From a virus, in the IMG/VR virus record IMGVR_UViG_3300027791_000073, positions 1-33,816 of that record: a DNA stretch of 33,816 bases; one strand, 5' to 3'. Positions 1 through 33,816 of the stretch are shown here, piece after piece. Under the pieces are notes generated by a model that worked only from the letters and a program-made list of their open reading frames with translations, did not search any database and had not been told where the DNA came from. Made by a program: the position numbers and the translations under genes. The number at the start of each line of letters is the position of its first letter. Within the stretch, counting starts at the first letter, position 1.

Positions 1-38
1 GCCTTGCTGATAACAGCGTTTTCCTTTTTATCATACAT
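1..38 (-). CDS. Partial small ORF running off the left edge
   Basis: Reading leftward from an ATG at 38-36, twelve codons are visible (MYDKKENAVISK) before the window ends. The ATG shares its A with the TAA stop of the HAD-like gene (TAATG junction), and an AAGAGG ribosome binding site lies about 8 bases upstream inside that gene. It is therefore probably the next gene of the same leftward, translationally coupled operon. Nothing can be said about its function. Confidence 0.55.
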   Translation of the reverse strand, partial: MYDKKENAVISK

Positions 39-472
39 TACGCCAACCTCTTTGCATCATAACAAGTGATTCCTAATTTTCTGACGCTGTCCAAATTGCT
101 TTGGCTATCATCATAAAAATCTTTATCTGCAAAAATGAAATCATTGTTTGCAACAATCAGTTTCAGAATTTGCTTATTTTTTAGCAATCCTGATTCTGTT
201 GTATCTCCAACATTTCTTTCGATAAGAAAATCGCAAGGAATACCTTTAAAGAATAAAACCAGTTTCAACCATGGTCTGTATTCTCTTGCTGTGCAAATAA
301 CAATTACATTGCCTTTTGCTTTTTCCTCTTTTGCCAATTTCACAAGATTGGTTTTCTTGTAAAACAGATTTCTAAAGAAAGTATTTCTGCGATAAAAAGC
401 AGATAGGCTTTCCCCGTTTGGTGTTTGTCCTAAGACAAGCGTTTCATCATAATCAAATATTACTATTTTCAT
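38..472 (-). CDS. HAD-superfamily phosphatase, polynucleotide 3'-phosphatase-like
   Basis: A 144-aa protein with the HAD catalytic motifs in order. Motif I is FDYDETL, with nucleophile D7 and acid D9. Motif II is VICTAR, with T61. A lysine-containing segment lies around K98-K100, and the acidic metal-binding motif is FYDDS with D121 and D122. The length matches a stand-alone phosphatase domain such as the C-terminal half of phage T4 polynucleotide kinase/phosphatase, and no P-loop kinase domain is present. By family it would remove phosphate groups, possibly 3'-phosphates on nucleic acid ends, in the cytoplasm; the exact substrate is not visible. The start is well supported by GGGGATG a few bases upstream and an ATGA overlap with the preceding 59-aa gene. 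Confidence 0.75.
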   Translation of the reverse strand: MKIVIFDYDETLVLGQTPNGESLSAFYRRNTFFRNLFYKKTNLVKLAKEEKAKGNVIVICTAREYRPWLKLVLFFKGIPCDFLIERNVGDTTESGLLKNKQILKLIVANNDFIFADKDFYDDSQSNLDSVRKLGITCYDAKRLA

Positions 473-648
473 TTTTTCATCCCCTTCAAAATGGAATATA
501 AAATATCCCGTTGGTTTTCTAGGCGTTTTAATTCTTTGCCTAGGTTTAGATCAGTACGCCACCATTGAACCTCATGCCGTTTTTTATCAAGCTCAGCATT
601 GACGCTTGATATCTCATGAAGGATTTTTAATTGTAGTTTTCTGCTCAT
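469..648 (-). CDS. 59-aa hypothetical protein, charged and helical
   Basis: A short leftward gene encoding 59 residues, starting MSRKLQLKIL and ending ILKGMKK. It is rich in Lys, Glu, Arg and Leu with heptad-like spacing, so it is likely a small coiled-coil protein, with a WWR patch in the middle. Its TGA stop overlaps the ATG of the HAD-like gene (ATGA), which supports both starts and indicates one operon. The ribosome binding site is weak (TAAGG). It is the first gene after the leftward promoter at 736-771. No family was recognised. Confidence 0.65.
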   Translation of the reverse strand: MSRKLQLKILHEISSVNAELDKKRHEVQWWRTDLNLGKELKRLENQRDILYSILKGMKK

Positions 649-730
649 GCCTTATTATAACGCTAAAGCGACATATAACGCCACCTATTTATTTGCTGCC
701 GTTTACCCCCCAGCATAAAAGTAGACCTTG

Positions 731-770
731 TGTCAAATCTTTATGATATTTTCTGTCACAAGATTTGACA
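731..770. repeat. 11-bp perfect inverted repeat over divergent promoters
   Basis: TGTCAAATCTT (731-741) and its exact complement AAGATTTGACA (760-770) flank an 18-base centre. The right arm contains the -35 of the rightward promoter and most of the -35 of the leftward promoter, so a dimeric regulator here could control both. A related but degenerate copy precedes the second promoter. Confidence 0.7.
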
Positions 771-771
771 A
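736..771 (-). promoter_or_regulatory. Leftward sigma70-type promoter
   Basis: On the minus strand, TTGTCA (771-766) and TATCAT (748-743) are separated by 17 bases; each differs from consensus at one position. The predicted start is near 736, upstream of the 59-aa gene at 648. It sits back to back with the rightward promoter, sharing the -35 region. This is a sequence prediction only. Confidence 0.5.
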
Positions 772-801
772 GTCATATGCGGGTGTGATAAAATCGGCGC
801 C
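765..801 (+). promoter_or_regulatory. Promoter P1 with extended -10
   Basis: TTGACA at 765-770, an 18-base spacer and TAAAAT at 789-794 preceded by TGA (extended -10, TGnTAAAAT). The predicted start at about 801 is the first base of a Fur-type palindrome, the geometry expected for repression by a Fur dimer. A diverged copy of the whole arrangement lies about 209 bases downstream. Confidence 0.65.
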
Positions 802-825
802 CAAATGAGAATCATTCTCATTTGG
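801..825. promoter_or_regulatory. Fur-type box 1
   Basis: A 25-base perfect palindrome (12-base arms around a central C) with core TGAGAATCATTCTCA. The Fur 7-1-7 motif is TGATAATNATTATCA; the core matches 13 of the 14 informative positions if one allows the symmetric T/G change once per half, that is one mismatch in each half-site. It begins at the predicted start of P1. Classical Fur with ferrous iron would bind such a site and block transcription. No phage-encoded Fur is visible, so a host regulator is implied. Confidence 0.7.
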
Positions 826-840
826 AAAACCTGGTCTACC

Positions 841-867
841 TTAAAATTTGCTATAAGCAAATTTTAA
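841..867. repeat. Perfect AT-rich palindrome (12-bp arms)
   Basis: TTAAAATTTGCT (841-852), a three-base centre, and AGCAAATTTTAA (856-867) form a perfect inverted repeat between the two Fur-type promoters. As RNA from P1 it would form a 12-bp hairpin with a three-base loop; as DNA it could be an operator. There is no U-tract after it, so it is not a standard terminator. Confidence 0.75.
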
Positions 868-973
868 GGGTTGTCGACCCAAAGGTCAAGTTATGTGACA
901 GTTGTGTGACAGGTTTTCCCTATCACAAAACAGACAAGAATGCAAATTTATTTTATATTTTTTGTCATGCGAT

Positions 974-1009
974 TTGCATTTGAAATCTAGGTGTGATATT
1001 TTAGGCGCC
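974..1009 (+). promoter_or_regulatory. Promoter P2, second copy of the Fur-type promoter
   Basis: TTGCAT at 974-979, a 17-base spacer and TATTTT at 997-1002 with an extended TGA before it; predicted start near 1009. It is weaker than P1 but keeps the GTGTGATA segment, the GGCGCC segment and the same position relative to its Fur box, so the pair looks like a duplication of about 75 bases followed by divergence outside the operator. Confidence 0.5.
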
Positions 1010-1030
1010 AAATGAGAATCATTCTCATTT
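1010..1030. promoter_or_regulatory. Fur-type box 2
   Basis: A 21-base palindrome with 10-base arms around a central C, identical over the whole arm sequence to box 1 (core TGAGAATCATTCTCA). Its exact preservation, while surrounding bases of the duplicated promoter have diverged, argues for selection on the binding site. Confidence 0.7.
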
Positions 1031-1042
1031 AGAATTTTACCC

Positions 1043-1075
1043 AAAAAAAGAGGTGATCAAAAAATGACCACCTCT
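1043..1075 (-). terminator. Rho-independent terminator of the leftward exonuclease operon
   Basis: On the minus strand, a stem AGAGGTGGTC/GATCACCTCT (one internal mismatch, seven-base loop) is followed directly by a run of T. It lies about 50 bases after the stop codon of the exonuclease gene, so it ends the operon that starts near 3170. On the plus strand the hairpin lacks a U-tract. Confidence 0.85.
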
Positions 1076-1126
1076 AAGATTGCTATTTGTCATGGGCAAT
1101 CAATCCATGTTTCATGGGATATGAAA

Positions 1127-1972
1127 TTATTTGTTGCCCCCAAAGTCTAATATCCCTTGAAGGTTTTTTAATTTCGAATCCTCGATTGGTTTTGCAACCT
1201 CTCGTTTTCTCATCTTCTCGGCAGACGAAAGCCTGTCTCGAAGTAATGTCCATGAAACAGATTTTACATTGTTCAAAAAGTCCTTTTTGAATTCTGTAAA
1301 ATGTCTATCAACGAACAATCTCGCTAGTTCGAATTCAACCCTCGAATCATCTAAGGCTGTATGCGATTCTATGTAATCAGTATGTTTATTAATATACCTA
1401 GTCATGACCTCGGCAGAGTAGCCGAAATTTTTGCCCGAATGAGACATAAAGTTTTCTTGTTCGTCAGCATCAAGGTTATCAATGTATTTAAAATAGTTTC
1501 TATCAACGATTTTTCTAACATACATATCTTGCAAACAGAATTTGTTAAAATCCCAAGTTGGCAAAATTGCTGAATGATTCAAGTTGCGATTAGTAATATC
1601 AATCGCTGAAGAATCAAACGCCCAATTATAAGAGCCTACACAATCCACCATTGAAACATCAGCGTGTAAAACGCTCATTATGAAATCCCAAGATTGCACC
1701 ATGCTTGGCTCATCAAAAGCGTGGCGTTGCGTTTGCTCGGCTCGGCTGTCGATTTTCCAAAATTGACGATTGCCAGTTTCTTTATTGACAAAGGTATGTT
1801 TCCAAAAGGATAGGGGCAGAAATTCCTTTACGAAAAATCTGCGTTCTATCTTCGGTGCAGTAGCGTTTCTCAAATCTCCCATAACCCACCCAATATCATA
1901 AATGAGTTTATTATGTTCAGATTTAAAATGGGTTTCAGTGTCCAAGACCAAACCAGTAAATTTAGTTTTCAT
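1127..1972 (-). CDS. DEDDh 3'-5' exonuclease (DnaQ-like)
   Basis: A 281-aa protein with the three exonuclease motifs of the DEDDh family: VLDTET with D11 and E13, NWAFD with D120, and HTALDD with H204 and D208/D209. These bind two metal ions and degrade single strands 3' to 5'; in phages such proteins act in replication, repair or nucleotide recycling. About 70 residues follow motif III, ending in a charged tail. An upstream in-frame ATG would add 15 residues overlapping the previous gene, but I chose the ATG at 1972 because it overlaps the previous stop (ATGA) and has GGGGGCAA ahead of it. It is the last gene of the operon, followed by a strong terminator. Confidence 0.85.
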   Translation of the reverse strand: MKTKFTGLVLDTETHFKSEHNKLIYDIGWVMGDLRNATAPKIERRFFVKEFLPLSFWKHTFVNKETGNRQFWKIDSRAEQTQRHAFDEPSMVQSWDFIMSVLHADVSMVDCVGSYNWAFDSSAIDITNRNLNHSAILPTWDFNKFCLQDMYVRKIVDRNYFKYIDNLDADEQENFMSHSGKNFGYSAEVMTRYINKHTDYIESHTALDDSRVEFELARLFVDRHFTEFKKDFLNNVKSVSWTLLRDRLSSAEKMRKREVAKPIEDSKLKNLQGILDFGGNK

Positions 1973-2193
1973 CTTGTAATTGCCCCCATTAGAATCGTAA
2001 AGCAAAGCGTTGAACATATTGCAGTGCCAATAAGGATTAATAAGTCATCAATCCAAATAGACGAATAAGCAATATTGTCAAAGCATTGACCATTGATCTC
2101 GCTAGTTAATATATATTCACCTTGCATATAGCACATGAACCCAAATGCGATCACGCCCATAGAGGACACAATCATTATAATATTATGTATCAT
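1969..2193 (-). CDS. 74-aa small membrane protein with two helices
   Basis: Starts MIHNIIMIVSS and shows two hydrophobic segments, about residues 2-22 and 48-70, joined by a polar loop containing one Cys. This predicts a hairpin-like inner-membrane protein. The start at 2193 follows a strong GGGAGAT ribosome binding site; an in-frame ATG at 2241 would add 16 residues encoded by the hairpin sequence and lacks a binding site. The stop overlaps the exonuclease start. No family recognised; translation may be controlled by the alternative hairpins at 2197-2234. Confidence 0.6.
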   Translation of the reverse strand: MIHNIIMIVSSMGVIAFGFMCYMQGEYILTSEINGQCFDNIAYSSIWIDDLLILIGTAICSTLCFTILMGAITR

Positions 2194-2196
2194 AAT

Positions 2197-2234
2197 ATCT
2201 CCCATAAAATGGGGGGTGTGTAATGCCACCCCCC
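2197..2234 (-). promoter_or_regulatory. Alternative hairpins over a ribosome binding site, copy A
   Basis: In the leftward mRNA an 8-bp GC stem (2234-2227 with 2218-2211, eight-base loop) is followed by a CCCAT-TTT-ATGGG hairpin (2213-2209 with 2205-2201). The two share the CCC of the 3' arm, so they cannot both form. The second hairpin covers part of GGGAG, the ribosome binding site of the 74-aa membrane protein. The stem starts about ten bases after the stop of the 71-aa gene. Copy B has the same design. Confidence 0.6.
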
Positions 2235-2243
2235 TAAACATAT

Positions 2244-2459
2244 CTATCTTAACATATCGGCAAATCGTTCGAGAACAGAACGCTTAGGCTTCTTAATGAA
2301 ACCCACACATTCTAAGAAATACATTCGAGTATTATTCGAATCCTCTAACAAGTCATCTTGCCATGTATCTCTTTCACGATTAGTTTGCCTAAGCCATGAG
2401 CCATAACCTTGCTCAAGGTCATGGATCATCTCGGCATGGACAACATGGAAAAGGCTCAT
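2244..2459 (-). CDS. 71-aa hypothetical protein
   Basis: A soluble 71-residue protein (starts MSLFHVVHAE, ends RFADMLR) with an acidic centre and a basic KKPKR segment near the end. The ATG overlaps the stop of the 111-aa membrane protein gene (ATGA) and is preceded by GGGGG, so translation is coupled. It lies within the leftward operon between two membrane protein genes. No family recognised. Confidence 0.6.
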   Translation of the reverse strand: MSLFHVVHAEMIHDLEQGYGSWLRQTNRERDTWQDDLLEDSNNTRMYFLECVGFIKKPKRSVLERFADMLR

Positions 2460-2791
2460 GCGAACACCCCCCCAAGCTTTGCTAACATCAAGATGTTAAG
2501 TGTTATGCCAGTATAGTTACCTATGCTGTATAGCCTTAGATTCGAGATGTTAGTGTCATGGCTATTACGATATTGGTAACAGCATAACCCTATCAATAAT
2601 GATGAGTGCATCATTATCGCATTGCCCAAAATAAGATTAGGTATGATAGCGAGTTGCACAAAGCACAACCCAACATAGCCAACCTTATTAACAGATTTTT
2701 GTTTAGCAATCTGTTTCTGCTCAACAGCATTGATCATCTGCATTCTGTCATTCAATGATGATTGCTGTTTCCAAGTCTTAGAATATTTCAT
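2456..2791 (-). CDS. 111-aa membrane protein
   Basis: Polar N-terminus (MKYSKTWKQQ) of about 38 residues, then hydrophobic stretches around residues 39-60, 61-73 and 90-107, indicating two or three membrane helices. The start at 2791 has a GGGAGAG ribosome binding site five bases upstream; an in-frame ATG at 2839 would add 16 residues but has none. Downstream it overlaps the 71-aa gene by ATGA. The function is unknown; small membrane proteins in phage operons often act in superinfection exclusion or host takeover, but nothing here proves that. Confidence 0.6.
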   Translation of the reverse strand: MKYSKTWKQQSSLNDRMQMINAVEQKQIAKQKSVNKVGYVGLCFVQLAIIPNLILGNAIMMHSSLLIGLCCYQYRNSHDTNISNLRLYSIGNYTGITLNILMLAKLGGVFA

Positions 2792-2794
2792 ATT

Positions 2795-2832
2795 CTCTCC
2801 CATAAAATGGGCGTTGATTAATGGCAACGCCC
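2795..2832 (-). promoter_or_regulatory. Alternative hairpins over a ribosome binding site, copy B
   Basis: In the leftward mRNA an 8-bp stem GGGCGTTG/CAACGCCC (2832-2825 with 2816-2809, eight-base loop) competes with a CCCAT-TTT-ATGGG hairpin (2811-2807 with 2803-2799) that covers the GGGAG of the 111-aa membrane protein gene. Arm lengths, loop length, the shared CCC and the distance from the previous stop (nine bases) all match copy A, although the stem sequences differ. Confidence 0.6.
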
Positions 2833-2840
2833 TTACCATG

Positions 2841-3002
2841 TTAGACCAAGTCTCTTAACCATTCTAATAAAACATTCTTAGAAGAACGATTTAAAGAGGT
2901 GGCTAATTCGCCCTTGATATCCCAACCCTTTTGAGTACATACAAATTCGAGTATCTCTCTCTTTGTATGTTTCTCTAAGGGTTTCTTTTCTTTATCAGTC
3001 AT
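2841..3002 (-). CDS. 53-aa hypothetical protein, helix-turn-helix-like
   Basis: Encodes 53 residues beginning MTDKEKKPLE and ending LLEWLRDLV. After a charged N-terminus, residues 15-50 read like a short three-helix unit (EILEFVCTQKGWD, GELATSLN, KNVLLEWLR) with the spacing of a small helix-turn-helix DNA-binding domain, so it may be a regulator, but the similarity is loose. A GGGAAA binding site precedes the ATG. It is the first gene of the leftward operon, after a leader of about 170 bases with strong secondary structure. Confidence 0.55.
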   Translation of the reverse strand: MTDKEKKPLEKHTKREILEFVCTQKGWDIKGELATSLNRSSKNVLLEWLRDLV

Positions 3003-3110
3003 AGTATTTCCCATGATTTTTGTTTTTGTTTTGCTTACCCTATTGATCTATAGTGTGAGCTAGGAATTTTCTTAACCTCTTTGTGTATCCGTTTACGGCT
3101 TTCGCGTCGG

Positions 3111-3168
3111 CTCTTGATCTCGCAAGAGGGGAGAGGTTCTCATGTTGGGGTTGCGAACCCCCTCTCCC
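3111..3168 (-). ncRNA. Structured 5' leader with two abutting stems
   Basis: Read leftward, GGGAGAGG (3168-3161) pairs with CCTCTCCC (3136-3129), enclosing a GGGTT-CGC-AACCC hairpin (3160-3148). It is followed with no spacer by CTCTTG (3128-3123) pairing with CAAGAG (3116-3111). The first stem begins about two bases after the predicted transcript start. Adjacent stems at the very 5' end recall put-type antitermination RNAs of phage HK022, or 5'-protecting hairpins; the sequence itself does not resemble put. Confidence 0.5.
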
Positions 3169-3169
3169 T

Positions 3170-3206
3170 ATGCCCTATTATAAGCGATATATATAGCGTG
3201 TTGCAA
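3170..3206 (-). promoter_or_regulatory. Leftward promoter of the exonuclease operon
   Basis: On the minus strand a perfect TATAAT (3182-3177) lies 18 bases after TTGCAA (3206-3201, four of six matches). The predicted start near 3170 places the 5' end just before the structured leader. A similar block (TGCC, T or C, TATTATAA followed by GCGA) occurs near 648-675, upstream of the other leftward operon. Confidence 0.5.
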
Positions 3207-3446
3207 GAACCCTTTTAAAGCGTCGTTTCAGAGCATATTTTGAGGTAGCAAAAAGGCACGAGCCGAATCGGTTAGATCAAATGGATTGAGAATGTCAAGC
3301 ATATATATATTTATTTTTTAAAGCCTTGCATATAAGATACATACATGGTAGGGGGGTTCATTGACTACCTTTTTGCTGACTCGCTGGGCACCCCCACACG
3401 TACAACTTTCAAAAATTTTGATTTTTTGAAAATAACGCAGCGATCA

Positions 3447-3461
3447 GTATCATGATGATAC
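3447..3461. promoter_or_regulatory. Dyad GTATCA-TGA-TGATAC upstream of promoter
   Basis: Six-base arms with a three-base centre, 17 bases before the -35 of the terminase small subunit promoter. The TATCA/TGATA half-sites recur in the spacer of the promoter at 8444, suggesting a shared regulator; no regulator gene is identified here. Confidence 0.35.
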
Positions 3462-3477
3462 CTAGGGAAAATATTTC

Positions 3478-3513
3478 TTGACACCAGAGTTAAATTTTAG
3501 TATAATATACAAA
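3478..3513 (+). promoter_or_regulatory. Consensus promoter with leaderless start
   Basis: Perfect TTGACA (3478-3483), 17-base spacer and perfect TATAAT (3501-3506). Standard spacing puts the transcription start at 3513, which is the A of the first ATG, and no ribosome binding site precedes it. The spacer ends in AATTTT like the promoters at 8444 and 14163. Confidence 0.8.
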
Positions 3514-3971
3514 TGAGTAAAGAAATAGCAACCAAAATGAGTCCTGAAGGACTAGAGATCGCAAACACATACCTTGAACACGGAAGTATCCCGGCCGTCT
3601 GCCGTAAACTCGGTGTAAGTGAAAATGAAGTTAGTGATATCCTAAACAAACGAGAGATCAAAACTTATATCGACACTGTGTTTCTAGACACAGGATATAG
3701 AAACAGATTCAAAATAACTGAAACGCTAGATATGCTCATCGAGAAGAAACTTGAGGAATCTGAGGAGACTGAGATTTACACAAACAAAGACATGGCAGAT
3801 TTATTACAGATGGCACATAAGATGAGGATTGATGAACTAAAAGCACAAACCGATTATGAGAAAGCAAAAGCACAGACTGTAAAAACCCAAGTCAACATAC
3901 AAGACAATAGTGGTACACCTTTTGGACAAGGTAACTACGGAGAACTTATTAAAAAATTAATGAAGGACTAA
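3513..3971 (+). CDS. terS: Putative terminase small subunit
   Basis: A 152-aa protein with an N-terminal helix-turn-helix (AVCRKLGVSENEVSDIL, about residues 28-44), as in phage small terminase subunits that recognise the packaging site. A long helical segment rich in Lys and Glu follows, ending in a short basic tail (LIKKLMKD). The length and architecture fit; the assignment rests on that and on gene order in a phage genome, not on a catalytic motif. The large subunit lies about 8.9 kb downstream, an unusual separation. The message is predicted to be leaderless. It could instead be another phage DNA-binding protein. Confidence 0.6.
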   Translation: MSKEIATKMSPEGLEIANTYLEHGSIPAVCRKLGVSENEVSDILNKREIKTYIDTVFLDTGYRNRFKITETLDMLIEKKLEESEETEIYTNKDMADLLQMAHKMRIDELKAQTDYEKAKAQTVKTQVNIQDNSGTPFGQGNYGELIKKLMKD

Positions 3972-3979
3972 TAAGTTCG

Positions 3980-4022
3980 GACACATACTGTGTCAAGTTT
4001 GATTTAGCAACTGCTTAAATCA
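3980..4022 (+). terminator. Two hairpins after the terminase small subunit gene
   Basis: GACACA-TAC-TGTGTC (3980-3994) is a perfect 6-bp hairpin followed by a T-containing stretch. A second imperfect stem (TGATTTAGC with GCTTAAATCA, near 4000-4022) follows. The T-run is interrupted, so this is at best a weak, leaky terminator that would lower expression of the genes behind it. Confidence 0.35.
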
Positions 4023-4035
4023 TAGGGAGAAAAGA

Positions 4036-5073
4036 ATGAAAAGACTAGTTTTATTAACTGGCCTAGTAGCGTTTATGCCTTTGCAGGTTTTTGCTCAAGT
4101 GGATCAAACTGGTACAGGTTGTGCCAATGGAACACAATATTGCGAAAATAATACATTAGATACTACTAACAACACAACAACAAATAATACCAATACTAAC
4201 GCCAACACAAATACCAATACAAATACCAATACAAATAATAACACTAATAATAATACTAATACCAACGCAAACACTAACGTCAACACTAGTACTAATACCA
4301 ATACTAACGCTAACACAAATGTTAACACTAACACCAGTAATAATACTAATGCAAACACTAATACAAACAATAATACTTCAAATAGTACCAATAACAATAC
4401 TAATAGCAATACCAATACTAATGTTAATACATCTTCTGTTAACTCGACTTCGACTTCAGCTAATGTCAACACTAATACCAACAACAACACTAATACTAAT
4501 AATAGTACTAGTAACAACACTAGTAATAACACTAATACAAACGTCAACAACTCAACTTCTGACAGTAATGTAAAAACTGATAACAATAATACTAATAACA
4601 ATAATACTAAATCAGATAATAGAAACGAAAACTATAATAAATCTGAATCAGTACAGACAATTAACCAGAATGTTAAGTCTCCACCTCCAAGTGCTATCGC
4701 ACCTTCAATTATGTCATATTCGCAAGACTTATGTACTAGTGGAGTATCAGGAGCAGTTCAGACTCAAGTATTTGGTTTCTCTGGCGGAAAAGCGATTGTT
4801 GACAAAAATTGTGAAAGATTAAAACTGTCTAAGTACTTATACGACATGGGAATGAAAGTAGCATCGGTTGCTTTACTATGCCAAGACGAAAGAGTATTCT
4901 CTGCAATGGAGATGGCTGGAACACCTTGTCCTTATATGGGCGAAATTGGTAAGAAAGCTACTGTAGCATGGGAAGAAAATAAAGAAGATAAACCTAACTA
5001 TGTAGAAGTAGTAGAAAAAGGAAAATCTTGTAAACGAAAAGGCGGAAAAGCTCCAGGCGCAGTCTGTAAATAA
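4036..5073 (+). CDS. Secreted Asn/Thr-repeat protein with conserved C-terminal domain
   Basis: A 345-aa protein with a clear Sec signal peptide (cleavage after VFA, residue 20), a short Cys-containing segment, and then about 165 residues made almost only of Asn and Thr with scattered Ser, Val and Ala (residues about 40-205). A globular C-terminal domain of about 130 residues follows, with a proline-rich entry (PPPSAIAPS), six Cys residues likely forming disulfides and a basic end. The signal peptide implies export by the infected cell; the C-terminal domain may be the functional head on a flexible stalk. A strong AGGGAGAA binding site precedes the ATG. The role is unknown: adhesin, surface masking and virion decoration are possible. 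Confidence 0.7.
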   Translation: MKRLVLLTGLVAFMPLQVFAQVDQTGTGCANGTQYCENNTLDTTNNTTTNNTNTNANTNTNTNTNTNNNTNNNTNTNANTNVNTSTNTNTNANTNVNTNTSNNTNANTNTNNNTSNSTNNNTNSNTNTNVNTSSVNSTSTSANVNTNTNNNTNTNNSTSNNTSNNTNTNVNNSTSDSNVKTDNNNTNNNNTKSDNRNENYNKSESVQTINQNVKSPPPSAIAPSIMSYSQDLCTSGVSGAVQTQVFGFSGGKAIVDKNCERLKLSKYLYDMGMKVASVALLCQDERVFSAMEMAGTPCPYMGEIGKKATVAWEENKEDKPNYVEVVEKGKSCKRKGGKAPGAVCK

Positions 5074-7479
5074 ATGAAACTGGCAAATCTTACTCTTGTA
5101 CTATTAGCTGTGTGGGCAGGCCCCGCTGCAGCTCAATATGTGTATGAGACTGACCAAGCCTTAATAGATTTACAAAATAATTATATAGCTACATCTTACA
5201 ATTTTAATGTTGGAGATGATCAAGTATCCTCGATGCACAGCCTAGGGTTTACTTTTGACTTTTATGGTGAAGCTTTTACAGAAGCTAGAATGGCAACTAA
5301 TGGTTGTCTACATTTCAAAAGTAGTGGTGCATACTGTAACGACTACACTCCCGATCCCTTAACAGGGCAACACACCTTTACTATGTATCCTTTTTGGACA
5401 GACCTCATACGAGACAATGGCTCAAAAATGTTAGCTAGAAATTTTAGCGATAAAACAGTATTTGGTTGGTATGGCATGAGAGAATACAATCGTGCTTCGG
5501 ATAATAGCTTTGAAGTCATACTATGGCAAGATGATAACTTTGAATTTAGGTATGGCGCTTTAGATGTTATTAACCATGATATACTTATCGGAGAAACTGG
5601 TGGAAGTAAAGCAGAAGCATATACTTACTACTATCACGATGAGTGTAATACAGGTACAACAAATGCTTCTAACTGTGTAAATACAAACTGGAACAATATC
5701 AGTATGAATAATACACTAGAAAGCGGTGGTTCTTTATACGGAGCAGGTAGTGGTAACTCTATTGACTGTAGCGACCCTTTAGCTAACTCATCTTGTGCAG
5801 GATATGCATCAGCTTATCTAAGTGCACAATGTGACGTTGACCAACTCTACTCAGAGTCATGCCCGTACTACTGGCCTGCGTACGATGACCAACAATGTGA
5901 CCAAGATCCTCAGTATGCTCCTTTTTGTCAAGGGTATGCTTCACAAGATTCTGTAGCCTACTATGATGATGATATGGACGAATATGGATATGACGATCAT
6001 AATGGGTATAGTGAAGAAGATATGTGGTACGATGAAGAATTCGATGAATACCTTGACCCAAGTGACCCTTGCTATGAAGGACGTTGTGATAACTTTACTG
6101 ATGCAGACTGGTATGCACTAGATGTAGAAGAATTTGGACAAGATCAAGCAGATGCACTATACGGTGGTACAGTTGCTTTCAATGACGACGGAATGGTGGA
6201 CTTTGAACGAAGTGATATGGATCAATATGAAGACCTTGACATGCAGTTTGATATTATGGATCAAGAGGTAGAAGAATTTCATACCTATGTAGATACTTAT
6301 CAACAACAACATGACGAACCTTTCGATATCTTAGGGGGGTATGGCACAGAAGCACTACTTGAAGACTTCGAATTCCAAGTTTTAGTACTAGAAGATAGAT
6401 TACGTATGGAAGAAGAACGATACGAAGAATTTGAACAATTTGAAGATTTTGAAAATTTCGAAGAAGATTTCGAAGAGCAGTTCGAAGAGTACCTAGAAGA
6501 AGAAAGGTATACTGAAGAAGATTTTGAAGAGGAATTTTACCCAGAGGAAGAGATCTTTGAAGAAGAATTCGTTGAAGAAATTTTTGAAGATATACAAGAG
6601 ATGCGGGAAGAAATGATCGAAGAAGAGCTAATGGCAGAAAGAGAAGAAATTTTCGAAGCTGAAGAATTAGCAGCGGAAGAGGCTCCACAAATTATCGCAT
6701 TCTCAGAGCCTGCAAAACAAACAGACAGATCGTCCAGAAGGGCGGCCGCAAGAAGAATCGTTCAAGGAACTATTGCAGCGGCAACAAGAAGTACAGATTA
6801 TAGTGGAAGCAGTGCAGGAGCATCTGCAACCCAAACAGGAAGTTCAAGAGCATCAGGTGGCGGTGGCTCGACAGGTGGAGGAGGAATTAGTAGTTCTAGT
6901 TCTCCTAGTATGTCAGACCAGTTTGCAAGTTCTTCACAACAAACACAACAAGTTTTATCAATGAGCCCAAGTAGTGCTGTAGCAAGTAATACTGGAGGAG
7001 GATCATCTTTCTCAAGCTCATCAAGTTCATCTAGCTCAACAACATCTGTATCTATCACTCCTATGCCAGGAATGGGTGGTACAGCTACTGGAGCTATGGT
7101 GGACGTACAAGTTTCTAACTTATCTGGAGAGATTGATACTGCAATGTCTGGAGCTATGACAGCTTCCGAAGCAGATACTATTGCAGATCAAATTGTAGCA
7201 GCTAACATTGACGAGCAGCAAGATCAAGGAGAAAGCACTCAAGACGAGACAGGAAAATATGGTGACGAGAGTACTCTTGTAGCCTACTTAGGATATGTGC
7301 CAGGATTCAATGCCTACACAAATGCACAACTTCCTAAACAAACAAGCTGGTATGAGCCAAGATCACTTGACGGTGGTGTTATAGGCGACAATGTACTAGC
7401 ATTTTATGAACTAGCAGGAACTAATATGAGAAATATGACTGCTATGGTTAATTCACAACCAAATTTATTAGGAGAATAA
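5074..7479 (+). CDS. Secreted nidogen-like protein with very acidic and Ser/Gly-rich regions
   Basis: 801 aa, starting directly after the previous stop (TAAATG), so probably coupled. Signal peptide residues 1-20. Residues about 38-190 resemble a NIDO-type beta domain (LGFTFDFYG, TNGCLHF, PFWTDL, FEVILWQD). Residues 191-290 are Cys-rich with a repeated CxxDxxY pattern. Residues 290-440 are Asp/Tyr-rich, and 440-540 are almost pure Glu/Phe (FEE repeats). A Ser/Gly/Gln linker runs to about 680, then a C-terminal domain containing GYVPGF. It is likely exported and may bind cations or form an extended surface fibre. No enzymatic motif was seen. Together with the previous gene it forms a pair of large exported proteins that are not obvious virion parts. 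Confidence 0.65.
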   Translation: MKLANLTLVLLAVWAGPAAAQYVYETDQALIDLQNNYIATSYNFNVGDDQVSSMHSLGFTFDFYGEAFTEARMATNGCLHFKSSGAYCNDYTPDPLTGQHTFTMYPFWTDLIRDNGSKMLARNFSDKTVFGWYGMREYNRASDNSFEVILWQDDNFEFRYGALDVINHDILIGETGGSKAEAYTYYYHDECNTGTTNASNCVNTNWNNISMNNTLESGGSLYGAGSGNSIDCSDPLANSSCAGYASAYLSAQCDVDQLYSESCPYYWPAYDDQQCDQDPQYAPFCQGYASQDSVAYYDDDMDEYGYDDHNGYSEEDMWYDEEFDEYLDPSDPCYEGRCDNFTDADWYALDVEEFGQDQADALYGGTVAFNDDGMVDFERSDMDQYEDLDMQFDIMDQEVEEFHTYVDTYQQQHDEPFDILGGYGTEALLEDFEFQVLVLEDRLRMEEERYEEFEQFEDFENFEEDFEEQFEEYLEEERYTEEDFEEEFYPEEEIFEEEFVEEIFEDIQEMREEMIEEELMAEREEIFEAEELAAEEAPQIIAFSEPAKQTDRSSRRAAARRIVQGTIAAATRSTDYSGSSAGASATQTGSSRASGGGGSTGGGGISSSSSPSMSDQFASSSQQTQQVLSMSPSSAVASNTGGGSSFSSSSSSSSSTTSVSITPMPGMGGTATGAMVDVQVSNLSGEIDTAMSGAMTASEADTIADQIVAANIDEQQDQGESTQDETGKYGDESTLVAYLGYVPGFNAYTNAQLPKQTSWYEPRSLDGGVIGDNVLAFYELAGTNMRNMTAMVNSQPNLLGE

Positions 7480-7480
7480 G

Positions 7481-7849
7481 ATGAATTTCTTAGAAAATAA
7501 AGTAACACAATTTATAGCACTAGTTGGTATCATAGGTACGCTAGCAGGATTTGGTTACACAGGCGCCACTTATGTTAATAGGATAGATAACCTAGAAGCA
7601 AAGATTGGTGGCGTAAAAGAAGCCGATGACGGGCTTGGAGCAATCGAATTAAGGATTGAAGCTATGGAAACTTCTATTGAGTTTTTAAGTGCAGGTCTAT
7701 TACAAAGTGATGATGAAGCAAATGAACGTATTCTACGTTTAGATAAAATGTCAGAATCTGTATCAGATCTTAAATCTAACATTGCTACACTTAATGCCGA
7801 AGTAAAAAATCTAAAAGAAGATACTGAAGGCAATCCACTAAGCGGATGA
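7481..7849 (+). CDS. 122-aa membrane-anchored coiled-coil protein
   Basis: One N-terminal membrane helix (about residues 11-32, ALVGIIGTLAGFGY) followed by a long heptad-patterned region (33-115) ending in charged residues. The topology is that of an inner-membrane protein with a periplasmic or cytoplasmic coiled coil. A GGAG site inside the end of the previous gene precedes the ATG. It could act as a spacer-like membrane protein in lysis or host takeover, but a better spanin candidate lies at 10616. Confidence 0.6.
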   Translation: MNFLENKVTQFIALVGIIGTLAGFGYTGATYVNRIDNLEAKIGGVKEADDGLGAIELRIEAMETSIEFLSAGLLQSDDEANERILRLDKMSESVSDLKSNIATLNAEVKNLKEDTEGNPLSG

Positions 7850-8070
7850 ACACAGAAAAATTCCCAAGTCAACTTCAGTTGAACTTTCAATCGAGAGATG
7901 CAACACCCACAGAGATTGACCAGTGGCAAAAAGAAAGTCCTGACTATCATGAGACAGTAAAGAATGTTATGGGAGCAGTAATTGCTGGTTCCATATTTCA
8001 ATTCTTTACTTTGTTCTCAATGATTCTAGCCTTCTATATTATAGACATAGGACTAAATAACTCGCACTAA
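7846..8070 (+). CDS. 74-aa protein with C-terminal membrane helix
   Basis: Overlaps the previous gene by ATGA. The first 40 residues are polar, then one hydrophobic segment (about 44-68, AVIAGSIFQFFTLFSMILAFYIID) and a short polar end. Predicted tail-anchored inner-membrane protein. Its A at 8070 is also the first base of the next ATG (TAATG). No family recognised. Confidence 0.6.
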   Translation: MNTEKFPSQLQLNFQSRDATPTEIDQWQKESPDYHETVKNVMGAVIAGSIFQFFTLFSMILAFYIIDIGLNNSH

Positions 8071-8249
8071 TGCGTATTTTAATACTACTAGTAAGTATAC
8101 CCTTGCTTACAAGTTTTATGGGCATACCAAGTCACATAGCTACTCCGCCAACACTTCTCCAAACCTTTGAATACTGTAGAGATAAACTCTATACAAAGTA
8201 TCCCGACGAAATGTTACAAGAGGAGTGGCGTACCTGTATGGAGAGATAA
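8070..8249 (+). CDS. 59-aa small exported protein with two cysteines
   Basis: Starts at the TAATG junction. The first 18 residues (MRILILLVSIPLLTSFMG) form a signal peptide or anchor; the remaining 40 carry two Cys in a CRDKLYTKYP ... WRTCMER arrangement that could form one disulfide in the periplasm. No lipobox. It is followed immediately by the next ATG. Unknown function. Confidence 0.6.
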   Translation: MRILILLVSIPLLTSFMGIPSHIATPPTLLQTFEYCRDKLYTKYPDEMLQEEWRTCMER

Positions 8250-8396
8250 ATGAAAAATCCAAAACTAAAAGAATATCTAATGACAACAACAGATCCAGAA
8301 TTACTAGCAGACTTTTTACTACTAGTATTATGGGGAGTAATTATAGGTTCGTTTATAGGCGTATCATCAATACTATTAAGTTTAGTACTAGGATAG
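8250..8396 (+). CDS. 48-aa single-span membrane protein
   Basis: Begins at the base after the previous stop (TAAATG). Residues 1-18 are polar and residues 22-47 are strongly hydrophobic (LLLVLWGVIIGSFIGV). Together with three neighbours it makes a run of small membrane proteins. Its size would fit a holin or antiholin, but holins have no usable sequence signature, so this stays open. Confidence 0.55.
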   Translation: MKNPKLKEYLMTTTDPELLADFLLLVLWGVIIGSFIGVSSILLSLVLG

Positions 8397-8443
8397 AACT
8401 TCATTCAAGTACCTAAATACAATAACCAAGTAAAAAATAGTTC

Positions 8444-8479
8444 TTGACATCAAGTATCAATTTTGATATAATTACTACA
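8444..8479 (+). promoter_or_regulatory. Consensus promoter for the porin and IscU block
   Basis: Perfect TTGACA (8444-8449), 17-base spacer and perfect TATAAT (8467-8472); predicted start near 8479, about 36 bases before the next ATG. The dyad TATCAA-TT-TTGATA (8456-8469) overlaps spacer and -10 and could be an operator. The gap 8397-8514 holds nothing else recognisable, and no terminator was seen ahead of it. Confidence 0.8.
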
Positions 8480-8514
8480 TAGAATTTTATATTCAAAGCA
8501 ACAGGGCAACTTAT

Positions 8515-8769
8515 ATGAGCGGGATTCAAGATAATCACGAAGAAATTATGGAAGTAGACGCAAGACTCACAACACATGAAGCGATCTGTGCCGAACGCTG
8601 GAAAACTGTATTCAATCAACTTGAGGGAATAGAGAAGCGATCAGGCATACGATTTGATAATGTAGGAGACTCTATTACTCGTCTAGAAACCATACTAATA
8701 TCAGCCGCAGCAACAGGATTGCTTGCCGGAGTTGGCTTATTAATTACTCATCTTTCAATGATGCCTTAA
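8515..8769 (+). CDS. 84-aa coiled-coil protein with C-terminal membrane helix
   Basis: Residues 1-56 are helical with heptad spacing (MEVDARLTTHEA, QLEGIEKRSG, SITRLETIL); residues 59-79 (SAAATGLLAGVGLLITHL) form one membrane helix. The layout resembles the XhlA family of small haemolysin or holin-associated phage proteins, which suggests a lysis role, though the resemblance is architectural. It is the first gene of the unit that continues with the porin and IscU. Confidence 0.5.
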   Translation: MSGIQDNHEEIMEVDARLTTHEAICAERWKTVFNQLEGIEKRSGIRFDNVGDSITRLETILISAAATGLLAGVGLLITHLSMMP

Positions 8770-8779
8770 AGGAAAACTT

Positions 8780-9388
8780 ATGAAAACATTATTAACATTA
8801 CTACTAGCAGTTACAATGACACCAGTCTTTGCAGACATGTCAGGTTCTATGCAACTTACTTCAGATTACTTCTGGAGAGGTGCAACACAAACACAAGGAA
8901 AAGCAGCAATTCAAGGTGGCGTTAGCTATTCTAAGGATAGTGGCTTCTATGCAGGTGCATGGGGTTCAACTGTAGACTTTGGAACTGAAACTGAAATTGA
9001 ATATGATCTATACACAGGCTATGCAGTCGCTTTAGATGACTTAGCTATTGATGTAGGAATAATTCAATATAACTATGATGGTGAAGTGGATTCTGTCGAA
9101 GAATACTACTTAGTAATGAACTACGGGTGGGCATCATTTGGCTTTTGGTTTAATGATAGTAATATAGATACAGACTATACTCAAATAGAAGTAGACCTTC
9201 CTTTCCTTACATTTGCAGACGTTACCCTTAGATTGGGTGAGTTTGGAGATGACACTAATTTTACACAACTTACTTTCGCAAAAGATATCGGAGAGAACTT
9301 CACATTAGCACTAGAAGTAGTGTCTGAAGAATCTGATCTTCTTGACCTTGAAGAAAGAATGGCATTTACCCTACGATACAGGTTTTAA
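8780..9388 (+). CDS. TorF-like outer-membrane porin
   Basis: 202 aa with a signal peptide (1-18, cleavage after VFA). The mature start MSGSMQLTSDYFWRGATQTQ matches the hallmark of the TorF/TIGR02001 family of proteobacterial beta-barrel proteins (TSDY, aromatic-RG, then QGG and SGFYAG with Trp). The rest alternates hydrophobic and polar residues as short beta strands and ends RYRF, an aromatic C-terminus typical of substrates of the BAM assembly machine. It should therefore insert into the host outer membrane as a small barrel. AAGGAA precedes the ATG. Its stop overlaps the IscU start (TAATG). Possible roles are nutrient uptake, masking of phage receptors, or permeability change; the substrate is unknown. 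Confidence 0.8.
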   Translation: MKTLLTLLLAVTMTPVFADMSGSMQLTSDYFWRGATQTQGKAAIQGGVSYSKDSGFYAGAWGSTVDFGTETEIEYDLYTGYAVALDDLAIDVGIIQYNYDGEVDSVEEYYLVMNYGWASFGFWFNDSNIDTDYTQIEVDLPFLTFADVTLRLGEFGDDTNFTQLTFAKDIGENFTLALEVVSEESDLLDLEERMAFTLRYRF

Positions 9389-9813
9389 TGGCATACTCAC
9401 AAAAAGTAGTACAACGCTTTGAAGACGTACTAAACAATCCTGCAAAACATTCAGTTGGAAGGTTTGACCCTAAAGACCCAAATGTTGCAACAGGCATGGT
9501 CGGCGCACCAGCATGTGGCGACGTAATGAAACTAGACTTAAAGTTTGATGATAACGACAGAATACTAGATGTTAAATTCAAGACTTATGGTTGTGGTTCA
9601 GCAATCGCTTCCTCTACAATGTTTGTAGAAATGTTAAAAGGACGCACAATAGAAGAAGCAAAATTAATTAAAGACAAGGACATCGCAGATGCTCTTGAAT
9701 TACCTCCCATTAAACTTCATTGCTCTGTACTAGCCGAAGGTGCTATTACACAAGCTCTACAAAAATGGGAAGAAAAGAAAGCGCACAGGCTACATAACGG
9801 AGGCCCTGAATAA
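9388..9813 (+). CDS. iscU: IscU-type iron-sulfur cluster scaffold
   Basis: 141 aa aligning over nearly its full length with bacterial IscU (N-terminus MAYSQKV, as in E. coli MAYSEKV). All cluster ligands are present: C43 in GAPACGD with D45, C69 in TYGCGSAIAS, and H111-C112 in LHCSVLAE. The LPPIK motif (105-109) recognised by the HscA chaperone is kept too. A small insertion lies near residues 13-22 and the C-terminus is extended by about ten residues. The protein should accept iron and sulfur from host IscS and pass 2Fe-2S clusters to apoproteins. No IscS, HscA or ferredoxin is in the window, so it must plug into the host pathway. Translation is coupled to the porin (TAATG) and to the next gene (TAATG). 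Confidence 0.93.
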   Translation: MAYSQKVVQRFEDVLNNPAKHSVGRFDPKDPNVATGMVGAPACGDVMKLDLKFDDNDRILDVKFKTYGCGSAIASSTMFVEMLKGRTIEEAKLIKDKDIADALELPPIKLHCSVLAEGAITQALQKWEEKKAHRLHNGGPE

Positions 9814-10031
9814 TGGAAAACGAATATCAAACAAAAGACATGAAGTCATCACAAACAAAAATGAAAGAACCTAAGCCAAGTGGAATGAGTCCACCTGAGC
9901 ATATGGAAGATGGCGCAATTTTTGAGAAAGACGGAATGTTTTTCTTTAAGTGGAAAGGCGGAGAGTGTGGCTATGCTTCACATTCAGATGCAGAGGCTGG
10001 TTTACAGAAAGTTAGTGGCAACCCTAGCTAA
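9813..10031 (+). CDS. 72-aa hypothetical protein coupled to IscU
   Basis: Starts at the TAATG junction with IscU. The first 30 residues are polar and Lys/Pro/Met-rich and likely disordered; the last 40 (DGAIFEKDGMFFFKWKGG ... GYASHSDAEAGLQKV) look like a small beta domain with one Cys. No family was recognised. The tight coupling suggests it is made together with IscU, but a shared function is not shown. Confidence 0.6.
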   Translation: MENEYQTKDMKSSQTKMKEPKPSGMSPPEHMEDGAIFEKDGMFFFKWKGGECGYASHSDAEAGLQKVSGNPS

Positions 10032-10251
10032 GATAAGAGACTGGTGGTACTGGTTTCTTGGTTGGTTTGTAACTTATCATGAATTACAGGTAAGTTATAA
10101 TAGTCAATGGGGTGATGCAGACGATCAAACTTTTATTGTACGCAAATTTTACAAAAAACAACCAAACTATATTCGATTTAAAACACAAGACGGAGATATA
10201 GTTGAACTACGAGGCGCGGAAGGTCTCAATTACAGGATAAAAGAATTATGA
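10015..10251 (+). CDS. 78-aa hypothetical protein, Trp/aromatic-rich N-terminus, GTG start
   Basis: I chose GTG at 10015, giving MATLAKIRDWWYWFLGWF, because it overlaps the previous gene by only 17 bases; the in-frame ATG at 9910 would bury 100 bases inside it. Residues 8-20 form an aromatic amphipathic or interfacial helix; the remaining 55 residues read as a compact beta-rich domain (DDQTFIVRKFYKKQ, IRFKTQDGDIVELRG). It probably associates with the membrane surface. Overlaps the next gene by ATGA. Confidence 0.55.
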   Translation: MATLAKIRDWWYWFLGWFVTYHELQVSYNSQWGDADDQTFIVRKFYKKQPNYIRFKTQDGDIVELRGAEGLNYRIKEL

Positions 10252-10619
10252 TAGAACTAATAGTAATAATATTACTACTTGGTTGGACAGACAGTCCAAG
10301 CGAACAAAAGCAAGAGACTGTACCAACGATGCCACCTGCACCAGTAATGGAAGTACCAGATAATGCAGTTAATACAACTACTGTAACAGCTTTAGCAGAA
10401 GTACTTACAGCAATTACACAAACAGGAACAAGTACATCAACAAATACAGCAACAAACACGAACACAGATACAAGTACAGGTACAAACACTTCAACAAGTA
10501 CAGCAACGGCGCAAGAAATTATAGAAAGCTTAAATACAAGCACAGCTACAACAACAGTAACAGCAACTAGTACAAGTACTGGAACAAGTACAAGTACAAG
10601 CAGCTCCACAGGAACATGA
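10248..10619 (+). CDS. 123-aa exported Ser/Thr/Asn-rich repeat protein
   Basis: A short hydrophobic N-terminus (MIELIVIILLLGW) that could be a signal anchor, a proline-rich stretch (about 20-38), and then about 70 residues of Thr, Ser, Asn, Ala and Gly in dipeptide-like repeats interrupted by an AQEIIESLN segment. It is the second low-complexity exported protein of the region, after the Asn/Thr protein at 4036. Overlaps its neighbours by ATGA on both sides. Function unknown. Confidence 0.55.
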   Translation: MIELIVIILLLGWTDSPSEQKQETVPTMPPAPVMEVPDNAVNTTTVTALAEVLTAITQTGTSTSTNTATNTNTDTSTGTNTSTSTATAQEIIESLNTSTATTTVTATSTSTGTSTSTSSSTGT

Positions 10620-11011
10620 ATCAGATATTTATAGGAATTATACTAATCTTAGGTTTTAGTACTTACTATTTTTATAGTGAGAATCTGATATTAGCTGGAA
10701 ACAACTTAGCACTAGAAGGTGCAGTCGCAACGCAGGAAGCAGCTATAGAAAGTCTCAAAGGAGACTTCCAGCTTCAGACTACCCAGTTGCAAGAACAAAC
10801 ACTTAAAAGCCAAGAGGCTCAGAGAGAGTTAAATCGATACAGTGATTTTATAAAGAATTACAAGCTATCAGCAAAAATATTAGAAAACCCAGTAGAAATG
10901 GAAAGGAAAATAAATAATGGAACAAAACACGCATTTGAGGACATTGAGAAACTTAGCAATACCGTTGACAATCTTGATGACGGCCTCCAGTTGCAGTCTA
11001 CTATCAACTAA
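10616..11011 (+). CDS. Putative inner-membrane spanin (Rz-like)
   Basis: 131 aa: one N-terminal membrane helix (residues 3-21) with the remainder a long coiled coil rich in Gln, Glu, Lys and Leu, the layout of an i-spanin anchored in the inner membrane and spanning the periplasm. Its 3' end overlaps out of frame by 95 bases with a lipoprotein gene, the usual Rz/Rz1 arrangement. By family such a pair joins inner and outer membranes and fuses them at the last step of lysis. Supported by topology and gene overlap rather than by sequence identity. Confidence 0.65.
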   Translation: MNQIFIGIILILGFSTYYFYSENLILAGNNLALEGAVATQEAAIESLKGDFQLQTTQLQEQTLKSQEAQRELNRYSDFIKNYKLSAKILENPVEMERKINNGTKHAFEDIEKLSNTVDNLDDGLQLQSTIN

Positions 11012-11312
11012 ACAGATAGAAGTAACTGCCAAACCAATGGAGCGAACATTTGTTCAACCCGTTATGCCCCGAGAAATAAATCTTGGTGTACCACAATGGA
11101 TTGTGGTAACTCCAGATAATTGGGAAAGTCAATTAGAAAGAATTAAAAGCCAGGAAGGTGAAGTACTTTTCCTAGCTATGACAGTACCAGACTATGAAGT
11201 TATGTCTGTCAACATGAAAGAATTAAAAAGGTATATAACCGAACTGAAAGATGTAGTAGTCTATTATAAAGAAGTTACTGCACCTCAGACTGATGCACAA
11301 AAACAGAATTAA
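10917..11312 (+). CDS. Putative outer-membrane lipoprotein spanin (Rz1-like)
   Basis: 131 aa starting inside the previous gene in another frame (AAAGGA before the ATG). The N-terminus is a lipoprotein signal, IPLTILMTASSC, with Cys at residue 26 as the lipidation site; the lipobox is slightly atypical (Ala at -3). The mature part of about 105 residues is longer and less proline-rich than classical Rz1 and includes a helical segment (MKELKRYITELKDVV) that could pair with the i-spanin coil. A lysis role is inferred from the overlap. No endolysin was recognised nearby. Confidence 0.6.
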   Translation: MEQNTHLRTLRNLAIPLTILMTASSCSLLSTKQIEVTAKPMERTFVQPVMPREINLGVPQWIVVTPDNWESQLERIKSQEGEVLFLAMTVPDYEVMSVNMKELKRYITELKDVVVYYKEVTAPQTDAQKQN

Positions 11313-11433
11313 AATCTGTAATACTTGCGATCAGTATACAAAGTTTAAGGTGTGTAAAGCATGCAAATGTTTTATGCCACTTAAAGCAAGGCTTACTAGG
11401 GCATCATGCCCAAAAGGCAAATGGGAGAAATAA
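11293..11433 (+). CDS. 46-aa zinc-ribbon protein
   Basis: A very small gene starting inside the end of the lipoprotein gene. It encodes CNTC (9-12), CKAC (21-24) with C26, and a terminal CPKGKW motif with C39. This CxxC...CxxCxC...CPxGKW pattern is typical of a family of tiny phage-encoded zinc-binding proteins (similar to what is catalogued as DUF6171, from memory). It probably binds zinc; the partner is unknown. The stop is directly followed by the next ATG. Confidence 0.75.
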   Translation: MHKNRIKICNTCDQYTKFKVCKACKCFMPLKARLTRASCPKGKWEK

Positions 11434-11592
11434 ATGGATTGGTTAAAAAAGAGAGTTTCCGAGAGAACATCTTGGGATGGAGCAGTAATCATCGTTGTAT
11501 GTAGTTTAGTACTATTTACAGGTGGAGTAGCTAAGTTATTAGCACTAGGAGGCCTATGCTACGGTGTATGGACTTGTTACGAGGCTGAATAA
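11434..11592 (+). CDS. 52-aa small membrane protein
   Basis: Starts right after the previous stop (TAAATG). A basic amphipathic start (MDWLKKRVSERTSW) is followed by a hydrophobic stretch of about residues 17-47 that can form one long or two short membrane helices and contains three Cys. The end is acidic (YEAE). Its size fits a holin, among other roles. TAATG junction with the next gene. Confidence 0.6.
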   Translation: MDWLKKRVSERTSWDGAVIIVVCSLVLFTGGVAKLLALGGLCYGVWTCYEAE

Positions 11593-11669
11593 TGCCTTAT
11601 CACACTAAGCCTAAAAAGGGTAAAGGTAAAAAGAAAAAGCCCGGCAAGAAGAAAAGAGGTATGAAATAG
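11592..11669 (+). CDS. 25-aa Lys-rich mini-protein
   Basis: Only 25 residues, beginning MPYHTKPKKG and with more than half Lys or Arg. Tiny as it is, it sits exactly between a TAATG junction and a TAGTG junction, which supports it as a translated gene. It is the first of four overlapping basic proteins. Likely binds nucleic acid or acidic surfaces, for instance packaged DNA, but this is inference. Confidence 0.5.
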   Translation: MPYHTKPKKGKGKKKKPGKKKRGMK

Positions 11670-11770
11670 TGCCTGCTACACGTAAAAGAAAAAAAGCGCC
11701 TAAAGGGTTTCATTATATGCCCAATGGCAAGCTAATGAAGGGTACTAAACGTGGCAAAAAGAAAAGCTAA
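11669..11770 (+). CDS. 33-aa Lys/Arg-rich mini-protein, GTG start
   Basis: Starts with GTG sharing the G of the previous stop (TAGTG). The sequence MPATRKRKKAPKGFHYMPNG is followed by KLMKGTKRGKKKS. The central GFHYMPNGKLMKG looks like a small beta hairpin between basic tails. Its 3' end overlaps the start of the next gene by 20 bases in another frame. Confidence 0.5.
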   Translation: MPATRKRKKAPKGFHYMPNGKLMKGTKRGKKKS

Positions 11771-11927
11771 ACCTAAAGGTTTGTATGCAAATATGAACAA
11801 ACGTAAAAAAGCTGGTACTAGTAGAAGTAAAAAGAAATCTACTGTAACCAAGAAAGCATTTTCATTTATGAAAAGAGGCTTTAAAAAGATAACGAGGAAA
11901 AAACGTGGCAGTAAAAAGAAGAAGTAA
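11751..11927 (+). CDS. 58-aa Lys/Arg-rich protein, GTG start
   Basis: Starts with GTG at 11751 within the CGTGGCA motif that also codes the basic end of the previous protein. 58 residues (MAKRKAKPKGLYANMNKRKK at the start, KKRGSKKKK at the end), about 45 percent Lys/Arg, with one short hydrophobic-aromatic segment (KAFSFMKRGF). Ends inside the next gene in the same overlapping manner. Probably nucleic-acid binding. Confidence 0.55.
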   Translation: MAKRKAKPKGLYANMNKRKKAGTSRSKKKSTVTKKAFSFMKRGFKKITRKKRGSKKKK

Positions 11928-12207
11928 GCCTAAAAAGTCCTCAAAGTTAAAAAGAGTGGGCGTATCGGGATTCAATAAACCAAAGCGTACGCCCAATCAC
12001 CGAACAAAGTCTCATGTAGTTGTAGCCAAGGTTGGTACAAAAACTAAAACCATTCGGTTTGGACAACAAGGGGTGTCGGGAGCAGGAAAATCTCCAAAAA
12101 CAATGGCACAAAGAAAAAGAAGAGCCTCATTCAAAGCTCGTCACGCCAAAAATATAGCTAAAGGCAAAATGTCAGCAGCATATTGGGCAAATAAGGTAAA
12201 ATGGTAA
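11905..12207 (+). CDS. 100-aa basic protein with conserved C-terminal motif
   Basis: GTG start at 11905 overlapping the previous gene by 23 bases. The N-terminal 35 residues are Lys/Arg/Pro-rich, then VVVAKVGTKTKTIRFGQQG and a C-terminal RASFKARHAKN ... MSAAYWANKVKW. The pattern IRFG ... FxxRH ... YWAxKxxW is one I associate with a small viral domain of unknown function (possibly DUF5872). It is the largest member of the basic gene chain and may package with DNA or bind RNA; virion location is a guess. Confidence 0.6.
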   Translation: MAVKRRSKPKKSSKLKRVGVSGFNKPKRTPNHRTKSHVVVAKVGTKTKTIRFGQQGVSGAGKSPKTMAQRKRRASFKARHAKNIAKGKMSAAYWANKVKW

Positions 12208-12353
12208 ACAAATTTAAACAAAAAGCTAAACAACTTTGGAACATAATCAATGGTACAGACAGAAACCTAGATGGTAAAGTCGATATCGAAGATGCAATGT
12301 TAGCAGCAAGGCAAAAAAGCAAGAAACGTTCAAAGAACGTTAAGGAGAGATAG
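12201..12353 (+). CDS. 50-aa basic protein with EF-hand-like calcium loop
   Basis: Its ATG overlaps the end of the previous gene (AAATGGTAA). Residues 20-31 read DRNLDGKVDIED, with acidic or Asn residues at loop positions 1, 3, 5, 9 and 12, Gly at 6 and a hydrophobic residue at 8, the pattern of an EF-hand or dockerin calcium loop. Basic helices flank it (NKFKQKAKQLWNII and AARQKSKKRSKN), which fits a helix-loop-helix. AAGGAGAG at its end serves as binding site for the next gene. Confidence 0.6.
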   Translation: MVNKFKQKAKQLWNIINGTDRNLDGKVDIEDAMLAARQKSKKRSKNVKER

Positions 12354-12355
12354 AA

Positions 12356-12616
12356 ATGTCTATGAGATTAATGGCAGCAGAAGTTGCTTGTGGTACCAAT
12401 GTTGGAGCAGCTTCAACTTTTGAGAACGCAGTATATGTAAGACTAGTAAATTCTGGAGCATCAACAAGGTTAGTAACTGTAGCAAATGCAGCAGATACAA
12501 CATTAGCTTCAATTACAATCGCACCAGGGGAAGTAACCTTCCTAACTAAAGATCAAGACCATCAAATATTTGCAGCACATGCTGAAGTATTAGGTGTTCC
12601 GATAATATGGAGCTAA
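12356..12616 (+). CDS. 86-aa small beta-rich protein, probably structural
   Basis: Strong AAGGAGAG binding site. The composition (Ala, Val, Thr, few charges) and alternating pattern (AVYVRLVNSG, RLVTVANAADTTLASITIAPG, VTFLTKDQDHQIFA) predict an all-beta domain like small phage decoration or fibre proteins that form trimers on heads. The position just before the packaging genes supports a virion role. No exact family recognised. Confidence 0.5.
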   Translation: MSMRLMAAEVACGTNVGAASTFENAVYVRLVNSGASTRLVTVANAADTTLASITIAPGEVTFLTKDQDHQIFAAHAEVLGVPIIWS

Positions 12617-12837
12617 ACTTGGATAATAAAGAGTGGTTAGAAGATATTGCTGCTTACAGCACTTCTACACTCGCTTTACTTAATAGAAAAGCAGAAAAAT
12701 CCAAACAGATTTCCGATGGAGATCAAGTTATGAGTGAAATATGTATTGGGTACTTGTATCTTTTACATACACTAAACACACAAGGGATATTGGAAACAAA
12801 ATCAATAGGTAACGCATTAAATAGAACTGTGCACTAA
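12607..12837 (+). CDS. 76-aa hypothetical helical protein
   Basis: Overlaps the previous gene by ten bases and abuts the large terminase gene at a TAATG junction. Predicted all-alpha (EWLEDIAAYSTSTLALLNRKA, MSEICIGYLYLLHTL) and acidic at the start. Its place directly before the large terminase is where many phages keep a small terminase or packaging accessory, so an accessory packaging role is possible but not shown. Confidence 0.55.
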   Translation: MELNLDNKEWLEDIAAYSTSTLALLNRKAEKSKQISDGDQVMSEICIGYLYLLHTLNTQGILETKSIGNALNRTVH

Positions 12838-14138
12838 TGTTAGATATTAGTAGAACAGACATAGTAAGTGATTCGTTTATGGACTTTCCAGCAGCGGATC
12901 GATTCATCAAGTTACCTATAGATTCCTACCTTGATCTGTTAGGGGTACAACCTAATAGTTCACAGACTGCATTAATCAATGCCGTCAACAACCCAAAATA
13001 TAGATTCGTTTGTGCCGCTATTTCTAGACGGCAAGGAAAAACATATATAGCAAATGTTATCGGGCAACTTGTTTCACTCGTGCCAGGTTCAAACATTCTA
13101 ATAATGTCACCTAACTACTCTTTGTCTCAAATATCATTTGACTTACAAAGACAACTTATTAAACATTTTGACTTAGAAGTTACAAAAGATAACGCAAAAG
13201 ACAAAGTAATAGAACTATCAAATGGCTCTACTATACGTATGGGTTCAGTAAACCAAGTCGACTCTTCTGTAGGAAGATCGTACGACTTAATAATTTTTGA
13301 CGAAGCAGCCTTGGCTGATGGCAAAGACGCATTTAACGTCGCCCTTCGTCCTACACTAGATAAAGATAATAGTAAAGCAGTATTTATATCTACTCCTCGG
13401 GGTAGAAATAACTGGTTTGCAGATTTTTATCACAGAGGGTTCAGCGATGAGTTTCACGATTGGGCATCAATCAGAGCAACTTATCACGAAAACCCACGCT
13501 TCAGTGATGATGACATCAGAGAAGCAAAGAAAGCTATGTCCTCAGCAGAGTTTGCCCAAGAATATATGGCAGATTTCAACACATATGAAGGACAGGTATG
13601 GAATTTTAATTTTGAAGAGTGTGTTGCAGACTTAAGTCAGCTAGATACTAGTAATATGGATGTGTTCGCGGGATTAGATGTTGGGTATAAAGATCCAACA
13701 GCATTGTGCGTCATAGCTTATGATTGGGATCAGCAAAAATTTTATCTTATAGATGAGTACATGGACGCTGAAAGAACTACAGAACAGCATGCTATAGAAA
13801 TTCGCCGAATGATAGACAAATATAGTGTTGATTACATTTATATCGATTCAGCAGCACAACAAACAAGGTTTGATTTTGCTCAGAATTATGATATTTCTAC
13901 TATTAATGCTAAAAAATCTGTTCTAGACGGAATCGGGCATACAGCGGGTATCATAGATAACGATAGATTGATAATAGATCAAAGATGTTCACAAGCATTG
14001 TCATGTGTAGATCAATACCAATGGGATTCAAATCCCAACTTACTGAAAGAAAAGCCAAAACATAATATGGCAAGTCATATGTCAGACGCACTTAGATATG
14101 CGCTGTACACATTTCAAGAATCTTCAGGGAGTTTTTAG
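12837..14138 (+). CDS. terL: Terminase large subunit
   Basis: 433 aa with both terminase activities visible. ATPase: a Walker A-like loop SRRQGKT (about residues 63-69), Walker B LIIFDEA with catalytic Glu, and a coupling motif STPRG. Nuclease (RNase H-like fold): GLDVGYKDP with the first Asp, YIYIDSA with the second, and HMSDALRYA with the third. The enzyme pumps DNA into the prohead at the portal and cuts the concatemer. Its length is typical. It starts at the TAATG junction and is the head of the packaging and head module; the small subunit candidate is far upstream at 3513. Confidence 0.96.
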   Translation: MLDISRTDIVSDSFMDFPAADRFIKLPIDSYLDLLGVQPNSSQTALINAVNNPKYRFVCAAISRRQGKTYIANVIGQLVSLVPGSNILIMSPNYSLSQISFDLQRQLIKHFDLEVTKDNAKDKVIELSNGSTIRMGSVNQVDSSVGRSYDLIIFDEAALADGKDAFNVALRPTLDKDNSKAVFISTPRGRNNWFADFYHRGFSDEFHDWASIRATYHENPRFSDDDIREAKKAMSSAEFAQEYMADFNTYEGQVWNFNFEECVADLSQLDTSNMDVFAGLDVGYKDPTALCVIAYDWDQQKFYLIDEYMDAERTTEQHAIEIRRMIDKYSVDYIYIDSAAQQTRFDFAQNYDISTINAKKSVLDGIGHTAGIIDNDRLIIDQRCSQALSCVDQYQWDSNPNLLKEKPKHNMASHMSDALRYALYTFQESSGSF

Positions 14139-14162
14139 TTTTGACCTGCCTAAAAATAAGTG

Positions 14163-14198
14163 TTGACATGAAGGTGAATTTTTGGTATAATTTTATAT
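14163..14198 (+). promoter_or_regulatory. Consensus promoter for the HNH and head genes
   Basis: Perfect TTGACA (14163-14168), 17-base spacer and perfect TATAAT (14186-14191); predicted start near 14198, leaving a leader of only about 13 bases with AGGA before the ATG at 14211. It shares the AATTTT segment in the spacer with the promoters at 3478 and 8444. It would drive portal, protease-capsid and possibly further genes up to the terminator at 18105. Confidence 0.8.
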
Positions 14199-14210
14199 AA
14201 ATAGGAATTT

Positions 14211-14582
14211 ATGGATTTAAAACGAGATTTAGTCAAGTACGTCAGAGATAAAGCGAAATCTAAATATAAGAAAGACACCCAGTGCTTTATCTGTGGTGAC
14301 ACAGAACATTTAGACTTCCACCATTTCTACGGAATGACTGAGCTTCTTGATACTTGGTTGAAAAGTAAGAAAATTACGATAACATCAGCCGACGAGATCA
14401 TGGGAATTCGTGAAGAGTTTATTGAAGAATTTACTAACGAGATTTACAATGAAGCTGCTACACTATGCAAAGCCCACCATCAACGGCTACACAGTATCTA
14501 TGGTAAGAGACCTACACTGGTGACAGCACTTAAACAAAAAAGATGGGTGGAAAAACAGAGAGAAAAACATGGCATGGTATGA
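14211..14582 (+). CDS. HNH endonuclease-like protein
   Basis: 123 aa with a zinc-binding pair C25/C28 (CFIC) matched by C86 and H89 (LCKAHH), and HNH catalytic candidates in DFHH (H37/H38), N80 and H94 (QRLH). A helical insertion of about 40 residues lies between the two halves. HNH proteins beside the terminase and portal genes are often needed for cos cleavage or terminase function, and that context fits here; a homing endonuclease is less likely given its small size and operon position. It overlaps the portal gene by 14 bases. Confidence 0.75.
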   Translation: MDLKRDLVKYVRDKAKSKYKKDTQCFICGDTEHLDFHHFYGMTELLDTWLKSKKITITSADEIMGIREEFIEEFTNEIYNEAATLCKAHHQRLHSIYGKRPTLVTALKQKRWVEKQREKHGMV

Positions 14583-15786
14583 CAGAATATTAGGTAGAGA
14601 CGTTCAGGATCAGGAAAAACTGAACCCTGCACAGTCATTTATCGGTATGGACGAGGGTATGACGATTGACACCCGAGAAATCAAAGACAATTACAGATCA
14701 GCCTACGAAGAACTAGAAGTAGTTAATCGTGCTGTAAATATGATAGTAGACGATTCAGCTGACATTAAATATGATGTTGGAAATAAAGTAAATGGAATAA
14801 CACCAGTTGTAGATAATGTTCGAAGAACTCGTGTTGACTTATTACTTAATAAAGAACCGAATCCGTTTCAAGATGTTAATACTTTTAAGAGAAATCTTAT
14901 AATTGACCTACTGATAGACGGAAACATCTTCGTATATTTTGATGGAAGGCATTTATATCATCTTCCAGCACAGAACGTAACCATTCATTCTGATACTAGT
15001 ACTTACATTGAGAAATTTACATATGATGGTCATGTTGACTATTCTACGAAAGAAATAATACATATTAAAGAAAACTCATTCAAATCAATATATCGTGGAA
15101 CTCCAAGGTTAAAACCAGCGTATCGAACAATGTATTTACTAGATAACATGAGGAAGTTTCAAGACAACTTCTTTAAGAATGGAGCAGTTCCAGGATTAGT
15201 ACTTAAAAGCCCTAACACTCTTTCCGACAGAATTAAGGAAAGAATGCTGCAAAGCTGGTCTACTAGGTACAATCCAAAAAACGGCGGTAAACGCCCTCTC
15301 ATCTTAGATGGTGGTTTAGAAGTTGATAGTTTGACGAAGATAAACTTCAAAGAACTCGACTTTCAATCATCCATTCAAGCGAATGAGAAAGTAATTTTAG
15401 AAGCTATGGGCGTACCGCCAATACTTCTAGATGGTGGGAACAATGCCAACATTAGACCCAATCACAGACTTTATTACTTGGAGACAATTCTCCCTATAGT
15501 AAGAAAAATGTCATATGCCTTTGAAAGATACTTTGGTTTTGAACTAAGTGAGAATGTTACAGACATTCCTGCTTTACAACCAGAGTTAAGAGACCAGGCT
15601 GCATATTATGCAACACTAGTCAACACAGGTATTATGACGCCAAACGAGGCTAGAGACCAACTAGGACGTGAACCTTTAGAAGGGCATGACGAACTAAGAG
15701 TCCCAGCTAACATAGCGGGTAGCGCAGCTAACCCCACAGAAGGTGGACAACCACCACAAGAAGAGGAACAGGATAATGGCGAATAA
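14569..15786 (+). CDS. Portal protein (HK97 family)
   Basis: 405 aa, the usual size of HK97-type portals. Features seen: an N-terminal segment ending YEELEVVNRAVNMIVDDSA (the conserved helix), DLLIDGNIFVYF, HLPAQNVTI, IIHIKENS, and the late motif ANEKVILEAMGVPPILLDG followed by RLYYLETILPIVRKM, all characteristic. The C-terminal 30 residues are Pro/Gln/Glu-rich and disordered. Twelve copies form the ring through which DNA enters and to which the tail attaches. Located between the HNH and protease-capsid genes as expected. Confidence 0.93.
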   Translation: MAWYDRILGRDVQDQEKLNPAQSFIGMDEGMTIDTREIKDNYRSAYEELEVVNRAVNMIVDDSADIKYDVGNKVNGITPVVDNVRRTRVDLLLNKEPNPFQDVNTFKRNLIIDLLIDGNIFVYFDGRHLYHLPAQNVTIHSDTSTYIEKFTYDGHVDYSTKEIIHIKENSFKSIYRGTPRLKPAYRTMYLLDNMRKFQDNFFKNGAVPGLVLKSPNTLSDRIKERMLQSWSTRYNPKNGGKRPLILDGGLEVDSLTKINFKELDFQSSIQANEKVILEAMGVPPILLDGGNNANIRPNHRLYYLETILPIVRKMSYAFERYFGFELSENVTDIPALQPELRDQAAYYATLVNTGIMTPNEARDQLGREPLEGHDELRVPANIAGSAANPTEGGQPPQEEEQDNGE

Positions 15787-16066
15787 GAAAGCAGTACTTG
15801 AACACTTAGCAAATTTTTTTGCTGAACAAGGAAAAGTTTTAACACCAAGTGAATATAAGTCTATGGGGAACGATGACGTACCTATGAGATTTATGGTTGC
15901 GAAAAGACCTTTCGGGTCTTGGTCGCGAATGACTCAGATGTTAAAAGTTAACTTTCCAGACCAATGGGCCAAAGCTAATCAACAAGCAGCACCTACTCCA
16001 GCAAAAGCTGAAGTAAAAGCCGCTCCAAAGACAGCAAAGGCAGCTCCCAAAAAAGCTAAGGAATAG
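15776..16066 (+). CDS. 96-aa basic protein between portal and protease
   Basis: I chose the ATG at 15776 (MANKKAVLEHLANFF), which overlaps the portal end and has GAGGAACAGG upstream; an in-frame ATG at 15743 is less likely because it lies deeper in the portal gene with no good site. Residues 1-60 look like a small winged-helix-like or homeodomain-like fold (PSEYKSMGNDDVPMRFM, SWSRMTQML); the last 35 are an Ala/Lys/Pro repeat tail. It may bind DNA or the capsid interior. No family recognised. Confidence 0.6.
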   Translation: MANKKAVLEHLANFFAEQGKVLTPSEYKSMGNDDVPMRFMVAKRPFGSWSRMTQMLKVNFPDQWAKANQQAAPTPAKAEVKAAPKTAKAAPKKAKE

Positions 16067-16075
16067 GTAGGACAT

Positions 16076-18088
16076 ATGGAGAAAATTTTTCATTGGACAA
16101 ATACATTCAAGACTCTAGGTGAGGACGATGACGGTGGTGTTAATATTAAAGGATTAGCATCTACTAATGCAATCGACCGTGCTGGAGATGTAATCAATCA
16201 TGATGCATGGATAAAAATGAACGGATTAGAGAACTATAAAACTAACCCAATCGTTTTATTTAATCATGATTACAACAAACCTATTGGTCGCGCAACTTCA
16301 CTAGAAGTTACAGAAAACGGTCTGGAATTTGGAGCGAAAATCTCTAAATCTTCAGGCGAAATCAAAGATCTTATTAAAGATGGTGTTCTTGGGGCCTTTT
16401 CAGTCGGTTTCAGAGTCAAGGATGCAGATTATAACTCAGAAACTGATGGATACACAATAAAAGATGCCGAACTATTCGAAGTCTCAGTTGTCAGTGTACC
16501 GTGTAACCAGGGAGCAATGTTCTCGGTTTCAAAGTCATTCGACAGCATGGACGAATATAACGAGTGGAAAACGCACTTTAATAATAAAGAGGCTCAGATT
16601 ACTTCTGCGCCACAAGCCGAGGATAAAACCTCACAACAGGAGACTAAAATGTCAAATGACACTAAAATCCCCGAAGCTAACATCGACTTGAAAGCTTTTG
16701 CAGAAGAAGTAGCAAAATCAACTGCTGCTAAAATTGCAATGCAACAAGCCGAAACTAAAGCTAAGGAACTTGCAGATGCAGAAGAAAAAGCAGTACAACT
16801 AGAAGTTGAAACTGCTGAAAAAGAAGCTAAACAAGACGAAGTTAAAACAATAGTCGAAGTCGGAATGTCAGGAGCTCAACAGCTCATGAATGACGTTGAA
16901 AAACGTGTTTCAGAAAAACATGATGACCTAGAAAAAATTGTTAACGAACTTCAAACTGAACTCAAAGATAAAAAAGAAGAGATCGACGCAATTCGTGAAT
17001 CTAAAAGAGTCTTTGGTGACAGACAAAATGGCGACTGGAAAAAAGCATTCGAAGCAGATATTGATGACGCTTACGTAATGGGTTTAGCCACAGGTAAAGG
17101 TTGGGATACTAAACTTGCACACAATACAATGGAAAAAGTAAACGCACACTCAGGTGTTGGTGTTTCATCCGCTGATTTTGAGCAAACAGTTTCAACTAAT
17201 ATCGAAAGAGATATTCAATTAGAACTAGTATTAGCTCCGTTATTTAGAGAAATCCAAATGACTTCAGCTACTCAAATCATTCCAATTCTACCAGATGCTG
17301 GGTACGCTGAATTTACAGCTAACCAAACAGCTACCGGAACTACTCCGCATGGTAACTTGGAAGAAAGAGGCGATACTTATGACTCAACAATGTCAGGTAT
17401 TGACTTAACTGAAAGAACTCTTTCAACCAAAAAACTCATCTCACAATCCTACTTAGGTAATGAGACAGAAGAAGATGCAATCTTGCCAATTCTACCATTG
17501 ATTCGTGAATCAATCGTTAGAGCACATGCAAGAGGTATTGAAAACGCACTACTATTGGGTAACCATGCAGACGGCGTTTACGGTACAAGTGGAGCAGCTT
17601 TTGAAGGACTAGTCACAATGGCTGGGGCTAACAAAACTCAATCCGCAACTGCATTTGCTTCAGAATCCTTGACAGCTCTTGATTTATTAAAAGCTAGAAA
17701 GAACATGGGTAAATATGGAATGAATCCAGCTGATGTAGTATACATCATTAACACAACAGAATACTTCAACTTATTACAAGATGCAGAATTCCAAGATGTT
17801 AATCTAGTTGGTTCAGAAGCAGTTAAACTACGTGGCGAAATTGGTTCAGTCTATGGCTCTAAAGTCATCGTCTGTGACGAATTCAAAACACCAGCCGTAT
17901 CTAAATTCTACGGTTGTGCAGTTTATGCAAAGAATTATCTAATGCCTAGATTAAGAGGTGTAACAATCGAATCTGACTACGAAGTAGCTAATCAGAGACG
18001 AGTACTTGTTGCTTCTCAAAGAATTGGATTCACCGATATGATCGATGCTTCTACTTCAACTTGGGCACTTCAGTACAAAGGTAGTTAA
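16076..18088 (+). CDS. Fused prohead protease and major capsid protein
   Basis: 670 aa. Residues 1-155 are an HK97-type (S78) prohead protease: NIKGLAST start, LFNHDYN with H64, LGAFSVGFR with S109, and ELFEVSVVSVP with an acidic third residue. Residues about 160-325 are charged coiled coil (scaffolding delta-like). Residues about 345-670 are the HK97 capsid fold, with VGVSSADFEQTVSTNI, a long beta-rich centre (E-loop and P-domain), NPADVVYIIN and the late VIVCDEF segment. In most phages protease and capsid are separate genes. An in-frame ATG at 16649 (residue 192) has AGGAGA five bases upstream and could start a separate scaffold-capsid product. Confidence 0.92.
   Translation: MEKIFHWTNTFKTLGEDDDGGVNIKGLASTNAIDRAGDVINHDAWIKMNGLENYKTNPIVLFNHDYNKPIGRATSLEVTENGLEFGAKISKSSGEIKDLIKDGVLGAFSVGFRVKDADYNSETDGYTIKDAELFEVSVVSVPCNQGAMFSVSKSFDSMDEYNEWKTHFNNKEAQITSAPQAEDKTSQQETKMSNDTKIPEANIDLKAFAEEVAKSTAAKIAMQQAETKAKELADAEEKAVQLEVETAEKEAKQDEVKTIVEVGMSGAQQLMNDVEKRVSEKHDDLEKIVNELQTELKDKKEEIDAIRESKRVFGDRQNGDWKKAFEADIDDAYVMGLATGKGWDTKLAHNTMEKVNAHSGVGVSSADFEQTVSTNIERDIQLELVLAPLFREIQMTSATQIIPILPDAGYAEFTANQTATGTTPHGNLEERGDTYDSTMSGIDLTERTLSTKKLISQSYLGNETEEDAILPILPLIRESIVRAHARGIENALLLGNHADGVYGTSGAAFEGLVTMAGANKTQSATAFASESLTALDLLKARKNMGKYGMNPADVVYIINTTEYFNLLQDAEFQDVNLVGSEAVKLRGEIGSVYGSKVIVCDEFKTPAVSKFYGCAVYAKNYLMPRLRGVTIESDYEVANQRRVLVASQRIGFTDMIDASTSTWALQYKGS
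16638..16651 (+). promoter_or_regulatory. Internal ribosome binding site and start in the capsid gene
   Basis: AGGAGA (16638-16643), five-base spacer and ATG (16649-16651), in frame with the fused gene, encoding MSNDTKIPEA onward. The signal is as strong as any in the window, and it falls exactly at the boundary between protease and the coiled-coil scaffold region, where an independent capsid precursor would begin. Confidence 0.65.
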
Positions 18089-18104
18089 TACCTAATGCGA
18101 ATAT

Positions 18105-18136
18105 TTGGAGGGGGTTTAACTCCCTCCAATGTTTTT
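18105..18136 (+). terminator. Rho-independent terminator after the capsid gene
   Basis: TTGGAGGG (18105-18112) pairs with CCCTCCAA (18122-18129) around a nine-base loop, followed by TGTTTTT. It lies 17 bases after the capsid stop. It would limit transcription into the connector and tail genes, giving capsid protein in excess, or act as a partial terminator. Confidence 0.9.
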
Positions 18137-18147
18137 AAGAAAAAATT

Positions 18148-18759
18148 ATGGCAGATTTAGTAACATTACAACAATACAAAGACTTCGCTGGATTACAGGG
18201 AGTTCAAAATGACGCAAGAATCAATACTATTATTGATCAAGTAAGTCAATTAGTAAAAAGTTATTGTAGTACTACTATTATAGATTATGCCGCAACCAAT
18301 AAAACTGAATTCTTTACAGTTAAAGATGATTTAGTCGATACTATTATTTTGGAAGAATCTCCAATTATAGCTGTAGTATCAGTAGAAGAACGAACAGGAC
18401 AAGCAGATCCATATGTCACCCTCATTACGGAAAATTCCAATAATAGTGGTAAATATGAATATGTAGTCAATGACGACTCTGACAGTATTACTCGTACGAG
18501 TGGTTCTGGAAATAAGAGCTGGCCTAAAGGCCCAAAGAGTGTCAAAGTAGTGTACAAAGCAGGTTATGTTTCTACACCAGACGATTTAAAACTAGCAGTA
18601 TTTGATTTGATCAAGTACTACTTAAAAGACGAACGAAAAGAAAGAATGTCGATTGCAGGAGCAACTGTTGAAAATGCAGTATCTTCTAGCTTAACCGGTA
18701 ATATAGGTTTTCCAGATCATATCAAGCGAATACTTGATATGTATAAAATCTATAGCTAG
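18148..18759 (+). CDS. Head-tail connector (gp6-like adaptor)
   Basis: 203 aa. The N-terminus (DLVTLQQYKDFAGLQG ... INTIIDQVSQLVKSYC) is the helical start of phage head-tail connectors, followed by a beta insertion and a return to helices (PDDLKLAVFDLIKYYLKDERKERMSI), ending FPDHIKRILDMYKIYS. This matches the gp6/HK97 adaptor pattern, where twelve or more copies sit under the portal. It directly follows the capsid gene, as expected. The stop TAG overlaps the next GTG start. Confidence 0.85.
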   Translation: MADLVTLQQYKDFAGLQGVQNDARINTIIDQVSQLVKSYCSTTIIDYAATNKTEFFTVKDDLVDTIILEESPIIAVVSVEERTGQADPYVTLITENSNNSGKYEYVVNDDSDSITRTSGSGNKSWPKGPKSVKVVYKAGYVSTPDDLKLAVFDLIKYYLKDERKERMSIAGATVENAVSSSLTGNIGFPDHIKRILDMYKIYS

Positions 18760-20270
18760 TGGCAATAAAATTAATTGAAGAACGGTTTAATAAACTTTTA
18801 GAAGATTACAACACATCAATAAAAGGTGGCTTTGTTAAAGGTTTACCCGACAATACATTTGTAGATATAGAAATTGGTGGATCAGAAGGAATAGCCGCTT
18901 TTATAGTAGTAACAAATAAACTGTTAAAAGATGAGAAAGAATTAAATAAATTAAATAATACTGTAACATGGACAAAAGCTCTCAAAAGTGTAGCAAGAAA
19001 TGTTCATTCAACTAATATGATGGGTACTATACCTTTACCTAAATGGGACAAAAGCAAAATGAATACTCCCGGACTATATAAGTTACTAGGTGCAGGAACA
19101 TCATCAGATCGTATAATAATTCGATCTTATAGAAAAAGAGGGAGAGACAAAGACGATAGAGACATTCGAGCCTTAGCGGCGCAGTTTAGAAATGCACTTT
19201 GGGATACTTGGATAAGTCAGAATTATGGCGCTAAAACAGTTGGTGGCTTTGGGGCAAAGGCAATGGGAGGAAACCCAAACATAGCGGGTTCTAAAGCTGC
19301 AGGAAGTAGATCTAGATCAAAAAAGGGTAAGATTGATACTAGAGCTTTAGGTTTACAGTTTGCTATAAATACTCCAATCGCACATAGAGAGCAAAGTACA
19401 ACAGCAGTATACGCATTAAGAGACTTAGAAAATAATGCACCAGCATTAGACCTAAATTTTGGAATAGAAACAAAAGATATAATAGACTTTGTAAAAGAAA
19501 GCTTAAGTATAAACTATAACGAAGACAGACGAAAACAGGCACAGGGCGACTATAGTATAAAAACTTATGTAGAGGCTAGGTTTGAACAAAGTAATACAGA
19601 ACTTACAGATATTGACGGAATAAAAACAGCCGCACTAGCAGGAATAGAAAAGTTTATAAGTGTAAATAGTAACAGGCTTGTTGACATAGATCAACCAGGC
19701 AGTAAAACAACAAGACAACAAATAACAGGCGATGTCATAAAAGACATACTAGATAACGCAAAAATAACTTATCAAGGAAAACAAGTAAAAGCAAAGATTA
19801 CACGAAAAAACAAAACTAAGTTTGATGCAAAACCAAAAAGAGCACAAACTAAACGAAAAGCAAAAGCAGGTAAAAAAGCAAGTAGACTTGCAATGGCAGT
19901 TTCAGGAGCCAGTTCTTTAAGAGGAAAAAGACCTCAGAAAGACAAAAGAGAAAAAGTAGGTACTTTACAAAGAATTGAAACACTAATTAACAAAAGATTA
20001 CCTGCAGAAGTTAGAAGAAATATGGGAAGACCCGCATTAATAAATCAGACTGGCAGGTTCTCAAATAGTACAAAAGTAAATCTTAGAGAAACATCAGCAG
20101 GAATTTCAGGTGAATATACATACTTGAGATCTCCTTATGAAACTTTTGAAAATACAGGATCAAGGAAATGGCCAACAGGATATAACCCTAAACCTCTTAT
20201 TACAAAAAGTATAAGAAATTTAGCACTGCAGTATACTGCACAAAAGTTAGTTAGCCTTAGGAGAGTATAA
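18759..20270 (+). CDS. 503-aa putative neck or tail-joining protein
   Basis: Starts with GTG at a TAGTG junction. The N-terminal 150 residues are mixed alpha/beta; the centre contains a Gly/Ser/Lys linker (about 170-190) and a strongly basic stretch (about 355-385, with repeated KRKAK-type runs). The C-terminal 90 residues (RRNMGRPALINQTGRFSNSTKV ... YETFENTGSRKWPTGYNPKPLI) resemble head-tail joining proteins of the HK97 gp10 kind, which would fit its place between the adaptor and the tail terminator. It is about three times the length of a gp10-like protein, so extra domains are present. Confidence in the function is moderate. Confidence 0.5.
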   Translation: MAIKLIEERFNKLLEDYNTSIKGGFVKGLPDNTFVDIEIGGSEGIAAFIVVTNKLLKDEKELNKLNNTVTWTKALKSVARNVHSTNMMGTIPLPKWDKSKMNTPGLYKLLGAGTSSDRIIIRSYRKRGRDKDDRDIRALAAQFRNALWDTWISQNYGAKTVGGFGAKAMGGNPNIAGSKAAGSRSRSKKGKIDTRALGLQFAINTPIAHREQSTTAVYALRDLENNAPALDLNFGIETKDIIDFVKESLSINYNEDRRKQAQGDYSIKTYVEARFEQSNTELTDIDGIKTAALAGIEKFISVNSNRLVDIDQPGSKTTRQQITGDVIKDILDNAKITYQGKQVKAKITRKNKTKFDAKPKRAQTKRKAKAGKKASRLAMAVSGASSLRGKRPQKDKREKVGTLQRIETLINKRLPAEVRRNMGRPALINQTGRFSNSTKVNLRETSAGISGEYTYLRSPYETFENTGSRKWPTGYNPKPLITKSIRNLALQYTAQKLVSLRRV

Positions 20271-20722
20271 TGGCATCACAATATAGAACAGCAAGAAAGA
20301 AAATAGTAGATGCACTGGTGGAACAGATAAAAGAGATTGACGGGAATCACCCGTTTAACTCAAACGTATTTAATAATGTTCATTCAGGAATGATATTTTT
20401 AGATCAAATCCAAGAGTACCCAAAAGTTTGTGTAGTCTCAGGGGATGAAACAAGAGAGTATCAACCAGGTGAATTTAAATGGAGATTTCTCAGTCTAGAT
20501 ATAAGAGTTTATGTCGAAGACCAAGAAGATCCCCAAGAGGTCTTAGCCCTTTTAATGGAAGACATTGAAAGAGTCTTAGACAATAATGATGTTTTGACTT
20601 ATGATGATACCGTAAGTCCAAAACTAACAACGACTTCCTTAACTTTACAGTCGCTATCAACTGATGAAGGAGTTTTAACTCCTCTTGGAATTGGTGAAAT
20701 AACTATAGAGTGTAGGTATTAA
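20270..20722 (+). CDS. Tail terminator protein
   Basis: 150 aa at a TAATG junction. The fold pattern, an N-terminal helix (YRTARKKIVDALVEQIKEIDG), central strands (KWRFLSLDIRVYVEDQ), a helix (VLALLMEDIERVLDNN) and an ending beta strand (GIGEITIECRY), matches gpU-type tail terminators that cap the tail tube. Its position between the neck and tail-tube genes is canonical. A 68-base gap with TAGGAGAA before the next ATG follows. Confidence 0.75.
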   Translation: MASQYRTARKKIVDALVEQIKEIDGNHPFNSNVFNNVHSGMIFLDQIQEYPKVCVVSGDETREYQPGEFKWRFLSLDIRVYVEDQEDPQEVLALLMEDIERVLDNNDVLTYDDTVSPKLTTTSLTLQSLSTDEGVLTPLGIGEITIECRY

Positions 20723-20790
20723 TCGAAATTACAAACGCTGATAAAAATCTAGCGACGTACTTTCAAAGACGATAAAATAGGAGAAAGCAA

Positions 20791-22428
20791 ATGGCTTTAA
20801 ATCTATCAAGAAATACTAAAGTATTTGTGAGCTCAGTAAATGGAGTTGGTGCAACTGGCGGAGTGAAAACTTGTCATGTAACTACTGCAGGAACTGGATA
20901 CGCCGTAGGCGACATCGTAACACTAGGAACAACTTCTAGTAACGGTACAGGCTTTAAGTGTATAGTAAAAACAATTACTGGAGGCAGTTCAACTGGCCCA
21001 GTAGGAAGTATTATGGTACCAAATAACTTTAGGGGCGCAGCATTTGCAGTTGATGAAACTGCAACAGAGAGTGCCGTCCAAAATTACGCAGGAACAGATA
21101 ATTCTGGCGCATCAGGACTTATTGTAACTGTCGATTCAATCGCAGCAACAACAACAACAGATGGCGCAAGAACAGGAACAGGAAAGTTCAAAGGCAACGA
21201 AGTAGATGCTAACACATTCAGAGTTGGTGTACTAGACGGATATAGTTTTTCACAGGGTTCAGACTCAAGTGATGTAACTATCTCAGAAGCTGGTGCAGCA
21301 CCTAACAGGGGTTCAAAAAGATTCAATGATTCTTTACCACCTGCAGAATGGTCATTCGGTACTTATGTACGACCATTCGTTCATGGCTCAGCAAGTTTTA
21401 GAACTGCATTAGACCATGACTGTGTTGAAAACATTCTATGGGCAGCACTATCAGGTACAGCATTACCTGGAGACGCAGCAGCTGATGGACGTGGTGTAGT
21501 AGTAGGAACTACTGCTCAAAACGGTTCACAATGTACTTTTGCAAAATCAGATGTTCATGAACTTATGAAACTGAATTTGTTCTTTGCACTAGAAAATACA
21601 ACATACAGGTTGAACGATGCACAGGTCAACCAAGCAGAAATAGACTTCTCTATTGATGGTATTGCACAGATCACATGGTCTGGTAACGCAACAACTATTG
21701 ATCAAGTAGGAGAAGCAATCGAAGATCCTTCAAAGTTCATAATTCAAACTACAGCAGAACAAGCACCAACCAGTGCTAATACTGATACATTTGTAGAGAC
21801 TTATAACTATGTAGATACAACTGGCCCATCAGACGCAGATTACTTGAGAAATAAACTCTCAACACTATATCTTGACGCTGATGCACAAGGTGGTGGATCT
21901 TCTTCAAATGGTTTAGATGACAAAACTTATGATATTAATATCACAGGTGGTTCTTTAACTATTGCAAACAACGTTACTTATGTAACACCAGAAACAATTG
22001 GTATCGTAGATAAGCCTATTGGCTCATTTACAGGCGCTAGGGTAATTAGTGGTTCTTTAACCATGTACCTTGACACCAAATCAAATGGTTCAAACCAACT
22101 ATTAACAGATTTATCTGGCGCAACTGACCTTGTAACAAACGTGTTTGACATGCGTTTATACATGGGTGTAGCCGGAGCTGTTGGATCAGATGGTGACGCT
22201 ATCGGAGCAGACGATTTTACTGCCCCAGGTGTCGAATTTAATATGCCACGTGCTCAATTGTCCATACCGACAGTTGAAGTTGGCGATCTAGTATCTGCAT
22301 CATTAGAGTTCGCAGCTCATGGTTCAGATCTATTAACTGGAGATGAAATTACAGTTAAATACTTAGGCGGCACTTCGCATACCCAAGCTGGGTATCTAGC
22401 GACAGGTGCTACAGCAGTAGACGCCTAG
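20791..22428 (+). CDS. Major tail tube protein with inserted domain
   Basis: 545 aa, strong TAGGAGAA site. The body is a beta-rich tail tube protein: NTFRVGVLDGYSFSQGSDS, RFNDSLPPAEWSFGTYVRP, AQITWSG, and a late SIPTVEVGDLVSASLEFAAHG. Compared with its shorter paralogue at 22434, about 120 residues are inserted after the first strand (TKVFVSS), roughly residues 18-140. The insert carries a GTGYAVGDIVTL motif of the kind found in phage surface domains. The inserted domain likely projects from the tube. Thr/Ser/Gly-rich overall and likely abundant in the virion. Confidence 0.7.
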   Translation: MALNLSRNTKVFVSSVNGVGATGGVKTCHVTTAGTGYAVGDIVTLGTTSSNGTGFKCIVKTITGGSSTGPVGSIMVPNNFRGAAFAVDETATESAVQNYAGTDNSGASGLIVTVDSIAATTTTDGARTGTGKFKGNEVDANTFRVGVLDGYSFSQGSDSSDVTISEAGAAPNRGSKRFNDSLPPAEWSFGTYVRPFVHGSASFRTALDHDCVENILWAALSGTALPGDAAADGRGVVVGTTAQNGSQCTFAKSDVHELMKLNLFFALENTTYRLNDAQVNQAEIDFSIDGIAQITWSGNATTIDQVGEAIEDPSKFIIQTTAEQAPTSANTDTFVETYNYVDTTGPSDADYLRNKLSTLYLDADAQGGGSSSNGLDDKTYDINITGGSLTIANNVTYVTPETIGIVDKPIGSFTGARVISGSLTMYLDTKSNGSNQLLTDLSGATDLVTNVFDMRLYMGVAGAVGSDGDAIGADDFTAPGVEFNMPRAQLSIPTVEVGDLVSASLEFAAHGSDLLTGDEITVKYLGGTSHTQAGYLATGATAVDA

Positions 22429-22433
22429 GTCTC

Positions 22434-23372
22434 ATGTCTCATAGTTTTCTCAAGGAGAGTAAGCTATACATAGTATATGGCGGGAACAAGTATAGAATCT
22501 ATACTACAACCGCCATATCTTTTTCACAAACATTTGCGGAAGATTCGTACCCAGTAAAGACTTTGCACGATCAATCAAAAATGTTACAGAATTCAACTAT
22601 AACAAAAGCAAATAATGCAAATTTTTCTTTTACCGTTCCTTTAACAGTAGAGAAAGATGAAAGCATAGTCTTAGACTTATTGACTGATTTAGTATCAACA
22701 GCTGATGCAGGCATTGCCACTCAGCAACTAAAATCATTCGATATGTATGTACAAACAGGTAGCAGTACTTTTAAAATAGAAGGTGCAGTTATTACTGAAG
22801 GTACTTTTACATTCAACAGAGCAGAAAAACCTTTTGAGGTTGGCTTAAATGGACAAGGTAAAAAGCTATCAAGAGCAGGAAATGAAAGTTATAGTATTCC
22901 TGGCAACGCTCAATCTGAGTCTGCCACAAGAACACCTCTTTTAGTATTCCCAGTATTAACTTTAGACTCATTAAACATGGACTCTCTTATAGGAGCAAGT
23001 TTACGAATATCTAATAATATACAGTGGAGTCAATTTGAAACTCTTCAAAATAGCCTTTCAGTGACTAACTCTAGTAATGCAATGTACCCAGATACATACA
23101 CGGTAAGTGATCGAACAGTTTCGGGAGAACTTCGACAATACCAAACAGATAATAATATAACACAATTTGATGACTTTAATACTAGTAGTAATTTAACTAT
23201 TAAAGCAGTTCAAGTAGGTAAAACTGCAAGTGATAGTGGATTTTTTAAAATAAATCTCAATCCAGTATCATACACAGCAAGACTAAAAACAGGCTCTATT
23301 TACGAACAGAGCTATGACTTTACATCTACAGATAATACTGCGCTAAATACAAGCATCACACAATATTCATAG
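22434..23372 (+). CDS. Second tail-tube-like protein
   Basis: 312 aa with the same scaffold as the preceding protein but without the inserted domain: SKLYIVYGGNKYRIYTTTAI is followed by an FSQ segment, then ANFSFTVPL, SFDMYVQTG and a late DRTVSGELRQYQ block that parallels the VISGSLTMYLD block of its neighbour. Two adjacent tube paralogues may form alternating rings or serve as major tube and tube-end proteins. The binding site is weak (TAGG). Followed by a 13-base gap. Confidence 0.65.
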   Translation: MSHSFLKESKLYIVYGGNKYRIYTTTAISFSQTFAEDSYPVKTLHDQSKMLQNSTITKANNANFSFTVPLTVEKDESIVLDLLTDLVSTADAGIATQQLKSFDMYVQTGSSTFKIEGAVITEGTFTFNRAEKPFEVGLNGQGKKLSRAGNESYSIPGNAQSESATRTPLLVFPVLTLDSLNMDSLIGASLRISNNIQWSQFETLQNSLSVTNSSNAMYPDTYTVSDRTVSGELRQYQTDNNITQFDDFNTSSNLTIKAVQVGKTASDSGFFKINLNPVSYTARLKTGSIYEQSYDFTSTDNTALNTSITQYS

Positions 23373-23385
23373 GAGAATATACAAC

Positions 23386-23835
23386 ATGGAACTAAAAAGT
23401 TTATTAGTGGATAGTAAAACCACTTGGGTAGAGTTTCCCGGACTCAAAGGATTTGAAGTAGAACTTGCAAATCTTTCCCGAAAAGAATTAGTAGCATTAA
23501 GGAAAAAATGCACATCAAACAAATTTAACAGAAAAACTAGAGCATTTGAAGAATCTCTTGATGATGAGAAATTTGTAATAGAGTTTACACAATCAACCGT
23601 TAAAGGTTGGAAAGGGCTCCAACTAGGATACTTAGAAGATTTACTTCTTGTAGATTTAAAAGGAAATGACCCAGAAAAAGAATTGGAGTTCTCAGAAGAA
23701 AATGCTCAATCATTAGTAGAAAATTCAACAGAATTTGATAACTGGCTCAATGAGGTAGTCTTTGATTTAGAAAACTTTCGTACAAACTTCAAAGGAGAAG
23801 ATAAAGGAGCGCCTAAAAAACTTCCTGAATCATAA
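23386..23835 (+). CDS. Tail assembly chaperone (gpG-like)
   Basis: 149 aa, acidic and helical, with NLSRKELVALRKKCTSNKFN near the start and FVIEFTQSTVKGWKGL in the middle, as seen in chaperones encoded between tube and tape-measure genes. It ends GAPKKLPES. Just before its stop lies an A6 run (23815-23820); reading in the +1 frame from there is open into the next gene, so a fusion product by frameshifting is possible, as for gpG-T of lambda. Confidence 0.75.
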   Translation: MELKSLLVDSKTTWVEFPGLKGFEVELANLSRKELVALRKKCTSNKFNRKTRAFEESLDDEKFVIEFTQSTVKGWKGLQLGYLEDLLLVDLKGNDPEKELEFSEENAQSLVENSTEFDNWLNEVVFDLENFRTNFKGEDKGAPKKLPES

Positions 23836-23845
23836 CCAAATAGGA

Positions 23846-24169
23846 ATGACAAAAGACCAGTACTTGCGAATGTGCGAGCAGACTGGAATGGAGATAGATT
23901 GGGAAAAATGTCCTCCCGATATCAATGATTTTCCTGAAAATACTCTAACAGTTTTAGAGCTTTTTCATCAGTTGGGGGACAGAATATACCCAGATATAGG
24001 GTATGTAGGCAAAGATTATACAACACTGGAGCTTTTATTTAAGTTGAATTACATCACAAGTCAAGCTGAAAGAGATTGGGCAATAGAGCTACTACTCTTT
24101 TTAGATGCACAAATGATAAAACAATCTCAACAATCAATAAAATCTGCACAAGAAAAAAGTAGAAGATAA
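23846..24169 (+). CDS. Second tail assembly chaperone (gpT-like), possibly reached by frameshift
   Basis: 107 aa, acidic, CPPDINDFPENTLTVLELFHQLGD then helices ending in a basic tail (SIKSAQEKSRR). Its frame is +1 to the previous gene and open upstream to the A6 run. AGGA directly abuts its ATG with no spacer, so independent initiation should be weak. Context immediately before the tape measure and length fit the downstream part of the chaperone pair. Confidence 0.7.
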   Translation: MTKDQYLRMCEQTGMEIDWEKCPPDINDFPENTLTVLELFHQLGDRIYPDIGYVGKDYTTLELLFKLNYITSQAERDWAIELLLFLDAQMIKQSQQSIKSAQEKSRR

Positions 24170-24175
24170 ATAAAC

Positions 24176-27100
24176 ATGGCAGATAATAAAGTACTAATTG
24201 AATTACAGGTAGTCCAAAAAGGAGACAGCCTGTCTATTATTCAAAAAGATACAGACAAATTAGCAAAAACTCAAGATAAGTTAGATAAGAATCAAAAGAA
24301 GGTTGGAAAATCTTCTGAGACCGTAATAAAAGGCCAGAAGGGCATTCATCAAGCTAACTTATCTTCTTCTAAAGGTTTTTCAAAGATGAATCAGATGCTG
24401 AGCGGTGGTGGAGGATCCTCTTCGCTTGTTGCTGCCTACGCTACACTAGCAGCTAATGTATTTGCTGCAACAGCAGCTTTTAATGCATTTAGAAGTGCAG
24501 CTGCTTTCGAACAATTAACAGAAGGTTTTACATTCATGGCTAACCAAGCCGGTAGGACTATGGATTTAGTTGTTGACAAACTCAAAGAAGTTGCTGGAGG
24601 GGCTCTCTCTACAGAACAAGCACTACAAGGTGCATCATTAGCTATTTCAGCAGGATTTAGTACTGACGACTTAGAAAAACTTACTAAAGTTGCGAAAGGA
24701 GCTTCACTTGCTCTTGGTAGAAATATGTCTGATGCTTTTGATAGGTTAACAAGAGGTGCGATTAAACTCGAACCAGAAATTTTGGATGAATTAGGTATTA
24801 TGGTACGTCTTGATGACGCTACTGAAGCTTATGCCGCAACTATTGGTAAAACTGCAAACGAATTAACACAATTCCAGAGACAAACAGCATTTATTAATGC
24901 AATTAATGAACAAGGTATAGAAAAATACGGTGAACTTGCAGATGCTGTGGGTGTAAACCCCTATGATAAACTAGCAGCAGCTTTTACTGACTTAACAAAA
25001 GCAGGTTTAACTGTTTTAAATAAAGTACTTATCCCTTTCGCAAATATATTTGCAGGTTCTTCAAGTGCTATGATAGGTGGACTTGTATTATTTGCAAGTA
25101 CCATCATAACAACTATGATTCCAGCCCTTGGAAATATGGCAAAGAACTCTTCGGACGCAGCAGATCAAGCTCTAAGACTCGCAGATGCAGAAACAGCGGC
25201 AGTAGATAATAGTCTTTCAGCGGCTAAAGCAGATTTAGGTATAGGAAAGAAAAGAACAAAAACTGTAAAAGACTTACAAAGAGTAGTTAAAGAAGGTGGG
25301 GATGTACAAAAGCAAGCATTAATAACAGAAAAAAATCTTAAAAAACAGTTAAGTACACAAGAATCTATTAGGGACTCTAAACTAAAAAAAGTTACTGCCA
25401 CACAAAAGACAGCAGCAAAAGCAAGAATTGTTGATATTGAAAGAGAAATAGCCGCAACCAAAGTACTAGCAAATGCAGACTCAACAAGACTAGGGCAAGC
25501 GGTAGTAGCAGAAACTGCAAGAACTGCAGCAACACAAGCTCGAATAGTATCAGATGCAACAGGACAGATATCCCAAGCTGGAGTAGTAGCAGGCTTTAAA
25601 ATTGCAACTGTAGCTTTACAAGAATATATAGCTACTCAAGTAGTTGCAACTACTACTACAGGATTCTTTGCTGGAGCACAAGCTTTTCTTGCACGTGCTT
25701 TTGGTATAAGTACTGTTGCTATAAGACTATATGGTACAGCCCTTTTAACAGCTGTTCCAATACTTGCAGGTATAGCAATAGCAATAGGTGTAGTAATGAC
25801 AGTTGTTGGAGCAATGGGCGACAGATTTAGAAAAGAAGTTGCAGGTATGGAAATACTTGGTAAAGTTACCGAAGAATTAGATAATAAATTTAAGCAACTA
25901 AATACGACAATAGGAAATTTAGGGGCAAATGCTTCAGAAGGAAATATAAGAATAAGACAAATTAAACAAAGTGCAGGTATCTTTTTAGAGGTGGCCCAAG
26001 GAATAACAGAAATAGAACGAGCTGCACAAGCAGCAAATACTGCTAGACAAAATGCTATAGCAGGCAATGATTTTGGTGCAAGAAAAGTAGCAAGATTAGC
26101 AGGTAATCCTTTTGCACTAGAAGATTTTGATAACGCAGAAGGTAAAGCAGCAGGAGATAAGGTGGTAAAACAATCTTTTGGAAGTTTAAAAACAAGTTTA
26201 CAAGGAATAGCAGGAGATACTTCAGAAGCCTCAGAACTTCTGAGAGACCAACTCGAAAAAGAATTTGAATCAGCATTCGGAGAAGAATATACTAGTAAGG
26301 GTGGTCTTACAGCATTTATTGCAGCCTTAAAACCAAAAGATTTTGATAATGTATCAACAGCAGTAGGTAAGGCAGCAAGTAACACAAAAGTATGGGATCA
26401 GGGATTAACAAACTTAAAAAGAAGTTTATCAGAAGGAGAGCAAGACTTTTCTAAATTCTTTGCGGGTGCTTCACAAAAAACAGAATATGATGGAATAGTA
26501 AAACAATTCAACACTCTAAAAACTTCTATTAAGGAACTAGGAGGAGGAGACACCAAAGAGGGATTAAAAGAACTATTTGAGAAGGCAGGTGCTCAATTAA
26601 AAAAATTCAGAAAAGAAGGAGAAAGTACAGAAGACTTTATGAAGAGAATCGGAGCAGAAGGTGGACTTGCGTCATCCTTTGAAGAAATCCAAAAACAAAC
26701 TCGTACTTTGCAAACAGACTTAAAGCAATTAAATGTAGAAGCAAAAGCATTAAAATTTGGAGCAGGTCTTACTTCTGGAGGAACAGAAGACCTTCTTAAA
26801 AAACAAAGAGAAATTTTCCAGATACAAATAGATTTAAATCAAGCTATAATAGATGAAATTGATCTAGAAGGAGCATCTGAAGAAATAAAACAAAGAATAG
26901 TAAAACTAGGTACAGAAAATGCTGCATTAGAGTTGCAAAAGAAAACAGACACAGAAATTACTCAAGCAGGACTTATAACAGAACTCAAAGTAAAACAAAA
27001 GTTATTAGGTTTAGAACAGGGTATAGCAAGCTCGCGAAGAACAGAAAGAGCGAATGAAGCTAAGGTTAGAAAATTGATGACCGGTGGTTCTTCAACTTTA

Positions 27101-28504
27101 AGTCCGATAAAAGAAAATACACTAAGAATAGAGGCAGCCAGAGAAGAATTTGCTTTTGCTAAAAGAAAAGCAAAACTAGAACAAGAAATGATTATAGCTA
27201 AGTTTGCTCTTTTTGCATTAGAGCAAAAGTCTTTACTTGATCAGAAAAAAATAACAGAAGAAAGTTATAATGCGGCACTTATAGCAGCAGGAAAAATTGC
27301 TGGACTACAAATAGAAGGAGCAATGGCACAATCTGAAACTGCAGAGTCTACTAAAAAATTAGCAATCGCTCAAGGCTTGGCTTCTGGAAACTTAATGGCT
27401 ATGGCTCAATCTTTTAATGAATTAACTAAAGAAGGTGAAAAAATGGCAGGAGTAGGTGTACTTGTAGCCGCAGCTTTTAATCCAATGATAGAGTCCTTAA
27501 AGGCTTTAGGAACTGATGAAAGCGGTGCTTTAGCAAATGCAATAGAAAAATTCCAAACTCTTGCCGTAACTCTATCTGAAATGAAAGAGACAATAAGAGA
27601 GTTAACTGAAGTACTTGATACTCTTGGTGGTAACAAAGATATTATGCCAGGACTCTCAAACGAAAAGTTAGCAACAGGTCTTGTTCGTATGCAAGCAATA
27701 GGGCAAGTAATTTCAGCAGTCGGAGCTTTAGCGATGGCAAACTCTAAAATGCAAGTAGCAGCTATAGATAGACAAATAGAAGCAGAAAAAAGAGTAGATG
27801 GAAATAGTAAATCGTCATTAGCTAAAATAGACGCTATGGAGAAAAAGAAAACTGCCATTAGAAGAAAAGCATTTGAAGAAGATAAAAAGATAAAAATAGC
27901 ACAAGCTATGATTGCTGGAATAACAGGAGCTGTAATGGCTTATGCCTCTCTTGCTTGGATACCTTTTGTAGGTCCGGCACTAGGCGCAGCTGTTGCAGCA
28001 GCTATTATGGGACTGACTGCTAAAAGTATTTCTATGATTCAATCCTCACAGTTTGATGGTGGAGGCGCTACAGGCGGTGGAACACCACAAAGTATTAGTA
28101 TTGGTAGTAGATCAAACTCAGTTGATGTTGCAAATGCAGTAACAGGCGGAGAGCAGTCCTACTTAAGAGGAGATAAGGGGGTTGGTTCAAATGCAAATAG
28201 CTTTGCTCCTGGTGGAGCAGCAGGAATGAGAAACGGTTACGCAGCAGGCGGAGAAGTATTAGTTGGAGAACAAGGTCCAGAAGTAATGCAAGTACCTACT
28301 TCAGGCTTTAACATAACTCCAGGCGATGCAAGGGGTGGAACAACAAACGCAAACTTTACAATCAACGCAGTAGATGCTGCAGGTGTTGAAGAAGTTCTAA
28401 CAGCTCAAAGAGCAAATATAATAAACATGATAAGAGAAGCAGCACATGAACATGGCGAAGAATTTATTGAAGGTGTTAATACTTCTTCATATGGAGGAGG
28501 GTAA
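24176..28504 (+). CDS. Tape measure protein
   Basis: 1442 aa, the longest complete gene here. The N-terminal 110 residues are helical with a Gly/Ser hinge (SGGGGSSS), then AFRSAAAFEQLTEGFTFMANQAGRTM and NMSDAFDRLTRGAIKLEPEILDELGI, which are typical tape-measure segments. Three hydrophobic stretches (about residues 300-320, 510-545 and 1240-1285) could enter the host membrane during DNA injection. Long Lys/Glu/Ala coiled coil fills the middle, and the C-terminus has AAGGEVLVGEQGPEVMQVP, a common tape-measure ending. At about 0.15 nm per residue the tail would be near 215 nm. There is no recognisable muralytic domain. Confidence 0.95.
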   Translation: MADNKVLIELQVVQKGDSLSIIQKDTDKLAKTQDKLDKNQKKVGKSSETVIKGQKGIHQANLSSSKGFSKMNQMLSGGGGSSSLVAAYATLAANVFAATAAFNAFRSAAAFEQLTEGFTFMANQAGRTMDLVVDKLKEVAGGALSTEQALQGASLAISAGFSTDDLEKLTKVAKGASLALGRNMSDAFDRLTRGAIKLEPEILDELGIMVRLDDATEAYAATIGKTANELTQFQRQTAFINAINEQGIEKYGELADAVGVNPYDKLAAAFTDLTKAGLTVLNKVLIPFANIFAGSSSAMIGGLVLFASTIITTMIPALGNMAKNSSDAADQALRLADAETAAVDNSLSAAKADLGIGKKRTKTVKDLQRVVKEGGDVQKQALITEKNLKKQLSTQESIRDSKLKKVTATQKTAAKARIVDIEREIAATKVLANADSTRLGQAVVAETARTAATQARIVSDATGQISQAGVVAGFKIATVALQEYIATQVVATTTTGFFAGAQAFLARAFGISTVAIRLYGTALLTAVPILAGIAIAIGVVMTVVGAMGDRFRKEVAGMEILGKVTEELDNKFKQLNTTIGNLGANASEGNIRIRQIKQSAGIFLEVAQGITEIERAAQAANTARQNAIAGNDFGARKVARLAGNPFALEDFDNAEGKAAGDKVVKQSFGSLKTSLQGIAGDTSEASELLRDQLEKEFESAFGEEYTSKGGLTAFIAALKPKDFDNVSTAVGKAASNTKVWDQGLTNLKRSLSEGEQDFSKFFAGASQKTEYDGIVKQFNTLKTSIKELGGGDTKEGLKELFEKAGAQLKKFRKEGESTEDFMKRIGAEGGLASSFEEIQKQTRTLQTDLKQLNVEAKALKFGAGLTSGGTEDLLKKQREIFQIQIDLNQAIIDEIDLEGASEEIKQRIVKLGTENAALELQKKTDTEITQAGLITELKVKQKLLGLEQGIASSRRTERANEAKVRKLMTGGSSTLSPIKENTLRIEAAREEFAFAKRKAKLEQEMIIAKFALFALEQKSLLDQKKITEESYNAALIAAGKIAGLQIEGAMAQSETAESTKKLAIAQGLASGNLMAMAQSFNELTKEGEKMAGVGVLVAAAFNPMIESLKALGTDESGALANAIEKFQTLAVTLSEMKETIRELTEVLDTLGGNKDIMPGLSNEKLATGLVRMQAIGQVISAVGALAMANSKMQVAAIDRQIEAEKRVDGNSKSSLAKIDAMEKKKTAIRRKAFEEDKKIKIAQAMIAGITGAVMAYASLAWIPFVGPALGAAVAAAIMGLTAKSISMIQSSQFDGGGATGGGTPQSISIGSRSNSVDVANAVTGGEQSYLRGDKGVGSNANSFAPGGAAGMRNGYAAGGEVLVGEQGPEVMQVPTSGFNITPGDARGGTTNANFTINAVDAAGVEEVLTAQRANIINMIREAAHEHGEEFIEGVNTSSYGGG

Positions 28505-29241
28505 TGGCAACATATACTAGTTTTCTAGATATACTACCTGATCCTAGTAATCCAATAGGTATTGGTGGACAAGCACTTGCAACAAGTAGTGGTGGTACAA
28601 ATGGTCCTGGCTTTGCTTCGGTTCAGTTTTCTTCAGAAGCTCCTATACAAGTATCAAGAACAAATAGTGGAAGAGTGATTACTCGATCTATTGCTGGACA
28701 TAAATGGAGTATACAAATAAAATATAATCCAATGACTCGAGATCAATTCGAACCAGTTTACAACTTCTTACTAGAAAAGAATGGAAGATTAAATCCTTTC
28801 TTTGTAAAACTACCTCAACAATCAACTTCAAGAAATGCTGCTTTTGTTTCCGCAAATCCAACAATTACTACAGCTACTACTGGAGCAGCTGGCTCAGGCT
28901 TTATACTACAAGCAGGGCATAATACAACAGAAGCAACTCAACCACAACCAGGAGATATGTTTACAATTACAGATACAAACGATAGTTTACATACTAAAGC
29001 ATATAGAGTTACACGAGTTATGGGCAATGGTACTTACAATTCAGCTCTACATTCACAACCGACAACAGCGCAACGAATTGTATACTTTACACCTCATCTA
29101 CAAAGAGCAGTAGCACAAGGAGCAACCTGTGACTACACTCCTCTTGTTAGAGTTATGTTAAAAACAGATGTACAATCTTATAGCTTAGGCACTAATAACC
29201 TTTTTAGTTTTTCCCTCAACTTAGAGGAGGCTCAGGCATAA
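28504..29241 (+). CDS. Minor tail protein, distal-tail-like
   Basis: 245 aa at a TAATG junction with GGAGGAGGG just before it. Beta-rich; the segment SRTNSGRVITRSIAGHKWSIQIKYNPMTRDQFEPVYNFLLEKNGRLNPFFVKLP reads like the first domain of distal tail proteins that attach the tip to the tube, with an inserted beta domain in the second half and an ending typical for minor tail proteins (FSFSLNLEEAQA). It lies between tape measure and tail-tip genes, where the lambda gpM/gpL or distal-tail gene is found. Confidence 0.6.
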   Translation: MATYTSFLDILPDPSNPIGIGGQALATSSGGTNGPGFASVQFSSEAPIQVSRTNSGRVITRSIAGHKWSIQIKYNPMTRDQFEPVYNFLLEKNGRLNPFFVKLPQQSTSRNAAFVSANPTITTATTGAAGSGFILQAGHNTTEATQPQPGDMFTITDTNDSLHTKAYRVTRVMGNGTYNSALHSQPTTAQRIVYFTPHLQRAVAQGATCDYTPLVRVMLKTDVQSYSLGTNNLFSFSLNLEEAQA

Positions 29242-32200
29242 TGGCAGAAAGACCAATAGGAGCAAATACAAGAAAAAAGCTCATAAACAACGAACCCTTT
29301 GCATACGCACATCTAGTAAAATTCGAACGACCTAGTTCAACTCTTAAAAACGGTAATTACAGTACTGACGCAAAACGGTATGCATATTTTACTGACGCTA
29401 CACATAATCTTTCCTTTGATGATCAAAGTACTAATACGGCAGGCAGTAGTAATGGTCAACAAATGTATATTGCTGGAAAACTTCTTCAAGTAGGAACTTA
29501 TTCAGAAACTGTACAAGCTCGTGCCTCTGGTATGACATTAACTTTAGCTGCTGAAAGTCTAAATAATACAATAACTTCTACAGGAATCAGCATGACTTCC
29601 ACTACTATAACAGTACCCACAGGTATTGATTTAGTAAAAGAAGGTTTCAGAGAAGGCGATAAAGTATTTATTTCAGGTGGAAATAACTCTGGAAGATACG
29701 TAAATGTAACAGGAATAAAAACAAATAATACAGTTCTATTAATTTCTAATATAGACACTACTCAAGTTACTCAAAATGCGGGAGCATCAATAACTCTTTC
29801 TATAGTCTCCGATGAGCTACAAGGTCCACTAGGTGAAACAAATCTTTCAATCGTGAAATCTTATGCAAACAGAGATGTCTGGGTATACAAAGCATTCTTA
29901 GACCCAGAAACAGGAACTATACTTGATAGTACCCCTGTTCTTATATTCAAAGGAATAATAACGAAAGCATCTATAGAAGAAAAGCCTGGTGCAAACGTAC
30001 AAGCAAAATGGAGCCTCACAAGTCATTGGGGAGATTTTTCTGCAGTTAAAGGACGCCCTACCAATGATGCGATTCATAGAGCTTTAGACAGCCAAAATAG
30101 AGGACAGCCCCTAGTATCTTTACGACCAGAATATGCACATGATTTAGGATTTCTTCATGCGGAAGAAACTCTTAATATACTAGCAACTTATACTACAATA
30201 CAGCAAGAAACAAAGTATAAGATGAAGAAGAAGTGGTATGGTAAAGTTAAGATGCAAGAAGTTGTTACTGATGTAGAGGTTGAAAATGATGTTGATCTAA
30301 GTTTTTCACTATCATCCAAATACTTACCAGTAATTTATGGAGTTCAAAGAGCTTCAGGAATACCTTTCTTTGTAGACACAAAAGCAAGTGATCCCAATAA
30401 TGTTTTTCTAGCTTATGCAATATGTGAGGGAGAAATTGGTGGACTTTATGATTTATATATTGAAGGAAATCCTCTTATATGTACTAACAAACCTGACTTT
30501 GATGATCGTAATACTTCTTCAGGAACTCAGCGAGAAAATATTGAAGTTCATTGCAGAGGACGATCAGACCTAGGAAATACACTTGGTGGTGTCAAACTTT
30601 CTGGAAATGGAGTAACAGGCTCAAATGCAGCAGATTATAAATTTGGCAACTCCTATAGAGGTTACGATAGACATGGTTATGAACCGACAGAAGATTTTAT
30701 AGAAGCACAAATTGCTCGTTATCATGGAGTCAATGCTGCTTTAAAAAGCACAACTTTAAATACTGGTGATGGTACAGGTGTAAAACATGGAGAAACAGTT
30801 TCTTTAACTGCTCCAAATAATATGGATATTACATTTCATGCAGGAAAAATAGATCAGAAAGCAGATGACTTATTAGTAGGAATCGCAAATGCCTCTGGTA
30901 ATAATAGATTTAAAAGACAAGCTGACTACTACACAGGAGACGAAGATTACTGGGGTCCAAACCATAGAGTATTAGATACTGCATATACAGTAATGAATGT
31001 AGAAATTGGAGAAGATGCTACAACAGTTCCTGAAATAGAATATGTAGTTAGAGGTAAACTATGCTCAAGTTATAATTATGACTATAGTTATGCTCATGTA
31101 GGGAATAGTGAGACAGTAACTAACTTCAAAATTGGAGACAAAGTAGTACTACATAGAACTGACACTGATGCAGTAATTAATAGCAGTGTACAAATTATTG
31201 ATAAGTGGTCTTTTACAGACCCAGATGGAAATATACAATATAGATTCAGATTTAGTATAGCACCAGCTTTAGGATATTCCGATGGTTATGCAACTATAAA
31301 AGGTTTCTATATGAAAAATAGTTCAAATCAAACTTGGACCATGGGTACTTGGGATTACTCAGATACTTCTCATAGTGCAGGAACTGTTCCTAGTGCGAAT
31401 ACTGAAACAGTGACCGTAAATGATAATGGCACTAGTCCAGTAACAATAACAATTCCTTCTAACTTGAGCTTTATTAATGACTTAATTCTTGATCTTGAAC
31501 ATACTGCTTATGCACAAATTAAATTTGTAAGTAGTATCTTTCCTTATGGATTTGATCCTTTTTGGTTTCTAAAAACTAACTCAACAACTCTTACTCATGC
31601 AGGTACTGGTGGTAGTTCTCATGGTATACAAGCTGGTAGCCAAACTATAGTATCAGCCAACACAATAAAACTAGCAAGTGGAGCTAGTTCTTCTGACGAC
31701 ACATATAATAATTTTGATATTGAATTAACACGAACATCCACAGCAGAAGATGGGAGTTCACAAACACAAAGCTGGACACGAACAATAGTAGACTATGATG
31801 GTGGAACAAAGATAGCAACTCTTAATACTGCGTGGGAAGCAACATTTGAACCAGCAGCAAATGATACCTACAAACTACTTTCAAAAATAAAAAATGGAAG
31901 AACTGATGATAAACGAGTTAGTATAAATCCAACCATACAGTTATTAGATTATTTAACTGGAAGGTATGGAAAAGCTCTGAAGCTAGATACTGATATATCA
32001 TTAGCCGACTTTCTACTCGCTGCCAGAACATGCGATGATAGAGGTACTCAAACTTTACAGGGAACAGATATTGGATCTTCAAACGTAGGCAAAAGATATG
32101 TCTTAACGTCTGACGGAACAGCTTCTGGCTCTGTAGTAGCCATGGGATTAGTAAAATCTCGAGGTACCTCTAACAGTGTTGGATACACAGAATTTCAACA

Positions 32201-33816
32201 AGTTTTTGGAAAGTTCACTAAGAAATTCATGGCTAATGATTATGCCTACTTAGTAGGAGATATAATTCATACTGATGCAGGGTACTATAGAGTTACTACT
32301 GCAGGGGCAAAAGCAACAGCACCAAGTGGAACTAATCCATCAGGATTTACCGGACCTCATGCAAATGTACCTTTATTTTATATCAATGACAATGGTGCAA
32401 TTAGTGGTAGTGCTATAAACTTTACAAGAGTGCGTGACGGAATCTATGGAAACCCTTGTGCAATATACAATGCTACAACTGGTGGATACGATACAGGATA
32501 TAGTTTATATGATTCTGACCATGTTAAATATTGGAGATACTATGGGTGGGACGATAAGCATCAAAGATTTGCTACTCGTCATCAGACACAAGGTACAGTA
32601 AGTACTGCTGACCCCGTATTTGCAAATGTAAATGGATTTTTGGCAAACTTTAATGGTATGTTAAGTTTTGAAGGTGGTAAGTATGCATTACGAATTGAAA
32701 CAGCTTCAGATACTATTGCCTCAACTGTAATAACAGCAGCAAATGCAAGTAGTTATAGTGGTTATACTAAAGGATCTCAATACAACCCACGCGTATTTAC
32801 TGATGATGATATTATTGGCTCTTTAAAACTAGAGGATAAAGGTACTCAAAAATCTTATAATACAGTAAGCGCATCTATAATGGATCCTGCAAACTTATTT
32901 AAGGGTCGTGCTGTAAGCTTCTATGATTCAAACTATCTGAGAGCAGATAAGAATGTTGTGAAATCGGGAAATATAAATATTGCTTCCGTTTCAAATTATT
33001 ATAATGCAAGGATAAATGTAGAAAATTACTTGAGAAAATCTAGATTTGGTCTAAGTATAAGCTTTAAGACTGGGCCTAAATCATTAATGCTTCTGGCTGG
33101 TGATACCATTAGCATAACGAATCAAAAATTTGGGTTTACAGAAAAGTATTTCCGTATTGAAAATATAAATTATGCTAAAGACTGCACCGCAACAATTACA
33201 GCTAGTGAGTATGATGATTCTTTTTACAGTATCTCTGCTCCAACACTTCCAAGTGTAGTTAGTCAGGATCAAAGACAGGGGTTACAAGCTACTCCTGCCG
33301 CACCGAGTAGTTTCTCAGCTTCAATTGCAGAGAATGTTTTAGGTGGTATAAACTTAGCATGGACAAATGGAGCAGCACTTACAACAGCTAATTGCTTTAC
33401 TGAAATCTGGTACCACACAGGTGCTTTAGATATAGCCAATGTAACTTCAAGTGGAAAACTACTAACAAGAGTTCCTTTTCCAGGAGCTACTTTTGTAGAT
33501 CAAATTGGTAAAAAAGATGTAGCAAGATACTATTGGATAAGATCAGGTAAAGTAGTGACTCTAACATCTGGTGGACAGAATAAAGTAAAAGAATTATACT
33601 CAGGACTTGTAGGACCAGCTAATGCAACAACTATAGCACCTATATCTGCTTTCGGAGTAACACTTTCAGGAGAACAATTCTTTACTAGTACCAGTGGTAC
33701 TCTTTCTCCAAGTTCTATAGTATTAACAACAACACGAACAAATTCAACAGGAGACGTAGCCTACGCAGCTGTAAATAACAGTAATGGTAATGTTACTCTA
33801 ACAAGTGCTGGTAATA
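29241..33816 (+). CDS. Large tail-tip/host-recognition protein, cut by the right edge
   Basis: An uninterrupted frame from ATG 29241 (AGGAGG ahead, TAATG junction) to the end of the window, at least 1525 codons; the stop is outside. The first 300 residues (MAERPIGANTRKKLINNEPF, later DVWVYKAFLDPETG and FKGIITKASIEEKPG) resemble the first domain of phage tail-tip proteins. The middle (about 370-430, LSSKYLPVIYGVQRASGIP and FLAYAICEGEIGGLYDLYIEG) matches the gpJ-like hub pattern. A fibronectin-type-III-like domain begins near residue 1351 (AAPSSFSASIAENVLGGINLAWTNG). It should form the trimeric hub and carry the receptor-binding end, whose C-terminal part is missing here. Confidence 0.8.
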   Translation, partial: MAERPIGANTRKKLINNEPFAYAHLVKFERPSSTLKNGNYSTDAKRYAYFTDATHNLSFDDQSTNTAGSSNGQQMYIAGKLLQVGTYSETVQARASGMTLTLAAESLNNTITSTGISMTSTTITVPTGIDLVKEGFREGDKVFISGGNNSGRYVNVTGIKTNNTVLLISNIDTTQVTQNAGASITLSIVSDELQGPLGETNLSIVKSYANRDVWVYKAFLDPETGTILDSTPVLIFKGIITKASIEEKPGANVQAKWSLTSHWGDFSAVKGRPTNDAIHRALDSQNRGQPLVSLRPEYAHDLGFLHAEETLNILATYTTIQQETKYKMKKKWYGKVKMQEVVTDVEVENDVDLSFSLSSKYLPVIYGVQRASGIPFFVDTKASDPNNVFLAYAICEGEIGGLYDLYIEGNPLICTNKPDFDDRNTSSGTQRENIEVHCRGRSDLGNTLGGVKLSGNGVTGSNAADYKFGNSYRGYDRHGYEPTEDFIEAQIARYHGVNAALKSTTLNTGDGTGVKHGETVSLTAPNNMDITFHAGKIDQKADDLLVGIANASGNNRFKRQADYYTGDEDYWGPNHRVLDTAYTVMNVEIGEDATTVPEIEYVVRGKLCSSYNYDYSYAHVGNSETVTNFKIGDKVVLHRTDTDAVINSSVQIIDKWSFTDPDGNIQYRFRFSIAPALGYSDGYATIKGFYMKNSSNQTWTMGTWDYSDTSHSAGTVPSANTETVTVNDNGTSPVTITIPSNLSFINDLILDLEHTAYAQIKFVSSIFPYGFDPFWFLKTNSTTLTHAGTGGSSHGIQAGSQTIVSANTIKLASGASSSDDTYNNFDIELTRTSTAEDGSSQTQSWTRTIVDYDGGTKIATLNTAWEATFEPAANDTYKLLSKIKNGRTDDKRVSINPTIQLLDYLTGRYGKALKLDTDISLADFLLAARTCDDRGTQTLQGTDIGSSNVGKRYVLTSDGTASGSVVAMGLVKSRGTSNSVGYTEFQQVFGKFTKKFMANDYAYLVGDIIHTDAGYYRVTTAGAKATAPSGTNPSGFTGPHANVPLFYINDNGAISGSAINFTRVRDGIYGNPCAIYNATTGGYDTGYSLYDSDHVKYWRYYGWDDKHQRFATRHQTQGTVSTADPVFANVNGFLANFNGMLSFEGGKYALRIETASDTIASTVITAANASSYSGYTKGSQYNPRVFTDDDIIGSLKLEDKGTQKSYNTVSASIMDPANLFKGRAVSFYDSNYLRADKNVVKSGNINIASVSNYYNARINVENYLRKSRFGLSISFKTGPKSLMLLAGDTISITNQKFGFTEKYFRIENINYAKDCTATITASEYDDSFYSISAPTLPSVVSQDQRQGLQATPAAPSSFSASIAENVLGGINLAWTNGAALTTANCFTEIWYHTGALDIANVTSSGKLLTRVPFPGATFVDQIGKKDVARYYWIRSGKVVTLTSGGQNKVKELYSGLVGPANATTIAPISAFGVTLSGEQFFTSTSGTLSPSSIVLTTTRTNSTGDVAYAAVNNSNGNVTLTSAGN

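Follow-up and report, generated by a model that had tools for sequence, protein, structure and literature searches.

Predicted host Fur operators upstream of the packaging genes of a marine T5-like phage, at a place matching the T5 injection-stop region

We analysed a 33,816-nucleotide stretch of viral DNA (IMG/VR record IMGVR_UViG_3300027791_000073, positions 1 to 33,816; hereafter the window). The gene for the terminase small subunit (terS) lies at 3513–3971 and that for the large subunit (terL) at 12837–14138, both on the plus strand. TerL is about 50% identical to its counterparts in T5-like phages (Demerecviridae) of Vibrio and enterobacteria, and TerS and the portal, capsid, major tail, tape measure and tail proteins match those of T5. 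These genes mark the window as part of the genome of a marine T5-like phage. One related contig measures 91 kb. The 33.8-kb fragment, perhaps a third of a 90–120-kb genome, contains no recognisable A1, A2 or dmp pre-early genes and no end repeats. The initial annotation had spoken of a phage switch, and with packaging and tail genes of the T5 type a lysogenic switch finds no support. A search of INPHARED for DNA relatives gave only low-complexity matches to Pelagibacter phages at 4.7–5.0 kb, all of which stem from a gene at 4036–5073 for a protein of 345 aa that contains a long asparagine-threonine repeat and is probably secreted or virion-associated.

Upstream of terS, a 21-base palindrome, AAATGAGAATCATTCTCATTT, occurs in two identical copies on the plus strand, at 803–823 (box 1) and 1010–1030 (box 2). 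The copies are 207 bases apart, close to the approximately 209 first described, and the 33.8 kb contains no other match to the 21-mer with three or fewer mismatches. Box 1 overlaps a strong promoter, P1 (765–794, plus strand), composed of TTGACA at 765–770, an 18-base spacer and an extended −10 element, TAAAAT, at 789–794. P1 scores 11/12 against the σ70 consensus and its predicted +1 falls at about 801–802, with box 1 beginning at 803, or about +2. The initial annotation had proposed two promoters, each with the palindrome at its predicted +1. This holds firmly only for P1; the second, P2 (974–1002, plus strand; TTGCAT at 974–979, a 17-base spacer and TATTTT at 997–1002), is a weak promoter-like sequence matching 4/6 positions at each hexamer, under the cut of the promoter scanner, and its overlap with box 2 is correspondingly weak. 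GGCGCC precedes both boxes (796–801 and 1004–1009, plus strand). The sequence around the boxes has diverged, as had been noted: ungapped identity is 20–40% on either side, and a 23-base block ending in GGCGCC reaches 78%.

Several further elements surround the boxes. A perfect 14-bp inverted repeat, CCTTAAAATTTGCT/AGCAAATTTTAAGG, spans 839–869, and a minus-strand promoter-like site (861–889; TTGACC, 17 bases, TAAAAT) opposes P1, with its −10 inside an arm of this hairpin. The inverted repeat recurs with other sequence, its pairing kept, in six retrieved loci (L015, L027, L033, L038, L064 and L068), where counterparts of the leftward σ70-like site were also read by eye. A weaker minus-strand promoter-like site (743–771; TTGTCA, 17 bases, TATCAT) lies over the −35 element of P1. 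An intrinsic terminator (1049–1075, minus strand) ends the leftward gene cluster and adjoins box 2. After box 2, a 28-codon frame at 1064–1150 is preceded by a strong ribosome-site look-alike, AGAGGTGATC, and is kept in L064 with 54 identical bases. This identity, with no synonymous change, and the overlap with the leftward terminator speak against a coding frame; the conservation more likely reflects a nucleotide-level element than a gene.

The minus-strand gene at 1127–2017 encodes a 296-aa protein without a Pfam match that belongs to PHROG 20187, a family of unknown function; the initial annotation had called it an exonuclease. Rightward RNA from the region would be antisense to this gene, as had been noted. 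Small RNAs under Fur control (the RyhB/PrrF class) likewise combine a strong promoter, a Fur box where it starts and no clear long frame behind it. Unlike those RNAs, the window has no rightward terminator near P1 and no conserved RNA sequence, and an Rfam search of positions 1–4200 returned nothing real.

The identity of the palindrome was assessed by comparison with known Fur sites. The window core differs from the Fur 7-1-7 motif, TGATAATNATTATCA, by one base per half, as the initial annotation had said, but this position is variable among natural Fur sites, and position 7 of the 21-mer is G or T among the phage sites. Apart from the variable position and the centre, AAATGAGAATCATTCTCATTT fits the Vibrio Fur consensus AATGATAATAATTATCATT, which is experimentally bound (PMC7536154), and it has the form of the 19–21-bp inverted repeat by which Fur boxes are described (7-1-7 or AATGATAATAATTATCATT). 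From 161 distinct non-exact phage sites we derived a weight matrix, which we ran on 50 kb of Escherichia coli MG1655 that contain the enterobactin genes (600000–649999). The top six matches all fell in the fepB-entC, fepA-fes and fepD-entS intergenic operators, all of them textbook Fur targets. The training sites lie within four mismatches of the 21-mer, which inflates the scores of phage sites; the E. coli matches are independent of this. In the E. coli operators, as in the window, the motif overlies a σ70 promoter; the phage sites differ in being nearer to a perfect palindrome and in not standing ahead of iron genes.

Bacterial genomes gave a similar picture. Within 257 Gb of these genomes the exact 21-mer was found in 49 stretches, and in four organisms, namely SAR86, a marine gammaproteobacterium, a Pseudomonadales MAG and Bombella, it lies 10–166 bases upstream of a TonB receptor gene. 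Elsewhere in bacteria it precedes genes for metal-binding ABC proteins, and some neighbours are not metal genes. A search of 5,426 E. coli genomes gave no exact copy. The retrieval of E. coli Fur operators and the position before TonB receptors uphold the first reading of the element, and the palindrome is very likely a Fur box.

Among IMG/VR viral contigs the exact 21-mer occurs in 115 stretches, and 161 distinct further near-matches were found across the phage loci retrieved, against one match at four or fewer mismatches in shuffled loci; chance is therefore excluded. (An earlier, strict composite pattern of promoter, GGCGCC and box proved too narrow, with 10 stretches.) Boxes are present in 571 INPHARED phage records and in six plasmid records from a collection threefold larger. 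The phage carriers include many T5-like phages (Demerecviridae), and also Vequintavirinae/Stephanstirmvirinae, Klebsiella phage RaK2 and Pectobacterium phages of the genus Certrevirus, these last groups having arrays in long non-coding gaps. In four loci, from Certrevirus POP17, Phapecoctavirus ukendt and two IMG/VR contigs, which are unrelated to one another, tandem Fur boxes in non-coding gaps are regularly spaced at 29 bases. The jumbo phage RaK2 has about 12 Fur-like sites within 6 kb (222885–228906), and a non-coding gap of 1.5 kb contains many of these.

Arrays in other large phages (RaK2, ukendt, POP17) would suit a decoy, in which the boxes titrate Fur off host operators late in infection and de-repress iron uptake to the benefit of the phage. 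The phage boxes are also nearer to the ideal palindrome, host operators scoring at most 12.4 against 35.6 on a matrix that favours phage sites, and the window includes a gene for an IscU-like Fe-S scaffold. The Fur pool of a cell typically numbers thousands of molecules, and the two sites here, or the one to three usual in a marine genome record, would be few against it until late replication. Nor would a decoy need a fixed position, a fixed orientation or the links to a promoter and to GCGC described below. We consider a decoy improbable as the selected function. The transcripts may have a role as antisense RNA; like the decoy, this was raised by the initial annotation. The scaffold gene, of IscU/NifU type (9388–9813; PF01592, 1e-38), is an iron-related gene in a phage bearing Fur boxes; it is present in many relatives too, often adjoining a Gcw_chp/TorF-like porin gene (8780–9388 in the window).

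In most loci retrieved with the 21-mer, a terS or terL of the T5 type is found no more than a few kb away. For a test blind to the box, we collected 43 loci by their terminase small subunit, 21 of which had at least 2.5 kb upstream and were testable. A Fur site was present upstream of terS in 12 of the 21 and downstream in none of the 43; in the other nine testable relatives, with TerS 62–79% identical, a Fur site was not found. The pair of boxes, proposed as conserved, is not kept among relatives. The closest, L064/L277 (TerS 99%), has a single box, and L064 a single promoter that resembles a P2/P1 hybrid; L279 (TerS 89%) has two boxes 333 bp apart with flanks unrelated to those of the window. 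By this comparison of sequences, the conserved unit is the box and not the pair. The initial annotation had drawn selection on the operator from the identity of the two copies, which is weak evidence because recombination between copies within one genome can keep them alike; the retention of the box across phages with differing surroundings is real evidence of selection.

The GCGC within the motif preceding each box also recurs. RGCGC lies within 12 bp of 44 of the 90 distinct exact boxes, compared with 0–4 of about 80 at each of ten control offsets. The order GCGC, box, terS holds in 38 of 39 cases on either strand, the exception having GCGC on both sides. The major nicks of T5 DNA occur at R/GCGCRGG (PMC3517423), and the nick consensus in the T5 annotation (AY543070) is NPu/GCGCN, which G/GCGCC beside box 1 fits, giving a predicted break at 796/797; the matching motif beside box 2 would place a break at 1004/1005. 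The window motifs do not have the RGG extension, and a nick there is therefore a prediction. Four independent contigs (L005, L014, L016 and L084) begin with GCGC at their first base, followed by the box, and look as if the DNA had been broken at R/GCGC.

Promoters show a comparable linkage. Ending directly before GGCGC, a σ70 promoter scoring 11–12 of 12 was found at 28 of 52 GGCGC-linked boxes, and none of 279 control positions reached 10/12 or better. These promoters face terS and oppose the local genes. Read from sequence, the order upstream of the packaging genes is fixed as σ70 promoter, R/GCGC, Fur box and terS. No promoter was seen by eye at the Fur sites of T5, chee24 and close relatives, so promoter control belongs to part of the group and is not a universal role. 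A second promoter style is present in six loci (L016, L025, L036, L079, L097 and L107), in which the −10 element is an inverted repeat, CCAATTTTATGTGATAAAATTGG, followed by GGCGCC and the Fur box.

The single orientation of the box upstream of terS, together with the four contigs that end exactly at GCGC by the box, raises the question of a packaging signal, a palindrome recognised or cut by terminase whose likeness to a Fur site is superficial. The box is near-identical among phages with TerS only 31–82% alike, yet it is missing from the nine relatives noted above. The box is also found in other phage families and before bacterial TonB genes, its matrix retrieves E. coli Fur operators, and the T5 terminal repeat extends well past the Fur sites. 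We hold a packaging signal to be very improbable and reject a terminase site on the distribution of the palindrome across relatives. Still less probable, in our estimate, is that the selected function is a site for a phage-encoded regulator with Fur-like specificity or a 5' RNA hairpin formed by the palindrome. In the promoter-linked class the bases two positions out pair above shuffled expectation (24/27, p ~0.0005), but other flank positions are not significant. With covariation at one flank position only, the RNA hairpin was rejected. Further, no Fur homologue was found among the window genes, the T5 arrays have no promoter, and the exact Fur sequence is kept rather than pairing alone.

Entry of T5 DNA halts after about 8% of the genome; how this halt is brought about and why T5 DNA has fixed nicks are long-standing questions. 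We scanned nearly the whole T5 genome (the right terminal repeat duplicates the left). The cluster of strong Fur sites spans 9551–9716, inside the annotated injection stop signal (iss, 9140–10149; AY543070), which lies at the end of the terminal-repeat DNA that is transferred first; one further strong site is within dmp. A mapped nick at 9748 lies just past the cluster, and three DnaA boxes at 9449–9510 lie ahead of it, in a spacing kept in chee24, Vibrio X1 and KIT04. DnaA doublets accompany Fur boxes in T5-like phages of Vibrio, Escherichia and Salmonella, and in three marine loci (L279, L299 and L314) a DnaA doublet lies 140–190 bases from the Fur box; L279 also has iterons and several RGCGC. 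A 2026 paper describes repeats, palindromes and DnaA boxes in the injection stop signal, which may contact host components, and calls its mechanism poorly understood (PMC13250531). Our search, confined to open-access journal papers, returned no mention of Fur sites in any phage, T5 included, and those in the T5 injection stop signal seem to be previously unrecognised. The initial annotation had overlooked the correspondence with this position in T5, the fit of GGCGCC to the nick consensus and the DnaA boxes in relatives.

The T5 region and the window share Fur boxes with an adjoining R/GCGC oriented toward the packaging side, a set of early-side genes that ends at the site, and packaging genes of the T5 type. 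They differ in that T5 has an array of sites, DnaA boxes, a mapped nick and no promoter, whereas the window, known from a fragment alone, combines two boxes and GCGC motifs with a strong promoter and lacks DnaA boxes. The window thus has palindromic repeats upstream of its packaging genes, as an injection stop signal does, but positions 1–3500 contain no DnaA boxes, and we therefore treat the locus as an equivalent place rather than as an injection stop signal. In the Vibrio T5-like phage vB_ValS_X1 (MT442039) about 8 kb separate the Fur array from terL downstream, with leftward small genes between, and a DnaA doublet is present; in phages of this type A1, A2 and dmp lie between the array and the terminase, and none of these was seen in the window.

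Taken together, these comparisons suggest that the two palindromes are probably host Fur operators of a T5-like phage, at a place matching the T5 injection-stop region, where Fur-Fe(II) would repress a promoter reading toward those of packaging. Once the DNA is in the cell, host Fur-Fe(II), given a cognate host Fur, would occupy the box and, in this clade, cover the start of the near-consensus P1, which points toward the packaging genes and against the leftward early-side genes. P1 would be silent in an iron-replete cell; release of Fur in an iron-poor cell would let it fire into the leftward genes, and its transcript would be short or antisense. The Fur sites, the DnaA sites and the nick are all kept in T5 and its close relatives without such a promoter, and the ancestral role shared with T5 was therefore probably not promoter control. 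It may lie in DNA entry or in the nick; in the least certain step of the argument, it was probably the marking of the entry boundary with host DNA-binding proteins.

A different possibility is that Fur, with DnaA, anchors the DNA physically or topologically when the first transfer step is complete, so that entry depends on host iron and transcription is secondary. We know of no way in which a soluble repressor could halt incoming DNA. Several relatives, moreover, have no Fur sites, and the window has no DnaA boxes. For such an anchor speak the position of the T5 Fur sites, inside the annotated iss and next to the DnaA boxes and the mapped nick, the Fur sites without promoters in T5 and chee24, the same anatomy in the marine locus L279, and the possible host contacts ascribed to the injection stop signal (PMC13250531). 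We regard it as unlikely, though it ranks second to transcriptional repression and ahead of a decoy, with the terminase site and the RNA hairpin last. A wider proposal, which we put forward as speculation and think somewhat less likely again, is that in T5-like phages Fur and DnaA are integral to the injection stop, host iron gating entry of the rest of the genome; in the marine members the Fur-repressed, near-perfect promoter, aimed at the end that is first to enter in T5, would then act as a transcription-driven brake.

As Fur operators, found with DnaA doublets and R/GCGC from T5 to uncultured ocean phages, the palindromes would name a concrete host protein. A Fur identity makes the injection-stop question of T5 testable in E. 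coli, and it would link a large group of marine phages to iron, the limiting metal of their habitat. At the start of one 91-kb contig (L272; IMGVR_UViG_3300030328_002692), three DnaA doublets lie near one end and terS at the other, and this contig seems to have been broken across the injection-stop region.

Follow-up and report, generated by a model that had tools for sequence, protein, structure and literature searches.

In T5, the protease pb11 removes the N-terminal scaffold of the capsid protein pb8 (PMC5292684, PMC10713586). Protease and capsid were separate genes in 13 T5-like isolates, with junctions spanning −1 to 17 nt. Other phages carry these functions in a single gene, as in the tripartite capsid gene of Gifsy-2, which encodes protease, scaffold and capsid. 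MD8 gp5 likewise joins a ClpP-type protease, scaffold and capsid (PMC8508860), and Paracoccus prophages have protease and capsid fused, again with a ClpP-type protease (PMC6536676); a text search found no mention of internal initiation in either paper. In lambda (C/Nu3) and Mu (I/Z), an annotated in-frame start inside the protease gene yields a protease-free assembly partner, and in-frame nested starts also occur in the protease genes of Mu-like relatives (PMC4378225). Nested starts in protease genes and protease–scaffold–capsid genes are already known. In the open-access literature we found no report of nested capsid initiation in protease–capsid fusions, of its generality or of the RNA hairpin described below.

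The window, meaning the whole stretch of DNA analysed (33,816 nt), is a 33.8-kb virus record and represents a fragment. Its gene order is that of the T5-like (Demerecviridae) head module: TerL, a nicking/HNH-type gene, portal, a small gene in the decoration position, protease, capsid, adaptor, a gene in the completion position, tail terminator and tail tube, with two of the ten (15743 and 18759) assigned by position only. The gene in the tail-completion position (18759-20270) starts with GTG, encodes 503 aa, is about twice the T5-like size and had no PHROG match. Elsewhere in the window, an 801-aa gene (5074-7479) had no match to any PHROG or Pfam family, and a 1525-aa open frame (29241-33815) follows the distal tail gene and runs off the contig end. 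The window departs from the T5-like arrangement in that protease and capsid form a single frame of 670 codons, the features of which are as follows.

16076..18088, + strand: fused protease–scaffold–capsid ORF, 670 aa, ~73.6 kDa, frame open throughout
16181..16549, + strand: Peptidase_S78 (HK97/T5-type prohead protease) domain, residues 36-158
16619..16632, + strand: linker segment forming a small RNA hairpin, GAGG-AUAAAA-CCUC, with covariation, 6 nt upstream of GGAG
16638..16643, + strand: internal Shine-Dalgarno (SD) sequence AGGAGA, followed by a CTAAA spacer
16649..16651, + strand: internal ATG (Met192, in frame, codon 192), start codon of a predicted scaffold–capsid precursor of 479 aa, ~52.5 kDa
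16649..17134, + strand: scaffold (delta-like) region, residues 192 to ~353, predicted helical
16668..16671, + strand: UCCC at the site where most relatives have CUCC, complementarity to the SD being altered in the window
17135..18085, + strand: putative mature HK97-fold capsid, ~residues 354-670, 317 aa, ~34.4 kDa, from the inferred cleavage place onward
18105..18137, + strand: terminator-like hairpin of 11 bp with a U-rich tail (TGTTTTT) just 3' of the gene

Both enzymatic and structural parts of the fusion were recognized by Pfam, bearing out the earlier note's reading of one frame with three functions. PF04586 (Peptidase_S78) matched with an E-value of 1.8e-16 and 61.2 bits against a curated cut-off of 21, so the domain, which is homologous to the separate T5-like protease, is predicted to be an HK97-type prohead protease. 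PF05065 (Phage_capsid) matched residues 392-652 (9e-9; 35.5 bits, cut-off 24.2), and a capsid profile matched solved capsid chains at 7e-62 to 3e-71, including the 299-aa major capsid chain 5tjt at query positions 359-660. The AlphaFold model of the fusion was poor (pLDDT 40), and in this low-confidence model residues 205-314 formed a long helix. The region from residue 192 aligns with the N-terminus of the T5-like capsid precursor, and comparison with T5-like capsids (PMC10713586) suggests that the scaffold is removed near residue 354.

Met192 aligns with the T5-like capsid start (MSDTNID... versus MSNDTKIPEANID...), such that the window gene corresponds to the T5-like gene pair minus a stop codon. 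The head module, protease, scaffold region, capsid and capsid start are shared with T5-like phages, but in the 13 isolates the protease stop codon adjoins or shortly precedes the capsid start, and overall identity is only ~32-40%. Salmonella phage HMD-P2 has protease and capsid in the same frame with a stop codon between them, and carries CGGAGA at the place of the window's AGGAGA; CGGAGA often precedes T5-like capsid starts. Separately, four T5-like sequences (L082, L084, L147 and L148) and other T5-like isolates contain hairpin-like palindromes (CUAGC...GCUAG, AGCC-UUA-GGCU) within 60 nt of the 3' end of the protease gene, a short distance upstream of the capsid SD. These are inseparable from coding conservation; they may represent an ancestral hairpin or follow from the conserved motif LEKLAxALG that they encode.

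The layout also resembles that of lambda C/Nu3, as the earlier note had proposed, in having a conserved in-frame SD start after the protease domain. The likeness ends at the product: in lambda and Mu the internal start yields a scaffold protein distinct from the capsid, which has a gene of its own, whereas here the frame continues through PF05065 and the predicted product is the scaffold–capsid precursor itself. The proteases differ as well, lambda C being an S49 peptidase and the window protease S78.

AGGAGA-N5-ATG lies at 16638-16651, in frame, as described earlier. By duplex energy alone it ranked third among the 174 in-frame internal ATGs of the window, and as evidence for a start the sequence alone is therefore modest; what raises the site above chance is its conservation among relatives, the check that the earlier note had set. 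Two scans of IMG/VR yielded 138 relatives with 63-100% amino acid identity to the window. All were fused, which rules out assembly error as the origin of the fusion (present in >130 contigs), and their frames were open except in contig L021, where a lone in-frame stop at fusion codon 430 falls in the capsid part; this contig is otherwise intact, and the stop reflects a sequencing error or a defective genome. Across the window and its IMG/VR relatives, 138/138 sequences that reach this position have ATG as the Met192 codon. GGAG occurred in all 73 distinct contexts, 6 nt upstream of the ATG in 72 and 9 nt upstream in the other, in a linker that varied in both sequence and length. A genome collection added one relative at 72% identity and seven at 40-46% in marine MAGs (two from one MAG, and L161 with masked bases in the capsid); these too were fused and had SD and ATG at the same place. 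More broadly, relatives occurred in at least 568 IMG/VR stretches, and the closest annotated isolates among the matches listed were T5-like (~35%). They form a large marine clade with no cultured member in the collection, and some contigs were binned in Gammaproteobacteria MAGs.

Synonymous sites around the internal start were also constrained. In a scan of 89 sequences, the seven-codon intervals with the lowest synonymous change in the gene fell at codons 173-189 (ratio of 0.09 for codons 183-189), and nowhere in the gene was synonymous constraint stronger than in the 20 codons ending at the internal ATG. This reveals selection on the nucleotides and not on the protein alone.

A small RNA hairpin, which the earlier note had not seen, lies just 5' of the SD. 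Its 3' end lay 5-9 nt before GGAG in every distinct context, and its stem showed compensatory changes between lineages, with variants in relatives including ACGG-AUAAAA-CCGU, GUGGG-UUCG-CCCAC, GAGGA-GAAA-UCCUC and GGGC-AUUA-GCCC, and in distant relatives AGCGGA-AAAA-UCCGCU, GAACUGA-AAAG-UCAGUUC and UCCGA-GAAA-UCGGA. The loops were rich in GNRA and UUCG. Using a gapless alignment anchored on the SD, which resolved the hairpin, the covariation score of 41 distinct sequences was 0.310 compared to 0.085 when shuffled (0/500), slid registers scored low, and 0/9453 placements elsewhere in the ORF matched the linker hairpin in both pairing and covariation. The hairpin score was passed by 47/47 distinct contexts and 6/6 distant relatives, a level that ~15% of shuffles reach; because the sequences are related, these shuffle counts are not probabilities. 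RNAalifold did not detect the hairpin when run on a codon alignment guided by the protein, owing to misalignment of the linker there. The strongest consensus RNA fold of the ORF (~−4.9 kcal/mol) was at 16382-16417, within the conserved protease coding region.

The role that we infer for the hairpin is to tune internal initiation or to protect it. That it merely keeps the SD open found little support: disallowing the pairs of the hairpin moved SD accessibility from 0.25 to 0.22. In single-sequence folding the SD was mostly paired (mean unpaired probability 0.25). In lambda, the nu3 start (~833 in L163) is also directly preceded by a perfect 5-bp hairpin (CCGGA-UGACG-UCCGG) before its GGAG.

A further element lies 3' of the SD, where 75/81 distinct relatives carried CUCC, the complement of the SD core GGAG, compared with a background frequency of 4.7% of windows. 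It was placed at exactly +29 nt in 67 relatives, and the Thr, Ser or Ala codon at the motif always ended in T (the preceding codon being NCT). CUCC is a possible SD-sequestering or coupling element. Consensus folding of the relatives gave no support for one common SD:CUCC helix, and we treat SD sequestration and translational coupling as no more than leads. Given an SD that is predicted to be paired and a CUCC in many relatives, internal initiation may not simply be strong, but held back or coupled.

The SDs themselves do not reveal the product ratio. The earlier note had suggested a little fusion and much capsid, which is unsupported as stated: of 85 distinct cases, 35 had a stronger SD at the internal start than at the start of the gene, 24 had SDs of equal strength and 26 had a weaker internal SD, with no consistent bias, and in the window the duplex energies were −7.4 (internal) and −7.6 kcal/mol (start of the gene). 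SD strength consequently failed as proof of a protease-to-capsid ratio. The note had also proposed that a terminator after the gene adds to the capsid excess. The hairpin itself held up, since 91/91 distinct regions 3' of the gene have one of 7 bp or more; the U-tract was weak in many of them, making full termination uncertain. Provided that it terminates transcription or stabilizes the mRNA, this 3' hairpin would favor capsid over the downstream genes.

Unrelated fusions provided independent cases. We collected single-frame fusions of S78 protease and capsid from Pseudomonadota genomes, ten of which were checked by Pfam, defined the 80 codons from the end of the protease domain as the boundary zone and searched it for an in-frame ATG with an SD of at least 4 nt. 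Such a site was found in 21/23 genomic fusions compared to 11/99 equal windows elsewhere in the same ORFs (p=1e-13). Clustering at 60% identity reduced the 23 fusions to 18 lineages in three protein superfamilies, with a site in 16/18 lineages compared to 7/78 control windows (p=5e-11). Among isolate phages, including Persinger, Bas97, VP882, RcRhea, RcOceanus and Mano, which are likewise fused but belong to other capsid lineages than the window, the SD-ATG followed the protease in 9/10 compared to 2/46 control windows (p=7e-8); the exception, cyanophage S-CBS1, has a Met in place and no recognizable SD. In Bas97 the candidate internal start is Met217. Pooling lineages and isolates, control windows contained an SD-ATG in 9/124.

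Shifting the ATG within zones gave an expectation of 4.1 ORFs, with 24/26 observed, and SD and ATG occurred jointly in 25 cases compared to 4.2 expected from their separate densities. Synonymous shuffling was a far weaker control than the ATG shift, with an SD before the Met expected in 10.7/18 lineages and observed in 16; its high expectation arises because residues before the Met (for example, Glu and Gly) encode SD-like bases. The isolate records that we examined annotate one forward-strand protein per fusion, mostly named major capsid protein or major head protein. Those unrelated genomic fusions that were folded shared no evident hairpin upstream of the site.

Gifsy-2, MD8 and the Paracoccus prophages differ from the window in having ClpP-like proteases and other capsid families. 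In the Gifsy-2 gene (L164:2472-4562), the ClpP domain is closely followed by GAGGAG and an in-frame ATG, making Met221 an unannotated candidate capsid start in a classical tripartite gene.

These observations are best accommodated by a gene with two starts, which we consider highly probable: protease would reach the prohead as part of the fusion, and capsid precursor would be made from the internal start. Initiation at 16076 would produce the 73.6-kDa protease–scaffold–capsid fusion. The 52.5-kDa scaffold–capsid precursor, a homolog of the one in T5-like phages, would come from initiation at the internal SD-ATG (16649). This precursor, presumably the major product, would build the prohead. Copies of the fusion would use their capsid segment to co-assemble into the same shell, which would deliver the protease to the interior in a fixed manner. 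The protease would then cleave off the scaffold and itself, leaving a mature capsid of ~34 kDa.

Only the full fusion might be made, with about one protease per capsid and the linker cut after assembly, and the SD-ATG would then be a relic of a once-separate capsid gene. The separate genes and homologous capsid start of T5-like relatives fit this account, as does the annotation of isolate protease–capsid fusions as one protein. A relic would decay, however, and ATG and GGAG are kept across 63-100% identity and persist at 40-46% amid a varying linker, synonymous sites are frozen exactly at the SD-ATG and unrelated fusions share the feature, so we regard this account as quite unlikely. An internal promoter yielding a capsid-only transcript would likewise raise capsid over protease. 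Such a transcript is made from an internal promoter in herpesvirus UL26.5, and the UL26/UL26.5 layout is comparable. At this locus, promoter-like matches in 16000-18300 showed no excess over shuffles (5 versus 5.7), with none just upstream of the ATG, and linker conservation was concentrated in about the last 50 nt before the ATG; we rejected an internal promoter as highly improbable.

The hairpin invites two other readings. It could be a recoding signal, with a frameshift causing a share of the ribosomes to terminate after the protease, and in the close group a −1 frame TAA does lie inside the hairpin. Neither L046-L048 nor the distant groups have this TAA, and there is no shared slippery heptamer; with neither slip site nor alternative-frame stop common to the relatives, and with the GGAG 6 nt before the ATG explained by initiation and not by frameshifting, we rejected recoding as barely credible. 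Alternatively, hairpin and conserved bases could serve mainly in mRNA processing or stability, with a cut near the linker leaving the capsid part, flanked by stem-loops, as a stable translated mRNA. The presence of conserved hairpins on either side of the capsid part, one upstream of the internal SD and one past the stop codon, is consistent with this idea, which we find rather unlikely as the main role; it needs the SD-ATG too, and therefore complements internal initiation without replacing it.

Extended beyond this locus, internal initiation of the capsid precursor could be a general and largely unannotated rule of phage protease–capsid fusions across several capsid lineages, with the marine clade having a dedicated RNA module (hairpin, SD, start and mostly CUCC) that sets or couples the ratio. 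We put this forward tentatively, at slightly less than an even chance.

The basic question to which the locus speaks is how tailed phages load the right few protease molecules per prohead. If two starts are used, phages would package protease by making a fraction of the coat subunits as protease-bearing chains, and a pair of initiation sites on a single mRNA would determine the ratio. Capsid N-termini would then be misannotated in phages with such fusions, including the cultured E. coli phage Bas97.
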